Position numbers and translations under genes: made by a program. Source: Massilia sp. UMI-21 (lineage in GTDB: Bacteria > Pseudomonadota > Gammaproteobacteria > Burkholderiales > Burkholderiaceae_D). Taken from it: 64,000 nt of DNA. The stretch lies in NCBI GenBank assembly GCA_015277795.1, contig CP063848.1, forward strand, positions 558,001 to 622,000, read 5' to 3'. Below, piece after piece: positions 1 to 64,000 of the stretch. The notes beneath the pieces were generated by a model that did no database searches, had not been told where the DNA came from, and worked only from the letters and a program-made list of their open reading frames with translations. The stretch's first letter is position 1. The number at the start of each line of letters is the position of its first letter.

Positions 1-1817
1 GCGTGCGTCCGATCATCGTCGTCACCGACGAGCCCGAAAAATACCCGGACGACTACGCCTGGGCCGAGGGCGTCACCGTGCGCCACCGTTCCGAGCTGAT
101 GGACGTGCAGAAGGAACTGCGCGAGATGCCGGGCGTGTCGGCCGTGATCTACGACCAGACCTGCGCCTCCGAAAAGCGCCGCCGCCGCAAGAAAGGCGAG
201 TTCCCCGACCCGGCCAAGCGCGCCGTCATCAACGAAGCCGTGTGCGAAGGCTGCGGCGACTGCTCGGTGCAGTCGAACTGCCTGTCGGTCGAGCCGCTGG
301 AAACCGAACTGGGCCGCAAACGCCAGATCAACCAGTCTTCGTGCAACAAGGACTTTTCTTGCGTCTCCGGCTTCTGCCCGAGTTTCGTCACCGTCGAAGG
401 CGGCGGCCTGAAGAAGCCCAAGAAAGCCGCGAGCGCCGACGCCACGCCTCCCAGCCTGCCGATGCCGAGCATCCCGTCGGTGGCCGAGCCCTTCGGCATC
501 CTGATCGCCGGCGTCGGCGGCACAGGTGTCGTCACCGTCGGCCAGATCCTGGCGGTGGCGGCCCACGTCGAAGGCAAGGGCGCCGTCGTGCTCGACCAGT
601 CGGGCCTGGCCCAGAAGGGCGGTCCGGTGATGTCGCACGTGCGCCTGGCCGAGCACCAGGCCGACCTGCACTCGACCCGCGTCGGCACCGGTAGCGCCGA
701 CCTGGTGATCGGTTGCGACCAGATCGTCGCTGCCTCCCGCGATGCCCTGAGCCGCATGGGCGAGGGCCGCACCTGGGCCGCCGTCAATTCGACCGGCGCC
801 ACGACCGCGGCTTTCGTCAAGAATCCGGACTGGCAGTTCCCGGCCGAGGGGTCGAAGGGCGCCATCCTGCAGGCCTGCGGCGCCGACAATGTCGACTTCG
901 TCGACGCCGGCAAGATCGCCACCGCCCTGATGGGCGACGCGATCGCGACCAATATGTTCATGCTGGGCTATGCCTTCCAGAAGGGGCGCGTGCCGCTGGC
1001 CGAGGCCTCGCTGCTCAAGGCGATCGAACTGAATGGCGTCTCGGTGCCGTTCAACAAGGCCGCCTTCCACTGGGGCCGTAGCGCCGCCCACGACCTGGCC
1101 GCGGTGAAGAAGTTGACGACGCCGGCCCAGGTGATCGAGTTCAAGCGCAGCCAGACCCTGGACGAAGTCATCGCCCGCCGTGTCGAACTGCTGACCGCTT
1201 ACCAGAACGCCGCCTATGCCGCGCAGTACAAGGCCTTCGTGGACCAGGTGCGCGCCCACGAGGCGAAACTCGACGGTGGCAAGCGTGGCACCCGCCTGAC
1301 CGAAGCCGTGGCGCGCTACTTCTACAAGCTGATGGCCTACAAGGACGAGTATGAAGTCGCGCGACTGCATACCGACCCGACGTTCAAAGCCAAGATCGCG
1401 AACATGTTTGAGGGCGACATCAAGCTCAAGTTCCACCTGGCGCCGCCGCTGCTGGCCAAGCACGACAAGGAAGGCCGCGCGCTGAAGAAGGAATACGGCG
1501 CGTGGATGATGGGCGCGTTCGGCGTGCTGGCCAAGCTGAAAGGCCTGCGCGGCACCCCGTTCGACCCGTTCGGCTACACCGCCGAGCGGCGCACCGAACG
1601 TGGGCTGATCCAGGAATACCGCCAGACCGTCGAGACGCTGCTGCCGAAGCTGACGCCCGAGAACCTGGCCCAAGCGGTGGCGATCGCCAGCATCCCGGAA
1701 AACATCCGCGGCTATGGCCACGTGAAGGAGCGCCACCTGAAGGCGGCCAGGCAGAAGGAAGCGACCCTGCTCGCGGCCTTCCACCATCCCGCCGGCGACA
1801 GCGCACGCGTCGCTTGA
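1..1817 (+). CDS. Indolepyruvate:ferredoxin oxidoreductase, C-terminal part (5' end outside window)
   Basis: The reading frame is already open at the left edge, so about 604 C-terminal residues of a larger enzyme are visible. Related long single-chain forms run to roughly 1,150-1,200 residues. They oxidatively decarboxylate aryl-pyruvates from aromatic amino-acid breakdown, passing electrons to ferredoxin in the cytoplasm. The fragment shows a cysteine-rich iron-sulfur segment (Cys 81, 84, 87, 93, 114, 120, 125 of the fragment). From about residue 165 comes a gamma-type 2-oxoacid oxidoreductase domain with GVGGTG near 171, and then the long C-terminal domain typical of this fused form. A strong hairpin follows the stop. 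Family assignment is firm; the exact keto-acid substrate is inferred. Confidence 0.9.
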   Translation, partial: VRPIIVVTDEPEKYPDDYAWAEGVTVRHRSELMDVQKELREMPGVSAVIYDQTCASEKRRRRKKGEFPDPAKRAVINEAVCEGCGDCSVQSNCLSVEPLETELGRKRQINQSSCNKDFSCVSGFCPSFVTVEGGGLKKPKKAASADATPPSLPMPSIPSVAEPFGILIAGVGGTGVVTVGQILAVAAHVEGKGAVVLDQSGLAQKGGPVMSHVRLAEHQADLHSTRVGTGSADLVIGCDQIVAASRDALSRMGEGRTWAAVNSTGATTAAFVKNPDWQFPAEGSKGAILQACGADNVDFVDAGKIATALMGDAIATNMFMLGYAFQKGRVPLAEASLLKAIELNGVSVPFNKAAFHWGRSAAHDLAAVKKLTTPAQVIEFKRSQTLDEVIARRVELLTAYQNAAYAAQYKAFVDQVRAHEAKLDGGKRGTRLTEAVARYFYKLMAYKDEYEVARLHTDPTFKAKIANMFEGDIKLKFHLAPPLLAKHDKEGRALKKEYGAWMMGAFGVLAKLKGLRGTPFDPFGYTAERRTERGLIQEYRQTVETLLPKLTPENLAQAVAIASIPENIRGYGHVKERHLKAARQKEATLLAAFHHPAGDSARVA

Positions 1818-1823
1818 TGACAG

Positions 1824-1855
1824 GCTGATACGGCCACCAGTTCGGCCGTATCAGC
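1824..1855 (+). terminator. Hairpin terminator after the oxidoreductase gene
   Basis: A perfect 12-bp inverted repeat (GCTGATACGGCC at 1824-1835, GGCCGTATCAGC at 1844-1855) with an 8-nt loop begins 6 nt after the stop codon. The T-rich tract after it is weak (TTGATAAT), so the stem is clear but intrinsic termination is only probable. Confidence 0.6.
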
Positions 1856-1938
1856 TTGATAATACCTCGCTAGCATTTCTTGTTGTTCCTCAGACCCAAC
1901 TGTTACAGTTGGTTGCACTTGGGCCTGGTAGCCGCGTC

Positions 1939-1944
1939 TATAAT
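1939..1944 (+). promoter_or_regulatory. TATAAT -10 box just before a start codon (possible leaderless start)
   Basis: A perfect TATAAT lies 7 nt before the ATG at 1952, so transcription would begin at or within a base or two of the start codon. The best -35 candidate, TTGCAC at 1913-1918, is 20 bp away, which is long. There is no Shine-Dalgarno sequence in front of the ATG. Confidence 0.6.
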
Positions 1945-1951
1945 CGGACGC

Positions 1952-3535
1952 ATGAAACCGCCATATGCACAGGGTCGTGCAACGACCGCCCCCCGCCTGA
2001 TCGCATCGCTGCTGGCTGCGGCCTTCGTCCTCGCCGGTTGCGGCGGCGGCGGCGGTTCGCCGGGCGCCGGCACCAGGCCCGGCCAGATCGCGCAGCAGCC
2101 CACCACGCCCACCACGCCGGGCGGCACGGCGACGCCGGAAGACCTCAATCCGAACCTGCTGGGCGACGCCTTCGGCACCTACTGGAACCTGTGCGCCAAG
2201 CCGCGCACCGGACTCGATCTCAATGGGCAGCCGTTCCCGGACCGGCAGGGCACGCTGCTCGACGAGCTGAAATTCCTGCGCGCGTGGTCGAACGAGTACT
2301 ACCTCTGGTACAACGAGATCCCCAACACCTACAGGATGGCGGATTTCACCAATCCCATCGACTACTTCGACGTGCTCAAGACGCCGGCCCTGACCGCGTC
2401 CGGCCAGCCGAAGGACAAATACCACTTCACCTACGCCACCGAGGAGTGGGAAAAGCTGCAGAACTCGGGCATCGACCTGGGCTATGGCGTGACCTGGAAG
2501 CGCAACAGCGCGACCGTGCCGCGTACCTGGCTGGTCACGCTGGTGGAGCCGGGCTCGCCGGCCGACGCCGCCGGCCTGCGCCGTGGCGACATGCTGCTCA
2601 AGGTGGACGGTGTCGACTTCGTCAACGGCGGCAGCGCCAGCCAGGTCGAGCGAATCAATGACGGCCTGTTCCCGGACACCGCGGGCACGCCGCACCAGTT
2701 CACCCTGCAGCGCGGCGGCACCACCTTCGACGTGACGATGACGGGGGCGGACGTGAGCATCGACCCGGTCAAGAATGTGCAGGTGCTCGATACCCCGACC
2801 GGCAAGGTCGGCTACCTGAGCTTCGAGACCCACAATGCGGTATCGGAAAAAGAGCTGGTGGATGCCTTCAGTACCTTCAAGCAGGCCGCGGTCAGCGACC
2901 TGGTGCTCGACATGCGCTACAACGGCGGCGGCCTGCTCTACATCGCCAGCGAGCTGTCCTACATGATCGCCGGCCCGGCGCAGACCGCCGGCAAGATCTT
3001 CGAGCGGCCGCAGTTCAACGACAAGACGCCGCAGCAGCCGGCCATTCCTTTCCGCAGCACGGCTTACGGCTTCAGCTCGCCGAACCCGGTGCGCGCCGGC
3101 ACGGCGCTGCCTTACCTGGGCCTGAAGCGCGTCACCGTGCTCACCACCCAGGGCAGCTGCTCGGCCAGCGAAGCGGTGATCAACGGCCTGCGCGGCGCCG
3201 ACATCCAGGTCGACGTGATCGGCAGCACGACCTGCGGCAAGCCCTATGGCTTCACGCCGGTGCCGAACTGCGGCACCACTTATTTCTCGATCGAGTTCAA
3301 GGGCGTGAACGACAAGGGCTTCGGCGACTTCTCGGACGGCCTGGCGCCGACCTGCCAGGTGGCCGACGACCTGTCGCGTCCGATCGGCGACCGCAGCGAA
3401 GGCCTGCTGGCCGCGGCCCTGACCTACCGCGAGACCGGCGCCTGCCCGCCGGCCACCCGCGCGCGCCAGGTACCGATGGAGATCGTGCGTCATCCGGCGC
3501 AGGAAGTGTCGATCTACACCAGGCCGCGACCTTAA
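1952..3535 (+). CDS. S41-family (C-terminal processing type) peptidase, lipoprotein
   Basis: 527 residues. The N-terminus has a basic start, a hydrophobic stretch and a lipobox LAGC followed by a Gly/Ser-rich linker, so the protein is probably a lipoprotein. A PDZ-like segment spans about 180-290 (EPGSPADAAGLRRGD motif) and would bind the C-terminus of substrates. The S41 catalytic part follows: Ser404 in SASE and Lys430 in CGKPYG, 26 residues apart, match the Ser/Lys dyad of tail-specific proteases. I start at 1952 because the signal peptide begins there and a perfect -10 box lies just upstream; the open frame extends to 1880 without signal character. It probably degrades misfolded or external proteins; the substrate is unknown. 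Confidence 0.88.
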   Translation: MKPPYAQGRATTAPRLIASLLAAAFVLAGCGGGGGSPGAGTRPGQIAQQPTTPTTPGGTATPEDLNPNLLGDAFGTYWNLCAKPRTGLDLNGQPFPDRQGTLLDELKFLRAWSNEYYLWYNEIPNTYRMADFTNPIDYFDVLKTPALTASGQPKDKYHFTYATEEWEKLQNSGIDLGYGVTWKRNSATVPRTWLVTLVEPGSPADAAGLRRGDMLLKVDGVDFVNGGSASQVERINDGLFPDTAGTPHQFTLQRGGTTFDVTMTGADVSIDPVKNVQVLDTPTGKVGYLSFETHNAVSEKELVDAFSTFKQAAVSDLVLDMRYNGGGLLYIASELSYMIAGPAQTAGKIFERPQFNDKTPQQPAIPFRSTAYGFSSPNPVRAGTALPYLGLKRVTVLTTQGSCSASEAVINGLRGADIQVDVIGSTTCGKPYGFTPVPNCGTTYFSIEFKGVNDKGFGDFSDGLAPTCQVADDLSRPIGDRSEGLLAAALTYRETGACPPATRARQVPMEIVRHPAQEVSIYTRPRP

Positions 3536-3568
3536 GCTGCGCCTGCGATCGGAAGGGCACGGCCGCCC

Positions 3569-3616
3569 CTACCGCCGTGCCTACCGCCGTGCCTACCGCC
3601 GTGCCTACCGCCGTGC
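3569..3616 (+). repeat. Four perfect tandem copies of a 12-bp unit
   Basis: The unit CTACCGCCGTGC occurs four times without change at 3569, 3581, 3593 and 3605. It fills most of the gap between the S41 peptidase and the next gene. GCACGG at 3557-3562 can pair with the CCGTGC end of any copy, so alternative hairpins are possible; the last copy is followed by a short T run. Confidence 0.95.
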
Positions 3617-3639
3617 TCTTTTCATTACGGAAACGGGAC

Positions 3640-3645
3640 TATAAT
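3640..3645 (+). promoter_or_regulatory. -10 box for the M14 carboxypeptidase gene
   Basis: A perfect TATAAT sits 40 nt before the ATG at 3686. No good -35 box is visible at 17 bp (TCTTTT at 3617-3622), so an activator may be needed. CGGAG at 3673-3677 is the ribosome binding site. Confidence 0.5.
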
Positions 3646-3685
3646 CGTCGGCTTTGCCACCCGATCGATTGCCGGAGTTTTCCTG

Positions 3686-5446
3686 ATGATCCGTTCCGCC
3701 TTGCTGCTGGCCCTGCTGGCCGCCGTTCCCCTGGCCCACGCTGCCCCTGAACTCACCACCGTGTCCGAACGCTCGGGCTTCCAGGCCACCGGCCGCTACG
3801 ATGAAGTCATCCAGCTGTGCGGCGACTTTGCCAAGGCCTATCCGAAGCAGGTAAAGTGCATCCAGTTCGGCCTCACGCCGGAAAACCGTCCGATGATGGC
3901 GCTGGTGGTCTCGGATACCGGCGCCGTCACGCCGCAGCTCGCCAGGAAGCAGGGCCTGCCGGTGACCCTGATCCAGGGCGGCATCCACGCCGGCGAGATC
4001 GACGGCAAGGACGCCGGTTTCCTGGCCCTGCGCGAAACCTTGCAAGGCAAGCTCGCCAAAGGCGCACTCGGCAAGCAGGTGCTGGTGTTCGTCCCGGTGT
4101 TCAACGTCGACGGCCACGAGCGCTTCGGCAAGTGGAACCGCCCGAACCAGCGCGGCCCGGTCGAGATGGGCTGGCGTGTCACTGCCCAGAACTTCAACCT
4201 CAACCGCGACTACCTGAAGGCCGACGCGCCCGAGATGCAGGCCATGCTCAAGCTGGTCGATGCCTGGGACCCGCTGACCTATGTCGACCTGCACGTCACC
4301 GACGGCGCCAAGTTCCAGCACGACGTCTCGATCCAGGTCGAGCCGGTGTACTCGGGCGACCCGGAATTCCGCAAGGCCGGCCTGGCCCTGCGCAGCAAGG
4401 TGATCGCCGACATCGCCAGGCAGGGGTCGATGCCGCAGTCCTACTATATGTCCTTCGCCAAGACCGACGATCCGCAGTCGGGCTTCATCGACGGCGTCTC
4501 GGACCCGCGCTTCTCGACCGGCTACTTCCCGCTGCGTAACCGCATGGCGCTGCTGGTCGAGACCCATTCGTGGAAGGACTATCCGACCCGCGTGCGCGTG
4601 ACCCACAACACCGTGATCTCGATCCTGGAACAGGTCGCGCGAAACGGCAAGCAATGGCAGCAGGCCGCCCAGGCGGCGGACATGCGCGCCTCGCAACTGG
4701 CGGGCGCCCCGGTCGCGCTGACCTACCGCACCACCGACAAGACCGAGATGGTCGACTTCCAGGGCTATGCGTACACCCGCACGCCGTCCGACGTGTCGGG
4801 CATCCTGATGACCCGCTACGACGAAAGCAAGCCGCAGGTGTGGCGCGTGCCGCTGCGCGAGGAAGTGGTGCCGGACCTGGTGGTGACGGCCCCGCGCGCC
4901 GGCTACATCGTGCCGGCCGCCTGGGCCGGCATCGTGGCGCCCAAGCTGGCGCTGCACGGCATCGCCTTCCGCAGGCTGGGCAAGGCGATTGCGCAGGCGC
5001 CGGTGGAAACCTTCCGCGCCGACAAGGCGAACTTCGGCGCCAGCTCCTTCGAATCGCACCAGCGCTTGAGCGTCGACGGCGCCTGGAAGGCCGAGCCGCG
5101 CGCCGTGCTGCCGGGATCGCTGTTCGTGCCGGTCAACCAGCCGAAGGCGCGCCTGGTGGTGGCGATGCTGGAGCCGCAGGCGCCGGACTCGCTGCTGGCC
5201 TGGGGCTTCTTCAACAATGCCTTCGAGCGCAAGGAGTACATGGAAGAGTACGTGGCCGAGGACGTGGCGCGCGAGCAGATGGCGGCCGACCCGGCACTCG
5301 CCGCGGCGTTCAAGCGCCGCGTCGAGACCGATCCCGCCTTCGCCGCCAACCCGCAGGCGCGCCTGGATTTCTTCTACCAGCGCCACGCGTCGTGGGACGA
5401 GCGCTTCAGGCTGTATCCGGTGCTGCGCGCCAACGTCGCTCCCTAA
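3686..5446 (+). CDS. Secreted M14-family zinc carboxypeptidase
   Basis: 586 residues with a clear signal peptide (cleavage likely after AHA at about 19). The M14 zinc site is visible: His101 and Glu104 in HAGE, and His203 in DLHVTD. The segment LVETHSWKDY near 290-300 belongs to the conserved core. The protein should act in the periplasm or outside the cell, trimming residues from peptide C-termini. It is longer than simple carboxypeptidases, with about 250 extra C-terminal residues of unassigned role. The start has a CGGAG ribosome site 8 nt upstream. A second M14 protein without a signal peptide lies at 49125-50813. Confidence 0.9.
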   Translation: MIRSALLLALLAAVPLAHAAPELTTVSERSGFQATGRYDEVIQLCGDFAKAYPKQVKCIQFGLTPENRPMMALVVSDTGAVTPQLARKQGLPVTLIQGGIHAGEIDGKDAGFLALRETLQGKLAKGALGKQVLVFVPVFNVDGHERFGKWNRPNQRGPVEMGWRVTAQNFNLNRDYLKADAPEMQAMLKLVDAWDPLTYVDLHVTDGAKFQHDVSIQVEPVYSGDPEFRKAGLALRSKVIADIARQGSMPQSYYMSFAKTDDPQSGFIDGVSDPRFSTGYFPLRNRMALLVETHSWKDYPTRVRVTHNTVISILEQVARNGKQWQQAAQAADMRASQLAGAPVALTYRTTDKTEMVDFQGYAYTRTPSDVSGILMTRYDESKPQVWRVPLREEVVPDLVVTAPRAGYIVPAAWAGIVAPKLALHGIAFRRLGKAIAQAPVETFRADKANFGASSFESHQRLSVDGAWKAEPRAVLPGSLFVPVNQPKARLVVAMLEPQAPDSLLAWGFFNNAFERKEYMEEYVAEDVAREQMAADPALAAAFKRRVETDPAFAANPQARLDFFYQRHASWDERFRLYPVLRANVAP

Positions 5447-5471
5447 GGGCTCGCTGGCCGTGGCGGCTCGC

Positions 5472-6422
5472 CTAGCGGAGCTGCCCGTCGAACGGGTCGC
5501 TGATGGTCTGGTTGGCGTAGTCGATGCCGCTCAGTTCGCGGTACTGCGCCAGCGTACGGACGCTGCCCAGGCCATAGGCGCCGGGCAGGCCGTCGCCCAT
5601 CAGCAGCCGGTTCAGGCGCTGCTTGGCCCGCTCGATCAGGTAGCCTGATTCAAAGGCACGCCGCGCGTCGTGCTCGCCATGCCAGTGGTGGGTGGCGTAG
5701 GTAGTGCCCTCGTTCTTGTACAGGTGGTAGACCGGCGTGGTCAGCGGATGGAAGATGTCCCAGCCGCGGGTAAACGCGCGCACCGCCAGGCTCTGCTCCT
5801 CGCCATGGAAATACAGCCAGGGGTCGTAGGGCACTTCTTCCACAAAGCTGCCTGCCGCGAACAGGAAGCCGGCCGACAGGTGGCAGCCCGGCACCGGTTC
5901 GCTGGTGAACAGGTGGCGCGCCATGAAGCGCAGCACCGCGTCGTCCGGCGCCAGCCCCTTTTCCGGATGCGGACGCAGCACCAGCGCCGTGCGGCCGTCG
6001 CCCGGGCTGTACTGGGGCCTGCCGTCGACCATGTCGAAGCGGTAGGGATAGGTGCTGACGATCGGCTTGGCCGAGCGTGCGCCCAGCTTCGCATGCAGCT
6101 TGCGCAGCTGCTCGTCCCAGCCCGGTTCGAACAGGGTGTGCGAATCGACCTGCAGCAGGAAGGCTTCGCCGTCATACAGCGAGCAAGCGATGCTGCGTGC
6201 CCAGCTCACGCCCAGCGTGTCCTGCGGGTGCAGGTGCAGGTAGCGTACCTGGCGCGCGAAGGGCAGGGCCGCGATTTCCGTGCGCTGGTCCTGGAGATGC
6301 TGGTCGACCACGCCCAGCGCCAGCAGCTCCGGGCGGGCGGCCTTGGCCAGCGCGTCGTTCAGGGTGAAGAACAGCATCGGGTCCTGGTAGGACGCGATGC
6401 TGATGAAGATGGTCGGACGCAT
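5472..6422 (-). CDS. GlcNAc-transferase-like glycosyltransferase
   Basis: 316 residues, no signal peptide, so cytoplasmic. The N-terminus (TIFISIASYQDP) and the metal/nucleotide-sugar segment around residue 90 (LQVDSHTLFEPGWD) match the family related to eukaryotic Skp1 hydroxyproline GlcNAc transferases (PF11397 type). Bacterial members are of unknown acceptor; they may modify surface glycans or proteins. The gene is convergent with the M14 gene, with only 25 bp between stops. The histidine phosphatase gene lies 20 bp upstream on the same strand, so the two may share a transcript. Family call is good; the sugar and acceptor are unknown. Confidence 0.78.
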   Translation of the reverse strand: MRPTIFISIASYQDPMLFFTLNDALAKAARPELLALGVVDQHLQDQRTEIAALPFARQVRYLHLHPQDTLGVSWARSIACSLYDGEAFLLQVDSHTLFEPGWDEQLRKLHAKLGARSAKPIVSTYPYRFDMVDGRPQYSPGDGRTALVLRPHPEKGLAPDDAVLRFMARHLFTSEPVPGCHLSAGFLFAAGSFVEEVPYDPWLYFHGEEQSLAVRAFTRGWDIFHPLTTPVYHLYKNEGTTYATHHWHGEHDARRAFESGYLIERAKQRLNRLLMGDGLPGAYGLGSVRTLAQYRELSGIDYANQTISDPFDGQLR

Positions 6423-6442
6423 GACGGCGGCTGAGGCGCCGC

Positions 6443-6952
6443 TCAGGGGGCGGTTGGGGTGCTCAGCAGGACGGTGCGGACCGCGCCGCCGGCGCCCGGG
6501 CTGAGCTGGTACAGGCGGTCGTATTCGTCGTCGCCGATGTCGGCGCCGGGTGCGCCGCCGAACAGGCGGACCAGCTCCGGCAGGGTGTTCGAATGGCCCA
6601 CCACCAGCACCGGTCCGGACAAGGCCTTCACCTTCTCCACCAGCGCCTTCGGTGCGCGCGGGTCGTACAACTGCACCTCGAGTCCGATGTGCCGGGCCAG
6701 CGGCTGGGCGGTCTGGCGGGTGCGTTGGGTCGGGCTGCTGAAGACCGCCGAGATCCCGGTCTTCGACAGGATGGTGGCGATCGCCTGTGCCCGCGCCTGG
6801 CCCTGGGCGGTCAGCTCCGGGTCCTGGCCCACGCTTGCCTTTTCGCCGTGGCGCACGAGGTAGACCGCGCTCGGTTCGGCCAGCGCGGCGCCGCTGGCGA
6901 GCATGGCGATGCTGAGCGACAGGCAGTGGAACAGGCGGGTGGACAGTCTCAT
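6443..6952 (-). CDS. Exported histidine phosphatase (phosphoglycerate-mutase/SixA-like)
   Basis: 169 residues. A signal peptide ends at about residue 25 (ASGAALA). The catalytic RHG motif is at His35, and the second histidine is in VVVGHSNT near residue 129, both as expected for the histidine phosphatase superfamily. The protein should be a periplasmic phosphatase with unknown substrate. The start at 6952 is chosen for its strong GAGAGGA ribosome site 6 nt upstream; the frame is open further upstream but has neither a signal peptide nor conserved sequence there. It precedes the glycosyltransferase gene by 20 bp. Confidence 0.82.
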   Translation of the reverse strand: MRLSTRLFHCLSLSIAMLASGAALAEPSAVYLVRHGEKASVGQDPELTAQGQARAQAIATILSKTGISAVFSSPTQRTRQTAQPLARHIGLEVQLYDPRAPKALVEKVKALSGPVLVVGHSNTLPELVRLFGGAPGADIGDDEYDRLYQLSPGAGGAVRTVLLSTPTAP

Positions 6953-7040
6953 GGAATCCTCTCGGTGCAGTGGGTGGTTGACGAATGCGCGCAGAATAGC
7001 ACGCGCCGTCGGGGCATCGGTCGGCTGGGCCGGCGCCGCG

Positions 7041-8228
7041 TCAGGCCGCGCAGGTGCGAAAGCCGGCGAAGATGTCGTCGCGCGCGGGCGGGAAGAAATT
7101 GCGGAAGACCGGCGAGCGCATGCGCGGCGGCGTGGCGAAGGAGGCGCCGCGCAGGGTCTGGCGGCCGCCGAACCAGGGCGCCGAGTATTCGCGGTAGCGA
7201 TCGGCGCGAAATCCCGGACGGGGCAGGAAGGGCGAGGCCGTCCATTCCCACAAGCCGCCCCAGGCAAAGCCCGACTGGCCGGCGCGCGCCGCCCATTCCC
7301 ATTCCTGCTCCAGCGGCAGGCGCCTGCCGGCCCAGCGGCAATAGGCCTGCGCCTCGTGCAGGCTCACGTGGCGCACCGGTTCACCCGGGTCCAGGGCGAT
7401 CCGGCTGCCGAAGCGACTGGCGCCCCAGTCCTGGTCGTCCTGCTGCCAGTAGCGCGGCGCGGCGCGCCCTGTCGAGCGCAGCCAGGCCAGGCCTTCATCG
7501 CTCCAGAATGCGGGCTGGACGTAGCCGCCGTCGCGCACGAAGGCCAGGTAGGCGGCATTCGTCACCAGGCCCGCATCGATGGCGAACGGCGCCACGCGGC
7601 AGGGCAAGGGCGGCCCTTCGTTGTCGAACGCGAAACCGGACTGTCTCTCCCCGAGCAGGAAGCTGCCGCCCTCGAAAGCGAGTTCGCCGGAAGGCATGGC
7701 CTCGACCGGCGGCGCCGGCGCGGGCGCGGCCAGGCCCAGGGTCTGCAGGGTGTACAGCAGGGCTTCGCCATGCATGTCCTCGTGCGCCAGCGCCAAGCGA
7801 TAGGGGTAGAGCGCGCCATCGTCGGCGCCGGTCCGCGCCAGGCGTTCGCGAATGCGGTCCAGCACGGCGCGGCAATACGCCTTGAGCGCGCCCGGGGCGG
7901 GCAGGGCCAGGGTCCAGCGCGCGGCGTGCGACACCGTGTTCGAATCGAACCAGGCGTCGCCCTGCGCCAACAGGGAAGCACCGCGGGCCTCGCCCGCTGC
8001 GCTGCCCCAGGCCTCGCGCAGCACGTACCACTCGGCGAACCAGGCGGTATGGCCGAGCTCCCACAGCGGCGGGTTCAGGATGGGAAGACGGGGAACGCGC
8101 GCCGCCTCGGCGTAGCCGGCGGCGGCAAAGGCATCGAACAGGATGAGCGTGCGGCGCCGAGTATCCTGCAAGGCGGCGTCCAGCGCGGCCGGGTCCATGC
8201 TGCGAAACGATGCGTGAGCGCTGATCAT
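7041..8228 (-). CDS. EgtB/SenA-like sulfoxide (or selenoxide) synthase family protein
   Basis: 395 residues with the two-part build of EgtB-type non-heme iron enzymes. An N-terminal DinB-like bundle carries candidate iron ligands (His in ELGHTAWF, two His in HEDMHGE). A C-terminal formylglycine-enzyme-like domain ends in [19 protein letters not shown]. EgtB joins a thiol to trimethylhistidine in ergothioneine synthesis; SenA does the equivalent with a selenosugar in some Burkholderiales. No methyltransferase (egtD), senB or senC lies nearby, so substrate and pathway are open. The ATG at 8228 has no Shine-Dalgarno sequence but a TACAAT box 6 nt before it. Confidence 0.75.
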
Positions 8229-8234
8229 GCGGGC

Positions 8235-8240
8235 ATTGTA
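8235..8240 (-). promoter_or_regulatory. -10 box 6 nt before the EgtB/SenA-like start codon
   Basis: On the minus strand the sequence reads TACAAT, six bases (GCCCGC), then ATG. This spacing predicts an mRNA that starts at the initiation codon. No convincing -35 box is seen 16-18 bp upstream. Confidence 0.55.
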
Positions 8241-8274
8241 CGGGCAATGCCTGCGCCGCTTCGGGAAAGCCGGA

Positions 8275-9195
8275 TCAGAGCTGCGTCAGCGAGATCGTGT
8301 TGCTTGCGGGGGTCGAGCATGGCTCCTCGTCGAAAGCGATGTCGCCCAGCGGGTTCGGCAGGCCGTCGGTCCTCAGGTCGACGAAACCGAACAGGTTGCG
8401 GTCCTGCAGGTGCGAGGGCACCACGGTGCTCAGCGACGAGAACACGTTTTCCACGCGGCCCGGGTGCTTCTTTTCCCAGTCGCGCAGCATCGCCTTGATC
8501 TGCTTGCGCTGCAGGTTTTCCTGCGAGCCGCACAGGTCGCACGGGATGATCGGGAAGCCTTTTACTTCCGCATAGCGCTCGGTGTCGGCTTCCTTCACGT
8601 AGGCCAGCGGGCGGATCACCATGTGCTTGCCGTCGTCCGAGACCAATTTTGCCGGCATGCCCTTCAGCTTCCCGCCGAAGAACATGTTCAGGAAGAAGGT
8701 TTCGAGGATGTCGTCGCGGTGGTGGCCGAGGGCGATCTTGTTGCAGCCGAGCTCGTCCGCCACGCGGTACAGGATGCCGCGCCGCAGGCGCGAGCACAGC
8801 GAGCAGGTGGTCTTGCCTTCCGGGATCAGGCGCTTGACGATGCTGTAGGTGTCCTGGTTCTCGATGTGGTACGGCACGCCGAGTTTTTCCAGGTAGGCCG
8901 GCAGGATGTCGGCCGGGAAGTTCGGCTGTTTCTGGTCGAGGTTGACCGCGACGATGTCGAAATGGATCGGCGCGCGCTCGCGCAGGGTCATCAGGATGTC
9001 CAGCAGGGCATAGCTGTCCTTGCCGCCCGACAGGCAGACCATCAGCTTGTCGCCATCCTCGATCATGTTGAAGTCGCCGATCGCCTGGCCCACCAGGCGG
9101 CACAGGCGCTTGTGCAGCTTGTTGTTCTCGTACGCGATCTTGTCCGCCTTCCTGGCGGCATCCGCGTTCAGCTGGTCGAGATCCGCTTCGCTCAT
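8275..9195 (-). CDS. ttcA: tRNA 2-thiocytidine(32) synthetase TtcA
   Basis: 306 residues. TtcA thiolates cytidine 32 of certain tRNAs using ATP and an iron-sulfur cluster. The PP-loop SGGKDSYAL (about residues 50-58) and the two cysteine pairs TCSLC and IPCDLC, which hold the cluster, are all present. The ATG overlaps the stop of folB by 4 nt (ATGA), which suggests translational coupling and fixes the start at 9195. It is the last gene of an SDR-folB-ttcA operon. Confidence 0.96.
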
Positions 9196-9590
9196 GCTTC
9201 TTCCTTCACCTGGAACACTTCCACGCCCACGCCCTCGCAATCCGCATAGACGTCCGGCTTCATGGTCGACACGCGTGCGGCGCGCACGCGCGGGTGGGTC
9301 AGCATCGCCTTGACCACGTCGTCGCACAGGGTTTCCTGCAGATGGATGTGACCCTTGGAAATGCGCTTGGCGATGGTGTCGCGCATGAAGTCGTAGTCGA
9401 CCACTTCCGACAGCTGGTCGGCCTTCGGGGTGGACTGTTCGAGCGGGATGTAGAGGTCGACGTTGATCATGACACGCTGTTCCGCCCGCTTCTCGAAGTC
9501 ATGCACGCCGATGTTGATCATCACTTCGTAGTTGCGCAGGAACAGCCGGCGGCAATCGCGCAAGCTAGGGTGGATCAGGGCGGATAACAT
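9192..9590 (-). CDS. folB: Dihydroneopterin aldolase FolB
   Basis: 132 residues, close to the usual family length. It converts dihydroneopterin to hydroxymethyl-dihydropterin in folate synthesis. Recognisable segments are [15 protein letters not shown] near the start, VVDYDFM, and [12 protein letters not shown], which carry the pterin-binding residues of the T-fold. It lies 21 bp after the SDR gene and overlaps ttcA by 4 nt, so all three are probably one transcript. Its place beside a pteridine-reductase-like enzyme supports a pterin/folate unit. Confidence 0.95.
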
Positions 9591-9611
9591 GGGTAGAGCC
9601 TTATGAATGGT

Positions 9612-10394
9612 TTAGGGTAGTTCGGTCAGGAACATCACGTCGCGCTGCGAGGGCGCCAGGTGCTGGCCGCCGTCGACCAGCAGGGTGGTGCCGGTCAGCG
9701 CGCGCGCGCCGGCGGCATACACCACCGCGTCGGCAATGTCCTGCGGGGTCGAGGAGCGGCCCAGCGGCGTCATCCGGTGCGCCTTGGCAAAGCCTTCCTC
9801 GCTCTGCTCGCCCGACACCATCGTGATGCCGGGCGCCACGCCGACCACGCGCACGGTGGGCGCCAGCGCCTGTGCCAGCATCGTGGTGGCCGCGTGCAGC
9901 GCCGCCTTCGACAGCGTGTACGACAGAAAATCCGGGTTGAGATTGTACAGTTTCTGGTCCAACAAGTTGATCACCACCGACTGGCTTCCGGCCGGCGTGA
10001 CGGCATGCAGGGCCTGCGCCAGCAGCAGCGGCGCCGTGAGGTTCGCCCCCATATGGCTGCCCAGCAAGGCCGGCGAAAACGTGGTGGCGCTGTCGTATTC
10101 GAACAACGATGCATTATTCACCACGCAGTTGATCAGGCCCAGTTCGGCCGCTACCCGGCCGGGCAGGGCGCGCACCGCCGCTTCATCGAGCAGGTCGCAA
10201 GGGAACAGCGCGGCGCGCCGGCCGAGGGCGCGAATGGCTGCCGCGGTGTCTTCCGCCTCGCGTTCGGAATGGCGGTAGTGCACGGCGACGTCCCAGCCGG
10301 CAGCGGCCAGGCCGAGCGCGATCGCGCGTCCCAGGCGGCGGCCGGCGCCGGTCACGAGCGCGACTTTCGGGGAAGTAGGGGCAAAATCCGTCAT
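9612..10394 (-). CDS. SDR-family oxidoreductase, pteridine-reductase-like
   Basis: 260 residues. The N-terminal nucleotide motif is TGAGRRLG, which fits the TGxxxRxG form of pteridine reductases rather than the usual SDR TGxxxGxG. The catalytic Tyr and Lys are in YTLSK, and the conserved NNAS segment is present. With folB directly downstream, reduction of a dihydropterin (FolM/PTR1-like role) is the best guess. The start is the ATG at 10394, preceded by TACAAC and 6 nt with no Shine-Dalgarno sequence. It diverges from the methyltransferase gene at 10522. Family certain, substrate inferred. Confidence 0.85.
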   Translation of the reverse strand: MTDFAPTSPKVALVTGAGRRLGRAIALGLAAAGWDVAVHYRHSEREAEDTAAAIRALGRRAALFPCDLLDEAAVRALPGRVAAELGLINCVVNNASLFEYDSATTFSPALLGSHMGANLTAPLLLAQALHAVTPAGSQSVVINLLDQKLYNLNPDFLSYTLSKAALHAATTMLAQALAPTVRVVGVAPGITMVSGEQSEEGFAKAHRMTPLGRSSTPQDIADAVVYAAGARALTGTTLLVDGGQHLAPSQRDVMFLTELP

Positions 10395-10400
10395 GGCTAG

Positions 10401-10406
10401 GTTGTA
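10401..10406 (-). promoter_or_regulatory. -10-like box 6 nt before the SDR start codon
   Basis: The minus strand reads TACAAC, CTAGCC, ATG. The box matches TATAAT at four of six positions. Together with the plus-strand box at 10510-10515 it would make a divergent pair of leaderless promoters. Confidence 0.4.
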
Positions 10407-10440
10407 TGCTCAGGAGCTGTGCTGGTCGAGTGCCGGTGAG

Positions 10441-10482
10441 TGTGCTGCGATTGTGCTGCGATTGTGCCGCGATTGTGCCGCC
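10441..10482. repeat. Four tandem 11-bp repeats in a divergent promoter region
   Basis: Units TGTGCTGCGAT (10441), TGTGCTGCGAT (10452), TGTGCCGCGAT (10463) and a partial TGTGCCGCC (10474). The 11-bp period is close to one helical turn, so all copies would face the same side of the DNA. They lie between the starts at 10394 (minus) and 10522 (plus). Confidence 0.9.
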
Positions 10483-10509
10483 TGTCCCACCGGTGGTGCA
10501 GCGTTTCGC

Positions 10510-10515
10510 TACAAT
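10510..10515 (+). promoter_or_regulatory. -10 box 6 nt before the methyltransferase start codon
   Basis: TACAAT is followed by GCCGGC and then the ATG at 10522. No Shine-Dalgarno sequence precedes the ATG, so a leaderless mRNA is likely. No clear -35 box is present; the 11-bp repeats end 27 bp upstream. Confidence 0.58.
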
Positions 10516-10521
10516 GCCGGC

Positions 10522-11670
10522 ATGTCCCTGCCCGCACCCACCCCCGACGCCCTTGCTGCGTCCCAATCCCTGCAACACCTGATCGCCGCCGAGATCGAAG
10601 CACTCGGCGGGGCGATGGCGTTTTCACGGTTCATGGAACTGGCGCTGTATGCCCCGCGGCTCGGGTACTACAGCGGCGGCGCGTCCAAGCTCGGTGCGAG
10701 CGGCGACTTCACCACCGCGCCCGAAATCTCGCCCCTGTTCGGGGCGGCAGTAGCGCGCGCGGCAGCCGCTATTATCGCCCAAAGCGCGCCCGACATCATC
10801 GAATTCGGCGCCGGCACCGGCAAGCTGGCGCGCGACGTCATCGGCGCGCTGGCGGGGATGGGGGTGCAGCTGCGCTCGTACACCATCATCGAACTGTCGG
10901 GCGAGCTGCGCGCGCGCCAGCAGGAAGCCCTGCGCGACCTGCCGCAGGTCCGCTGGCTGGACGCCATGCCCGAGACCTTCAGCGGCGTGGTGCTGGCCAA
11001 CGAGGTGCTTGACGCGATGCCGGTCGAACTCGTGATCCGCCGCGACGGCCGCTGGCTGCGCCAGATGGTCACCGTGGAAAACGGCGCCTTCGCCTTCGTG
11101 CAGCACGAGCTGCCGCCCGCGCTGGCGCGGCACCTGGCGCGCCAGGTGCCGGACGCCGAGGCGCTGCCGGACGGTTACGTTACCGAAATCCACCCGGTGG
11201 CCGCAGGCTTCATGGCCTCGCTGGCCGGCATGATGCAGGGCGGGCGCGGGGCCGCCTTCCTGTTCGACTACGGCTTCCCGGCGCACGAGTACTACCTCGA
11301 CCAGCGCATGGGCGGCACCCTGATGTGCCACTATCGTCACCATGCCCACCCGGACCCGTTCTACCTGCCGGGCCTGCAGGACATCACCGCGCACGTGGAT
11401 TTCACGGCGATGGCGCTGGCCGCGCAGGAAGCCGGGCTGCCGGTGCTGGCTTACATGAACCAGGCGTCCTTCCTGCTGGGCTGCGGCATCGGCGAGCTGC
11501 TGCTCGAGACCAGCCCGGAAGATGCGCTGCGCTTCCTGCCCCAGTCGCGCGCTGTTCAAAAACTGCTGTCGCCCGCCGAGATGGGCGAGTTGTTCAAGGT
11601 GCTGGTGGTGGGACAGGACGTGGACTTGCCGATTGCTATCGTGCGGGCCGACCGGACCCACCGCCTGTAG
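10522..11670 (+). CDS. Class I SAM-dependent methyltransferase, MidA/NDUFAF7-like
   Basis: 382 residues. The sequence matches the family (PF02636) whose mitochondrial member NDUFAF7 methylates an arginine in complex I. Visible signatures are FMELALYAPRLGYYS near residue 30, GDFTTAPEISPLFG near 55, the SAM-binding IIEFGAGTGKLARD, and LFDYGFP. Homologs in bacteria are cytoplasmic and of mostly untested role. The start at 10522 fits the family N-terminus and the adjacent -10 box; the frame is open to 10393 but that stretch overlaps the repeats and the divergent promoter. It diverges from the SDR-folB-ttcA operon. Confidence 0.85.
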   Translation: MSLPAPTPDALAASQSLQHLIAAEIEALGGAMAFSRFMELALYAPRLGYYSGGASKLGASGDFTTAPEISPLFGAAVARAAAAIIAQSAPDIIEFGAGTGKLARDVIGALAGMGVQLRSYTIIELSGELRARQQEALRDLPQVRWLDAMPETFSGVVLANEVLDAMPVELVIRRDGRWLRQMVTVENGAFAFVQHELPPALARHLARQVPDAEALPDGYVTEIHPVAAGFMASLAGMMQGGRGAAFLFDYGFPAHEYYLDQRMGGTLMCHYRHHAHPDPFYLPGLQDITAHVDFTAMALAAQEAGLPVLAYMNQASFLLGCGIGELLLETSPEDALRFLPQSRAVQKLLSPAEMGELFKVLVVGQDVDLPIAIVRADRTHRL

Positions 11671-11781
11671 AATTTTTGACATCTTGCGTTCTGGATACAA
11701 ATCCGGCTAAGCTGTACAGCCCGGAGTGTCCAGGATCGACGACGCAGGGTTAACGATTGGCAAGCGCGCACCCTTGAAAAC

Positions 11782-12768
11782 ATGGCCAAGATCCATACCC
11801 ACTATGACAACCTGAAGGTCGCGCGCGGCGCGCCGGCGGAAGTCATTCGTGCGGCGTACAAGGCCCTCAGCCAGAAGTACCATCCCGACAAGAATCCGGG
11901 CGACGAAAAGGCCGCCCGCATCATGGCGATCGTCAATACCGCCTACAACACCCTGTCCGACCCGCTGCGCCGCAAGGAGCACGACGAATGGATCGCGTCG
12001 GAGGAGTGGGAGGTGGAATGGCTGGAAAGCACCGGCGCCGAAGAAAGCAGTGGACATGCTGGCCGCACGGGCCGTCCCGACGCCTGGGAGCCGCGCGCCC
12101 AGGATACCCATGCGCGTCCGCGTTCGCGCCTGATGCGCGATCCGCGCTGGTGGCTGGGCCTGGCAGCCTGCTTCGTGGCCGGCGCGGCCGCCGCCGTGTA
12201 CCTGGTGGAACCGCCGCGCGCCAAGCTGCCGGCGGCCCTGGCCTGGGCCGGCAAGCCCGATCCGATCCCGAACCATGCGCCGCCGGCCGTCCGGCCCGAC
12301 GAGCTCGGCACCGATGCCAGCACCGAAGGCTGGGCGCGCCGCTTCGGCGGCGAAGGCAAGGCACCGCCGCCCGAGATCAAGGCGCTGGCCGTGACCCAGC
12401 TGGTGGTGCCGGCACGCGCGCCCGATTGCGGCACCGACCTGCAAACCCTGACTGCTCCCAGCGGCGACCCTTGGCCGCTTGAATCCGGCTACCTGCCTGG
12501 CTATCCGGTCGGCAACAGCGGCGAGGAAATGCAGGTCATGATCGACAACAGCGCCAACGCCTCGCCGGTTTTCGTCAAGCTCTACGACCTGGACCGCCGC
12601 TCGAACGTGCGTCATGCTTACGTGCAGCCGGGCGCCACTTTCCTGATCGACAAGCTCAGCGCGGGCAAGTACGAAGTGCGCTACCAGAACATCGTGGTCG
12701 GCGACAGCAAGACCGAATGCCTCAACGGCCGCCGCGTACCGCTGCGCCAGGCCGCCTTCGCCTCCTGA
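11782..12768 (+). CDS. Membrane-anchored J-domain protein
   Basis: 328 residues. An N-terminal J domain (about 5-70) includes the HPD motif in YHPDKNPGDEKA, which stimulates an Hsp70 partner. A single hydrophobic segment (WWLGLAACFVAGAAAAVYLV, about 120-140) should anchor the protein, and a C-terminal region of about 180 residues with no known domain would then lie in the periplasm. A TTGACA at 11676-11681 may be a -35 box, with TACAAA 14 bp on, a short spacer. No clear Shine-Dalgarno sequence. A hairpin follows the stop. The chaperone-recruiting role is from the family; the client is unknown. Confidence 0.82.
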   Translation: MAKIHTHYDNLKVARGAPAEVIRAAYKALSQKYHPDKNPGDEKAARIMAIVNTAYNTLSDPLRRKEHDEWIASEEWEVEWLESTGAEESSGHAGRTGRPDAWEPRAQDTHARPRSRLMRDPRWWLGLAACFVAGAAAAVYLVEPPRAKLPAALAWAGKPDPIPNHAPPAVRPDELGTDASTEGWARRFGGEGKAPPPEIKALAVTQLVVPARAPDCGTDLQTLTAPSGDPWPLESGYLPGYPVGNSGEEMQVMIDNSANASPVFVKLYDLDRRSNVRHAYVQPGATFLIDKLSAGKYEVRYQNIVVGDSKTECLNGRRVPLRQAAFAS

Positions 12769-12783
12769 GTTGTGGTTTTTTCT

Positions 12784-12814
12784 CGTCAGCAACCTCCGGT
12801 GGCTGACGCTTTTG
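12784..12814 (+). terminator. Hairpin terminator after the J-domain gene
   Basis: CGTCAGC (12784-12790) pairs with GCTGACG (12802-12808) around an 11-nt loop and is followed by CTTTTGC. The stem begins 15 nt after the stop. The short T run makes it a moderate terminator candidate. Confidence 0.55.
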
Positions 12815-12929
12815 CGCTGCCTCTCTACCCAATTTAACTATTTCGTTCCCCAGCCGTAATATACTGGACCAATGCAGCGCGCCAATGCAGCGGCTGCGCC
12901 ACGCCCAACGCAGGCCAGACAAGAATCCC

Positions 12930-14585
12930 ATGAACGAACTGGAAGGCCTCACGGCCCTGATCATCGAGCCCCACTCGGGCATGCGTGCCAACATCCACAG
13001 CATGCTCAACATGTGTGGCCTGACGCGTATCGAGCACGCCGGTTCGTCGAACCTGGCGGTCAAGCACCTCGGGCTGCGCAGCTTCGACATGGTGTTGTGC
13101 GAGTACGACCTCGAGGGCGGCCAGGACGGCCAGCAGCTGCTCGAGGACCTGCGCCACCACAAGCTCATGCCGCTGTCGACCATGTTCTTCATGGTCACCG
13201 CCGAAGGCAACCACAGCAAGGTCGTCAGCGCCGCCGAGCTGGCGCCGACCGACTACATCCTCAAGCCCTTCACCGCCGACCGCCTGCTGGACCGGATCGC
13301 GCGCGCCCTCGACCGGCGCCATGCCTTCATGCCGGTCTATACCCTGATGGAAGCGGGCGACCAGCGCGAGGCGATCGCGGCCTGTACCGAGGGCGAGCGC
13401 CTGCACCCGCGCTACGCGGTCGACTTCATGCGCCTGCGCGCCGAGCTGCACGTCTTCCTTGGGGAGCCGGACCAGGCCGAACCGATCTACCGCAAGCTCA
13501 TCGAGCTCAAGGCGATCGCCTGGGCGCGCCTGGGCCTGGCCAAGACCCTGTTCCTGCGCAAGCAGTTCGACGAAGCCAAGGGAATGCTGGAAGAGCTGGT
13601 CGATAGCAACCGCAACTTCGTCGACGCCTACGACTGGCTGGCGCGCACCCATGCGGCGGTGGGCGACCTGGGCAAGTCGCAGGCGGTGCTGGCCGATGCG
13701 GTGGCGGTGTCGCCGCATGCCGTGCGGCGCCTGCGCACGCTGGGCGAGACCGCTTTCGAGGCCGGCGACACCGAGGCCGCCGAAAAAGCGCTCAAGCAGG
13801 TGGTCGCGAAGGCCAAGTATTCCGAGTTCCGCGACCCCGAAGACCATGTCAAGCTGGTACGCACGCTGGTGAAAAAGGGCGACCCGGTGGCCGCGGCCTC
13901 GGTCATCCGCGACCTCGACCGCTCGATGGGCGGGCGGCCGAATACCGTGCTGTGCAGCGCGATCTCGTCGGCCCTGCTGCACGAATACACCGGCAACGAC
14001 GCCCGCCTGAGCGAATCGCTGGGCACCGCGCTGGCGGCTTCCGCCGATGCGCCGGCGCTCTCCAGCGACCTCAAGCTGGAGCTGGCGCGCACCTGCCTGG
14101 AAAACAACATGGAAGAGGGCGGCGCCGAACTGGTGCGCGAGGTGATGCGCAATGCCCAGAACGACGCCGGGGTGCTGCGCGCCATGAACGTGCTGGAAGG
14201 CGCGGGTTTTCCCGACCTGGCGCGCACGCTGGCGCAGGAAAGCCGCCAGCATGTGGTCGACCTGGTGGCCGACGGCGCGGCGCGCGCCCGCAGCGGCGAC
14301 TACAAGGGGGCGGTCGGCATGATGCTGGAGGCGGCGGCCAAGCTGCCGAACAATCCGGCGGTGGCCTTCAACGCGGCGCTGGCGACCCTGCGCTGCCTCG
14401 AGCACGAGGGCTGGGACGACAAGCTCGGCCAGCAGGCGGTCGGCCTGATCGACAACGTGCGCAAGCTCGATCCGGGCAACCCGAAGCTGGGCGCCCTGTC
14501 GGCGCTGCACCACCAGGTACTGAAAAGATACGAGCGCAATGCGCAGGGGCGTCCGGTCAAGCCGGCCAGGGCCCCATCAAGATGA
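12930..14585 (+). CDS. Receiver-like protein with TPR repeats
   Basis: 551 residues. Residues 1-130 form a receiver domain (LIIEPHS, VLCEYDL, MVTAEG, YILKPF), followed by about 400 residues of TPR-like helical repeats for protein contacts. At the usual phosphoacceptor place the chain has Glu58 (CEYDL) where many receivers have Asp, and the acidic pocket is reduced (Glu13, Pro14, His15). It may therefore be locked in an active-like form or not phosphorylated. The start at 12930 fits the domain; an upstream in-frame ATG at 12885 is possible. TATACT at 12860-12865 is a likely -10 box. The HDOD-GAF gene follows after 15 bp. Confidence 0.8.
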   Translation: MNELEGLTALIIEPHSGMRANIHSMLNMCGLTRIEHAGSSNLAVKHLGLRSFDMVLCEYDLEGGQDGQQLLEDLRHHKLMPLSTMFFMVTAEGNHSKVVSAAELAPTDYILKPFTADRLLDRIARALDRRHAFMPVYTLMEAGDQREAIAACTEGERLHPRYAVDFMRLRAELHVFLGEPDQAEPIYRKLIELKAIAWARLGLAKTLFLRKQFDEAKGMLEELVDSNRNFVDAYDWLARTHAAVGDLGKSQAVLADAVAVSPHAVRRLRTLGETAFEAGDTEAAEKALKQVVAKAKYSEFRDPEDHVKLVRTLVKKGDPVAAASVIRDLDRSMGGRPNTVLCSAISSALLHEYTGNDARLSESLGTALAASADAPALSSDLKLELARTCLENNMEEGGAELVREVMRNAQNDAGVLRAMNVLEGAGFPDLARTLAQESRQHVVDLVADGAARARSGDYKGAVGMMLEAAAKLPNNPAVAFNAALATLRCLEHEGWDDKLGQQAVGLIDNVRKLDPGNPKLGALSALHHQVLKRYERNAQGRPVKPARAPSR

Positions 14586-14600
14586 TCCGCAAAGGCAGCA

Positions 14601-16130
14601 ATGTTTGATTCGATTCCGCCGGAAGGCGCGACCCGCCGCGTGCGCGCGGCCCTGATGCACAAGGTGTGCGGCGACGACGAGATGTTTGCCCTGGGGGCCT
14701 CGATCGCGCGCGTGGTCGAGATGGCCTCGAGCGAGGACCAGGGCACCCACGACCTGGCCTACTACGTGGTGTCGGATCCGGCGCTCACCCAGCGCATCCT
14801 GCGCCTGTCCAACACCATCCGCTACCGCACCGCCGGGGGAACGCCCGTCACCACCATCTCGCGCGCGATCTCGCTGCTCGGCTTCGACAACGTGAAGACC
14901 ACCGCGCTGGCGATGCTGCTGGTCGACGCGCTCGACAGTTCGGAACACGCGGGCAGCGTGCGCATGGAGCTCGAAGCCGCCCTGTGCGCCAGCCTGGTGG
15001 GACGCGAGATGGCCCGCCACAGCTTTTACCAGGGCGCCGAGGAAGCCGCGATCTGCGCGCTGTTCAAGAACCTGGCCCCGCTGCTCGTGGCCAGCCACGA
15101 ACACGAGCGCTACCGCGAGATCGGCGCACTCGTTGCGGGCGGCAAGCATACGGTAGGGCAGGCCTCGCAGATGATCCTGGGCTGCAGCTACGACGCATTG
15201 TCGCAGGCGGTACTGACCGAATGGAAGATCCCGGACGTGATCGTGCGCGCCCAGGCTACGCTGGGGCCCGCCAGCCTGCGGGTGGCGGCCAATCGCGGCG
15301 AGTGGATGCGCCAGGTGGCGGCTTTCGGCCTGGATATGGCGCGCCTGCTTGCCGAGACCCACGAGCCGGACGGCACGCCCGCGGCGCAGGCGCTGCTCGG
15401 GCGCTACGGCGAAGCGCTCGACCTGGACCGCGCACGCATGGACGAGCTGATGGCATCGGTACAGGAAGGCATGCGTGGCCTGCTCGAGAGCATGAACATG
15501 CAGGCCACGCCCAAGAGCGCGCCGCGCGAAGGCCAGGGCTTGCCGAACGTCTTGTTGCTGGCCACCCTGGATGCCGGCGAGGAGGAGCAGGAGGGGGCCC
15601 ATCCGAGCGGCAAGCCGAAGAATGCGCGCGAGCTGCTGCTGGCAGGGGTGCAGGACGTGACCCAACTGCGCGCCTCGGGCAGCAAGGTCAACGAGGTGGT
15701 GCTGGCGGTGCTCGAGACCTTGTACGGCGCGCTGGGCTGCCGCTTCGCCACCATTTGCCTGAAAGACGCGAAGAGCGGGCAATACCGTGCGCGCCTGGCG
15801 CTGGGCGAGGACGGCGCCGAACTCCAGGCCGGCTTCGCTTTTCCGCTGGCATCGAATCGCGACCTGTTCCACCTGGCCATGGAGAACGACGCCGACCTGA
15901 TGATCTCGGACGCGTCGAGCCCCAAGATCCGCGACCTGCTGCCCGACTGGCACCGCCAGTTGCTGCCGGACGCGCGCAGTTTCATCGTGCTGCCGCTGGT
16001 GGTGGGCAAGGTGCAGCTGGGGCTGTTCTATGCGGACCGCAGCATGACGGCGCCGGAAGGCGTGCCGCCCGATGAAACCGCCCTGATCAAGGCGCTCAAG
16101 GGGCAAGTATTGGCGGCGCTGGCGCCGTGA
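14601..16130 (+). CDS. HDOD-domain plus GAF-domain signalling protein
   Basis: 509 residues, cytoplasmic. Residues about 20-220 resemble an HDOD domain (SDPALTQRILRLSNT, ISLLGFDNVKTTAL). A Gly/Glu-rich linker follows, then a GAF domain from about 350 (ETLYGALGCRFATICL to FIVLPLVVGKVQLGLFYADRS). HDOD proteins act in signalling without catalysis, and GAF domains bind small ligands. The gene follows the receiver-TPR gene by 15 bp, so they probably work in one pathway. It ends just before the tRNA-tuf promoter region. Confidence 0.82.
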   Translation: MFDSIPPEGATRRVRAALMHKVCGDDEMFALGASIARVVEMASSEDQGTHDLAYYVVSDPALTQRILRLSNTIRYRTAGGTPVTTISRAISLLGFDNVKTTALAMLLVDALDSSEHAGSVRMELEAALCASLVGREMARHSFYQGAEEAAICALFKNLAPLLVASHEHERYREIGALVAGGKHTVGQASQMILGCSYDALSQAVLTEWKIPDVIVRAQATLGPASLRVAANRGEWMRQVAAFGLDMARLLAETHEPDGTPAAQALLGRYGEALDLDRARMDELMASVQEGMRGLLESMNMQATPKSAPREGQGLPNVLLLATLDAGEEEQEGAHPSGKPKNARELLLAGVQDVTQLRASGSKVNEVVLAVLETLYGALGCRFATICLKDAKSGQYRARLALGEDGAELQAGFAFPLASNRDLFHLAMENDADLMISDASSPKIRDLLPDWHRQLLPDARSFIVLPLVVGKVQLGLFYADRSMTAPEGVPPDETALIKALKGQVLAALAP

Positions 16131-16175
16131 ACACCCGCGATTTCCCCATTCCCTGCAATTCGCGCAAAATCACCC

Positions 16176-16204
16176 TTGTGGTTTTGCATTCCTCCCGTTA
16201 CAAT
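16176..16204 (+). promoter_or_regulatory. Upstream promoter of the tRNA-tuf operon
   Basis: TTGTGG (16176-16181) and TACAAT (16199-16204) are separated by 17 bp. Transcription would start near 16211, about 90 nt before tRNA-Tyr. Confidence 0.65.
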
Positions 16205-16258
16205 CACGCCCCGAAGCAACGCTGCTATGCGAAGCAGACAAAGTCTGCAGAAACTTAG

Positions 16259-16287
16259 TTGACAACACGTTGAGCTTGCTTCATACT
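16259..16287 (+). promoter_or_regulatory. Proximal promoter of the tRNA-tuf operon
   Basis: A perfect TTGACA (16259-16264), a 17-bp spacer and CATACT (16282-16287) would start transcription about 8 nt before tRNA-Tyr. The stretch after the -10 box is GC-rich (CTGCGG), as in promoters of stable RNA genes under stringent control. Confidence 0.65.
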
Positions 16288-16301
16288 CTGCGGTTCTTCG
16301 C

Positions 16302-16386
16302 GGTGGGGTGGCCGAGTGGTTAAAGGCAGCAGACTGTAAATCTGCCCTCTCTGAGTACGCTGGTTCGAATCCAGCCCCCACCACCA
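16302..16386 (+). tRNA. tRNA-Tyr (GTA)
   Basis: An 85-nt gene with CCA encoded. Acceptor arms GGTGGGG and CCCCACC pair fully, the T arm is GCTGG-TTCGAAT-CCAGC, and the anticodon GTA is at 16336-16338. The long variable arm fits a class II tRNA. It is the first gene of the tRNA-tuf operon. Confidence 0.97.
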
Positions 16387-16427
16387 AAAAGAAGAGTCGT
16401 GAAGCGAATTGAAAGAAGTTGTACCTC

Positions 16428-16501
16428 GCGGGTGTAGCTCAATGGTAGAGCAGAAGCCTTCCAAGCTTACGACGAGGGTTCGATTCCCTTCACCCGCTCC
16501 A
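16428..16501 (+). tRNA. tRNA-Gly (TCC)
   Basis: A 74-nt gene with CCA encoded. The acceptor stem pairs GCGGGTG with CACCCGC, and the anticodon TCC is at 16460-16462 in the loop CTTCCAA. It lies 41 nt after tRNA-Tyr. Confidence 0.97.
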
Positions 16502-16536
16502 GTTAAGTGCGGTGTCTTTTCTAGCCGCAAAAATAA

Positions 16537-16611
<75 letters not shown>

Positions 16612-16696
16612 GAATTTTGTACGGCAGTCCGCAGCGCTTGTCCGTCAGTCGTGCCTGGTAATTCTCAAAAAAATCGTTAGATCTTAGGAGTCTCAA

Positions 16697-17887
16697 ATGG
16701 CAAAAGGTAAATTCGAACGGACCAAGCCGCACGTCAACGTCGGCACCATCGGTCACGTTGACCACGGTAAAACCACCCTGACGGCTGCAATCGCAACCGT
16801 CCTGTCGAAGAAGTTCGGCGGCGAAGCCAAGGCCTACGACCAGATCGACGCGGCTCCGGAAGAGAAGGCACGCGGCATCACCATCAACACCGCGCACGTC
16901 GAGTACGAAACCGAAAACCGTCACTACGCACACGTTGACTGCCCAGGCCACGCCGACTACATCAAGAACATGATTACCGGTGCCGCGCAGATGGACGGCG
17001 CGATCCTGGTGTGCTCGGCCGCTGACGGCCCGATGCCACAGACCCGCGAGCACATCCTGCTGGCGCGTCAGGTTGGCGTTCCGTACATCATCGTGTTCCT
17101 GAACAAGTGCGACCTGGTCGACGACGCAGAACTGCTGGAACTGGTCGAAATGGAAGTCCGCGAGCTCCTCTCGAAGTACGAGTTCCCAGGCGACGACCTG
17201 CCAATCATCAAGGGTTCGGCACGTATGGCGCTGGAAGGCGCAGCTGGCGAAATGGGCGAAGAGTGCATCATCAAGCTGGCTGAAGCCCTGGACACCTACA
17301 TCCCGACCCCGGAACGTGCCGTTGACGGCGCCTTCCTGATGCCGGTGGAAGACGTGTTCTCGATCTCGGGCCGCGGTACCGTGGTGACCGGTCGTGTCGA
17401 GCGCGGCATCATCAAGGTCGGCGAAGAGATCGAAATCGTCGGTATCGTCGACACCGTCAAGACCACCTGCACCGGCGTGGAAATGTTCCGCAAGCTGCTG
17501 GACCAGGGTCAAGCTGGCGACAACGTCGGTCTGCTGCTGCGCGGCACCAAGCGTGAAGACGTCCAGCGTGGCCAGGTCCTGGCCAAGCCGGGCTCGATCA
17601 AGCCGCACACCGATTTCACCGGCGAAGTGTACGTCCTGTCGAAAGACGAAGGCGGCCGTCACACCCCGTTCTTCAACAACTACCGTCCGCAGTTCTACTT
17701 CCGTACGACTGACGTGACCGGTTCGATCGTGCTGCCGGCCGACAAAGAAATGGTCATGCCAGGCGACAACGTGTCGATCACCGTCAAGCTGATCGCTCCG
17801 ATCGCGATGGAAGAAGGTCTGCGCTTCGCAATCCGCGAAGGTGGCCGTACCGTCGGCGCCGGCGTGGTTGCCAAGATCATCGCCTAA
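16697..17887 (+). CDS. tuf: Elongation factor Tu
   Basis: 396 residues, full length. EF-Tu carries aminoacyl-tRNA to the ribosome as a GTPase. GTPase motifs are plain: GHVDHGKTT near residue 18, DCPGHADY near 80, NKCD near 135 and SA(R) near 173. Domains 2 and 3 follow with the typical end GVVAKIIA. A ribosome site AGGAG lies 7 nt before the ATG. It is cotranscribed with the three tRNAs upstream. Many Burkholderiales carry a second tuf copy in the str operon, outside this window. Confidence 0.99.
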
Positions 17888-17902
17888 TCAGTGATGCAAG
17901 AG

Positions 17903-17922
17903 GGAGACGGAAGTCTCCGTTT
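17903..17922 (+). terminator. Weak hairpin after tuf
   Basis: GGAGAC (17903-17908) and GTCTCC (17913-17918) pair around GGAA and are followed by GTTTCCC. The T run is short. It may be a partial terminator between tuf and the tRNA-Trp/secE promoter. Confidence 0.5.
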
Positions 17923-17935
17923 CCCTCAAACAGCA

Positions 17936-17965
17936 TTGTCAGCATGTGCCTACATGCCGTATAAT
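17936..17965 (+). promoter_or_regulatory. Promoter of tRNA-Trp, secE and nusG
   Basis: TTGTCA (17936-17941), an 18-bp spacer and a perfect TATAAT (17960-17965) lie 25 nt before tRNA-Trp. This promoter should drive the tRNA, secE and nusG, with read-through into the ribosomal protein genes possible. Confidence 0.8.
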
Positions 17966-17990
17966 GCTGGATTCAGCGAGAAGTTTTCGT

Positions 17991-18066
17991 AGGGGTGTAG
18001 CTCAATTGGCAGAGCGTCGGTCTCCAAAACCGAAGGTCGCGGGTTCGATTCCCTCCGCCCCTGCCA
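17991..18066 (+). tRNA. tRNA-Trp (CCA)
   Basis: A 76-nt gene with CCA encoded. AGGGGTG pairs with CGCCCCT, the anticodon stem is TCGGT/ACCGA, and the anticodon CCA is at 18024-18026. A tRNA-Trp between tuf and secE is the usual arrangement in beta-proteobacteria. Confidence 0.97.
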
Positions 18067-18102
18067 CCGAATTCTGGTGCGTAGGCACCGAAAGTAAAGA
18101 AG

Positions 18103-18492
18103 ATGTCTAATCAATCCGTGCAAACTGTCAGCACCTCGAATGACAAGTTCAAGGTCGCACTGGCGGTAGTTGCCACGATTGCAGGCGTTGTCGGGTTCTT
18201 TTACCTGAAAGGCCAGAACAAACCAGCCTTGGTCGCCGCCGGCGCCCTCGTGGCTGGTTTAGTTTTTGCCGTCCTGCTTTTGTGGACTTCCGCAACCGGT
18301 CGCGATTTCCTGAGCTTTGCCAAGGAATCGGTGCGTGAAACCAAGAAGGTTGTTTGGCCGACCCGTCGGGAAGCCACCCAGATCACCGGCATCGTGTTTG
18401 CCTTCGTGGTCGTGACGGCAATCTTCCTGTGGGGCACGGATAAGGTTCTCGAATTCCTGTTGTACGACCTGGTCCTGGGATGGAAAAACTGA
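18103..18492 (+). CDS. secE: Preprotein translocase subunit SecE
   Basis: 129 residues with three hydrophobic segments (about 17-35, 45-65 and 100-120), like the three-span E. coli form. The conserved segment [20 protein letters not shown] lies before the last span. SecE holds the SecY channel together in the inner membrane. The stop shares one base with the nusG start (TGATG), so translation is probably coupled. Confidence 0.97.
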
Positions 18493-19121
18493 TGAGCGAG
18501 AACGTCAATCAAGAAGCGCCGGGCCAAGACCCGGCGGCCGGCGCTCCGGCGCAAGACGCTGGTGCGGCTCCCGTGAGTGTCCCGGTTAACAACAAGCGCT
18601 GGTACGTCGTCCATGTGTACTCCGGCATGGAAAAGAGCGTCATGCGCGCTCTGACCGAGCGCATCGAGCGCGCCGGCATGCAGGAACAGTTCGGCCAGAT
18701 CCTGGTGCCGACCGAGGAAGTCGTCGAAATGCGCAACGGCACCAAGGCCGTCTCCGAGCGCCGTTTCTTCCCGGGCTATGTCCTGGTCGAAATGGAAATG
18801 ACCGACGAGACCTGGCACCTGGTCAAGAACACCAGCAAGGTCACCGGTTTCATCGGTGGCAAGTCGAACAAGCCGACGCCGATCCCGGCGCGCGAGATCG
18901 ACAAGATCATGCAGCAGGTCCAGGAAGGCGTCGAGAAGCCGCGTCCCAAGGTCCTGTACGAAGTGGGCGAGCAGGTCCGCATCAAGGAAGGCCCGTTCAC
19001 CGACTTCAACGGCAACGTCGAGGAAGTCAACTACGAAAAATCGAAGGTGCGTGTTTCTGTCACCATCTTCGGCCGCGCGACTCCGGTGGAGCTGGAGTTC
19101 GGGCAGGTAGAGAAAGTCTAA
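18492..19121 (+). CDS. nusG: Transcription elongation/antitermination factor NusG
   Basis: 209 residues. NusG binds the RNA polymerase clamp, suppresses pausing and links polymerase to Rho or the ribosome. The NGN domain starts at [11 protein letters not shown] (about 37) and the KOW domain is at [20 protein letters not shown] (about 155-175). The first ~35 residues are an Ala/Pro/Gln-rich acidic extension absent from the 181-residue E. coli protein. I start at the ATG overlapping the secE stop; an in-frame ATG 12 nt upstream inside secE is less likely. Confidence 0.97.
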
Positions 19122-19170
19122 AACGCCGAATCGGAGCGTCGCAGCAGCAAGGCGGAATCCGGAAAGAGGA

Positions 19171-19198
19171 GCCCCGCCGAGAGTAGGTGCGGTGGGGC
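19171..19198 (+). promoter_or_regulatory. Hairpin in the rplK leader, likely L1 autoregulation site
   Basis: GCCCCGCC (19171-19178) pairs with GGTGGGGC (19191-19198), with one G-T pair and a 12-nt loop. It lies 33 nt before rplK. In many bacteria L1 represses the L11-L1 mRNA by binding a structure here that mimics its rRNA site; that role is inferred from position. Confidence 0.55.
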
Positions 19199-19230
19199 GC
19201 TACTACTCAATGCCAACTTAGGAGCCAGAC

Positions 19231-19662
19231 ATGGCAAAGAAGATTATTGGCTTTATCAAGCTGCAAGTCGCAGCCGGTAAGGCAAACCCATCCCCACCGA
19301 TCGGCCCAGCACTGGGTCAGCGCGGCCTGAACATCATGGAATTCTGCAAGGCGTTCAACGCCCAGACCCAGGGTTTCGAGCCGGGCATGCCGATTCCGGT
19401 CGTGATCACCGCGTTCGCCGACAAGTCCTTCACCTTCGTGATGAAGACCCCGCCGGCAACCTACCTGATCAAGAAAGCCGCTGGCATCACCAAGGGTTCG
19501 CCGAAGCCACATACCGACAAGGTTGGCTCGCTGACCCGTGCCCAGGCTGAAGAAATCGCAAAAACCAAGCAGCCGGACCTGACCGCAGCCGACATGGACG
19601 CCGCAGTGCGTATCATCGCCGGTTCGGCACGTTCGATGGGCATCACGGTGGAGGGTCTGTAA
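19231..19662 (+). CDS. rplK: 50S ribosomal protein L11
   Basis: 143 residues, usual length. L11 binds 23S rRNA in the GTPase-associated centre. The N-terminal part has the typical [20 protein letters not shown] segment, with prolines of the factor-contact helix, and the C-terminal RNA-binding domain ends [12 protein letters not shown]. The ribosome site TAGGAG is before the ATG. The stop overlaps the rplA start by one base (TAATG), so L11 and L1 are translationally coupled. Confidence 0.99.
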
Positions 19663-20363
19663 TGGCTAAGCTGTCCAAGCGCGTTAAAGCAATGAAAGAA
19701 AAAGTGGACCGTAACAAGGTCTACGCGTTCGACAACGCTGTGTCGATCATCAAGGAATTCGCCACCGCCAAGTTCAACGAGTCGATCGACGTCGCCGTTC
19801 AACTGGGCGTGGACCCGAAGAAGTCGGACCAGGTCGTCCGCGGTTCGGTCGTGCTGCCAGCAGGCACCGGCAAGACCGTGCGCGTCGCCGTGTTCGCCTC
19901 GGGCGACAAGGCCGAAGCCGCTAAAGCAGCAGGCGCCGACATCGTCGGTATGGAAGACCTGGCCGAGCGCGTCAAGGCCGGCGACATGCCGTTCGACATC
20001 GTGATCGCTTCGCCGGACACCATGCGTATCGTCGGTACCCTGGGCCAGATCCTGGGCCCGCGCGGCCTGATGCCGAACCCGAAGGTCGGCACCGTGACCC
20101 CGGACGTCGCTACCGCCGTCAAGAACGCCAAGGCTGGTCAGGTCCAGTACCGTACCGACAAGTCGGGTATCGTCCACGCTACCATCGGCCGCAAGTCGTT
20201 CTCGGACGAACAGCTCAAGACCAACCTGGTCGCGCTGATCGACGCCCTGAACAAGGCCAAGCCGGCAACCTCGAAGGGCGTGTACCTGCGTAAGGTCGCC
20301 CTGTCGTCGACCATGGGCGCTGGCGTCCGTGTCGATCACGCTTCGATCGCCGCTGCTCAGTAA
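19662..20363 (+). CDS. rplA: 50S ribosomal protein L1
   Basis: 233 residues, usual length. L1 forms the mobile stalk at the tRNA exit site and acts as a translational repressor of its own operon. Conserved segments include [19 protein letters not shown] near 45 and [14 protein letters not shown] near 130. It starts on the last base of the rplK stop. The 269 bp after it hold the L10 leader. Confidence 0.99.
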
Positions 20364-20377
20364 GTATTGAATTGAGT

Positions 20378-20499
20378 CCTCGCTGAACATCGCGAGGCGC
20401 ATCTTTGGGCTGTCGGAGCAAAGCACCGCTCCGGCAGGCAATCAAAGACCGTTGGGCCGAAGGCAGAGGTTGAGCCGGAGGTTAATAAGCCACCCAACG
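20378..20499 (+). promoter_or_regulatory. L10 (rplJL) mRNA leader with three hairpins
   Basis: The rplA-rplJ gap folds into at least three perfect stems: CCTCGC/GCGAGG (20378-20383 with 20392-20397), CGGAGC/GCTCCG (20414-20419 with 20428-20433) and CGTTGGG/CCCAACG (20450-20456 with 20493-20499). This is where the L10-L7/L12 complex binds to repress rplJ translation in other bacteria. The fold is seen; the repression is inferred. Confidence 0.7.
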
Positions 20500-20632
20500 C
20501 AGATGGTGTACCCGAACAAGTTTTGTAGTCCACGCTGCGTGAGTTCATCCGCGTTAGATTGACTTCTTAACTTCGGACGCCGTGTTCGAACCGATGCAGA
20601 CATGTTGTCCGCATCATTTAAGGAGATTGACC

Positions 20633-21157
20633 GTGGGTCTTAATCTGAATGACAAAAAGGCCGTCGTCGAAGAGGTAAGCGCGAAAGTTGCAAGCGCGCA
20701 GACCATCGTCGTGGCTGAGTACCGTGGCATCCAGGTTGCTCACTTGACCAAACTCCGTGCAACCGCACGTGCCCAGGGCGTCTACCTGCGTGTTCTGAAG
20801 AACACGCTGGCTCGTCGCTCGGTTGAGGGTACGCAGTTTGCCGCGCTGGCTGATTCCATGACCGGTCCGCTGATCTACTCGATCTCGGACGACGCCGTTG
20901 CAGCAGCGAAAGTCATCAACGACTTCGCTAAAACCAACGACAAGCTGGTCGTGAAAGCTGGTAACTACGCTGGTAAGGCACTGGATGTCGCCGGCGTGAC
21001 CGCGCTGGCAAGCATCCCGAGCCGTGAAGTCCTCATCGCCCAGCTGCTGGGCGTCATGCAGGCACCGGTGTCGGGCTTCGCACGAGTTCTGGCTGCAGTC
21101 GCAGCACAAAAAGGCGAAGGCGCCGCTGCTCCGGCAGCGGAAGCCGCCGAAGCGTAA
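20633..21157 (+). CDS. rplJ: 50S ribosomal protein L10
   Basis: 174 residues. L10 anchors L7/L12 dimers to the ribosome. The N-terminus [14 protein letters not shown] and the RNA-binding segment [19 protein letters not shown] region near 50-60 are conserved, and the Ala/Glu-rich tail binds L7/L12. The start is GTG at 20633, chosen because AAGGAG lies 7 nt upstream and the family starts here; the frame is open further upstream in the leader. Regulated through the leader before it. Confidence 0.97.
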
Positions 21158-21226
21158 TCGCTTCGCGTCTTTCTGTTCAAGTAGAACCAAACCTGTACTA
21201 CACACACACAATATTTGGAGTTTCAA

Positions 21227-21604
21227 ATGGCAATTAGCAAAGAAGAGTTCCTGGACGCAGTTGGCGCAATGTCGGTCATGGAACTGAACGACCTGGTCAA
21301 GGCTTTCGAAGAGAAGTTCGGCGTGTCGGCAGCTGCAATGGCAGCACCGGCAGCTGGCGGCGCCGCTGGCGGCGCAGCTGCTGCTGAAGAGCAGACCGAG
21401 TTCAACGTGGTCCTGACCGAAGTCGGCGCCAACAAGGTCGGCGTCATCAAGGCAGTCCGCGAAATCACCGGCCTGGGCCTGAAGGAAGCCAAAGACGTCG
21501 TCGACGGCGCACCGAAGACCGTGAAAGAAGCCCTGCCGAAAGCTGACGCTGAAGCCGCCAAGAAGAAGCTGGAAGAAGCTGGCGCCAAGGCCGAGCTGAA
21601 GTAA
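21227..21604 (+). CDS. rplL: 50S ribosomal protein L7/L12
   Basis: 125 residues. L7/L12 is the multicopy stalk protein that recruits translation factors. An N-terminal dimer domain, an Ala/Gly hinge near 38-52 and the C-terminal factor-binding domain ([23 protein letters not shown]) are all visible. The start at 21227 follows TTGGAG by 7 nt; an upstream in-frame codon at 21215 would remove that ribosome site. A strong hairpin follows the stop. Confidence 0.98.
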
Positions 21605-21615
21605 TACATATGCAT

Positions 21616-21636
21616 TGGGCGCTGAAGAAGCGCCCA
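21616..21636 (+). promoter_or_regulatory. Hairpin between rplL and rpoB (attenuator or processing site)
   Basis: A perfect 8-bp stem TGGGCGCT/AGCGCCCA (21616-21623 with 21629-21636) with loop GAAGA begins 12 nt after rplL and has no T run. In E. coli this gap holds an attenuator and an RNase III site that lower rpoBC expression relative to rplJL; the same role is inferred. The rest of the 297-bp gap shows no gene. Confidence 0.6.
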
Positions 21637-21901
21637 GCGCGGGAGTCAAAGCTTGCGGAACCTGCCGAAAGGGAGGGGATGCGGCTTTGGCTCTTTTGTC
21701 GTCCCTGCGGCAAACGTTTCTTCCCAGGGCTGGCAGGCAACAAAGCAGTACCCGCATCACCAGCGTCGGAAATATCGTAACACAGCAGTACGGCTGTCTT
21801 AATCACTTGGCGGGAAAGCAGAGGCTTCAGGCCTTGCGTGTGGTGCGACCACCACTGGCAATTCCTGAATTCTCATCCTTTCTGTCACTCACGGAGTGTC
21901 C

Positions 21902-26011
<4,110 letters not shown>

Positions 26012-26061
26012 GCAGGGCCAGCATGGCCGCCAGCCTTCGGGCTGGTCCGCGACTGCGAAGT

Positions 26062-26139
26062 CGTCGCCCCGGCGCAGGCCGGGGCCCACTACGGTGAAAC
26101 AGCCGTAGAAACTGGATCCCGGCCTGCGCCGGGATGACG
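26062..26139. repeat. Inverted REP-like pair (REPIN) inside the rpoB-rpoC gap
   Basis: Two 29-nt arms in opposite direction (26062-26090 and 26111-26139) enclose a 20-bp spacer. Each arm is itself a hairpin, CCCGG-CGCAGG-CCGGG. Arms match at 24 of 29 positions; four of the five differences keep pairing (GC...GC in one arm, AT...AT in the other). The type resembles widespread proteobacterial REP sequences (CGTCATCCCGGC...). The spacer also holds ACGG/CCGT. Confidence 0.85.
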
Positions 26140-26234
26140 CTTTCAAGGGATACGGTTCAGCAAGCACCGGCGAAAATCGGTGAGAAGCGGCGGCAGTAGT
26201 ACTCAGTAAAGAATTCAATCACCTGGAGTGATAC

Positions 26235-29200
26235 ATGAAAGCACTGCTCGATCTATTCAAGCAAGTTCAGACGAACGAGAGTTTCGACGCCATCAAGATC
26301 GGCCTCGCCTCGCCTGAAAAAATCCGTTCCTGGTCGTTCGGCGAAGTCAAGAAGCCGGAAACCATCAACTACCGCACCTTCAAGCCTGAGCGCGACGGTC
26401 TGTTCTGCGCCAAGATCTTTGGCCCGATCAAGGACTACGAATGCCTGTGCGGCAAGTACAAGCGCCTGAAGCACCGCGGCGTCATCTGCGAGAAGTGCGG
26501 CGTCGAAGTCACGCTGGCCAAGGTGCGCCGTGAGCGCATGGGCCACATCGAGCTGGCCTCGCCGACCGCCCACATCTGGTTCCTGAAGTCGCTGCCGTCG
26601 CGTCTGGGCATGGTCCTGGACATGACCCTGCGCGACATCGAACGCGTGCTGTACTTCGAAGCATACGTCGTGACCGATCCGGGCATGACCCCGCTGAAGA
26701 AGTGCCAGATCATGTCGGAAGACGACTACGCCGCCAAGTACGAAGAGTACGGCGACGACTTCACCGCATTCATGGGCGCCGAAGGCATCCGTGAGCTGCT
26801 GCGCTCGATCGACATCCACCGCGATGCCGAAGCCCTGCGCGTGGAGCTGAAGGAATCGAAGTCCGAAGCCAAGATCAAGAAATACGCCAAGCGCCTGAAG
26901 GTGCTCGAGGCGTTCCAGCGCTCGGGCATCAAGCCCGAGTGGATGATCATGGAAGTGCTCCCGGTCCTGCCGCCGGAGCTGCGTCCGCTCGTCCCGCTGG
27001 ATGGCGGCCGTTTCGCCACCTCCGACCTGAACGACCTGTACCGCCGCGTCATCAACCGTAATAACCGCCTGAAGCGCCTGATGGAACTGCGCGCGCCGGA
27101 AATCATTACGCGTAACGAAAAGCGCATGCTGCAGGAAGCAGTGGACTCGCTGCTGGACAACGGCCGTCGCGGCAAAGCGATGACCGGCGCCAACAAGCGT
27201 CCGCTGAAGTCGCTGGCTGAAATGATCAAGGGTAAGGGCGGCCGTTTCCGTCAGAACCTGCTGGGCAAGCGCGTCGACTACTCGGGCCGTTCGGTCATCG
27301 TGGTCGGTCCGCAGCTCAAACTGCACCAGTGCGGCCTGCCGAAGCTGATGGCCCTGGAACTGTTCAAGCCGTTCATCTTCAACAAGCTCGAACTGATGGG
27401 TCTCGCGACCACCATCAAGGCAGCCAAGAAGCTGGTCGAAATCCAGGAACCGGTGGTCTGGGACATCCTGGAAGAGGTCATCAAAGAGCACCCGGTCATG
27501 CTGAACCGTGCGCCGACCCTGCACCGTCTCGGTATCCAGGCGTTCGAGCCGGTCCTGATCGAAGGCAAGGCCATCCAGCTGCACCCGCTGGTCTGCGCGG
27601 CGTTCAACGCCGACTTCGACGGTGACCAGATGGCAGTCCACGTGCCGCTGTCGATCGAAGCGCAGATGGAAGCGCGCACCCTGATGCTGGCATCGAACAA
27701 CATCCTGTTCCCGTCGAACGGCGAGCCGTCGATCGTGCCGTCGCAGGATATCGTGCTGGGTCTGTACTACGCGACCCGCGAAGCGATCAACGCCAAGGGC
27801 GAAGGCATGCTGTTCCCGGACGTGTCGGAAGTCATCCGCGCGTACGACAACAAGGAAGTCGAACTGGCGACCCGCATCACCGTGCGTATCGTGGAATACC
27901 CACGCGTGGCCGGCGGCGACGAGTTCGAGCGCACCGTCACCCGCTACGAGACCACCGTCGGCCGTGCGATCCTGTCCGAGATCCTGCCGAAAGGCCTGCC
28001 GTTCTCGGTGCTGAACCGCGCGCTGAAGAAGAAGGAAATCTCGAAGCTGATCAACACGTCGTTCCGCAAGTGCGGCCTGCGTGCGACCGTCGTCTTCGCG
28101 GACAAGCTGATGCAGTCGGGCTTCCGCCTGGCGACCCGCGCCGGCATCTCGATCGCGGTCGACGACATGCTGATCCCGGACGTCAAGAAGGGCATGATCG
28201 CCACCGCCGAAGCCGAAGTGAAGCAGATCGAGCAGCAGTACGCCTCGGGTCTGGTCACCGCCGGCGAGCGTTACAACAAGGTGGTCGACATCTGGGGCAA
28301 GACCTCGGACGAAGTCGGCAAGGCGATGATGGACCAGCTGAAAGTGGAGCCGGTCACCAAGCGTGACGGCACCGAAGGCACCCAGGAATCGTTCAACGCG
28401 ATTTACATGATGGCCGACTCGGGCGCCCGTGGTTCGGCAGCCCAGATCCGCCAGCTGGCCGGTATGCGAGGCCTGATGGCCAAGCCGGACGGTTCGATTA
28501 TCGAAACGCCGATTACCGCGAACTTCCGCGAAGGCCTGAACGTTCTGCAGTACTTCATCTCGACCCACGGCGCCCGTAAGGGTCTGGCGGATACGGCACT
28601 GAAGACCGCGAACTCGGGTTACCTGACCCGCCGCCTGGTCGACGTGACCCAGGATCTGGTCGTGACCGAGGACGATTGCGGCACCAACAACGGCACGCAC
28701 ATGAAGGCGATGGTCGAAGGTGGTGAAGTCATCGAGCCGCTGCGCGACCGTATCCTCGGCCGCGTGACCGGCAACGATGTCGTCAATCCGGAAACCCAGG
28801 AAACCGTGTTCGAAGCCGGCACCCTGCTGGACGAAGACATGGTCGAAGAGATCGAACGTCTCGGCATCGACGAAGTGAAGGTCCGCACCCCGCTGAACTG
28901 CGACACCCGCTTCGGCCTGTGCGCAATGTGCTACGGCCGTGACCTGGGTCGCGGCATGCTGGTCAACAGCGGCGAAGCAGTCGGCGTCGTGGCGGCACAG
29001 TCGATCGGTGAGCCGGGTACCCAGCTGACCATGCGTACCTTCCACATCGGTGGTGCGGCGTCGCGTGCGGCAGTGGCATCGTCGGTCGAAGCCAAGTCGA
29101 ACGGCACGGTTCGCTTCACCGCGACCATGCGTTACGTGACCAACGGCAAGGGCGCGCAGATCGTCATCTCGCGTTCGGGCGAAGTCCTGATCACCGACGA

Positions 29201-30485
29201 CCACGGCCGTGAGCGCGAGCGCCACAAGGTGCCGTACGGCGCGACCCTGATCGTCAAGGATGGCCAGCTGGTGAAAGCCGGCACCGCCCTGGCGACCTGG
29301 GATCCGCTGACCCGTCCGATCATTACCGAGTACGCAGGTACCATCAAGTTCGAAAACGTGGAAGAGGGCGTCACCGTCGCTCGCCAGGTCGACGAAGTGA
29401 CCGGCCTGTCGACCCTGGTCGCGATCGATCCGAAGCGCCGCGGTTCGGGCAAGGTCCTGCGTCCGCAGGTCAAGCTGCTGAACGAAGAAGGCCAGGAAGT
29501 CAAGATCGCCGGCACCGAGCACGCCGTGGCGATCGGTTTCCAGGTCGGCGCGCTGATCATGGTCAAGGACGGCCAGCAGGCAACCGTGGGTGAAGTGCTG
29601 GCACGTATCCCGACCGAATCGCAGAAGACCCGCGACATTACCGGTGGTCTGCCGCGCGTTGCCGAACTGTTCGAAGCACGTTCGCCGAAAGACGCCGGCA
29701 TGCTGGCGGAAGTCACCGGTACCGTGGCGTTCGGTAAAGAGACCAAGGGCAAGCAGCGCCTGGAAATCACCGACATGGACGGCAACAAGCACGAGTTCCT
29801 GATCACCAAGGACAAGCAGGTGCTGGTCCACGATGGTCAAGTCGTGAACAAGGGCGAGATGATCGTCGACGGTCCGGCCGACCCGCAGGACATCCTGCGC
29901 CTGCTGGGTATCGAAGCGCTGGCCCGCTACATCGTGGACGAAGTGCAGGACGTGTACCGTCTGCAGGGCGTGAAGATCAACGACAAGCACATCGAGGTGA
30001 TCGTTCGCCAGATGCTGCGTCGTGTGCAGATCGTCGAAGCCGGCGACACCGACTACATCGTCGGCGAGCAGGTGGAGCGTTCGGAGCTGCTGGAAGAGAA
30101 CGACAAGGTCACGGCTGCTGGCAAACTGCCGGCAACCTACGAAAACGTGCTGCTGGGTATTACCAAAGCATCGCTGTCGACCGACTCGTTCATCTCGGCC
30201 GCATCGTTCCAGGAAACCACCCGCGTCCTGACCGAAGCGGCGATCATGGGCAAGCGCGACGGTCTGCGCGGCCTGAAGGAAAACGTCATCGTCGGCCGCC
30301 TGATCCCTGGCGGTACCGGCCTGGCATTCCACCGCGCCCGCAAGGAGAAGGAAGTGTGGGAGGCGGAAGAGCGCCAGGCACTGCTGCAGCAGGAGAAGGC
30401 CAACATGGCTGCCGAACTGCAGGCGATGGAAGACCAGCAGAATGCTGCGGCCTCGGTCGAACAGCATCATGGTGACGACGAGTAA
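26235..30485 (+). CDS. rpoC: RNA polymerase subunit beta'
   Basis: 1,416 residues. RpoC holds the catalytic magnesium: NADFDGD sits at residues 458-464, with Asp 460, 462 and 464 at the same numbers as in E. coli. The first zinc site (Cys 70, 72, 85, 88) and the second ([11 protein letters not shown] near 890) are present, as is the trigger-loop region. The ribosome site is CTGGAG before the ATG. The last 21 residues are repeated in a diverged form 133 bp downstream. An intrinsic terminator follows. Confidence 0.99.
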
Positions 30486-30513
30486 TCGTTGTAGCTGCTA
30501 GCTGCAAATGAGA

Positions 30514-30543
30514 ACGGCACCCGAAGGGGTGCCGTTTTTTTTT
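30514..30543 (+). terminator. Intrinsic terminator of the rpoBC operon
   Basis: ACGGCACCC (30514-30522), loop GAAG, GGGTGCCGT (30527-30535) and nine T residues. This is a textbook strong terminator 28 nt after the rpoC stop. Confidence 0.95.
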
Positions 30544-30553
30544 CCTGAACCGG

Positions 30554-30618
30554 AGGCGATGGAAGATCAGCACAATGCTGCGGCTTCGGTCAAACGACAT
30601 CATGACAACGACGAGTAA
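30554..30618 (+). pseudogene. Second, diverged copy of the rpoC 3' end
   Basis: This stretch aligns without gaps to 30421-30485 of rpoC with about nine mismatches. Read in the matching frame it gives EAMEDQHNAAASVKRHHDNDE and a stop, against [21 protein letters not shown] at the true rpoC end. It has no start codon or ribosome site of its own and lies behind the first terminator, so it is a remnant rather than a gene. A second terminator of similar sequence follows it. Confidence 0.9.
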
Positions 30619-30648
30619 TCGTCCACGCCACTACGCTAAAGGTGAGAG

Positions 30649-30675
30649 CGGCACCCTGCGGGGTGCTGTTTTTTT
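30649..30675 (+). terminator. Second terminator, similar to the rpoBC terminator
   Basis: CGGCACCC (30649-30656), loop TGCG, GGGTGCTG (30661-30668, one G-T pair) and seven T residues. Its sequence and distance from the copied rpoC tail mirror the first terminator, so it was probably duplicated along with that tail. Confidence 0.9.
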
Positions 30676-31199
30676 CGCGCGGCAGGCCAGCTTGCCACCT
30701 TGCGTGCACCTCAAAAGGACCATCCTACTCTTCCGTCCATACGATCATTGCATCCTGCAGATTCGGCCCGTCACACACGGGTTTGGGAAAATTACGTTCG
30801 CTGAAACCATGGTGGAAGGCACGGATGTTAGCCGATCGATGTCGTCTTCCTCCCCGGGGCTTGCTTCGATGGACGCGCACCCGGCCATCGCTACCTGCCA
30901 CGCATGAGCAGCAGTGCATTTCCCTAACTGCAAACCCCGTTCCTGTGTGTTGTATGCATGCTACTCCAGGGAAATCTTGCGATTGACACAATGCTGTTCG
31001 GAATGTTCTTATGTTAGCCAAGTTTTCCTGACAAAACGGTCAGAATTACTGAACTTTGACTGATTCAAATGTGAGAAGAGGTGAACTTTCATCTGTCTGG
31101 AATACTTGTCCGTTAGCTAATCCAGCCGACGTACCGCTGTCTTGATGTTGCACTGCTCTGATTTATAAAAATTCATTATTAGATTTAATCGGGAGATTT
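30676..31199. other. 524-bp gap between rpoC region and the TonB-dependent receptor
   Basis: No convincing gene on either strand. The right half is visibly richer in A and T than its surroundings. It holds a TTGACA at 30983-30988 without a good -10 partner, an inverted repeat CTGAC/GTCAG (31028-31032 with 31039-31043) and the likely receptor promoter near its right end. Such a long gap leaves room for regulator sites or a small RNA, but I see no direct proof of either. Confidence 0.5.
31142..31169 (+). promoter_or_regulatory. Likely promoter of the TonB-dependent receptor gene
   Basis: TTGATG (31142-31147), a 16-bp spacer and TATAAA (31164-31169) lie 30 nt before the ATG at 31200. GGGAG at 31191-31195 is the ribosome site. 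Confidence 0.5.
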
Positions 31200-34100
31200 A
31201 TGTTGCATACAGTAAAACCACAGTCCAAAGCGACCATGCTGCGCCGTTCCGCCATTTCCGTGGCAATCGGCATGTGCTTCATGGGCGCTGCCCTGGCGGC
31301 AGAAACCGGTGGCCTGCGTATTGCCATCACCGGTAACGGCGGCAAGCCTGTCGCCGGCGCCACCGTGCGCATCAGCTCGCCAAGCAGCTTGGTCACCAAG
31401 ACGGCTGTCACCGAGGCAGACGGTACCGTCCGCGTCGCCGGTCTGGATCCGGCAACCGACTACAAGATCGAAGTGCTGGCCCCGGGCTACACGGCCTATA
31501 CCGCCACCGACGTCGCGGTTGTATCCAACCAGAACCCGAGCCTGACCTACTCGATCGGCGGCGATGCTGCCGCGCCGGGCGCCCAGCAAGTGGTCGTGAC
31601 CGGTTCGCGCCTGGTGCGCGTCGACACCACCTCGGCTACTGTCGGCACCGTGCTGAACCTGGGCGTGGTGGAATCGCTGCCGACCGGCCGTAACTACCAG
31701 AGCTACCTGCAGCTGGTTCCGGGCGTCAAGCCTTCGTCGGGCGGCAACCCGGCGTCGAAATCGGGCGTGAACTATTCGGACATCGGCGGCGCCACCGGCT
31801 CCTCGTCGGACAACGTCTACATCCTGGACGGCGTCGACGTGACCGACCCGAGCACCGGTACCTTTGGTTCGAACATCAACTCGGAAATCATCCAGGAACA
31901 GCAGATCCTGACCGGCGGCATCCCGGCCGAATACGCAGGTGGTTCGGGCCTGGTCTCGAAAGTGATCACCAAGTCGGGTAGCAACGAGTACCACGGCTCG
32001 GTCAACTACTACTTCCAGAACGACAACCTGGTCGCCGACTACAAGAACACCACCTCGTCGGGCTTCTCGACCTACGACGCGGCAGTGACCCTGGGCGGTC
32101 CGATCATCAAGGACAAGCTGTGGTTCTTCGGTTCGTACCAGAAGAAGGCCCGTGAAACCGATGTGGTCAACTCCGACACCGGCGAATTCATGCGTACCGT
32201 CAACCGCGACGACCGCCTGGGCTTCTTCAAGATGACCTGGCAGGCGACCGAGAACGACCGCCTGGTGGCTTCGTTCTTCAATGACCCGACCGAGACCACC
32301 GGCACCACCACCGCGACCACCCTGAACAACCGCGACACCCGTCGCAAGCAGGGCGGCAACAACTACAACCTCCAGTACTCGCGCGACATGGAGAACCTGC
32401 GCGTGACCGCGTACGCGTTCCGCCACGAAGGCGAATTGTCGGATTTCGCAGCCAGCGACGCGATCCGCAACACCATCACCTTCCGTCCGCCGCCATCGCC
32501 GTCGCTGTCCCAGGTGCAGCTGGGCGGCAACGGCACCGACTTCATCTCGGAGCGCAACCGCGATGAAATCGGCCTGAACGCCGAATACTTCTGGGAGACC
32601 GCCAACTCGGGCACCCACACCATCAAGGGCGGCTTCCTGACCTCGAAGAACGAGTACTTCGAAGACTCGCGCTATGCGGGTGCGGAAAAGGCGCTGTACA
32701 CCTCGATGAACGTCGCCCAGGGCAAGGTCTCGTTCACCGACGCCGTCGCCTCTGGCTGGACCAGCCGTCCGGTCGTCGCCGGCGACGTCCCGCGTATCAT
32801 CAGCGCAATCAACGGCGCCGCGGCCGGCGACCGCGCCTATTTCTACAACCTGCTCGACAGCAACCGCGACGGCGCGCTCACCGATGCGGAAATCCGCGCG
32901 CTGCAGTTCGGCAGCACCACCGGCAACCCGGGCGGCCAGGTCAACCTGTACCGCATCCGCGAAGCGCAAGCCTCGCCATACACTGTGGAAGCGACCGGCA
33001 AGGCTGCCTACCTGCAGGATACCTGGACCAAGGGCGACCTGACCATCGGCGTCGGCGTGCGTGCGGAAGAGTGGACCCACAAGGATTCGAAGGGCAACGA
33101 GTCGGCCAAGTTCGAGTGGAAACTCGCGCCGCGCCTGAACGTCGTGTATGACCCGACCGGCGACGGCCGCAGCAAGATCTGGGGCTTCCTGGGCCGTTAC
33201 TATGACCCGATCCGCACCAACATGTCCGACTTCGCCGGCAACCTGACCGGTCCGGTGCTGGAAGAGCAGGTTTACGTGGGCGACCGCTGGCTGACCTTCC
33301 GCACCCGCGGCGGCGAGAAGCAGCCGGATGCCGTGTTCGCGCCGACCACCAAGACGCCGTACACCGACGAGTTCATGCTCGGCTACGCGACCAACATCGG
33401 CCGCGACTGGACTGCGTCGATCGCCTACACCAAGCGCCGTACCCGCGACATCCTGGAAGACTACGACCTGGCGCTGTACTCGGATCCGGACAACACCGTG
33501 GCAAGCCATGCCGGTCCGGGCTCCCCGTTCTACCTGCCGTATTCGTACTTCGGTTACTCGTCGAAGCCGAACTCGAACTACGTGCTGGGCACGCTGGCTG
33601 GCGGCAAGCGCGACTACCAGGGCGTCGAGGTCAGCCTGACCAAGGCCAAGCGCAACAACTGGATGGGTTCGGTGTCGTACACCTGGAACGAAGCCAAGGG
33701 CAACACCAACTCGGATAGTAATGCCGACTTCCAGGGCGACTGGGTCGCGCTGGATCCGCGTGCGCCGAATGCCTATGGCCCGCAGCCTGGCAACATCAAA
33801 CACCAGTTCAAGGGCTACGGCACCTACTACTTCGACAACGGCCTCGAGCTGAGCGGCGTGTTCAACTGGAACAGCGGTCTGCTGTACACCCGTTCGCAGC
33901 TGGTGTCCGGACGCTACCTGCCGGAGATGGACGACGAGTACGTGTTTGGCGGCGTGACCGATACCTGGATCAAGGCGGGTTCGATCGGCAGCCAGACCGG
34001 CCCGTCGTACTACACCTTGGACATGCGCCTGAAGTACACCTACAAGCTGGCCGGCAGCCAGAAGGTCGAACTCTTCCTCGACCTGTTCAACGTGCTGGAC

Positions 34101-34220
34101 AAGCAGTCGGGTACCGCGGCCCAGGCCCTGGTCAACTCGACCGGCAAGTACAAGTTCGGCCAGTCGAACACCTTCCTCGACCCGCGCCGCCTGTACGTCG
34201 GCGCACGCTACTCGTTCTAA
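31200..34220 (+). CDS. TonB-dependent outer-membrane receptor with carboxypeptidase-regulatory-like N-domain
   Basis: 1,006 residues. A signal peptide ends near 34 (GAALAAE). Residues about 36-120 form a small beta-sandwich domain of the carboxypeptidase-regulatory type, then a plug (VVVTGSR near 140, DNVYILDGVDV near 205) and a large beta-barrel ending in the aromatic YSF expected for outer-membrane insertion. The build resembles Oar-type receptors, often linked to peptides or proteins as ligands. Residues 553-564 (DSNRDGALTDAE) fit the EF-hand calcium loop exactly. It lies alone between a long gap and a strong terminator. Ligand unknown. Confidence 0.9.
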   Translation: MLHTVKPQSKATMLRRSAISVAIGMCFMGAALAAETGGLRIAITGNGGKPVAGATVRISSPSSLVTKTAVTEADGTVRVAGLDPATDYKIEVLAPGYTAYTATDVAVVSNQNPSLTYSIGGDAAAPGAQQVVVTGSRLVRVDTTSATVGTVLNLGVVESLPTGRNYQSYLQLVPGVKPSSGGNPASKSGVNYSDIGGATGSSSDNVYILDGVDVTDPSTGTFGSNINSEIIQEQQILTGGIPAEYAGGSGLVSKVITKSGSNEYHGSVNYYFQNDNLVADYKNTTSSGFSTYDAAVTLGGPIIKDKLWFFGSYQKKARETDVVNSDTGEFMRTVNRDDRLGFFKMTWQATENDRLVASFFNDPTETTGTTTATTLNNRDTRRKQGGNNYNLQYSRDMENLRVTAYAFRHEGELSDFAASDAIRNTITFRPPPSPSLSQVQLGGNGTDFISERNRDEIGLNAEYFWETANSGTHTIKGGFLTSKNEYFEDSRYAGAEKALYTSMNVAQGKVSFTDAVASGWTSRPVVAGDVPRIISAINGAAAGDRAYFYNLLDSNRDGALTDAEIRALQFGSTTGNPGGQVNLYRIREAQASPYTVEATGKAAYLQDTWTKGDLTIGVGVRAEEWTHKDSKGNESAKFEWKLAPRLNVVYDPTGDGRSKIWGFLGRYYDPIRTNMSDFAGNLTGPVLEEQVYVGDRWLTFRTRGGEKQPDAVFAPTTKTPYTDEFMLGYATNIGRDWTASIAYTKRRTRDILEDYDLALYSDPDNTVASHAGPGSPFYLPYSYFGYSSKPNSNYVLGTLAGGKRDYQGVEVSLTKAKRNNWMGSVSYTWNEAKGNTNSDSNADFQGDWVALDPRAPNAYGPQPGNIKHQFKGYGTYYFDNGLELSGVFNWNSGLLYTRSQLVSGRYLPEMDDEYVFGGVTDTWIKAGSIGSQTGPSYYTLDMRLKYTYKLAGSQKVELFLDLFNVLDKQSGTAAQALVNSTGKYKFGQSNTFLDPRRLYVGARYSF

Positions 34221-34253
34221 TCGGGCGAGCTTCAGCGCAACGCAGCACCTGAA

Positions 34254-34282
34254 ACCGGCCCCGCAAGGGGCCGGTTTTTTTT
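34254..34282 (+). terminator. Intrinsic terminator of the receptor gene
   Basis: ACCGGCCCC (34254-34262), loop GCAA, GGGGCCGGT (34267-34275) and eight T residues. Strong and canonical. Confidence 0.95.
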
Positions 34283-34396
34283 CGTCCACGCCGCTATGTT
34301 GCTCAGTTAACTCATCCGTACGCCCGTCGCCCGCGATGACTGCTATGATCCACTGCTGAGTTATTGGACTTTTCACATTTCTGCCCACTGAGCAAT

Positions 34397-37180
34397 ATGC
34401 CTTGGCCATTTGACGCGACGCCGGACGCCTCCAGCGCCTCCGCCCCCATGACGGAGATGGAGCGACAAATGCGCGCCTTTCCCTGGGAGGCCACCGCCGT
34501 CGGTCCGGTCGCCGGCTGGCCGCAGAGCCTGAAAAGCGCGGTGCGCACCGTGCTCGACCTGCGTCTGCCGGCCTACCTGGCATGGGGCGATGCCCACGTC
34601 CAGTTCTACAACGACGCCTATGTTCCGATCCTCGGCGACAAGCGGGTGAATGCGCTCGGCAACGATTCGCGCGTCACCTGGGCCGAGGTCTGGTCCAGCA
34701 TCGGCCCGATGTGGGAGCAGGTACGCCGGGGCCGTTCGCTCGGTTCCGACGCGCTGCCGCTGACCATCAACCGCTACGGCTACTACGAGACCTGCTATTT
34801 CAGCGACTCGCACAGCCCGATCTACGGCGAGTCCGGCCGGGTCGAGGGCGTGCTGGTGACCTTCGCCGAAATCACCAAGGCGGTGCTGGGCGAACGCCGG
34901 CGGGCCTACCAGGTCAAGCTGGCCGACACCCTGCGCCGCGAAACCGCCTTCGGGCCGATGCTCAAGGCCACCATCGGCCTCGCCAGCGAATATTTCGCCA
35001 ACTCGAACGTCGCCTACGTCGAGCTCGACGAGCAGAAGCGCACCTTCACGGTGAAGGAAGAGTGGAAGGACGGCGTCGAGACCGGCGGCGCGCAGGGTAC
35101 GCTGCCGATCGACATGCTGTCGCCCGCGCAGCTCGACCAGCTGCGCGCCGGCGCCACCATCTGCATCAACGACGTATCGAGCGACCCCGAATGCGCGGCC
35201 GTCGCCAAGCCCTGCGTGATGCTCGGCATCCATTCGGTGGTGGTCATCCCCCTGAAGGATGGCGACCGCCTGCACGGCGCCGGCTTCCTGTACAAGGACC
35301 ATCCCTACCGCTGGACCGACGACGAGCGCACCCTGGCCGAAGACCTGGCGCGCCGCACCTGGGAAGCGCTGCGCCGCATCCGCGCCGAAGAGGCGCTGCG
35401 CGAGGAAACGCGCATCCTCGAACTGCTCAACCGCGCCGGCAGCGTGCTCGCTTCCACCCTCGACATCGACACGCTGCTGCAGTCGGTCACCGACGCCGCC
35501 ACCGAACTGACCGGGGCCGAGTTCGGCGCCTTCTTCTACAACGGCAAGGACGCCAACGGCGACGCCTACCTGCTGTACACCCTCAGCGGCGCGCCGCGGG
35601 AAGCCTTCGAGAACTTCGGCCATCCGCGTCCCACCGCCATCTTCAGCCCCACCTTCGAGGGCGGCCCGCCGGTGCGCAGCGACGACATCACCAAGGATCC
35701 GCGCTACGGCAGGATGGGGCCGCACCACGGCATGCCCAAGGGCCACCTGCCGGTGCGCAGCTACCTGGCGGTCTCGGTCAGCTCGCGCTCCGGCGAGGTG
35801 CTGGGCGGGCTGTTCTTCGGCCACTCGCAGGCGAAGATGTTCGACGAACGCACCGAGCAGCTGATCAGCGGCTTCGTGGCGCAGGCCGCGGTGGCGATCG
35901 ACAACGCGCGCCTGTACGAGCTGGCGCAGCGCGCGGCCAGCGAGCGCGAAGGCATCCTGGCCAGCGAGCGCGCCGCGCGCGCCGAGGCCGAGCGCCACAG
36001 CAAGATGAAGGACGAGTTCCTGGCCATGCTGGCGCACGAGCTGCGCAACCCGCTGGCGCCGATCACCAATGCGGCGCAATTGCTGCGCATGCCCACCGTG
36101 GACGAGAGCCTGCGTCTCAAGGCCGGCAACATCATCGCGCGCCAGGTGCGCCACATGACCGAACTGGTGGACGACCTGCTGGACGTCTCGCGCGTCACGC
36201 GCGGCCTGGTCAAGCTCGAGACCGACACGCTCGAGCTGAACGCCGTGCTGCGCTCCGCCGTCGAGCAGGCGCGCCCGCACATCGAGGCCAGGAACCATGC
36301 GCTGGCGGTGGAAGCGCCGGGGCGGCCGGTCCTGGTGGCGGGCGACCGCACGCGCCTGGTGCAGGTGCTGGTCAACCTGCTGAACAACGCGGCCAAGTAT
36401 ACGCCGCCGGGCGGCCGGATCGTGCTGCGCCTGGAGGCCGGCCCTGAGCAGGCGCGCATGACCGTCATCGACAACGGCACCGGCATCGACGCCAGGCTGC
36501 TGCCGCACGTGTTCGACCTGTTCACCCAGGCCGAGCGCACCCCCGACCGTTCGCAGGGCGGCCTCGGGATCGGCCTGGCGCTGGTCAAGACCATCGTCCA
36601 GATGCACGGTGGCCAGGTCGAGGCGCACAGCGACGGGCCCAACCTCGGCTCGTCGGTATCGGTGCTGCTTCCCCTGGCCGGCGAGATCGCCGGCCAGGGC
36701 GGCATGGCCGCGCCGGGGCGCTTGCCGGAACGCGCGCAGCCGGTGGCGCCGTGCGCGCTCACCATCGTCGACGACAACGTCGATGCGGCCCAGTCGCTGG
36801 CGGTGCTGCTGCGCGAGCAGGGGCATACCGTGCACGTGTTCGACGGCGCCATGCGCACGCTCGCCGCCGGCGAGATCGCCGGCACCCATGCCTTCATCCT
36901 CGACATCGGCCTGCCCGACATGACCGGCTACGAACTCGCGCGCCGCCTGCGCCGCGACCATCCGCAGGCCAGTTTCATCGCGCTCACCGGCTACGGCCAG
37001 GCGCGCGACCGCGATTTGTCGAAGCAGGCCGGCTTCGACCACCACCTGGTAAAGCCGGTGGAGTTCCGGGCGCTGGCCGACATCCTGGCCCGGCTGCCGC
37101 AGTGCCGGCCGGCCGAGGCCGCGACGCCGCCCGCGGTGGCGCAGGAACCGGATAGCGCGACTGTCGCCGATGTCAGCTGA
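34397..37180 (+). CDS. Hybrid histidine kinase (PAS, two GAF, kinase, receiver)
   Basis: 927 residues with no membrane span, so a cytoplasmic sensor. Order: PAS-like region (about 30-150), GAF (about 170-310), GAF (about 335-490), HisKA with His547 in AHELRNP, HATPase (NLLNNAAKY, DNGTGID, GGLGIGLALVK), and a C-terminal receiver with Asp836 in LDIGLPD and Lys in HHLVKP. The kinase would phosphorylate itself and its receiver; no phosphotransfer or output domain follows. Start at the ATG 34397; a TTG 33 nt upstream is open but has no support. The LuxR-type regulator gene lies 80 bp downstream and may be its partner. Confidence 0.88.
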   Translation: MPWPFDATPDASSASAPMTEMERQMRAFPWEATAVGPVAGWPQSLKSAVRTVLDLRLPAYLAWGDAHVQFYNDAYVPILGDKRVNALGNDSRVTWAEVWSSIGPMWEQVRRGRSLGSDALPLTINRYGYYETCYFSDSHSPIYGESGRVEGVLVTFAEITKAVLGERRRAYQVKLADTLRRETAFGPMLKATIGLASEYFANSNVAYVELDEQKRTFTVKEEWKDGVETGGAQGTLPIDMLSPAQLDQLRAGATICINDVSSDPECAAVAKPCVMLGIHSVVVIPLKDGDRLHGAGFLYKDHPYRWTDDERTLAEDLARRTWEALRRIRAEEALREETRILELLNRAGSVLASTLDIDTLLQSVTDAATELTGAEFGAFFYNGKDANGDAYLLYTLSGAPREAFENFGHPRPTAIFSPTFEGGPPVRSDDITKDPRYGRMGPHHGMPKGHLPVRSYLAVSVSSRSGEVLGGLFFGHSQAKMFDERTEQLISGFVAQAAVAIDNARLYELAQRAASEREGILASERAARAEAERHSKMKDEFLAMLAHELRNPLAPITNAAQLLRMPTVDESLRLKAGNIIARQVRHMTELVDDLLDVSRVTRGLVKLETDTLELNAVLRSAVEQARPHIEARNHALAVEAPGRPVLVAGDRTRLVQVLVNLLNNAAKYTPPGGRIVLRLEAGPEQARMTVIDNGTGIDARLLPHVFDLFTQAERTPDRSQGGLGIGLALVKTIVQMHGGQVEAHSDGPNLGSSVSVLLPLAGEIAGQGGMAAPGRLPERAQPVAPCALTIVDDNVDAAQSLAVLLREQGHTVHVFDGAMRTLAAGEIAGTHAFILDIGLPDMTGYELARRLRRDHPQASFIALTGYGQARDRDLSKQAGFDHHLVKPVEFRALADILARLPQCRPAEAATPPAVAQEPDSATVADVS

Positions 37181-37208
37181 TCGGGAGCGGGCTTTGTTGT
37201 CTTGACTT

Positions 37209-37229
37209 TATTGCTACTAATCAGCAATA
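37209..37229. promoter_or_regulatory. 7-bp inverted repeat upstream of the LuxR-type regulator
   Basis: TATTGCT (37209-37215) and AGCAATA (37223-37229) form perfect arms around 7 bp. The site sits 31 bp before the start at 37261, between a possible -35 (TTGACT, 37202-37207) and the gene, a good place for an operator. Confidence 0.5.
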
Positions 37230-37260
37230 TTGTTAAACTCCCGACATCATCCGTCCCCCC

Positions 37261-38250
37261 GTGTCCCGTAAAAAAAACAGCCGCCAGTGGGCGCGCCTGC
37301 GAATCCTGTGTTCCGGCGGCCTGCACCTGATGACCCTCATCCCCGATGCGCTGGAACTGGTGCGCGAGCTGATCCCCAACAGCGCGTCCCAACTGTTCCT
37401 GCACGCCGAACGCGCGCCGCAAGACATGCACGAGGCGAACGTGCTGGGCGTGCTGCCGCCGCCGAACGGATACTTCTATGGTGACGCGAAGGACTTTGGC
37501 GTGGCCCCGGGCGAGGCGCGGGCACGCGCCCGCCACGTGCTCGAGACCTGCCTCGGTCCGGCCGCGAGCCCGGTCGGCACGCTGACCCTGCTGCGCGACG
37601 ACGGCCCTCCCTTCGATACCGACGACCAGGAAGACCTGGGACGCGTCGCCAACTACTTCGACCATGCGCTGCGCAACGCGGCCAGCGCCGGCAATGGACT
37701 GCAAGGGGTGATCGAGGACGAGGCCATGCTGCTGGCCACCACCAACGGCGACATCCTGTTCCTGAGCGATTCGGCCGGCGCGCTGCTCGACCAGCTGGCG
37801 TCGCAGGAGCAGCAGGTGTTCGACCGCCGCACGCTGCCGCCGTTCTGCCTGCGCCTGGTGGAATCGGTGGTGTACGGCGAACGCTACCCCTGGCGCCTGC
37901 CGGCGGGCACGCTGGAACTGGCCGGCGGCGTGCTGGAAGCGCGCGCCCAGTGGATGAGCGCCGGTTCCTGCGACGCGATCCACAGCCGCACGGTCGGCAT
38001 CTTCCTGAAGTTCGTGGTCCCGATGCCGCTGCGGATCTGGCGCGCCCTGGGCAGCGTCGAGCTGTCGCCGCAGCAGATGGAAGTGGCGTTCTGGATGGGA
38101 CTGGGCGGCGGACGCGAAGCGGCCAGGAGCCGCATGGACGTCAGCGACGCCGTGCTGCGCGACTGCGTGAAGGCCGTCTACGAGAAGTTCGGCTGCACCT
38201 CGGAAGCGGGGCTCCTGGGCATCCTGCGTCCCGTCATCTCGCGCATGTAG
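37261..38250 (+). CDS. LuxR-type transcriptional regulator
   Basis: 329 residues. The last ~60 residues align with the LuxR helix-turn-helix (LSPQQMEV, then VSDAVLRDCVKAVYEKFG), although the recognition helix lacks the usual Thr-Val. The first ~250 residues have no receiver signature and may form a ligand-sensing domain of unknown type. The start is uncertain: GTG at 37261 gives a basic N-terminus; ATG at 37330 would give 306 residues. It follows the hybrid kinase gene by 80 bp and may be the response arm of that kinase, although it lacks a phosphoacceptor. Confidence 0.7.
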   Translation: MSRKKNSRQWARLRILCSGGLHLMTLIPDALELVRELIPNSASQLFLHAERAPQDMHEANVLGVLPPPNGYFYGDAKDFGVAPGEARARARHVLETCLGPAASPVGTLTLLRDDGPPFDTDDQEDLGRVANYFDHALRNAASAGNGLQGVIEDEAMLLATTNGDILFLSDSAGALLDQLASQEQQVFDRRTLPPFCLRLVESVVYGERYPWRLPAGTLELAGGVLEARAQWMSAGSCDAIHSRTVGIFLKFVVPMPLRIWRALGSVELSPQQMEVAFWMGLGGGREAARSRMDVSDAVLRDCVKAVYEKFGCTSEAGLLGILRPVISRM

Positions 38251-38364
38251 CGCCGGCAGCGGCCGCATCCCCGCCGCGCTTACGGAACACCCCCCATCCG
38301 GGGGGATGGAATACACTTGCCTGGTTTTCTATTATCTCAACCGGATCGCGAAGGAGGTTTTGCC

Positions 38365-38886
38365 ATGAACATTCGATGGATGGGCGCTGTCCTGCTGGGC
38401 GCCACCTGCGCCCTTGCCAATGCTGCCGACATGAAGGTCACCATGAAAATGGCGACCGAGAAGGGGGAGGGCGCCGATGCCGGCACCGTCACCATCAGCG
38501 AAACCCGCTACGGCCTCGTGTTCACCCCGGCCCTGAACGGCCTGCCGGCCGGCCTGCACGGCTTCCACGTGCACGAGAACGGCAGCTGCGGACCGAACCA
38601 GAAAGACGGCAAGACCGTCCCTGCGGGCGCCGCCGGCGGCCACCTCGACCCGGCCAAGACCGGCAAGCACGGGCTGCCCTGGGGCGAAGGCCACCTCGGC
38701 GACCTGCCGGCGCTGACGGTGAACGAGAAGGGCGCCGCCACCAATCCGGTGCTGGCGCCGCGCCTGAAGCTGGCGGACGTCAAGGGCAAGGCCCTGATGG
38801 TCCATGCCGGCGGCGACAACCACGCCGACCACCCGGCGCCCTTGGGCGGCGGAGGCGCGCGGATCGCCTGCGGCGTGATCCAGTAA
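38365..38886 (+). CDS. sodC: Periplasmic copper/zinc superoxide dismutase
   Basis: 173 residues with a signal peptide (cleaved near residue 21). SodC turns superoxide into peroxide and oxygen in the periplasm. Metal ligands fit the family: copper by His68, His70, His93 and His147; zinc by His93, His102, His110 and Asp113. Cys75 and Cys169 would form the disulfide. Start at the ATG with AAGGAGG 7 nt upstream. TATTAT at 38330-38335 may be the -10 box. A GC-rich hairpin, CCCCCC/GGGGGG at 38290-38305, lies between this gene and the regulator. Confidence 0.96.
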
Positions 38887-38943
38887 AGCCATCCCTGTGT
38901 GGTCAGGGATGAAATAAAATTTCAAAAAGAAGGTTAAAACGAA

Positions 38944-39711
38944 ATGAAATTTCACTCCCTGATCGCGGCAGCGCTGCTGTGCGCGGCCTCCAGCAGCCAT
39001 GCGGCGCTGATCCACGAGTTCAAGCTGGACGGTTCACTGAACGATTCCGTAACCGGCACCGCGCTGACCGCCCTCGGCGGCAGCGTGGTGCAGAACCGGT
39101 ACGTGTTCGGCGCCAACCAGGGCCTGAAGCTCGATGCGCAACTGGGCGGCGTGTACACGATCGACATGGCCTTCCACTTCGACCGCTTCGGCAACTACGG
39201 CCGGATCGTCAATTTCACGAACCTGAGCGGCGATAACGGCCTGTATGTGCAGGGCCACGCGTTTCGCCTGTTCGGCGCCAGCGGCGCCAGCGGCAGCGGC
39301 GGCTACCTGACCGAGAACATCGACAGCCGCGTCACCCTCACCCGCGATGCCAACCAGATGTTCAAGGTGTACCAGAACGGCGAACTGGTGCTGAGCGTGG
39401 CCGACGCCGGCGGCATCGCCGACTTCGGTCGCAACGTCGCCTACTTCTTCCGCGACAATAACGGCGCCCACTCGGGCGAGGCCAATCCCGGCGCCGTCGA
39501 CTACCTGCGCATCTACGACACGGCGCTGAGCCAGCAGGAAGTGCAGGCGCTGACGCCGCCGGCCACCGCGATCAGCGAGCCGGCCACCTTCGGCCTGCTG
39601 GGCGCCGGCCTGGCGCTGATGGGCTGGACGCGGCGGCAGGGCAAGCCGAAGGGGACGCCGCTGCCGCGCTACGGCGTGTTTCCCTGGCCAGCACTGTCCT
39701 GGCTGGACTGA
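38944..39711 (+). CDS. Secreted LamG/concanavalin-like protein with PEP-CTERM-type signal
   Basis: 255 residues. A signal peptide ends near residue 20 (SSSHA). Residues about 22-200 look like a concanavalin/LamG-type sandwich (LIHEFKLDGSLNDSVTG start, VDYLRIYDTALSQQEV end). The C-terminus has the sorting pattern: SEPATFGLLGAGLALMGW (211-228) followed by TRRQGK, resembling PEP-CTERM signals processed by exosortase, although with SEP rather than PEP. Unusually, 21 more residues follow the basic cluster; normal signals end within a few residues. Function unknown, probably surface or matrix binding. Confidence 0.75.
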   Translation: MKFHSLIAAALLCAASSSHAALIHEFKLDGSLNDSVTGTALTALGGSVVQNRYVFGANQGLKLDAQLGGVYTIDMAFHFDRFGNYGRIVNFTNLSGDNGLYVQGHAFRLFGASGASGSGGYLTENIDSRVTLTRDANQMFKVYQNGELVLSVADAGGIADFGRNVAYFFRDNNGAHSGEANPGAVDYLRIYDTALSQQEVQALTPPATAISEPATFGLLGAGLALMGWTRRQGKPKGTPLPRYGVFPWPALSWLD

Positions 39712-39801
39712 CGCAGCCAGGCGGACTTGACTGGGCAACATACTGATGATTAACTCGGGGCATACCAAGTACCAGCTAAATACTAGCTAACTACCAGGCG
39801 A

Positions 39802-40785
39802 GTGCCGGCGCGTGCCGGCATCGTTCATCCAGCCGCCAAGATCGTGATCATCCGAGACAGGCCGTCCGGCCTCAAGCTGTTCCTGCTGCTGCGCGGCTCG
39901 GTCCTGCCGCGCATCCTGCCCACGCTCGCCGTCAACGTGGCGATCGCCATCCTGGTCACCTGGACCCACGGGGTCCTGGGCGGCCTGAAGATCACGGTGA
40001 CCGCCATCCCCTTCTCCCTGATCGGCCTGCCGCTCGCGGTCTTCCTCGGTTTCCGCAACAATTCGGCCTACGACCGCTTCTGGGAAGGGCGCAAGCTGTG
40101 GGGCGAACTGGTGCTGCGCAGCCGCAGCCTGGCGCGCCAGTGCACGGGCCTGATTCATGGCGACGGGCCGGCCCTGGCCGGCAATGGCCTGGAGGATGTG
40201 CGGGTCCGCATGACCCTGCGCGCGATCGCCTTCTGCTACGCCCTGCGCGACATGCTGCGCCAGCGCCCAGCCGATCCGGCCCTGGCCCGCTACCTGGTGT
40301 CCGACGAGCGCGAACAGATGGCACGGCAGCACAACCAGCCGGATTACCTGATGCGGAAGATGGGCCAGGACCTTGGCCAATGCGTGCGGGAGGGCCGCAT
40401 CGATCCCTGCCTGGCCGCCAACATCGACGCCAACCTCACCGCGATGACGGCCGCCGCCGCCGCGTGCGAGCGCATCAAGAACACGCCGATCCCGTTCTCG
40501 TATTCGGTGCTGCTGCACCGCACCGCCTACCTGTACTGCTTTTTGCTGCCTTTCGGCCTGGTCGACACGATCGGCTTCATGACGCCGGTGGTGGTGGCGA
40601 TCGTGGCCTATACCTTCTTCGGCCTCGATGCGCTCGGCGACGAGCTCGAAGAGCCGTTCGGCATGGAAGCCAACGACCTGCCGCTCGACGCCATCTGCCG
40701 CACGATCGAGATCGACCTGCGCAGCGCGCTGGGCGACGAGGACATCCCGCCGGCGCTGGCGCCGGTCGATTACTGCCTGATGTAG
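39802..40785 (+). CDS. Bestrophin-family membrane channel protein
   Basis: 327 residues if started at GTG 39802. Bacterial bestrophins form pentameric ion channels in the inner membrane. Family signatures are FLGFRNNSAYDRFWEGRKLWG near 75 and LGDELEEPFGMEANDLPLD near 280. Hydrophobic segments are near 35-75 and 235-265. GTG 39844 gives the more usual start MIIRDRPSGLKLF and is a serious alternative; neither start has a strong ribosome site. It is convergent with the M28 peptidase gene. Ion selectivity cannot be read from the sequence. Confidence 0.88.
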   Translation: MPARAGIVHPAAKIVIIRDRPSGLKLFLLLRGSVLPRILPTLAVNVAIAILVTWTHGVLGGLKITVTAIPFSLIGLPLAVFLGFRNNSAYDRFWEGRKLWGELVLRSRSLARQCTGLIHGDGPALAGNGLEDVRVRMTLRAIAFCYALRDMLRQRPADPALARYLVSDEREQMARQHNQPDYLMRKMGQDLGQCVREGRIDPCLAANIDANLTAMTAAAAACERIKNTPIPFSYSVLLHRTAYLYCFLLPFGLVDTIGFMTPVVVAIVAYTFFGLDALGDELEEPFGMEANDLPLDAICRTIEIDLRSALGDEDIPPALAPVDYCLM

Positions 40786-40793
40786 ATGCGGCG

Positions 40794-40821
40794 AAAAGCG
40801 GACGGCGAAAACGCCGTCCGC
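40794..40821 (-). terminator. Terminator of the M28 peptidase gene
   Basis: GCGGACGGCG (40798-40807) and CGCCGTCCGC (40812-40821) form a perfect 10-bp stem with loop AAAA. On the minus strand it is followed by TTTT, so it should end the minus transcript and may also slow the convergent one. Confidence 0.78.
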
Positions 40822-40841
40822 CATGCGACAGGCAGGCCTGC

Positions 40842-42488
40842 TTACTTGGCGGCGGTACGCGCCTTGCCGAACGGGTCGCCCGCCTTCCACTGCGGCGCCT
40901 GCGGCGCATCCGCCACCACGCGGCCCAGGTTCAGCGTGAACTGCGCCTGCTGCACCATGCCCGACAGGTCCCAGTTGGGATCGTATTCGTCGGTCACCTG
41001 GTGGTAACGCGCGCGGTAGGCCTTCTGCTTGGCATTGTTGGCTTCCACGTCCTTCACCCAGCCGTGGCCGGCGCCCACCGAGAACGCCGGCACGCCGGCC
41101 TTGGCGAAGCTGAAGTGGTCGCTGCGGAAGTAGCCGCCGCCGAGGTCGGGCTTGCGCGGGGCGATGCCCAGGCCCATGCGCTTGGCGGTGGCGGCAGCCA
41201 TCGCGCCCAGGTCGGTGCGTTCGCTGCCCGGGGTGTTCACGTCCGTGACCAGGCCGACGAAATTCAGGCTGTCCAGGTTCAGGTTGGCGACGGTCTTCTC
41301 GATCGGCCACAGCGGCTTGCTCGCATAGGCCGCGCTGCCCAGCAGGCCTTGCTCTTCGGCCGCGACCCACAGGAACATCTGGCTGCGCTTGGCCGGGTTG
41401 CGCACGGCCTCCTGCGCCATCGCCAGCAGGGCGGCGGTGCCGGACGCATTGTCGACGGCGCCGTTGAAGATGGTGTCGCCCTCGCTACCCTGCTTGCCCA
41501 TGTGGTCCCAGTGCGCGCTGTAGATGACGACTTCATCCTTCAGCTTGGGGTCGGTGCCCGGCACCACGCCGGCCACGTTGAACTCGTTCAGGGTACGCAC
41601 GTCGGCGCGCGCCTCGCCCTTGACGCGGGCGTTCAGCGTCACCGGCTTGAAGTGCTTGTCCTCGGCGGCGGCGCGCAGCTGGTCGAGGTCCTGGCCGCCC
41701 GCTGCGAACAGCTTGCGCGCGGTGGCGTCGGTCAGCCAGCCCTGCAGGCCGGTGCCCAGCTCGCCTTCTGCCAGCTGGAAGCGTTCGGCATTGGCCCAGC
41801 TGTTCTGCACCACGCTCCAGCCGTAGGAGGCCGAGGCGTCGGTGTGGATCAGCAGGACGCCGGCCGCGCCCTGGCGCGCCGCTTCTTCCAGCTTGTACGT
41901 CCAGCGGCCGTAGTAGGTCAGGCCGTCGCCGTTGAAGCGTGCCGGTTCGCTGGCGGTCGGTTTCGGATCGTTGACCATCATGACCAGCACCTTGCCCTTG
42001 ACGTCCTGGCCCTTGAAGTCGTCCCAGCCTTCGTCCGGCGCATTGATGCCATAGCCCACGAAGACCAGTTCGGCGTCGAGCGTGTGCTCGGCCTTGGCAT
42101 CTCCCGGACCCCAGACCCAGTCGGCGCCGAACTGCGCAGGCAGCTGCTGGCCGCCGGCGAACAGGCCGATGCTGCTCTTCTGCGGCAGCGAGCGCACGCC
42201 GGCGATCTTGACCGGCTGGCGGAAGCTGCCCTTGTTGGCAGGCTGCAGGCCGATCGCGGCGGCCTGGGTTTCCAGATAGGTGACGGTCAGCTCGCCGCCG
42301 CGCTGGCCGGTGCCGCGTCCTTCGACGGCGTCGGAAGACAGAAAGGCGAGGTGGGCGCGCAGCGGCGCTTCCTTGACGGTGGCGGCCTGTTTGCCGGCAG
42401 TGGGGACGCCAGCGGCGTGGGCCGGGTAGGCCAGCGCCAGGCTGCCCGCGAGGGCGGTGATGACCAGGGAGGAGACGATCTTGTGCAT
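40842..42488 (-). CDS. Secreted M28-family metallopeptidase
   Basis: 548 residues with a signal peptide (cleaved near 25, AYPAHA). Zinc-site residues of family M28 are present: His326 and Asp328 in SAHWDHMG, Asp346 in GAVDNASG, and the Glu pair 378-379 in VAAEEQG. A protease-associated insert probably covers 140-290. It should be an active aminopeptidase acting outside the cytoplasm. The start at 42488 has AGCAGGAAA just upstream. The next minus-strand gene upstream is a second, altered M28-type protein 66 bp away. Confidence 0.92.
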   Translation of the reverse strand: MHKIVSSLVITALAGSLALAYPAHAAGVPTAGKQAATVKEAPLRAHLAFLSSDAVEGRGTGQRGGELTVTYLETQAAAIGLQPANKGSFRQPVKIAGVRSLPQKSSIGLFAGGQQLPAQFGADWVWGPGDAKAEHTLDAELVFVGYGINAPDEGWDDFKGQDVKGKVLVMMVNDPKPTASEPARFNGDGLTYYGRWTYKLEEAARQGAAGVLLIHTDASASYGWSVVQNSWANAERFQLAEGELGTGLQGWLTDATARKLFAAGGQDLDQLRAAAEDKHFKPVTLNARVKGEARADVRTLNEFNVAGVVPGTDPKLKDEVVIYSAHWDHMGKQGSEGDTIFNGAVDNASGTAALLAMAQEAVRNPAKRSQMFLWVAAEEQGLLGSAAYASKPLWPIEKTVANLNLDSLNFVGLVTDVNTPGSERTDLGAMAAATAKRMGLGIAPRKPDLGGGYFRSDHFSFAKAGVPAFSVGAGHGWVKDVEANNAKQKAYRARYHQVTDEYDPNWDLSGMVQQAQFTLNLGRVVADAPQAPQWKAGDPFGKARTAAK

Positions 42489-42554
42489 GGTTTCCTGCTG
42501 CGGTAGTTGGAATGGATGGCGCATGGTGCGCGCCAAACATTGTATGCCAACTGT

Positions 42555-44858
42555 TCAGTTGAACCGCAACACATCCGCGGACACCGTCATGCCCGTGCCC
42601 GGCATGCGCGGCGGAGCGCCCGGCGGCAGCAGGTGCTCCGGCAGGCCGGGCATGCGCTCTTCGACGATCACCGCCAGCGGGTCGTCGTCCGGCGCGTCGA
42701 TGGCGAAGCGCAGCAGCTGGTCTTCCATCCCGTACAGCGACAGCGACCACGGGCTTTCCTTCGACGTCAGCACCCGGCCGTCGAGGGTGGAGTGCTGCGG
42801 CTTGGTGCCGGCCACCCACATCCGGATGTGCGGCGCGCGGTTCTTCGAGCGCAGCGTGAATTCCACCCGCCGCAACCCGGGCTGCGGCGAGGGCTTGGCC
42901 AGGCGGGGATTGCGCAGCATGAGGGCATCGGGAAAGGCGATGCGGTCCTCGCGCGGCGCGATCGCATACCACTGGCGCGGACTGTGCCAGCCGAAGACGT
43001 CGACATGGATGGCCGGCTTTTCCAGGTGCGGGAACAGCTGCTTCGACCACGCGTCCAGGGGTTGCGGCGGCAGCAGCCAGTAGGCGCGCCAGCTGTTCAT
43101 GTCCTTGAAATAGACCAGGCGGTTCGGCTCCACCCGCGGCCGCTCCGGTTCCTGCGGCCCGGATGCCTGCCCCGGCAGTGCCGCGCAGGCGGCCAGCGCC
43201 AGTACCAGGGCCGCGCCGACCACGCGCCCGAGCGGCAGCAGCAGGAGCAGGCTGGCGAAGCACAGCATCATGAGGGCGATCGCCAGCGTCGGCACGTACA
43301 TGGCGTACGGCGCCAGCGCGGCCCAGCTGGCGCGCAAGGCGGGCACGAACAGCAGCAGCGCCGGCGTGATGCCGGCCGCGAGGATCAAGAAGCGTGTCGG
43401 CGGACTGCGCGGCCTCTGCAAGGCGTGGAAGGCGGCCAGCGCCGCCGCCAGCGGCCAGGCCAGCAGCCAGGCGGCGTCCGGCGCCGCCAGCAGCGCCACG
43501 ACCAGCGCCAGGCTCAGCCAGGCCATCGTGCCCAGGAATACCGGCGTGGCGCCGATCAGGCGGCGCAGCAGGTACAGCGTGGCGATGAACAGGCAGCCTC
43601 CCGCGACCAGGAACACGATCGCGGCCGCGTTGTCCTGCATCCGCGTCAGCGCGGCCAGTTCATCGCGCCGTTCCCACAGCAGCATCCGGGCGCCCAGCAG
43701 GAGCAGCGCGACGCCGAAGAAGCCCTGCAGCAGCGGCGCCACGCTCGGGCCGGCGTCGTCCAGTGCCTGATGGTAGCCGCGCGCCAGCATCAGGCAGCTC
43801 AGCGCCGCCAGGCCCCAGCACAGGATGGCCGGATGCTGGACCGCGCCCAACAGGGGCAGCTGGAACCAGGCATGGGCCTGGCGGGCGCCGCGCGCCAGCG
43901 GCGCGTCGCCATAGTGGCGCGCCAGGCGCAGCATGCTCGCGCCCAGCTGGGCCAGCATGGCCGGATCGAGGCGTTCGATACTGTCCAGCGTCCCTGCGCC
44001 ATCGAAGCGCCTGCCGCTGTTCACGAACAGCAGGACCGGCGCCTCGATGCCGGACAGGGGGCCGATGCGCGGCGTGTCCGGCGTCAGCCTGGCCAGCCGC
44101 GCCATCAGCGACGACCCGTCCATGCCGGGCAGCGCCTGCGTGCGGCCGCGCAGCGTGCTGCTGCCGGCGTTGGCGGCGTCGTGGAGCACCAGCGGTCCGG
44201 CGCTGCCGCTCGCATCGAACTTCAGCGTCAGCCCGATGGTCTGCGCCAGCGGATGCTGCTCGACGAAGCCCTTGGCGCCGAGCGCGCCGACGTCCTCGCC
44301 GTCGAGGAACAGCATGACGATGTCGTTCGCGTGGGCCGGACCGGACTGCAGCGCCCTGGCGGTTTCGATCATGGCCGCCACCTGCGCCGCGCCGCGCGCC
44401 GCGCCCAGCGTGAACTTGCCGCTGTCGTAATGGGTGGCCAGCAGGAGGGCGGGGCGCTTGCGGCGGTCGGGCGCGCTGCCGGGCAGGCGCAGCACGATGT
44501 TGTGCACCACGCCGAGCGTCACGTCGGTGCCGCCCCAGTAACGGATGGTGGACTTCTGGACGGTGCTGGTCTGGACCGTCGGCGCCAGGCCGATGCCGCG
44601 CAACTGCGCCAGGATGTAGTCGCGCGCCCGGGCGTTGGCGGCGGTGGCGATCGGACGCGGCGCCGCGGCCAGCACGGCGGCGTGGCGCAGCATCCGGTCC
44701 AGCGCCGGCGGGGCAGGCGGCACCGACGGCGCGGATGGCGCGCCGCCGGTGGCGCGCCAGGCCAGCAGCGCCAGCACAAGCATGGCAAGCAGGCCGGCCG
44801 CCAGCGCGGCCGGACCTCGGACGCGCCGCGGCGGCGTCGGTATTCCAGCGATCAGCAT
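42555..44858 (-). CDS. Membrane M28-type protein with altered zinc site
   Basis: 767 residues. A signal anchor (about 15-35) precedes an M28-like domain (about 55-330), then six to eight hydrophobic segments (about 350-560) and a soluble C-terminal part. The layout resembles ER/vacuolar Fxna-like membrane peptidases. His143 and Asp145 in ATHYDSG are kept, and Glu188-Asp189 replace the usual Glu-Glu, but where family members read GA-x-DDG this protein reads GAARGA (Arg155, Gly156), so the bridging Asp is missing. It may be inactive or use another ligand. The start at 44858 has AAGGA; tonB lies upstream behind a terminator. Confidence 0.75.
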   Translation of the reverse strand: MLIAGIPTPPRRVRGPAALAAGLLAMLVLALLAWRATGGAPSAPSVPPAPPALDRMLRHAAVLAAAPRPIATAANARARDYILAQLRGIGLAPTVQTSTVQKSTIRYWGGTDVTLGVVHNIVLRLPGSAPDRRKRPALLLATHYDSGKFTLGAARGAAQVAAMIETARALQSGPAHANDIVMLFLDGEDVGALGAKGFVEQHPLAQTIGLTLKFDASGSAGPLVLHDAANAGSSTLRGRTQALPGMDGSSLMARLARLTPDTPRIGPLSGIEAPVLLFVNSGRRFDGAGTLDSIERLDPAMLAQLGASMLRLARHYGDAPLARGARQAHAWFQLPLLGAVQHPAILCWGLAALSCLMLARGYHQALDDAGPSVAPLLQGFFGVALLLLGARMLLWERRDELAALTRMQDNAAAIVFLVAGGCLFIATLYLLRRLIGATPVFLGTMAWLSLALVVALLAAPDAAWLLAWPLAAALAAFHALQRPRSPPTRFLILAAGITPALLLFVPALRASWAALAPYAMYVPTLAIALMMLCFASLLLLLPLGRVVGAALVLALAACAALPGQASGPQEPERPRVEPNRLVYFKDMNSWRAYWLLPPQPLDAWSKQLFPHLEKPAIHVDVFGWHSPRQWYAIAPREDRIAFPDALMLRNPRLAKPSPQPGLRRVEFTLRSKNRAPHIRMWVAGTKPQHSTLDGRVLTSKESPWSLSLYGMEDQLLRFAIDAPDDDPLAVIVEERMPGLPEHLLPPGAPPRMPGTGMTVSADVLRFN

Positions 44859-44902
44859 TCCTTGTCTCCTCGTTTCCTGTTGTTGTTGTGGTTTGTGTTG
44901 GG

Positions 44903-44929
44903 CGAAAAAAAGCCCGCGATGAAAGGCGG
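44903..44929 (-). terminator. Terminator of tonB
   Basis: On the minus strand GCCCGC, an 8-nt loop and GCGGGC (44924-44929 with 44910-44915) are followed by seven T residues (44903-44909). Canonical, 23 nt after the tonB stop. Confidence 0.88.
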
Positions 44930-44951
44930 GCAAAAAGGGAACGGAGATGAT

Positions 44952-45617
44952 TTATTCAAGCGTCCAGACGTAGGCGATCTGCCCCCATCCGGCTGCGGCG
45001 ACGCCGTTGTTCATGGCCGGCTTGAACTGGCACAGGCTCAGGGCATTGAGCGCGGCGCGGTCCAGTTCGCGGTGGCCGCTCGACTTCTGGACCCGCGCAT
45101 CCCGCACCCGGCCGTCGGCGCCGACCAGCAGCGCCAGCGTCACGGTGCCGCTGTCGCCGTTGCGCGCCGCGTGCATCGGGTAGTCCGGCTTGGCGCAGCC
45201 GTCGGCGTTGGCCAGGACCGCGCTGTGCATCTGCCCCGGCCTGCTGTTGGAGACCGGCGCCGTGGGAGGCGCCTCGGGGGCGAGGGGAAGGGCCTGTTCC
45301 GGCACCGGCGCCGGCTCGATGGTGGCCTGCACCGGAGCTTCGACCGGGGGCGGCGGCAGCTCGACCTCCAGTGGCGGCACCACGATCCGGGGCGGGGCCA
45401 CCTGCTGACGGGGTTGCGGGGGCTGCGGCGGCGGCGGGGGCGGCGGCGCCTCCGGCTCGATCCAGACCGTGGCGTCGTCGATCAGCTTCGGCAGGGTGAT
45501 GCTCCTGGTGTTCATCACGTTGATGAGGCCGATGGCCACCAGCACGTGCAGGCCGGCCACGATTGCGAACTTTCCGGCCTTGCCGCCGGTCCCATCGTTG
45601 AGTTGCGTGAAGTGCAT
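44952..45617 (-). CDS. tonB: Energy transducer TonB
   Basis: 221 residues. TonB passes proton-motive energy from ExbBD to outer-membrane receptors. A single N-terminal membrane span (about 17-35) is followed by a proline-rich stretch (PPPPPPPQPPQPR from about 57) that reaches across the periplasm, and a C-terminal TonB fold (YPMHAARNGDSGTVTLALLVGADGRV, LDRAALNALSLCQFKPA). The ribosome site AGGAGA lies before the ATG. No exbB or exbD is next to it. A receptor that could use it is encoded at 31200. Confidence 0.93.
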   Translation of the reverse strand: MHFTQLNDGTGGKAGKFAIVAGLHVLVAIGLINVMNTRSITLPKLIDDATVWIEPEAPPPPPPPQPPQPRQQVAPPRIVVPPLEVELPPPPVEAPVQATIEPAPVPEQALPLAPEAPPTAPVSNSRPGQMHSAVLANADGCAKPDYPMHAARNGDSGTVTLALLVGADGRVRDARVQKSSGHRELDRAALNALSLCQFKPAMNNGVAAAGWGQIAYVWTLE

Positions 45618-45705
45618 GGCGATCTCCTCTTCTTATGACGTCCGGCGACGGGGTCGCAAAACTTGGTGCTTAAGGAAAGATGTGCATCTATCAGCTGATG
45701 GAATC

Positions 45706-45735
45706 AATATATGCTAGAGCCTAGCAATGTGTAAA
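45706..45735 (-). promoter_or_regulatory. Promoter of tonB
   Basis: On the minus strand TTTACA (45730-45735), an 18-bp spacer and TATATT (45706-45711). Each box matches consensus at five of six positions. The leader would be about 80 nt. An inverted repeat GCTAG/CTAGC (45713-45725) lies inside the spacer. Confidence 0.68.
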
Positions 45736-45742
45736 GCGCTTT
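45733..45742. promoter_or_regulatory. Palindrome overlapping the tonB -35 box, LacI-family-like operator
   Basis: AAAGCGCTTT is a perfect 10-bp palindrome fitting the AAnCGnTT core common to LacI-family operators. It overlaps the -35 box by three bases, so a bound protein would block the promoter. The rest of the 335-bp gap to 45952 holds no gene. Confidence 0.5.
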
Positions 45743-45952
45743 CTTGGTAATTCTGCTTCCACGTGCTGGTCGCCATGCGTGAAAAGCAGGGAATGGATGG
45801 GTACTCGCGTCATGGCGCTTTGTATGAAATAATCCTCTTGCAACCCGCATGCGTTCTGTCGCTTGGCATAGCGTGCTGCCAGAGATTGGCAAGCGAACGC
45901 CGCAAGGGCGAGGAAGCCTCTCATGGGCGGGTGATCTACAGGAGTGAAATTG

Positions 45953-46603
45953 GTGTCCGAACAGAAAAAACCGATCCGCGTGATGCTTGCGGACGACCAC
46001 CCGATCGTCATGACCGGGTTCGCCATGTCGCTGGAAGCGGCCGGCATGCAGGTGGTGGGGCAGGCCAAGACCCCGAGCGAGGCGGTGGCGCTGTATGCGG
46101 CGCAGCAGCCCGATGTCGTGATCCTCGACATGCGCTTCGGGACCGAGCTGACCGGCCTGGACGCCGCGCAGAGCATCCTGAAGGACGACCCGCGCGCCAA
46201 GATCATCTTCCTGAGCCAGTTTGACCAGGATAGCCTGATCAAGGAAACCTACCGCATGGGCGCGCATGCCTTCGTCACCAAGGATTGCGATCCGTCCGAC
46301 CTGGTGACGGCGGTGCGCCACGCGCACGACGGCAAGCTGTATTTCCTGCCGCAGATCGCCTCGCGCCTGGCCAGCATGGCGGTGCGCGGCGACGTGACGC
46401 CGCAGTCGCAGCTCGACGAGCGCGGGCTCGAGATCTTCAAGCTGATGGCCGAAGGCCTGACCAACGCCGAGATCGCCGAGAAACTCGATCTGTCGACCAA
46501 GACCATCAGCAACATCAGCCAGTCGATCAAGGAAAAACTGGGCGTGCACCGCCAGGCCAACATCACCCTGCTGGCCGTGAAGCACGGCCTGATCGAGCCT
46601 TGA
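45953..46603 (+). CDS. NarL/FixJ-type response regulator
   Basis: 216 residues. The receiver domain has the acidic pair in LADDH (14-15), phosphoacceptor Asp59 in VILDMRF and Lys in VTKD. The C-terminal LuxR helix-turn-helix (LDERGLEIFKLMAEGLTNAEIAEKLDLSTKTISN) binds DNA. GTG 45953 is chosen because AGGAG lies 8 nt upstream; GTG 45944 is too close to that site. It is the first gene of an operon with a binding protein and a HisKA_3 kinase, the usual partner type for NarL regulators. Confidence 0.92.
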   Translation: MSEQKKPIRVMLADDHPIVMTGFAMSLEAAGMQVVGQAKTPSEAVALYAAQQPDVVILDMRFGTELTGLDAAQSILKDDPRAKIIFLSQFDQDSLIKETYRMGAHAFVTKDCDPSDLVTAVRHAHDGKLYFLPQIASRLASMAVRGDVTPQSQLDERGLEIFKLMAEGLTNAEIAEKLDLSTKTISNISQSIKEKLGVHRQANITLLAVKHGLIEP

Positions 46604-46610
46604 TCCTTCG

Positions 46611-47588
46611 ATGAGCTACCCGCGGACCCTGCGCGCGGCCGTGGCCGCGCTCGCGCTCGGCTTTTCCCTCTGCGCCGCGGCCCAGGCCCAGGCAGGCAGG
46701 GACGAGGAGGTGACCGGCTTCCGCTCGCAGATCATCACCGGCGACGACAGCGAAGTCACCCGGCGCATCGCCGAAGACCTGTACAAGCGCCTGCTGCCGA
46801 CCTTCGCGGCCTTCCGCACCGAACTGGCCCAGCGCCACCGCATGCTGTACGTCGCGATCGGCCCGGCCGCGCTGCGCGACGCCATCTCGCGCCGCTGCGA
46901 CTGCGTGGTCATCTCGGCCTTCACCTCGAGCCAGGTGTGGCGCGCGCTGACCAGCAAGTTGCCGCCGGGGCGCGCGCTGCGCCACACCGCCGTGTATGCC
47001 GAGCCGGCGCCGGCCGACCAGTTGCGCCTGGCCGCGCTGCTGTACGGGCGCCCGCCGCGCGTCGGCGCCATCCTGGGCCGCGAGACGGCTTTCCTGCGGC
47101 CGGCCCTGGATGCCGACGTCGACGTGCAGTTCTTCGCCCCCGGCGACGACATCAACCACACGCTCAACCAGATGACGCGTGCCGAGGTGCTGCTGGCGCT
47201 GCCCGACGGCGACGTCTACAACCCGGAGAACGTGCGCAACATCCTGCTCTCGACCTATCGCCGCAAGCAGGGCGTGATCGGCTTCTCGGCCGACATGGTC
47301 AAGGTCGGCGCGCTGGCCACGACCTATTCCGAGATCGAGGACATCAACACGCAAGTGGCCGAGATCGCGGCCAACTTCGTGGTCACCGGCGAGCTGGCGC
47401 CGCCGCAGTTTCCGCGTTACTTCCGCACCGTGGTGAACGAAGGGGTGGCCCGTTCGCTCGATCTGCGGGTGACGGGCGAGGCCCGCAACTTCGCGCACCT
47501 GCCGGCGCGCCAGCCGGCGCGCGCGCCGGCACCCCAGCCCGCACGCCCCGCCGCGCCGCCACCGACGCCCGTGCCACCCACGCCATGA
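46611..47588 (+). CDS. Periplasmic ABC-type substrate-binding-like protein
   Basis: 325 residues with a signal peptide (cleaved near 28, AAAQAQA). The rest resembles the ABC substrate-binding family PF04392: VAIGPAALRDAI near 80, VGAILGRETAF near 160, ADVDVQFF, and VLLALPDGDVYNPENVRNIL near 200, with a Pro/Ala-rich tail. No permease or ATPase genes are near. It starts 7 nt after the response regulator and overlaps the kinase start by 4 nt (ATGA), so it is probably the ligand-sensing part of this two-component system rather than a transporter part. Confidence 0.8.
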   Translation: MSYPRTLRAAVAALALGFSLCAAAQAQAGRDEEVTGFRSQIITGDDSEVTRRIAEDLYKRLLPTFAAFRTELAQRHRMLYVAIGPAALRDAISRRCDCVVISAFTSSQVWRALTSKLPPGRALRHTAVYAEPAPADQLRLAALLYGRPPRVGAILGRETAFLRPALDADVDVQFFAPGDDINHTLNQMTRAEVLLALPDGDVYNPENVRNILLSTYRRKQGVIGFSADMVKVGALATTYSEIEDINTQVAEIAANFVVTGELAPPQFPRYFRTVVNEGVARSLDLRVTGEARNFAHLPARQPARAPAPQPARPAAPPPTPVPPTP

Positions 47589-49084
47589 AGCTGCGATTCT
47601 GGCGCGGCTGGAGCATCGGCCGGCGCATGACCCTCATCACCATGCTGCCGGTGACCTTCCTGTTCACCTCCTTCGTGTGGTACTCGTACTACTCGCACCG
47701 GGCCCAGGTGGCCGAGGAACTGTCCGAACGCGGGCGCATCCTGGCGCGCGCGCTGGCCGAGACCAGCGAATACAACGTCATCTCGGGCAACCTGTCCGAC
47801 CTGCGCCTGACCATCAACGGCCTGGTGCAGTCCGACAGCAGCATCTACCGCATCGAGGTGGTCGGCATGGACGGCACCCAGGCGGTGCGCGTCGATTCCG
47901 AGTCGGCGATCGACGCCCAGCCGCACCATTACGAGGCGCCGATCAAGAAGCAGGTGGTGTGGATCAACCTGTTCACCGACAACGGCACGCCGCACGTCTC
48001 GGCCTCGAGCGACCTGCGTCCGCCCACGCTCACCACCGAGATCGTCGGCTGGGTGCGGGTGACGATGTCGCCCTCGAACATGATGGCCAAGCAGACCCGG
48101 CGCTTTCGCTTCGAGCTGGGCATGGCGGCGCTGGCGCTGGCGGTCAGCGGCGTGCTGGCCTGGGTGCTGGCGCGCTCGCTCACGGTGCCGCTGCGCGAGG
48201 CGATCGGCGCGCTGAGCCGGATCCGCAACGGCGACTACCGCGTCCAGCTGCCGGTCAATTCGGGCGGCGAGGTGGGTGAGCTGCAGGCCTCCATCGGCCA
48301 GATGTCGCTGGCGCTCGACGAATCCAAGCGCGACCTCGAGAACAAGGTGGCCGAGCGCACCCGCGATCTGCTGGCCTCGCGCAACGAAGCGCTGCGCGCC
48401 GACGCCGACAAGCGCAAGCTGATCCAGAAGGTGAACTCGATCATCGAAGACGAGCGCAAGAGCATCGCGGTCGAGATCCACGACGAACTGAACGCGTCCC
48501 TGATCGCCGCGCGCCTGGAAGCGCAGGCCATCGGCGCGCTGGCCGCCAAGGCGCCGCCGACCCCGGAAGTGGAGGAAATCGGGCGCAAGTCACAGGCCAT
48601 CACCAAGCTCGCGCTCGACCTGTACGCCAACGGCCGGCGCCTGGTGCGGCGCCTGCGCCCGGAGGTGCTCGACATGCTGGGACTGCACGGCGCGGTGGAA
48701 GAGATGGTGCGCCACTACGACGGCAGCGCCGGATGCAGCTTCGAGTTCCACAGCGAGGGCGACTTCTCGCGCCTGTCGAACGAACTGGCGATCTCCGCCT
48801 ACCGCATCGTGCAGGAAGCGCTGTCGAACGTCATGAAGCACGCCAGCGCGACCTCGGCCCAGGTGCGCCTGGTGCTGGACGAAGCCGCGCAGACCCTGCG
48901 CATCGTGGTGGCCGACGACGGCAACGGTTTCGACCCGGCCAGCGCCTCGGAAGGCATCGGCATCATCGGCATGCGCGAGCGCGTCTACGCCGTGCACGGC
49001 GTGATGGACGTGCGCTCCAGCCCGGGCGGCGGCACCGTGGTGGCGATCACGCTGCCGCTGCATGCGCCGCTCACGGTATCCTGA
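47585..49084 (+). CDS. Membrane histidine kinase of the HisKA_3 (NarX-like) type
   Basis: 499 residues. Two membrane spans (about 15-35 and 175-197) enclose a periplasmic domain of about 140 residues; a HAMP linker (about 200-250), a coiled region, the HisKA_3 domain with His299 in VEIHDELN, and a HATPase domain (VQEALSNVMKHA, DDGNGFD, GIGIIGMRERV) follow. It should phosphorylate the NarL-type regulator encoded two genes upstream. Its start overlaps the binding-protein stop, which argues for matched amounts of the two. The signal is unknown. Confidence 0.9.
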   Translation: MKLRFWRGWSIGRRMTLITMLPVTFLFTSFVWYSYYSHRAQVAEELSERGRILARALAETSEYNVISGNLSDLRLTINGLVQSDSSIYRIEVVGMDGTQAVRVDSESAIDAQPHHYEAPIKKQVVWINLFTDNGTPHVSASSDLRPPTLTTEIVGWVRVTMSPSNMMAKQTRRFRFELGMAALALAVSGVLAWVLARSLTVPLREAIGALSRIRNGDYRVQLPVNSGGEVGELQASIGQMSLALDESKRDLENKVAERTRDLLASRNEALRADADKRKLIQKVNSIIEDERKSIAVEIHDELNASLIAARLEAQAIGALAAKAPPTPEVEEIGRKSQAITKLALDLYANGRRLVRRLRPEVLDMLGLHGAVEEMVRHYDGSAGCSFEFHSEGDFSRLSNELAISAYRIVQEALSNVMKHASATSAQVRLVLDEAAQTLRIVVADDGNGFDPASASEGIGIIGMRERVYAVHGVMDVRSSPGGGTVVAITLPLHAPLTVS

Positions 49085-49124
49085 TTTTGAATGACAACCC
49101 ACACATGAGCACAAACGAGTACAC

Positions 49125-50813
49125 ATGGCTGACCAATTGCTGACGCCCTACGAGAAGGGCAACCTGAACCAGACCACCACCCACGCGCAGTGCATCGCCT
49201 GGTACGAACAGCTCGCGCGCGCCTATCCGCAGGTGCTGCGCTTTGAACAGGTAGGCGTGTCCGATGCCGGCGTGCCGATCCACGCGGGCGTGGTGAGCAG
49301 CGACGGCGTGTTCGACATCGATGCGATCAAGCGCGCCGGGCGCCCGGTCTTCTTCAACAACAACGGCATCCATCCGGGCGAACCGGAAGGCGTGGACAGC
49401 TGCATGGCGCTGGTGCGCGACTTCTGCACCCAGCCCGAGCGCCTGGCGGCCCTGGGCCGGACCGTGTTCCTGTTCGTCCCCCTGTACAACGTCGACGGCA
49501 GCCTGAATCGCGCCGACACGTCGCGGGTGAACCAGGACGGGCCGGAGCAGTTCGGTTTCCGCGGCATGAGCCGCCACCTCGACCTGAACCGCGACTTCGT
49601 CAAGTGCGACAGCCTCACCGCGCAGGTGTTCAACAAGCTGTTCACGGCCTGGGATCCGGACGTGATGGTCGACACCCATACCTCCAACGGCGCCGACTAC
49701 AGCTACACCATGACCCTGATCCACACCCAGCCGGACAAGCTGGGCGGTGACCTGGGCGCCTTCCTGCGCGACATCATGCTGCCGGCGATGTACGCGGGCA
49801 TGGAAGCGCGCGGCTGGCCGACCTGCCCGTATGTGAATCCGGTCAAGGACAGCCCGGACCACGGCATCGCCGACTTCCTCGAGACCGCGCGCTTCTCGAC
49901 CGGCTACGCGGCCCTGCACCACACGATCGGCTTCATGCCCGAGACCCACATGCTCAAGCCGTTCAAGGACCGCTACGCATCGATGCGCGCGCTGGTCGAG
50001 ACCGCGCTCGACTTCACGGTGCGCAATGCGGACCAGATCCAGGCCCTGCGCCGCTCCGCCAGGCAAGCGGGCCGCACGCGCGCCGAGTGGCCGATCCACT
50101 GGGCCATGGACGAAGCGGATCCCGACACCTTCCGCTTCAAGGGCTACGAAGCCGTGTACAAACCGAGCGTGCTGGGGAGCTACACGCGCCTGTGCTACGA
50201 CCGTACGCGCCCGTGGGAGCGCGACATCGCCTGGTACAACCGCTTCCCGGCCGACATCCACGTGGCGGCGCCGCGCGCCTACGTGGTGCCGCAGCAGTGG
50301 CGTGAGGCGATCGAGCGCCTGCAGTGGAACGGGGTGCGCATGCAGCAGGTGGAAAGCGACCGCATGGAAGAGGTGGACTACTACCACATCGTGTCGGTCG
50401 CTTCGCGCCCGAGCGCCTACGAGGGCCACATGTTCCACGACGAGGTGGTGCTGGAAAGGCGCCGCGGCCAGGTAGCGCTGCGCAAGGGCGACTTCATCGT
50501 GCCGCTCGACCAGGACAATGCGCGCTACGCCGTCGAGACGCTCGAGCCGCTGGGCCACGACAGCTTCTTCCGCTGGGGCTTCTTCAACAGCGTGCTGGAG
50601 AAGAAGGAAGCCTATTCGGACTACGTGTTCGAAGACCATGCATCCGAATTGCTGAATACCGAGCCGGCGCTGGCGGCGAAGTTCGCGGCGTGGAAGGAGG
50701 CGAATCCGGCACTGCTGTCGAATCAGGAAGCGGTGCTGGACTTTATCTTTGCCAACTGCGAACGTTACCGCGAACCGGAGTGGCGGCGCTATCCGGTGTT
50801 CATGATCGCTTGA
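49125..50813 (+). CDS. M14-family metallocarboxypeptidase without signal peptide
   Basis: 562 residues. The zinc site is His83 and Glu86 in HPGE and His185 in DTHTSNG. LDLNRDF near 162 is also conserved and shared with the secreted M14 protein at 3686 (NLNRDY). No signal peptide or membrane span is seen, so the enzyme should act in the cytoplasm on imported peptides. It starts 40 bp after the kinase gene. No good Shine-Dalgarno sequence precedes the ATG, and two tiny open frames (49091-49108 and 49105-49143) overlap the start region. Confidence 0.88.
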   Translation: MADQLLTPYEKGNLNQTTTHAQCIAWYEQLARAYPQVLRFEQVGVSDAGVPIHAGVVSSDGVFDIDAIKRAGRPVFFNNNGIHPGEPEGVDSCMALVRDFCTQPERLAALGRTVFLFVPLYNVDGSLNRADTSRVNQDGPEQFGFRGMSRHLDLNRDFVKCDSLTAQVFNKLFTAWDPDVMVDTHTSNGADYSYTMTLIHTQPDKLGGDLGAFLRDIMLPAMYAGMEARGWPTCPYVNPVKDSPDHGIADFLETARFSTGYAALHHTIGFMPETHMLKPFKDRYASMRALVETALDFTVRNADQIQALRRSARQAGRTRAEWPIHWAMDEADPDTFRFKGYEAVYKPSVLGSYTRLCYDRTRPWERDIAWYNRFPADIHVAAPRAYVVPQQWREAIERLQWNGVRMQQVESDRMEEVDYYHIVSVASRPSAYEGHMFHDEVVLERRRGQVALRKGDFIVPLDQDNARYAVETLEPLGHDSFFRWGFFNSVLEKKEAYSDYVFEDHASELLNTEPALAAKFAAWKEANPALLSNQEAVLDFIFANCERYREPEWRRYPVFMIA

Positions 50814-50820
50814 TGCCCGC

Positions 50821-52422
50821 TCAGCTGGTCCGGGCCCGGAGCAGCTGGCGAATGCGCGCGCTGAGGGTGCCGAAATCATACGGTTTCGGCAACAGGCTGA
50901 CGTTCGGCTGCAGCCTGCCCTCGTGGGTCAGCACACCTTCGGCGTAGCCCGAGGTGTAGAGAATCTGCGCGTGCGGCAGGTAGGCGCGCACCGCCTCGCC
51001 CAGTTGCAGGCTGCTGACCGGCCCCGGCATGATGACGTCGGTGAACACCAGGTCGATGTCCTGGCCGCTCTTGATGATGTCGAGCGCCGCCGAGGCGCTG
51101 GGCGCTTGCAACACCTGGTAGCCAAGGATCGACAGGCTGCCGCAGGTGGTATTGCGCACGTGCTCTTCGTCTTCGACCACCAGGATGGTTTCCGGCCCGC
51201 CCTCCAGCCGGCTGACGACCGGCGGCTCTTGCACGACCGGCTCGGCGTCGCTGCGCGGCAGGTAGATCTTGACGCTGGTTCCCTGTCCCGGCACGCTGGA
51301 CAACACGATTTCGCCACCCGACTGCTTGACGAAGCCATACGCCATCGACAAGCCCAGGCCGGTGCCCTGGCCGGTCGGCTTGGTCGTGAAAAACGGCTCG
51401 AAGACGCGCGCCATCACGTCCGGCGCCATGCCCTTGCCATTGTCGGCGACGTCGATCATCACCCAGTCTCCGGCGGCGACGACGGGCGGCAAATCATCGT
51501 CCGGCCCCAGGTTGGCGGCGCGGATCGTCAGGGTGCCTCTGCCTGCCATGGCATCGCGCGCGTTGATGGCCAGGTTCAGCAAGACATTGTGGAGCTGGTT
51601 CGGGTCGACCAGGATGCTGCCCAGGCCGGGGGCAATCTCCGTGACAACGCTTGGGCTTGGTCCGAACATCCGGCGCGTCATGTCATCCATTTCACGCAGC
51701 AGGTGCCCGGGATTGGTGACGATGGCCTGGAGCGGCTGCTGGCGCGCGAACGCCAGCAGGTGCGAGGCCAGCTTGGCGCCCCGCCTGACGCCGGTCAGCG
51801 CCGTGTCGACGCGGATCTTGCCCACCTCCTTGAGTCCGTCGCTCAGCTTCAACAGCTGCAGATTGCCGCCGATGATCTGCAGCACGTTGTTGAAGTCATG
51901 CGCCACCCCGCCAGTCAATTGGCCGATCGCTTCCATTTTTTGCGACTGGAGCAGGGCCGACTGACTGGCTGCCAGGTCTTCCTGGCTTTGGCGCAGGCTG
52001 GCAAAGGCGGCATCGAGCTGGCGGCGCGCAAGGCAGGAATTGCTGTGGTAGCGTACCCGTGCGATCAGTTCGCGCGGGTCCGGCCACTTGACGAGGTAGT
52101 CGCTGGCGCCGACATCGAAGGCTTCGGCTTTTCTGTCCGGATTCTCGTCCGAGGACAGGATGATCACGGCGACATGTTCGGTTTCCTTGTCCGCGCGCAG
52201 CCGGCGGGTCACTTCGAAACCGTCCATCGACGGCATGCGCATGTCGACCAGGACCACCGTGGCCGCAATTTCCTTGGCCAGGTCGACGGCCACTGCCGGT
52301 TCGTGCGTGAAACGAAAGGTATGCGCCCCGCAGGCTCTTAAGCTGTGAGAAACAATTTCTTCGGAGAATGACTCGTCGTCGATGAGGAGGATGGCGGGGT
52401 GTTCTAGTGTGCGTGCGGTCAT
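50821..52422 (-). CDS. Receiver-kinase-receiver hybrid histidine kinase
   Basis: 533 residues, no membrane span. Receiver 1 (about 10-125) has Asp60 in LVDMRMP. A coiled linker (about 130-165) leads to HisKA with His175 in GGVAHDFNN, then a HATPase domain (NLAINARDAM, DNGKGM, GTGLGLSM), and receiver 2 (about 412-530) with Asp462 in FTDVIMP. This order allows an upstream signal to reach the kinase as phosphate on receiver 1. The C-terminal half resembles that of the kinase at 54144. The gene is convergent with the M14 gene 7 bp away. Confidence 0.88.
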   Translation of the reverse strand: MTARTLEHPAILLIDDESFSEEIVSHSLRACGAHTFRFTHEPAVAVDLAKEIAATVVLVDMRMPSMDGFEVTRRLRADKETEHVAVIILSSDENPDRKAEAFDVGASDYLVKWPDPRELIARVRYHSNSCLARRQLDAAFASLRQSQEDLAASQSALLQSQKMEAIGQLTGGVAHDFNNVLQIIGGNLQLLKLSDGLKEVGKIRVDTALTGVRRGAKLASHLLAFARQQPLQAIVTNPGHLLREMDDMTRRMFGPSPSVVTEIAPGLGSILVDPNQLHNVLLNLAINARDAMAGRGTLTIRAANLGPDDDLPPVVAAGDWVMIDVADNGKGMAPDVMARVFEPFFTTKPTGQGTGLGLSMAYGFVKQSGGEIVLSSVPGQGTSVKIYLPRSDAEPVVQEPPVVSRLEGGPETILVVEDEEHVRNTTCGSLSILGYQVLQAPSASAALDIIKSGQDIDLVFTDVIMPGPVSSLQLGEAVRAYLPHAQILYTSGYAEGVLTHEGRLQPNVSLLPKPYDFGTLSARIRQLLRARTS

Positions 52423-52593
52423 TGCAACAGCCGAGAGAAGGTTAAGTGAGGCTCATTGCAGAAGCGAAGACCGTTGATTCTAGCGCTTTCACCTTGAACA
52501 TTTGATCGTGCAAATCGCTACCGGGACGTGGCAGCGTGTGCGACAAGGCCTGCCGCTGCCGGGCCGGCGGACGCGCAGGAGAACCCGGCACAT

Positions 52594-53226
52594 TCAGCTC
52601 ACCAGGCGGTGATGGATGGCATAGCGGATGAGCTCGGCATTGCTCCTGAGCTGCAGCTTGTCGAAGATGCGGCTGCGGTAGGTATTGACGGAGCTGATGC
52701 TGATATCGAGCCTGGCCGCCACCTGCTTGACCGGATGGCCCAGCGCCAGCAGGCGCGTCACCTGCAATTCGCGCTCGGTCAGGCGCTCGTAGGCGTAGCG
52801 GGGATGGGGTGAAGACACTTCCTGGGCCAGGATGTCCGCCAGGCTCTCGCTCAGGTAACGCCCGCCTCCATGTACTTTATGGATGGCCTTCAATACCAGG
52901 TCGACGGTGAGTGATTTCGGGATATAGCCTGCCGCGCCGAGTTTCAGGACGGGGATGCCGAACCGCTCCTCGCTATGTGAGCTCAGCACCAGGACCCGCA
53001 GGCCGGGAAAGCGCTCGACGACCGTGCGCAGCGCGTCCAGTTCGTGGACGGGGCTGAGGGTAAGATCGAGCAGCAGCAGATCGACCTCGAGGGTGTCCAG
53101 CACGGCGAGCGTCGATGCCAGGTCCGCAGCCTCTCCGACCAGGACGATGTCCGGGTCGACAGACAAGACCTTCTTGACGCCTTCACGCACCAGCTGGTGA
53201 TCGTCGGCGATGACAACACGGATCAT
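52594..53226 (-). CDS. NarL/FixJ-type response regulator
   Basis: 210 residues. The receiver has Asp8-Asp9 in IADDH and phosphoacceptor Asp54 in LLLDLTL, with Lys in YIPKS. The C-terminal LuxR helix-turn-helix is LTERELQVTRLLALGHPVKQVAARLDISISSVNTYRSRIFDKL. Start at 53226 (MIRVVIADDH); the frame extends 17 codons further without receiver sequence. It is transcribed toward the receiver-kinase-receiver gene with a 171-bp gap. A likely kinase is the HisKA_3 protein encoded at 57035. Confidence 0.9.
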   Translation of the reverse strand: MIRVVIADDHQLVREGVKKVLSVDPDIVLVGEAADLASTLAVLDTLEVDLLLLDLTLSPVHELDALRTVVERFPGLRVLVLSSHSEERFGIPVLKLGAAGYIPKSLTVDLVLKAIHKVHGGGRYLSESLADILAQEVSSPHPRYAYERLTERELQVTRLLALGHPVKQVAARLDISISSVNTYRSRIFDKLQLRSNAELIRYAIHHRLVS

Positions 53227-53671
53227 TGACGGTGGACGCCTTGTAAAAGTGTCGTGTTGGACAATATTAGCAAGCATAAGCTCATCATAATTTTGAAACG
53301 AAGTGCATGCCGCCCGGTTCGACGGCGGTATTGAACGAAGGATGTGCGGATGGTTCCGGCGGCAGAATTGCCTGAGTGAACTAAGCGGTGAAACGGAAGA
53401 GCCGGGTGCTGCGGCTGCTCGCGATGATAGGGGGTTTTACTGCGGTGCGCGATGGGCAAAGTAGCGACAGCGTGCCGCAGCTTGTGTGACACCGTGTAGG
53501 ACAATGCCGCATGCGTCCCGCCCGTCGCCGCTCGCATGTGACGCCGGCGAAGCCTGCTTTTACGACAAGAAAGTCACAATCCATCCGACTTCGCTTGTCT
53601 CCGGACCCCCGGTAAGCTGCACGGTCTTTTTTCCTCATGCTGTGTTCTGACAGCACACAATCTTGGATAAC
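53227..53671. other. 445-bp gap between divergent response-regulator genes
   Basis: No gene is supported on either strand. Near the right end TGCTGT (53638-53643) and ACAGCA (53650-53655) form a 6-bp inverted repeat with a 6-bp spacer, 16 bp before the single-receiver gene. The part next to 53226 is AT-richer and probably holds the promoter of the minus-strand regulator, but no clear boxes stand out. Confidence 0.5.
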
Positions 53672-54049
53672 ATGACCCTGCGAGAGCCGACGCCCCGCGT
53701 GCTGGTGGTCGATGACAATGTCGACGCCGCCGACACCCTGGCGTCCTTGCTGACGCTGTTCGACTGCAGCGTGCATGTCGCCTATTCGGGCATCGAGGCG
53801 CTTGCCCTCGGCGACCTGCTGAGTCCGCAGTTGGTGATCCTCGACGTCATGATGCCGCGCATGGATGGCCGCCAGACCGCGCTGCGCATGCGCGCACGGC
53901 CCTGGGGACAGCAGGCCTGCATTGCCGCCTTGACGGCCTGCGCCGACGATCTCAGCGCCTCCACGGCCCAGGCAGGCATGGACTATTACCTCACCAAACC
54001 GGTGAGCGCCGGCATGCTGCTCGACATCCTGGCCAAGGTGCGCGCCTGA
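53672..54049 (+). CDS. Single-domain response regulator (receiver only)
   Basis: 125 residues forming one receiver domain: Asp14-Asp15 in VVDDN, phosphoacceptor Asp58 in LVILDVMMP, Thr in ALTAC and Lys in LTKPV. There is no output domain, so it should act as a phosphate shuttle, as CheY- or Spo0F-like proteins do, or bind a target. Start at ATG 53672; a TTG 9 nt upstream is possible. It lies 94 bp before a large hybrid kinase and is the natural candidate partner. Confidence 0.88.
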   Translation: MTLREPTPRVLVVDDNVDAADTLASLLTLFDCSVHVAYSGIEALALGDLLSPQLVILDVMMPRMDGRQTALRMRARPWGQQACIAALTACADDLSASTAQAGMDYYLTKPVSAGMLLDILAKVRA

Positions 54050-54143
54050 GCGCATCGTGTCGGGACGTGCGTACGCGAGGCCTTGTGCTATCTTGGGATA
54101 ATTAGTTGACAATTACGCAAAGCTTTTAGGAAGGCGGGCAAGC

Positions 54144-57038
54144 ATGGCGAACGACGCAGCCAGCATGGAGAAAGCCGCGCGGCTGGCCTTGATCGCATCC
54201 GGGGATGACTGGGCGATGGTCAGCCTGCACCTGCCCGACGGCGCGGCGCCGCAACGCTTTTGCACGGCGGACTGCGCGGCCGTCGGCGCGGTGCTCGAAG
54301 CGCTCGAAGCCCAGGTCAACGATGACGAGTGCGACCTGCCCGACCTGCGCACCAGCGTGTTGCCGCCCGGCTGCCGCGACCTGGCGGAGCGCGCCGGCCT
54401 GCGCAGCTACCGGGCGCTGCGGCGCCGCTTCGCGTACGGGACCGGCAAGGCTGTCTGCGTGCTGGCCGTCGCCGGCAAGCAGGCGCGCGACCCGGCCGCC
54501 AGCGGCGAACTTGGCCTGATTGCCGACCTGCTCGTGGCCGCCGCGTCCGGCCGGGCCGCCGGCGGCGGCGGCGATGCGATGTTCGGGTTCGGGCCGGCCG
54601 GCGGCGGCGGCGGCGCCCCGCGCAACGATGCCGGGCAGGCGCAGGAACAATTCCGCCTGCTGTTCGAGTCGGCGCCGGGACTCTACCTGGTGCTGGCGCC
54701 CGGCTCCTTCCAGATCGTGGCGGCGAGCAACGCCTATCTCGAGGCGACCATGGTCACGCGCGAGCAGATCATCGGACGCGCCATGTTCGACGTGTTCCCC
54801 GACGATCCCGAGAGCGAGGAGGGCAGCGCGGTCGCGGCACTGAACGCGTCGCTGCAGCGGGTCAGGCAGACCCGGGTGCCCGACGTGATGGCGGTGCAGC
54901 GCTATCCGATCCGCCGGCCGGGCGGAGGATTCGAGCTGCGCTACTGGAGCCCGATCAACTCGCCCGTCCTCGATTCGGATGGACGCGTCATGTTCATCAT
55001 CCACCGGGTCGAAGACGTGACCGATTACGTGCTGGAGCACAAGCCGTCCGCCACCGATCCCTCGCGCGGCAAGACCACCCGGCTGGAAGCGGAAATCGTG
55101 CTGCGCTCGTACGAGCTCAAGTCCATGGCCGATTCCCTGGCGCTGAGCGAGCAGCGGCTGCGCTACGTCACGCGCGCCACCAACGACGTGGTCTGGGACT
55201 GGAGCATGGCCGACGATGCCCTGTGGTGCAGCCGCAGCGCAGTCGAGCCGCTCGGCAGCGTGCTGGCGCGGATGGCCCGCCTGGCGGACTGGGAAGCCTG
55301 CATCCATCCCGACGACCGCGAGCGTGTCGGCGCCAGCCTGCGCGCCAGCGTGGCCGCCGGGCGCGAAAACTGGGCGGCCGAATACCGGCTGCGCCTGCCC
55401 GGGGGCGTCGAGCGCCATGTGCTGCATCGCTGCTTCATGGTCATCGACGAGCAGGGCGCGCCGCAGCGGATGGTCGGCAGCATCGCCGACCTCACCGAGC
55501 AGAAACAGCAGGAGGCGCGCCTGCGCATGCAGGCCGAAATGCTCGACTACGCCACCGATGCCATCCTGGTGCGCGACCTCGACAACCGGGTGCTGTACTG
55601 GAACCAGGCGGCGGCGGCGCGCTACGGCTGGAGCAGCGAGGAGGTCATCGGCCGCCCGGTGGACGAGACCCTGTACGCCCAGTGCGCGCCGTCCGATTTC
55701 CAGCACGCCTTGCAGGTGCTGATGCGGCAGGGCGACTATTCGGGCCGGATGGTGCATTCGGCGGCCGATGGCCGCAAGTTCGTGGTCCACGTGCACTGGA
55801 TCCTGGTGCGCCGCGAGAACGGCACGCCGCGCGCCATCCTGTCGGTGGTGACCGACCTGAGCGAGCGCATCGCGCTGGAACAGCGCCTGCTGCAGATCCA
55901 GAAGCTCGAATCGCTCGGCCGGCTCACCGGCGGCCTGGCGCACGACTTCAACAACTGGCTGACCGTCATCCTGGGCAGTGCCGAAGAACTGATGGAGGCG
56001 CTGGCAACGCAGCCCGAGCTGCGCGAGATCGCCCACATGATCCAGATGGCCGGCGAGCGCGGGGCCGAGCTGACCCGCCGACTGCTGGCATTCGGACGCA
56101 GGCAGCCGCTGACGCCACAGATCCTGGACGTCGGCGAAGCGCTCGCGTCGATCCGGCCCCTGATCGCGCGCAGCCTGCCCGAGAATATCGACCTGCAACT
56201 GCTGGAAGTGGCGCGCGGCTGGCGCGTGTATGCCGACCGTGCGCAACTCGAGGCCGCCATCGTGAACCTGTGCATCAATGCGCGCGATGCCATGCCCGAC
56301 GGCGGAAACCTGACCATCCAGCTGATGCTGGTCGAGATGGAAGAACAGAAGACCGAGCTGAACAAGCCGCTGCCGCCCGGCGAGTATGTCGTGATCGCGG
56401 TCGCGGACAATGGCCTCGGCATTGCCCAGGACGTGATGGACCATGTGTTCGAACCCTTCTTCACGACCAAGGACGAAGCTTCCGGCAGCGGGCTCGGCCT
56501 GAGCATGGTGTATGGCTTCGTCAAGCAGTCGAATGGCGACGTGACGATCTACTCGGAGCCGGGGATCGGCACCCAGGTCAAGCTGTACCTGCCGCGCGCC
56601 CACGCCGAACCCGAGGCGCTGCCCGTGCCCGCGCCCGGCGCCGGCGCAGTGCCGCCGGCCGGCTGCGCCATTCTCCTGGTCGAGGACGATCCGATCGTGC
56701 GCGCGCATATCTTCGGCCTGTTGCGCGAGTTGGGATGCGAGGTCACCGAGGCTTCCAGGGCCGAGCAGGCGCTGGCGCTGCTGGCGCAGGGCGCAGCCTT
56801 CGACCTGCTGTTCACGGATGTCGTGATGCCCGGTGTTTCCGGCATCGAACTTGCCCGGCGCGCACGCGCCATGCGGCCCGGGCTGCGTATCTTGCTGAGC
56901 TCCGGCTATACCTTCGAAGCCATGCAACACCAGGATGAGTTGGGGCCGGAAACCCGCTTCCTGAACAAACCGTATGGCAAGACCGTCCTGGCCCAGGTGC
57001 TGTCCGAAGCGCTTGCCGGATTGGGGAAGGCACCATGA
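54144..57038 (+). CDS. Multi-PAS hybrid histidine kinase
   Basis: 964 residues, cytoplasmic. The first ~165 residues are of unknown fold and end in a Gly-rich linker. Three PAS-like domains follow (about 170-290, 335-460 and 465-580; DAILVRDLDNRVLYWNQAAAARYGWS marks the third). Then come HisKA with His600 in GGLAHDFNN, HATPase (NLCINARDAM, DNGLGIA, GSGLGLSMVYGF) and a receiver with Asp892 in LLFTDVVMP. AGGAAGG precedes the ATG. The stop overlaps the next gene's start by 4 nt (ATGA), so the two kinases are probably made together. Confidence 0.9.
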   Translation: MANDAASMEKAARLALIASGDDWAMVSLHLPDGAAPQRFCTADCAAVGAVLEALEAQVNDDECDLPDLRTSVLPPGCRDLAERAGLRSYRALRRRFAYGTGKAVCVLAVAGKQARDPAASGELGLIADLLVAAASGRAAGGGGDAMFGFGPAGGGGGAPRNDAGQAQEQFRLLFESAPGLYLVLAPGSFQIVAASNAYLEATMVTREQIIGRAMFDVFPDDPESEEGSAVAALNASLQRVRQTRVPDVMAVQRYPIRRPGGGFELRYWSPINSPVLDSDGRVMFIIHRVEDVTDYVLEHKPSATDPSRGKTTRLEAEIVLRSYELKSMADSLALSEQRLRYVTRATNDVVWDWSMADDALWCSRSAVEPLGSVLARMARLADWEACIHPDDRERVGASLRASVAAGRENWAAEYRLRLPGGVERHVLHRCFMVIDEQGAPQRMVGSIADLTEQKQQEARLRMQAEMLDYATDAILVRDLDNRVLYWNQAAAARYGWSSEEVIGRPVDETLYAQCAPSDFQHALQVLMRQGDYSGRMVHSAADGRKFVVHVHWILVRRENGTPRAILSVVTDLSERIALEQRLLQIQKLESLGRLTGGLAHDFNNWLTVILGSAEELMEALATQPELREIAHMIQMAGERGAELTRRLLAFGRRQPLTPQILDVGEALASIRPLIARSLPENIDLQLLEVARGWRVYADRAQLEAAIVNLCINARDAMPDGGNLTIQLMLVEMEEQKTELNKPLPPGEYVVIAVADNGLGIAQDVMDHVFEPFFTTKDEASGSGLGLSMVYGFVKQSNGDVTIYSEPGIGTQVKLYLPRAHAEPEALPVPAPGAGAVPPAGCAILLVEDDPIVRAHIFGLLRELGCEVTEASRAEQALALLAQGAAFDLLFTDVVMPGVSGIELARRARAMRPGLRILLSSGYTFEAMQHQDELGPETRFLNKPYGKTVLAQVLSEALAGLGKAP

Positions 57039-58675
57039 GCTCCGAGGCCGAGGGCAAACGCGAACAGGCGCTGGTAGCGCGCCGGATGCTGGCCTTTGCC
57101 AGCGTGGTCGAGCACCTGGCCGTCCCGAACGACCTGTCCGCCCTGGGCAGCGAATTGCTGGCCTCGCTGCGCGACGAGGTCGAGGCGCTTGCCATCTACC
57201 TGCTCCGCGAAGACCGGAGCCTGGGCCTGCTGCTGCACGCCGGATGCCGGCAGCCGCCGCCCGAGCGCGCGGCCGATCTGCGGCAGATCTGCGGCGTCGA
57301 GCCTGGCCAGCATGCCGGCCATGACGGCGAAGCGCGCATCGTCGCCATCGGCCCGGCGCGCCCGGCCTGGATCGGCGCGCGCGCCTCCGCGCTGGCGGCG
57401 GTGGCGTTTGGCGGCCAGGGTGCGCAGGCCCCGCGCGGCCTGGCGCTGCTCACGCTACGGCAGGCCGAGCATCCGCCCTCGCTGGCGGCGCTGCTGGAAC
57501 TGGCCGTGCACAAGCTGGCCCAGGCCTTGACGCGGGACAGCGCGCCGGCCGCCGGCCAGGGCGAGGCCGACGCCGGCAAGACCCGGGTACTGCTGATCGA
57601 CGACGAGGCGCTGCTGGTCGCCCACGTCAAGCGCATCCTGGAACGGGCCGGCTTCGCCCTCCATGCGGCGCAAAGCGCGCGCGCCGGCTTCGAGCTGGCC
57701 ACGTCGATCCAGCCCGATGTGATCCTGATCGACAAGGTCATGCCGGACCTGGACGGCATCACGCTGCTGCGCATGATGCGCGGGAACGAGCTGCTCAGCA
57801 CCGTCCCGGTCATCATGCTGTCCGGCCAGGCCGACGAGGCGGCGCGGGTCGCGGCGCTGGGGGAGGGGGCCGACGATTTCGTGGTCAAGCCGTTCAGCGC
57901 CAAGGACCTGGTGGCGCGCATCGAAGCCAATGTGCGCCTGGTGCGGCTGCGGCGCGATGCGGTCTGGCGCCAGGGCGAGCTGCTGCGCCTGCGGCAGTCG
58001 CAACAGGAGCTGCGCAACCTGCTCGACACGGTCCAGCGGGTGCGCGACGACGAGCGGCGCAGGCTGGCGCGCGAGGTGCACGACCAGCTCGGGCAGATAC
58101 TGACGGCGGCCAAGATCGACCTGCGCCTGTTGCAGGACCGGGTGGCGCAAGCGGAGCGGCCGCCGTCCGCCACGGACATCATGGGCGAGCTGGACGCGGT
58201 GTTGTCGAGCGTGGACCTGGCGATTGCATCGGTGCAGGACATCTCGGCCCTGCTGCGCCCGCCCGAACTCGAGGAAGGCGGCCTGGTGGCGGCGCTGCGC
58301 TGGCAGGCCGCCGAGCTGCAGCGCCGCACCGGCATCGCCTGTACCGTCCTGCATGAGGCCACCAATTATGTCGAGCAGCCGCCGTTTGTCGCCGGGGAGC
58401 TGCTGCGCATGTGCCAGGAGGCCCTGACCAACGTCTTGCGCCACGCGGGCGCCACGCACGTCCTGATCCAGGTCGCGATGCGCAACGCCACCCTGCTGGT
58501 CAGGATCTGCGACAACGGCGGCGGCATCCCGCGCGAACGCCTGCACGATGCGGCGTCGCTGGGCCTGAAGGGCATGCGCGAGCGCGCCGCCAGCATCCGC
58601 GCCGGCATCCATATCTACGGACGGCGCGGACGGGGGACGATGGTGGCGATCCGGCGCAGGCTGGCTTACCGGTGA
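57035..58675 (+). CDS. Receiver plus HisKA_3 sensor kinase
   Basis: 546 residues, cytoplasmic. Residues about 20-165 may be a GAF-like domain without clear motifs. A receiver (about 185-305) has Asp233 in ILIDKVMPD. A coiled segment leads to HisKA_3 with His349 in AREVHDQLGQ and HATPase (CQEALTNVLRHAGA, DNGGGIP, LGLKGMRERA). A receiver before a NarX-type kinase suggests it takes phosphate-borne input, perhaps from the hybrid kinase with which it overlaps by 4 nt, and signals to a LuxR-type regulator such as the one at 52594. These partnerships are inferred. Confidence 0.88.
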   Translation: MSSEAEGKREQALVARRMLAFASVVEHLAVPNDLSALGSELLASLRDEVEALAIYLLREDRSLGLLLHAGCRQPPPERAADLRQICGVEPGQHAGHDGEARIVAIGPARPAWIGARASALAAVAFGGQGAQAPRGLALLTLRQAEHPPSLAALLELAVHKLAQALTRDSAPAAGQGEADAGKTRVLLIDDEALLVAHVKRILERAGFALHAAQSARAGFELATSIQPDVILIDKVMPDLDGITLLRMMRGNELLSTVPVIMLSGQADEAARVAALGEGADDFVVKPFSAKDLVARIEANVRLVRLRRDAVWRQGELLRLRQSQQELRNLLDTVQRVRDDERRRLAREVHDQLGQILTAAKIDLRLLQDRVAQAERPPSATDIMGELDAVLSSVDLAIASVQDISALLRPPELEEGGLVAALRWQAAELQRRTGIACTVLHEATNYVEQPPFVAGELLRMCQEALTNVLRHAGATHVLIQVAMRNATLLVRICDNGGGIPRERLHDAASLGLKGMRERAASIRAGIHIYGRRGRGTMVAIRRRLAYR

Positions 58676-58712
58676 CGCCGGCGCGGATGCGGAGAGCCCG
58701 CCGGCGACGTGC

Positions 58713-60488
58713 TTATTTCCCCTGCGCCGGCACGAACTCTTCCATCACCGCCTTGCGCAGCAGCTTCGGCGGCACCAGGCCCTGGGCCAGCACGAAGTCA
58801 TTGAACTTCTGGCGGTCGAATTTGCCGCGCAGCGCCACCTCGGCCGCCTGGCGCGTCTCCATCAGGCGCTGGTAGCCGTAGAAATAGGAAGTCGCCTGGC
58901 CCGGCGCGCGGAAGGTATAGCGCTGCATCTCCTGCGTCGCCATGCCTTCGGACAGGCCGACGTCGCGCATCAGGAAGGTTTTCACGCCTTCCGGCGTGAT
59001 CTCGCCCAGGCTCACCATCGGATCGAGGAAGGCCCGCGCGGCGCGCATCGCGCGCGCCTGCAGCGCGAACAGCTGGCCGTCGAGCGGCTCGTAGGGCTGC
59101 ATTTCCGCTTCCGCGTACAGGGCCCAGCCTTCGACGTTGACGCTGTTGAAGGCGAACACGGCGCGTGCGGTCGACACGCCCGTTTCGATCATCTTCGCGA
59201 ACTGCAGCTCGTGGCCGGGACGCGCTTCGTGCGCCGTGATCGTCCAGGTGCCCGCCTGGTGGGTGAAGTCGTCGAAGACCAGGCGCTTGCCGCTGGCGTC
59301 GGGCGGCATGCCGGTGGTGAGCACGAACTCGCCGTATTCGCCCGTATTGCCGATCAGGCGCGGAGGGCTCATGTGCGGCGCCGGCTGGGCCGCGTTCTCG
59401 GCCATCGTGGCCAGGCGGATCACTGCCTTGCGCTCGGGGAGCGTCACGATGTCCTGCTCGCGCACCGCCGATTCGATCGCCGCCAGGCGCTGGGCGTACA
59501 GCGGCATCACCTGTTCGAGCGGGATCTGCTGCTTTTTGAGTTCGTTCATCACGGCGCGGTAGTCGGCGTCCTTGAAGCCGCGCTCTTTCGCGATCAGGTT
59601 CGCGGTGATCTGCATCTGGTTGCGGATTTCCGCGAACGAGGTCAGGGCCTTCGAGATCATCTCCTGCGGCGCGATGTCGACACCGAAGTTCTTGAGGTTG
59701 TCGGCGTAGACCTCGGGCGGCAGGCGGTGGTCGGTGCGGGCGCGCGGCAGCATCTCGGTCTTCAGGCGCGCGTTGTAGGCGGTGAGCTGCTTTTCCAGCG
59801 TGTCGAAACGGCTCTCCCAGCCTTTCAATTCGCTCTTGGCCAGCAGCTCGCGCATGCCCTTGAGCAGCGTCGGACCATCGTTCAGCGCCTGCTCGACTTC
59901 ACCCTTGTAGGGCCCGAGCAGGTTCTTGTTCGCCTTCAGGCGTTCCTGCAGGCGCTCGTGGGCCAGTTCCGTCACCGGACGATACCCCTTGGCCAGGCCC
60001 GCGTACTTGTCGAGCCGCACCAGCAAGGTCTGCTGGCGCTCCTTCGGAATGCGCGGATCGAGCGTGGCGCGCACGACGCCGAAGATCATGCCGGTCAGGT
60101 CGTCGAAGGGCATGAAGTATTTGCGCTGCAGGGCGCTGGTCCTGATGCTGTCGTTGGCCTTGTCGATCAGGATCTGCAGGTCCTGCTTCACCTTCGAATC
60201 GGTTTCCACGCGCAGGCGCTTTTCCAGCTCGGCGACGGCCGCGCGCAGGTCGCGGTTGCTGGCCTCGAACTGGTCGCGCGACATATCCGTGATCTGCTCG
60301 TCGTAGCCATCCACGCCCAGGGTGCTGGCACTCTCGGGCGAATATTTCGCCATCACCTTGAGCAGCACCTTGGCGTTGTCGTTGCTTTCGGCGACCCAGG
60401 CCGGTTCGGCGGCGGCGACCGGCAGCGCGAGTGCAGTGGCCAGCGCGGCGGCCAGCAGGGTCTTGACGAGAGGGCGGGATGGCAGCAT
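58713..60488 (-). CDS. DUF885-family metallopeptidase, exported (second of a tandem pair)
   Basis: 591 residues with a signal peptide (cleaved near 26, LPVAAA). The family's zinc motif is HEARPGHELQ (HE-x-x-PGH form) and the second segment is VNVEGWALYAE, whose Glu is the likely third ligand. DUF885 proteins are probably secreted peptidases with helical M3/M32-like folds. The start at 60488 has AAAGGAAAA upstream; the frame extends into the neighbour without signal sequence. It lies 110 bp after its paralog at 60599, so the pair came from a duplication. It is convergent with the kinase gene. Confidence 0.88.
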   Translation of the reverse strand: MLPSRPLVKTLLAAALATALALPVAAAEPAWVAESNDNAKVLLKVMAKYSPESASTLGVDGYDEQITDMSRDQFEASNRDLRAAVAELEKRLRVETDSKVKQDLQILIDKANDSIRTSALQRKYFMPFDDLTGMIFGVVRATLDPRIPKERQQTLLVRLDKYAGLAKGYRPVTELAHERLQERLKANKNLLGPYKGEVEQALNDGPTLLKGMRELLAKSELKGWESRFDTLEKQLTAYNARLKTEMLPRARTDHRLPPEVYADNLKNFGVDIAPQEMISKALTSFAEIRNQMQITANLIAKERGFKDADYRAVMNELKKQQIPLEQVMPLYAQRLAAIESAVREQDIVTLPERKAVIRLATMAENAAQPAPHMSPPRLIGNTGEYGEFVLTTGMPPDASGKRLVFDDFTHQAGTWTITAHEARPGHELQFAKMIETGVSTARAVFAFNSVNVEGWALYAEAEMQPYEPLDGQLFALQARAMRAARAFLDPMVSLGEITPEGVKTFLMRDVGLSEGMATQEMQRYTFRAPGQATSYFYGYQRLMETRQAAEVALRGKFDRQKFNDFVLAQGLVPPKLLRKAVMEEFVPAQGK

Positions 60489-60598
60489 GGTTTTCCTTTT
60501 AAGTCGGTATCGAATGAAGGGGGCGCAAACACAGGGACGGAGCAGGGCGCGCGCGGCGCGGCCCCCGCCATACCGGCCTTGCGTTTGCGTACAACGGC

Positions 60599-62419
60599 TT
60601 ACTTCGTCGCGGCGATCCAGCGATCCACCTTGGCCTCCAGCACCGCCAGCGGCAGCGTGCCTTCGCCCAGCACGATCTGGTGGAATGCCGGCAGGCTGAA
60701 CTTGTCGCCCAGCGCATCCTGGGCGCGCTTGCGCAGTTCCAGGATCTTGAGCGAGCCGATCTTGTAGCCCAGCGCCTGGGCCGGCCACACCATGTAGCGT
60801 TCGATCTGCGCGCGCGCCTCGGCTTCCGAGTAGCCCAGCGTGTCCTGGAAATAGGCGATGGCCTTCTCGCGGCTCCAGCCCTTGGCATGCAGGCCGGTGT
60901 CGACCACCAGGCGCGCCGCGCGCAGCATTTCGTCGTTCAGGTGGCCGAAATAATCTTCCGGCTTCTCGAACAGGCCCATCTCCTTGCCCAGGGTCTCGGC
61001 GTACAGCGCCCAGCCCTCGGTGAAGGCGTTGTTGCCGCCGAACTTGCGGAAGTTCGGCAGGCCCAGTTCCTGCACCAGCGCGATGTGGAAGTGGTGGCCC
61101 GGCTGGCCTTCATGCAGGAACAGCGTGACCATGCCGGTGCTGCCGTATTGCTTCGGGTCGTTCACCACCGACCAGAACACGCCCGGACGCGAGCCGTCGG
61201 CGGCCGGCGGGGTGTAGTGGTCCGAGGCGGAGGCGCGCGTCAGTTCCGGCTCCAGGCGCAGGTCGAGCGGCGCCTTCGGCTTCAACGTGAACAGGGCCGG
61301 CAGCTTGGCGCGCACCTTGGCGTCCAGGTCGCGGTAGACCTCGATCACCTGCTGGTCGGAGGTAAACGGCTTGAACTTCGGCTGTTCCGACACCCAGCGC
61401 GGCAGGCCGGCGGCCGGGCCGGTGTAGCCCATCTTCGGACCGATGACGGCATACTCGTCCTGGATGCGCGCCACTTCCTTCAGACCGATCTCGTGGATCT
61501 GCTGCGGGCTCAAGCTTGTGGTGGTCATCGCCGCCACCCGGGCGTCGTACCAGGCGGCGCCGTTCGGCAGGGCGTTCCAGCCGGCGCTGCCGCGGGTCTT
61601 GGGCAGGTATTCCTTTTCCAGGAAGCGCGCCAGGCGCTTGAGCGCCGGATTGAGTTTGTTGTCGATCGTCTTGCGGTAGGCCTGCTGCAGGCTGCGCTTC
61701 TCGGCGGCGGAGAATTTCTCCGGCATGTTCCTGATCGGCGTGTAGAAGATGCTGTCCTGCGCCTTGTCCGCCACCAGCTGCTGGAACTGGGGCAGGCTTG
61801 AGAGCATCGGCTCGCGCGGCTGCACCACGCCGCGCTTGATCCCCTCGCGCATGTTGGCGATCGACTGGTCGATGTGGGGCACCAGCTGGGCCAGGCGGCT
61901 CAGGTAGGCGCGGTAGTCGCGTGGCGTGGCCAGGGGCTGCGCGCCCTGGCCGCTCGCGTAGTTCGCCAGGATCACCGGCATGCTGACCATCTGGTCGATC
62001 GGGAGCAGGTGTTCCGGGAAGGCCGCGAGGCGCAGCGCGCTGTCCAGCTCGAATTTCAGGATGTCGTAGCTGGTCTGGTCGCGCCCTCCGAGGCGCTCGC
62101 GCGGGATGTTCGACAAGCGCTTGAGGTAGCTGCGGTACAGCGCGAACTGCTGCTCGCGCACTTTCGGCGAGATCGACAGGCCGAGCTTGTCGTTGAAGCG
62201 GCTGTCGCCGTTCTCGGTGGCCCAGACCGGTTCGAAACGGGCCAGCGATTCGTAGTATTCGTCGGCCAGCTGGTTGAGCTGGCGGCTTTCCCGGGTGGCG
62301 GCCGCCGCGGCCGGCTTGGGGGCGTCCGGCTGGGCGGCGGCTGCCGGCCCGCAGGCCAGCAGCGCGGCCGCGGCCAGGACCGCGCTCGCCGGTCGCGCAA
62401 GCTTGAAGCGTGCTTTCAT
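60599..62419 (-). CDS. DUF885-family metallopeptidase, exported (first of a tandem pair)
   Basis: 606 residues. The N-terminus is a signal sequence; LLAC near residue 23 could be a lipobox, so it may be a lipoprotein. The zinc motif LHEGQPGHHFH and the segment AFTEGWALYAE fit the family. It is clearly related to the downstream gene product but the two differ through most of their length. AAGGAAA lies before the ATG. It starts 16 bp after the stop of the binding-protein gene on the same strand, so all three minus-strand genes may be cotranscribed, linking peptide breakdown and amino-acid capture. Confidence 0.9.
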   Translation of the reverse strand: MKARFKLARPASAVLAAAALLACGPAAAAQPDAPKPAAAAATRESRQLNQLADEYYESLARFEPVWATENGDSRFNDKLGLSISPKVREQQFALYRSYLKRLSNIPRERLGGRDQTSYDILKFELDSALRLAAFPEHLLPIDQMVSMPVILANYASGQGAQPLATPRDYRAYLSRLAQLVPHIDQSIANMREGIKRGVVQPREPMLSSLPQFQQLVADKAQDSIFYTPIRNMPEKFSAAEKRSLQQAYRKTIDNKLNPALKRLARFLEKEYLPKTRGSAGWNALPNGAAWYDARVAAMTTTSLSPQQIHEIGLKEVARIQDEYAVIGPKMGYTGPAAGLPRWVSEQPKFKPFTSDQQVIEVYRDLDAKVRAKLPALFTLKPKAPLDLRLEPELTRASASDHYTPPAADGSRPGVFWSVVNDPKQYGSTGMVTLFLHEGQPGHHFHIALVQELGLPNFRKFGGNNAFTEGWALYAETLGKEMGLFEKPEDYFGHLNDEMLRAARLVVDTGLHAKGWSREKAIAYFQDTLGYSEAEARAQIERYMVWPAQALGYKIGSLKILELRKRAQDALGDKFSLPAFHQIVLGEGTLPLAVLEAKVDRWIAATK

Positions 62420-62435
62420 GGTGTTTCCTTGCGAA

Positions 62436-63572
62436 TCAATAGCTGGCGAGCGGCGTCAGGACGCCGTTCTTGAACGTGTAGACGGTGACCGTGGTCTTCT
62501 TCAGGTTTCCCTTCGGGTCATAGCCGTAGTTGCCCACCACGCCCTGGTAGCTGATCTTGTGCATGGCCGCGCCCACCTTGGCGGGGTCGACCGAATTGGC
62601 CGTCTTCATGGCCTGCGCGATGAACTTGGTCTGGTCGTAGAACGAAGGCGCGTACACGTCGGGGTCGCGCTTGAACCTGGCCTTGTAGGCGTCGATGAAG
62701 GCCGGGCCGCCCGGCTGCTTGGCGACGATGGCGCCGGCCTGGGCACAGCGCACGTTCTCGCCGACGGCCGGGCCGCCGAGCTTGGCCATCTCGGGGCTGC
62801 ACAAGGTGTCGCCGCCCAGCAGGGGCACGTTCAGGCCGAGCGCCTTCATCTGGCGCGCCATCGGGGCGGCCTGCGGCGCATAGCCGCCGAAGAACACCGC
62901 ATCCACGCGCTTGGCCTTGAGCGCGGTGAGGATGGCGGCGAAGTCGGTGGCCTTGTCGGTGGTGTATTCGTGGCCGGCGACCTTGAAGCCGTTGGCGCGC
63001 GCCTGGCGTTTGAATTCCATCGCGATGCCCTGGCCGAAAGCGGTGCGGTCGTCGATCACGCCGACGTTCCTGACCTTCAGTTCCTTGGCGGCGTAGGCCG
63101 CCATCGAGCCGCCCACCTGGGTGTCGCTGGCGACGATCCGGAACACGGTCGGGTAGCCGGACTGGGTGATCTTGGGGTTGGTGCCGACGGTCGACATCAG
63201 GATGCCGTTGTCGTTGTAGACGCGCGAAGCGGGAATCGCCACGCCCGAGTTGTACGGGCCGAGCACATACTTCACCTTGGCGTCGGCGAACTTCTGGGCC
63301 ACGTTCACGCCCTGTTTCGGGTCGCCCTGGTCGTCTTCGGACTGCAGCTCGAAGCGCAGCTGCTTGCCGCCCACCTGGATTTTCTGGGCGTTGAGTTCTT
63401 CGATGGCGAGGCGCACGCCGTTCTCGTTGTCCTTGCCGGCAAAGGCATTCGAACCCGACAGCGGACCGCTGACGCCGATTGTCACGACCTGTTCGGCGGC
63501 ATTGGCATGGGTGGTGTCAAGCGCGAGCAGCGCGGCCAGCGCGAGCGGCGCCAGGTGCAGTTTGGATGGCAT
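62436..63572 (-). CDS. Branched-chain amino-acid-type ABC substrate-binding protein (LivJ-like)
   Basis: 378 residues with a signal peptide (cleaved near 26, ANA). The type I periplasmic-binding fold is seen from VTIGVSGPLSGSNAFAGKDNENGVRLAIEELNAQ through YNSGVAIPASRVYNDNGI to GYDPKGNLKK. Such proteins bind leucine, isoleucine, valine or related ligands for Liv-type transporters. No permease or ATPase gene is adjacent in the window. Start at 63572 with GGAGA upstream; an earlier in-frame ATG exists at 63611 but lacks signal features. An Lrp/AsnC-type regulator gene lies upstream behind a long hairpin. Confidence 0.9.
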   Translation of the reverse strand: MPSKLHLAPLALAALLALDTTHANAAEQVVTIGVSGPLSGSNAFAGKDNENGVRLAIEELNAQKIQVGGKQLRFELQSEDDQGDPKQGVNVAQKFADAKVKYVLGPYNSGVAIPASRVYNDNGILMSTVGTNPKITQSGYPTVFRIVASDTQVGGSMAAYAAKELKVRNVGVIDDRTAFGQGIAMEFKRQARANGFKVAGHEYTTDKATDFAAILTALKAKRVDAVFFGGYAPQAAPMARQMKALGLNVPLLGGDTLCSPEMAKLGGPAVGENVRCAQAGAIVAKQPGGPAFIDAYKARFKRDPDVYAPSFYDQTKFIAQAMKTANSVDPAKVGAAMHKISYQGVVGNYGYDPKGNLKKTTVTVYTFKNGVLTPLASY

Positions 63573-63618
63573 ACCCTGAGTCTCCGTTATGTTCAGAACG
63601 GACGCCATCATCGCACGA

Positions 63619-63675
63619 ATGGAGCGCCTGAAGAACCCCCATGGCTACGCCCTGGGGGCTTTTCAGGCGCTCCAT
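63619..63675. repeat. Long near-perfect hairpin between the Lrp-type and binding-protein genes
   Basis: Arms 63619-63632 (ATGGAGCGCCTGAA) and 63662-63675 pair perfectly over 14 bp. After one G-T pair, one A-T pair and one mismatch, CCCCC (63636-63640) pairs with GGGGG (63654-63658). The loop is 13 nt. There is no T run after it on the minus strand, so it is not a classic terminator. Confidence 0.85.
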
Positions 63676-63681
63676 AATGAG

Positions 63682-64000
63682 TCAGGCGGGGACCCCGTGC
63701 GAGATCAGCTCCAGCGGCAGCGCGGTGGTGCATTTGATCTGCTCCATCGAGAACGCCGACGACACGCCGGTGAGACGCGCCGCCTTGATCAGCTTCTTGT
63801 AGAAGCGGTCGTAGCCGGCGATGTCGGTGGTGACCACCTTGAGCAGGTAGTCGACGTCGCCGCTCATGCGGTGGAATTCGAGCACTTCCGGCAGCGCCAC
63901 CACGGCCGCGGCGAAGCGCGCCAGCCACTTTTCGTCATGCTCGGTGGTGCGCACGCTGACGAACACGGTCACCGGCAAGCCGACCTTCTCGCGGTTGACG
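63682..64000 (-). CDS. Lrp/AsnC-family transcriptional regulator, C-terminal part (5' end outside window)
   Basis: About 106 C-terminal residues are visible; the frame runs off the right edge, so the N-terminal helix-turn-helix is not seen. The visible part is the effector-binding RAM domain: VTVFVSVRT, then VLEFHRMSGDVDYLLKVVTTDIAGYDRFYKKLI, and STMEQIK-like SAFSMEQIKCTTALPL. Family members sense amino acids, often leucine. The next gene downstream is a branched-chain amino-acid-type binding protein, a sensible target. Confidence 0.92.
   Translation of the reverse strand, partial: VNREKVGLPVTVFVSVRTTEHDEKWLARFAAAVVALPEVLEFHRMSGDVDYLLKVVTTDIAGYDRFYKKLIKAARLTGVSSAFSMEQIKCTTALPLELISHGVPA

What the first reader, a model, noticed from the sequence alone, without database searches (positions are those of the whole stretch)
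30421..30675. The end of rpoC and its terminator are present twice, the second copy diverged
Bases 30554-30618 repeat the last 21 codons and stop of rpoC at about 87% identity (about nine mismatches in the aligned block), 133 bp downstream, and a second terminator of like sequence follows at 30649-30675. The second copy encodes a recognisable variant tail (…SVKRHHDNDE against …[10 protein letters not shown]), so it looks like another allele, not a fresh duplication. A simple explanation is allele exchange at rpoC in which the incoming or the resident tail was left behind. The double terminator could also tighten insulation of the receptor gene downstream.
Basis: seen in the sequence. Interest (0 to 1): 0.7.

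Follow-up and report, generated by a model that had tools for sequence, protein, structure and literature searches.

The report
Displaced second tail of rpoC gene
The last stretch of an essential RNA polymerase gene and its transcription stop signal occur a second time just downstream as a decaying leftover, and in related bacteria such leftovers often lie behind blocks of inserted genes, so the end of this gene looks like a docking place for foreign DNA.

Summary
In detail: the end of rpoC (30414-30489) recurs at 30547-30622, 133 bp on (76 nt, 86%), followed by a second strong terminator hairpin. The copy looks like a decaying remnant. It is one case of a recurrent pattern. In the same genus (Massilia/Telluria) 9 of 57 scanned genomes carry an extra rpoC 3' end downstream of the intact gene; in 7 of the 9 it lies behind 2.1-6.4 kb of varied genes (e.g. 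AriA/AriB of PARIS, VgrG, curli). Left edges range from -71 to -799 before the stop, so there is no fixed att site. In a second genus 12 of 30 genomes have cargo-less tandem arrays of tail plus terminator. Among 328 control genes no other tail-only duplicate was seen. The gene next to rpoC falls into 37 families in 57 genomes. For the window the sequence is too short to choose between an exchange scar and a local tandem duplication. The closest known process is 3'-end (C-terminal) displacement of rhs and T6SS effector genes; what differs is that it happens at an essential housekeeping gene.

The parts
26235..30485 (+). rpoC (RNA polymerase beta' subunit), intact, 1416 aa
   Evidence: ORF list; its translation finds rpoC with 92-98% identity in 56 other genomes of the genus
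30414..30489 (+). first copy of the repeat: the end of rpoC in use
   Evidence: direct repeat family D1
30510..30539 (+). first intrinsic terminator hairpin with T run
   Evidence: terminator scan; RNA fold -23.4 kcal/mol
30547..30622 (+). second, displaced copy of the end of rpoC, without the rest of the gene, 86% identical, decaying
   Evidence: direct repeat D1; four bases seen in none of the 57 congeneric tails compared
30644..30674 (+). second intrinsic terminator hairpin with T run
   Evidence: RNA fold -22.6 kcal/mol
31200..34220 (+). downstream gene for an outer-membrane receptor-like protein; an accessory gene at this hotspot, with a relative next to rpoC in G057 only among 57 congeners
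   Evidence: Pfam OMP_b-brl_4 and CarboxypepD_reg; family c37 in 2 of 57 genomes, 74% identical in the alignment

Best explanation
The second copy is a displaced rpoC 3' end left by recombination at the end of rpoC. In this bacterial group the end of rpoC acts as a homologous docking arm: incoming DNA that carries an rpoC end, with or without genes behind it, recombines inside rpoC, so the gene stays intact with a fresh tail and terminator; its other end joins within or near the old tail, which is pushed downstream with its terminator and decays. In the window no genes lie between the copies: either only tail and terminator came in, or cargo was later deleted. Shown: recurrent displaced tails in the genus, cargo between them, variable edges, the ancestral junction behind the last displaced tail of G015, and two alleles in one genome in G015 and G052. 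Inferred: that the window's copy arose this way, that the DNA came by uptake, and that the far end is joined by homology-assisted illegitimate recombination.
For: Extra rpoC 3' ends in 9 of 57 congeners, 7 of these with 2.1-6.4 kb of other genes in between; G015 after its last displaced tail aligns with G027, G028 and G023 from base 1, 8 and 13 after their rpoC stops, i.e. the old junction is kept behind the insertion; different alleles in current and displaced tails in G015 and G052; no tail-only duplicate in the other control genes; hypervariable neighbour gene, 37 families in 57 genomes; a close relative, G014, also has a cargo-less but longer, internally deleted remnant (pieces at -512..-467 and -61..0); the window's second UTR scores higher against those of G043, G047, G044, G002 and G053 (60-63) than against its own (49.5; the own slice was cut 2-3 T short, worth at most about 6 points).
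Against: In the window the copy is short (about 72 nt of rpoC) and without cargo, like the sister-genus arrays, whereas 9 of the 10 remnants behind cargo, counting G122, G142 and G253, reach at least 254 nt into rpoC (G025 with 101 nt is the exception). Current and displaced copies of the window share two minority bases absent from its nearest rpoC relatives G003, G060 and G053, which favours a local origin. Three of six testable remnants (G002, G029, G015-B) show no allele difference, and a tree of whole remnants puts those of G052 and G002 beside their own tails.
Confidence: 0.5

Rival explanations
1. Local tandem duplication of tail plus terminator (133 bp) in this lineage by slippage or unequal crossing-over, followed by decay of the second tail; no incoming DNA.
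For: Cargo-less tandem arrays of tail plus terminator in 12 of 30 genomes of a sister genus, with one to three extra units; same short length and direct abutment in the window; two minority bases shared by both copies; own tail ties as nearest in the tail alone (65/79).
Against: The second copy is not clearly nearest its neighbour (689 of 2000 bootstraps) and its UTR scores nearer to other species; it does not explain cargo in front of displaced tails in 7 of 9 congeners.
Confidence: 0.38
2. Whatever its origin, the second unit is kept because two terminators in series insulate the downstream receptor gene from the strongly transcribed rpoBC operon.
For: Both hairpins keep strong predicted structure although the bases between differ (26/31 alike); in the sister genus array terminators are 98.0% alike against 83.9% for tails.
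Against: Within-genome spacers are also more alike (94.3%) than between species (86.9%), which points to gene conversion or recent unit turnover; 15 of 30 genomes of that genus and 48 of 57 congeners do without; no expression data.
Confidence: 0.08
3. Site-specific element that integrates into the 3' end of rpoC by an integrase and rebuilds the gene, as elements do in tRNA genes; the window would be an excision scar.
For: Intact gene in front and tail copy behind the cargo.
Against: Left edges at -71, -101, -254, -325, -512, -555, -680, -684, -790 and -799, no fixed site; no tyrosine or serine integrase in the cargo proteins scanned, only a weak rve (transposase-type) match in G047 and an IS1595 transposase in G013.
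Confidence: 0.02
4. Assembly or consensus error.
For: None found.
Against: Single-contig genome, 14% divergence between the copies, same kind of structure in other genomes.
Confidence: 0.01

Closest known systems
Sequential displacement of T6SS effector genes in Vibrio cholerae and C-terminal displacement of rhs genes (PMC5361080, abstract and passages seen)
   Same: A new module enters at the 3' part of a conserved gene, the old 3' part or its neighbours are shifted downstream and remain as orphans; homology-facilitated illegitimate recombination is proposed there too.
   Different: There the gene is itself the polymorphic toxin and the replaced part is functional cargo. Here the gene is essential rpoC, its replaced tail is a near-equivalent allele, and the cargo is unrelated to it.
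Effector swapping in Pseudomonas aeruginosa with a breakpoint at the vgrG 3' end (PMC11751169, passages seen)
   Same: One homologous breakpoint at the 3' end of a conserved gene and less precise far breakpoints.
   Different: The anchor is a secretion gene, not a housekeeping gene; displaced tails were not a topic of the passages seen.
[quoted passage not shown]
   Same: Hypervariable gene content beside a core gene and recombination in that core gene.
   Different: Here duplicated tails of the core gene record the insertions.
Integrative elements that use the 3' end of a gene as att site (recalled, no call)
   Same: The gene is restored and a tail copy remains at the far end.
   Different: Here edges vary and no integrase was found in the scanned cargo.

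Membership tests
3'-end (C-terminal) displacement | Intact gene in front, orphan copies of its 3' part downstream | tested here: met
   Window and 8 further of 57 congeners
3'-end (C-terminal) displacement | New genes between the gene and the orphan 3' part | tested here: not met
   None in the window (57 bp with a terminator); met in 7 of the 9 congeners
3'-end (C-terminal) displacement | Orphan and current 3' parts are different alleles | tested here: inconclusive
   Window undecided; clear in G015 and G052, weaker in G038, absent in G002, G029 and G015-B
Site-specific integration into a gene's 3' end | Fixed edge of the duplicated tail (att core) | tested here: not met
   Edges from -71 to -799
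Site-specific integration into a gene's 3' end | Integrase gene in the element | tested here: not met
   None in the cargo proteins scanned; not every small ORF was scanned
Simple tandem duplication | Second copy nearest to the first among all available tails | tested here: inconclusive
   689 of 2000 bootstraps
Intrinsic terminator (second hairpin) | Stable G+C-rich stem followed by a T run | tested here: met
   -22.6 kcal/mol, z -4.3; not listed by the consensus scan
Intrinsic terminator (second hairpin) | Transcripts end there | not testable with these tools
   Needs 3' RNA-end data
PARIS (cargo of G015, not of the window) | AAA_15 or AAA_21 ATPase next to DUF4435 above the published score limits (32, 27 and 27; PMC9122126 methods passage) | tested here: met
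   AAA_15 67.3, AAA_21 58.6, DUF4435 29.8 bits, adjacent genes; PADLOC AriA 1.1e-27, AriB 2.4e-9

The most novel reading that the evidence does not exclude
The end of rpoC is an integrase-free docking system. Cargo flanked by two rpoC tails can be moved by ordinary homologous recombination into any relative's single rpoC, because that one gene end supplies both homology arms; the gene survives each round, and the displaced tails are the record of past insertions. Defence and rivalry genes are among the cargo. The window is an empty or emptied dock.
Probability: 0.3. Interest if true: 0.75.

Novelty: new variant of a known kind. Interest (0 to 1): 0.58.

Why it matters
Many gene hotspots leave no footprint of how genes came in. 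Here displaced tails of a slowly evolving essential gene orient and count past insertions, so integrase-free acquisition of accessory genes, defence genes among them, could be read from sequence and tested by transformation. It also shows that partial copies of an essential gene beside the gene can be informative scars and not assembly noise.

Tried and rejected
Rfam on the window stretch: best E 0.12, all matches below their gathering scores; on nine relatives' loci one match, a group II intron piece in G047. Coding role of extra tails: in the sister-genus arrays some copies keep the rpoC frame and others are frameshifted; no dN/dS was computed. Defence enrichment of the hotspot: PADLOC at 1e-15 on 69 accessory proteins near rpoC gave AriA models (3 members), NsnB (2) and single members of PDC-M31A, DrmD, Hp1, HEC-01A and others; 69 control proteins gave DpdE, DpdF, ZorD, DrmD and a few more. 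The output counts members per family and not proteins with a hit, so no enrichment is claimed. From the 70 references I dropped one (the rpoC-remnant ORF of G015) and, to keep sizes equal, the last control. Fixed att site: disfavoured by variable edges. Matches of 27 nt in G019 and of 24-27 nt in G110, G074 and L103, none of them at the gene end, were set aside as chance. The tree of whole remnants gave mixed, partly weak placements. Control caveats: one control stretch (G000 610001-630000) overlaps the window by 12 kb, so some genes are counted twice among the 328; the downstream reach is shorter than 15 kb near stretch ends. Literature: searches listed no paper whose title or shown abstract deals with rpoC 3' ends as insertion sites or with duplicated rpoC tails; the library holds open-licence papers only and most hits were not opened.

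Full report
What is there. rpoC ends at 30485. A 76-nt stretch over its end (30414-30489) is repeated at 30547-30622 (86%, spacing 133). Each copy is followed by a terminator hairpin (-23.4 and -22.6 kcal/mol). In a 79-column comparison the copies differ at 14 sites; at four of these the second copy has a base seen in none of the 57 congeneric tails (the window's own included), and at two it has the genus-majority base where the window's own rpoC is the odd one. It looks like an old, decaying copy.

Relatives. The genus is Massilia/Telluria: contigs of equal length are named Massilia agri JCM 31661 (G002), Massilia sp. PDC64 (G052), Massilia sp. Root133 (G022), Massilia sp. ZL223 (G042) and Telluria aromaticivorans ML15P13 (G007). 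Of 62 genomes of the genus, the window's own included, 61 matched the rpoC end. I fetched the region of 59 (not G024, G054, G055) and could place rpoC in 57 (not in G013 and G048, which lie at contig edges). Downstream reach was mostly 5-14 kb, but 0.8 kb in G003. Nine of 57 carry a further rpoC 3' end downstream on the same strand: G000 (window), G014, G015 (two), G052, G002, G047, G029, G025 (weak) and G038; G013 shows one at a contig edge and is not in the count. Distances from the rpoC stop are 62 and 109 bases in G000 and G014 and 2.1-6.4 kb in the other seven. Left edges lie between -799 and -71, and G047, G015-A, G014 and G038 have internal deletions. The junctions looked at share a few bases by eye; no statistic was made.

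Cargo. Between rpoC and the displaced tail lie: in G015 an AriA-like ATPase beside a DUF4435 AriB (PARIS by the published score limits) and, between its two displaced tails, Hp1 and Hp2; in G052 curli genes; in G002 a VgrG, a protein with a weak ADP-ribosyl-cyclase match and a PAAR protein; in G038 a metallophosphatase and a GHKL-type ATPase; in G029 a protein with a weak GHKL match and in G025 a metallophosphatase; in G047 proteins with acyltransferase, DUF2987 and weak rve matches and a group II intron piece. In other genera of the family G253 (g37) has an NsnB-like ATPase and G142 (g10) a TraB/PrgY/gumN protein and a 737-aa protein without Pfam match ahead of a displaced tail; G122 (g4) has a short piece at 0.7 kb. 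The site is hypervariable: the first ORF of at least 120 aa after rpoC falls into 37 families in 57 genomes, 22 of these seen in one genome only. Defence enrichment is not shown.

The displaced tail can be the ancestral one. In G015 the sequence after the last displaced tail aligns with G027, G028 and G023 from base 1, 8 and 13 after their rpoC stop codons. Old tail, terminator and old neighbours are in place; cargo and the other tails lie in front.

Two alleles in one genome. In G015 the first displaced copy at -400..-340 matches G022 at 51/51 and G028, G027, G026 and G018 at 50/51, but the current rpoC at 43/51; the current rpoC is unlike all congeners there (best G052, 46/51). At -500..-400 the displaced copy matches G027, G023 and G017 at 95/100 and its own rpoC at 90/100. 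In G052 the two copies agree at 446/455 up to -100; in the last 100 nt the displaced copy matches G015 at 105/107, the current one G027 and G023 at 98/101, and the two agree at 91/101. One 6-base indel makes up six of the eleven diagnostic columns there. G038 gives a weaker signal (71/73 to G035, G045 and G050 against 66/73 to its own). G002, G029 and G015-B show none. The blocks were chosen after seeing the profiles, and no correction for that was made.

Cargo-less arrays. In genus g6 (unnamed; 40 genomes, 38 matched, loci taken for the best 30) 12 of 30 have one to three extra tail-plus-terminator units in tandem (spacing about 186-224 bp), 3 have small pieces and 15 none. In many arrays the extra tails share a sequence type that differs from the own tail; in G272 and G316 they are nearer to the own tail. 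Own against copy, in 11 of the 12 genomes: tail 83.9%, spacer 94.3%, terminator 98.0%; own units between the 30 species: 95.6, 86.9 and 96.2%. So terminator and spacer are homogenised within a genome and the tail is not; selection on rpoC would reject conversion of the real tail (inference). The window's copy (tail 63/76, spacer 14/24, terminator 26/31) shows no such homogenising.

Controls and limits. Of 328 genes in the window and in 20 stretches of G000 and G248, three had a similar 3' end downstream: rpoC, a whole-gene duplicate (a reverse-transcriptase-like gene, 1368 of 1368 bases at 99.9%) and a gene matching a paralog in pieces along its length. rpsL, 2.4 kb behind rpoC in a Burkholderia, lies 113 kb away in this genome and was found in none of the 57 congeneric regions. 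Of 40 further family genomes fetched, 12 have rpsL in the region and none of the 12 has a displaced tail; 25 of the 40 were picked because one search gave them more than one match, so rates in that set are biased. Of 79 named loci scanned, only two Massilia ones (L094 and L096, the same contigs as G002 and G052) show a displaced tail. That loss of the rpsL neighbourhood opened the site is inference.

The window itself. Nearest-neighbour tests of the second copy are undecided (own 0.766, G053 0.766, G047 0.758; own nearest in 689 of 2000 bootstraps). Two minority bases shared by both copies but not by G003, G060 and G053 favour a local origin; the UTR scores favour another allele. Short length and lack of cargo fit a tandem duplication; the cargo-less remnant of the relative G014 fits an eroded displacement scar. 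I put 0.5 on displacement and 0.38 on local duplication. Firm is that the feature belongs to a recurrent process at the rpoC end in this family.

Literature. PMC5361080 (abstract and passages) proposes displacement of effector genes by homology-facilitated illegitimate recombination and cites C-terminal displacement of rhs; PMC11751169 (passages) reports a breakpoint at the vgrG 3' end; PMC5635113 (abstract) states that many hotspots lack mobile elements and show recombination at flanking core genes; PMC9122126 (passages) defines PARIS. The searches listed in Tried and rejected showed nothing on rpoC.

Noticed in passing
L172 (G248), L174 (G288), L206 (G284), first 0.7 kb after rpoC: Tandem arrays of three extra rpoC-tail-plus-terminator units, with near-identical terminators and diverged tails; in G248 two units keep the rpoC reading frame with an ATG just after the T run.
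   Followed up: partly
L032:2616-4855 (G015): PARIS-like pair (AriA ATPase and DUF4435 AriB) between rpoC and a displaced rpoC tail, followed by an Hp1/Hp2 pair between two displaced tails (L032:5665-7765).
   Followed up: partly
L033:4095-6383 (G052): 762-aa protein with a weak NACHT match (below the Pfam cut-off) between the displaced rpoC tail and the old downstream genes; no PADLOC match.
   Followed up: no
L035:2506-2677 (G047): Group II intron piece (Rfam RF02001, 103 bits) about 170 bases after the rpoC stop, just behind the terminator.
   Followed up: no
L247:2090-3457 and the copy 490 bases further on (G000): Reverse-transcriptase-like gene present twice in tandem at 99.9% identity in the window's genome.
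   Followed up: no
G000:C1:588485 (rpoC stop) and 701538-701855 (rpsL): rpoC and rpsL, close neighbours in a Burkholderia locus, are 113 kb apart here; rpsL is absent from all 57 congeneric rpoC regions fetched.
   Followed up: partly
window 37261-38250 and 42507-45638: Two ORFs (329 and 1043 aa) on the + strand without a Pfam match at 0.001; they may or may not be genes.
   Followed up: no
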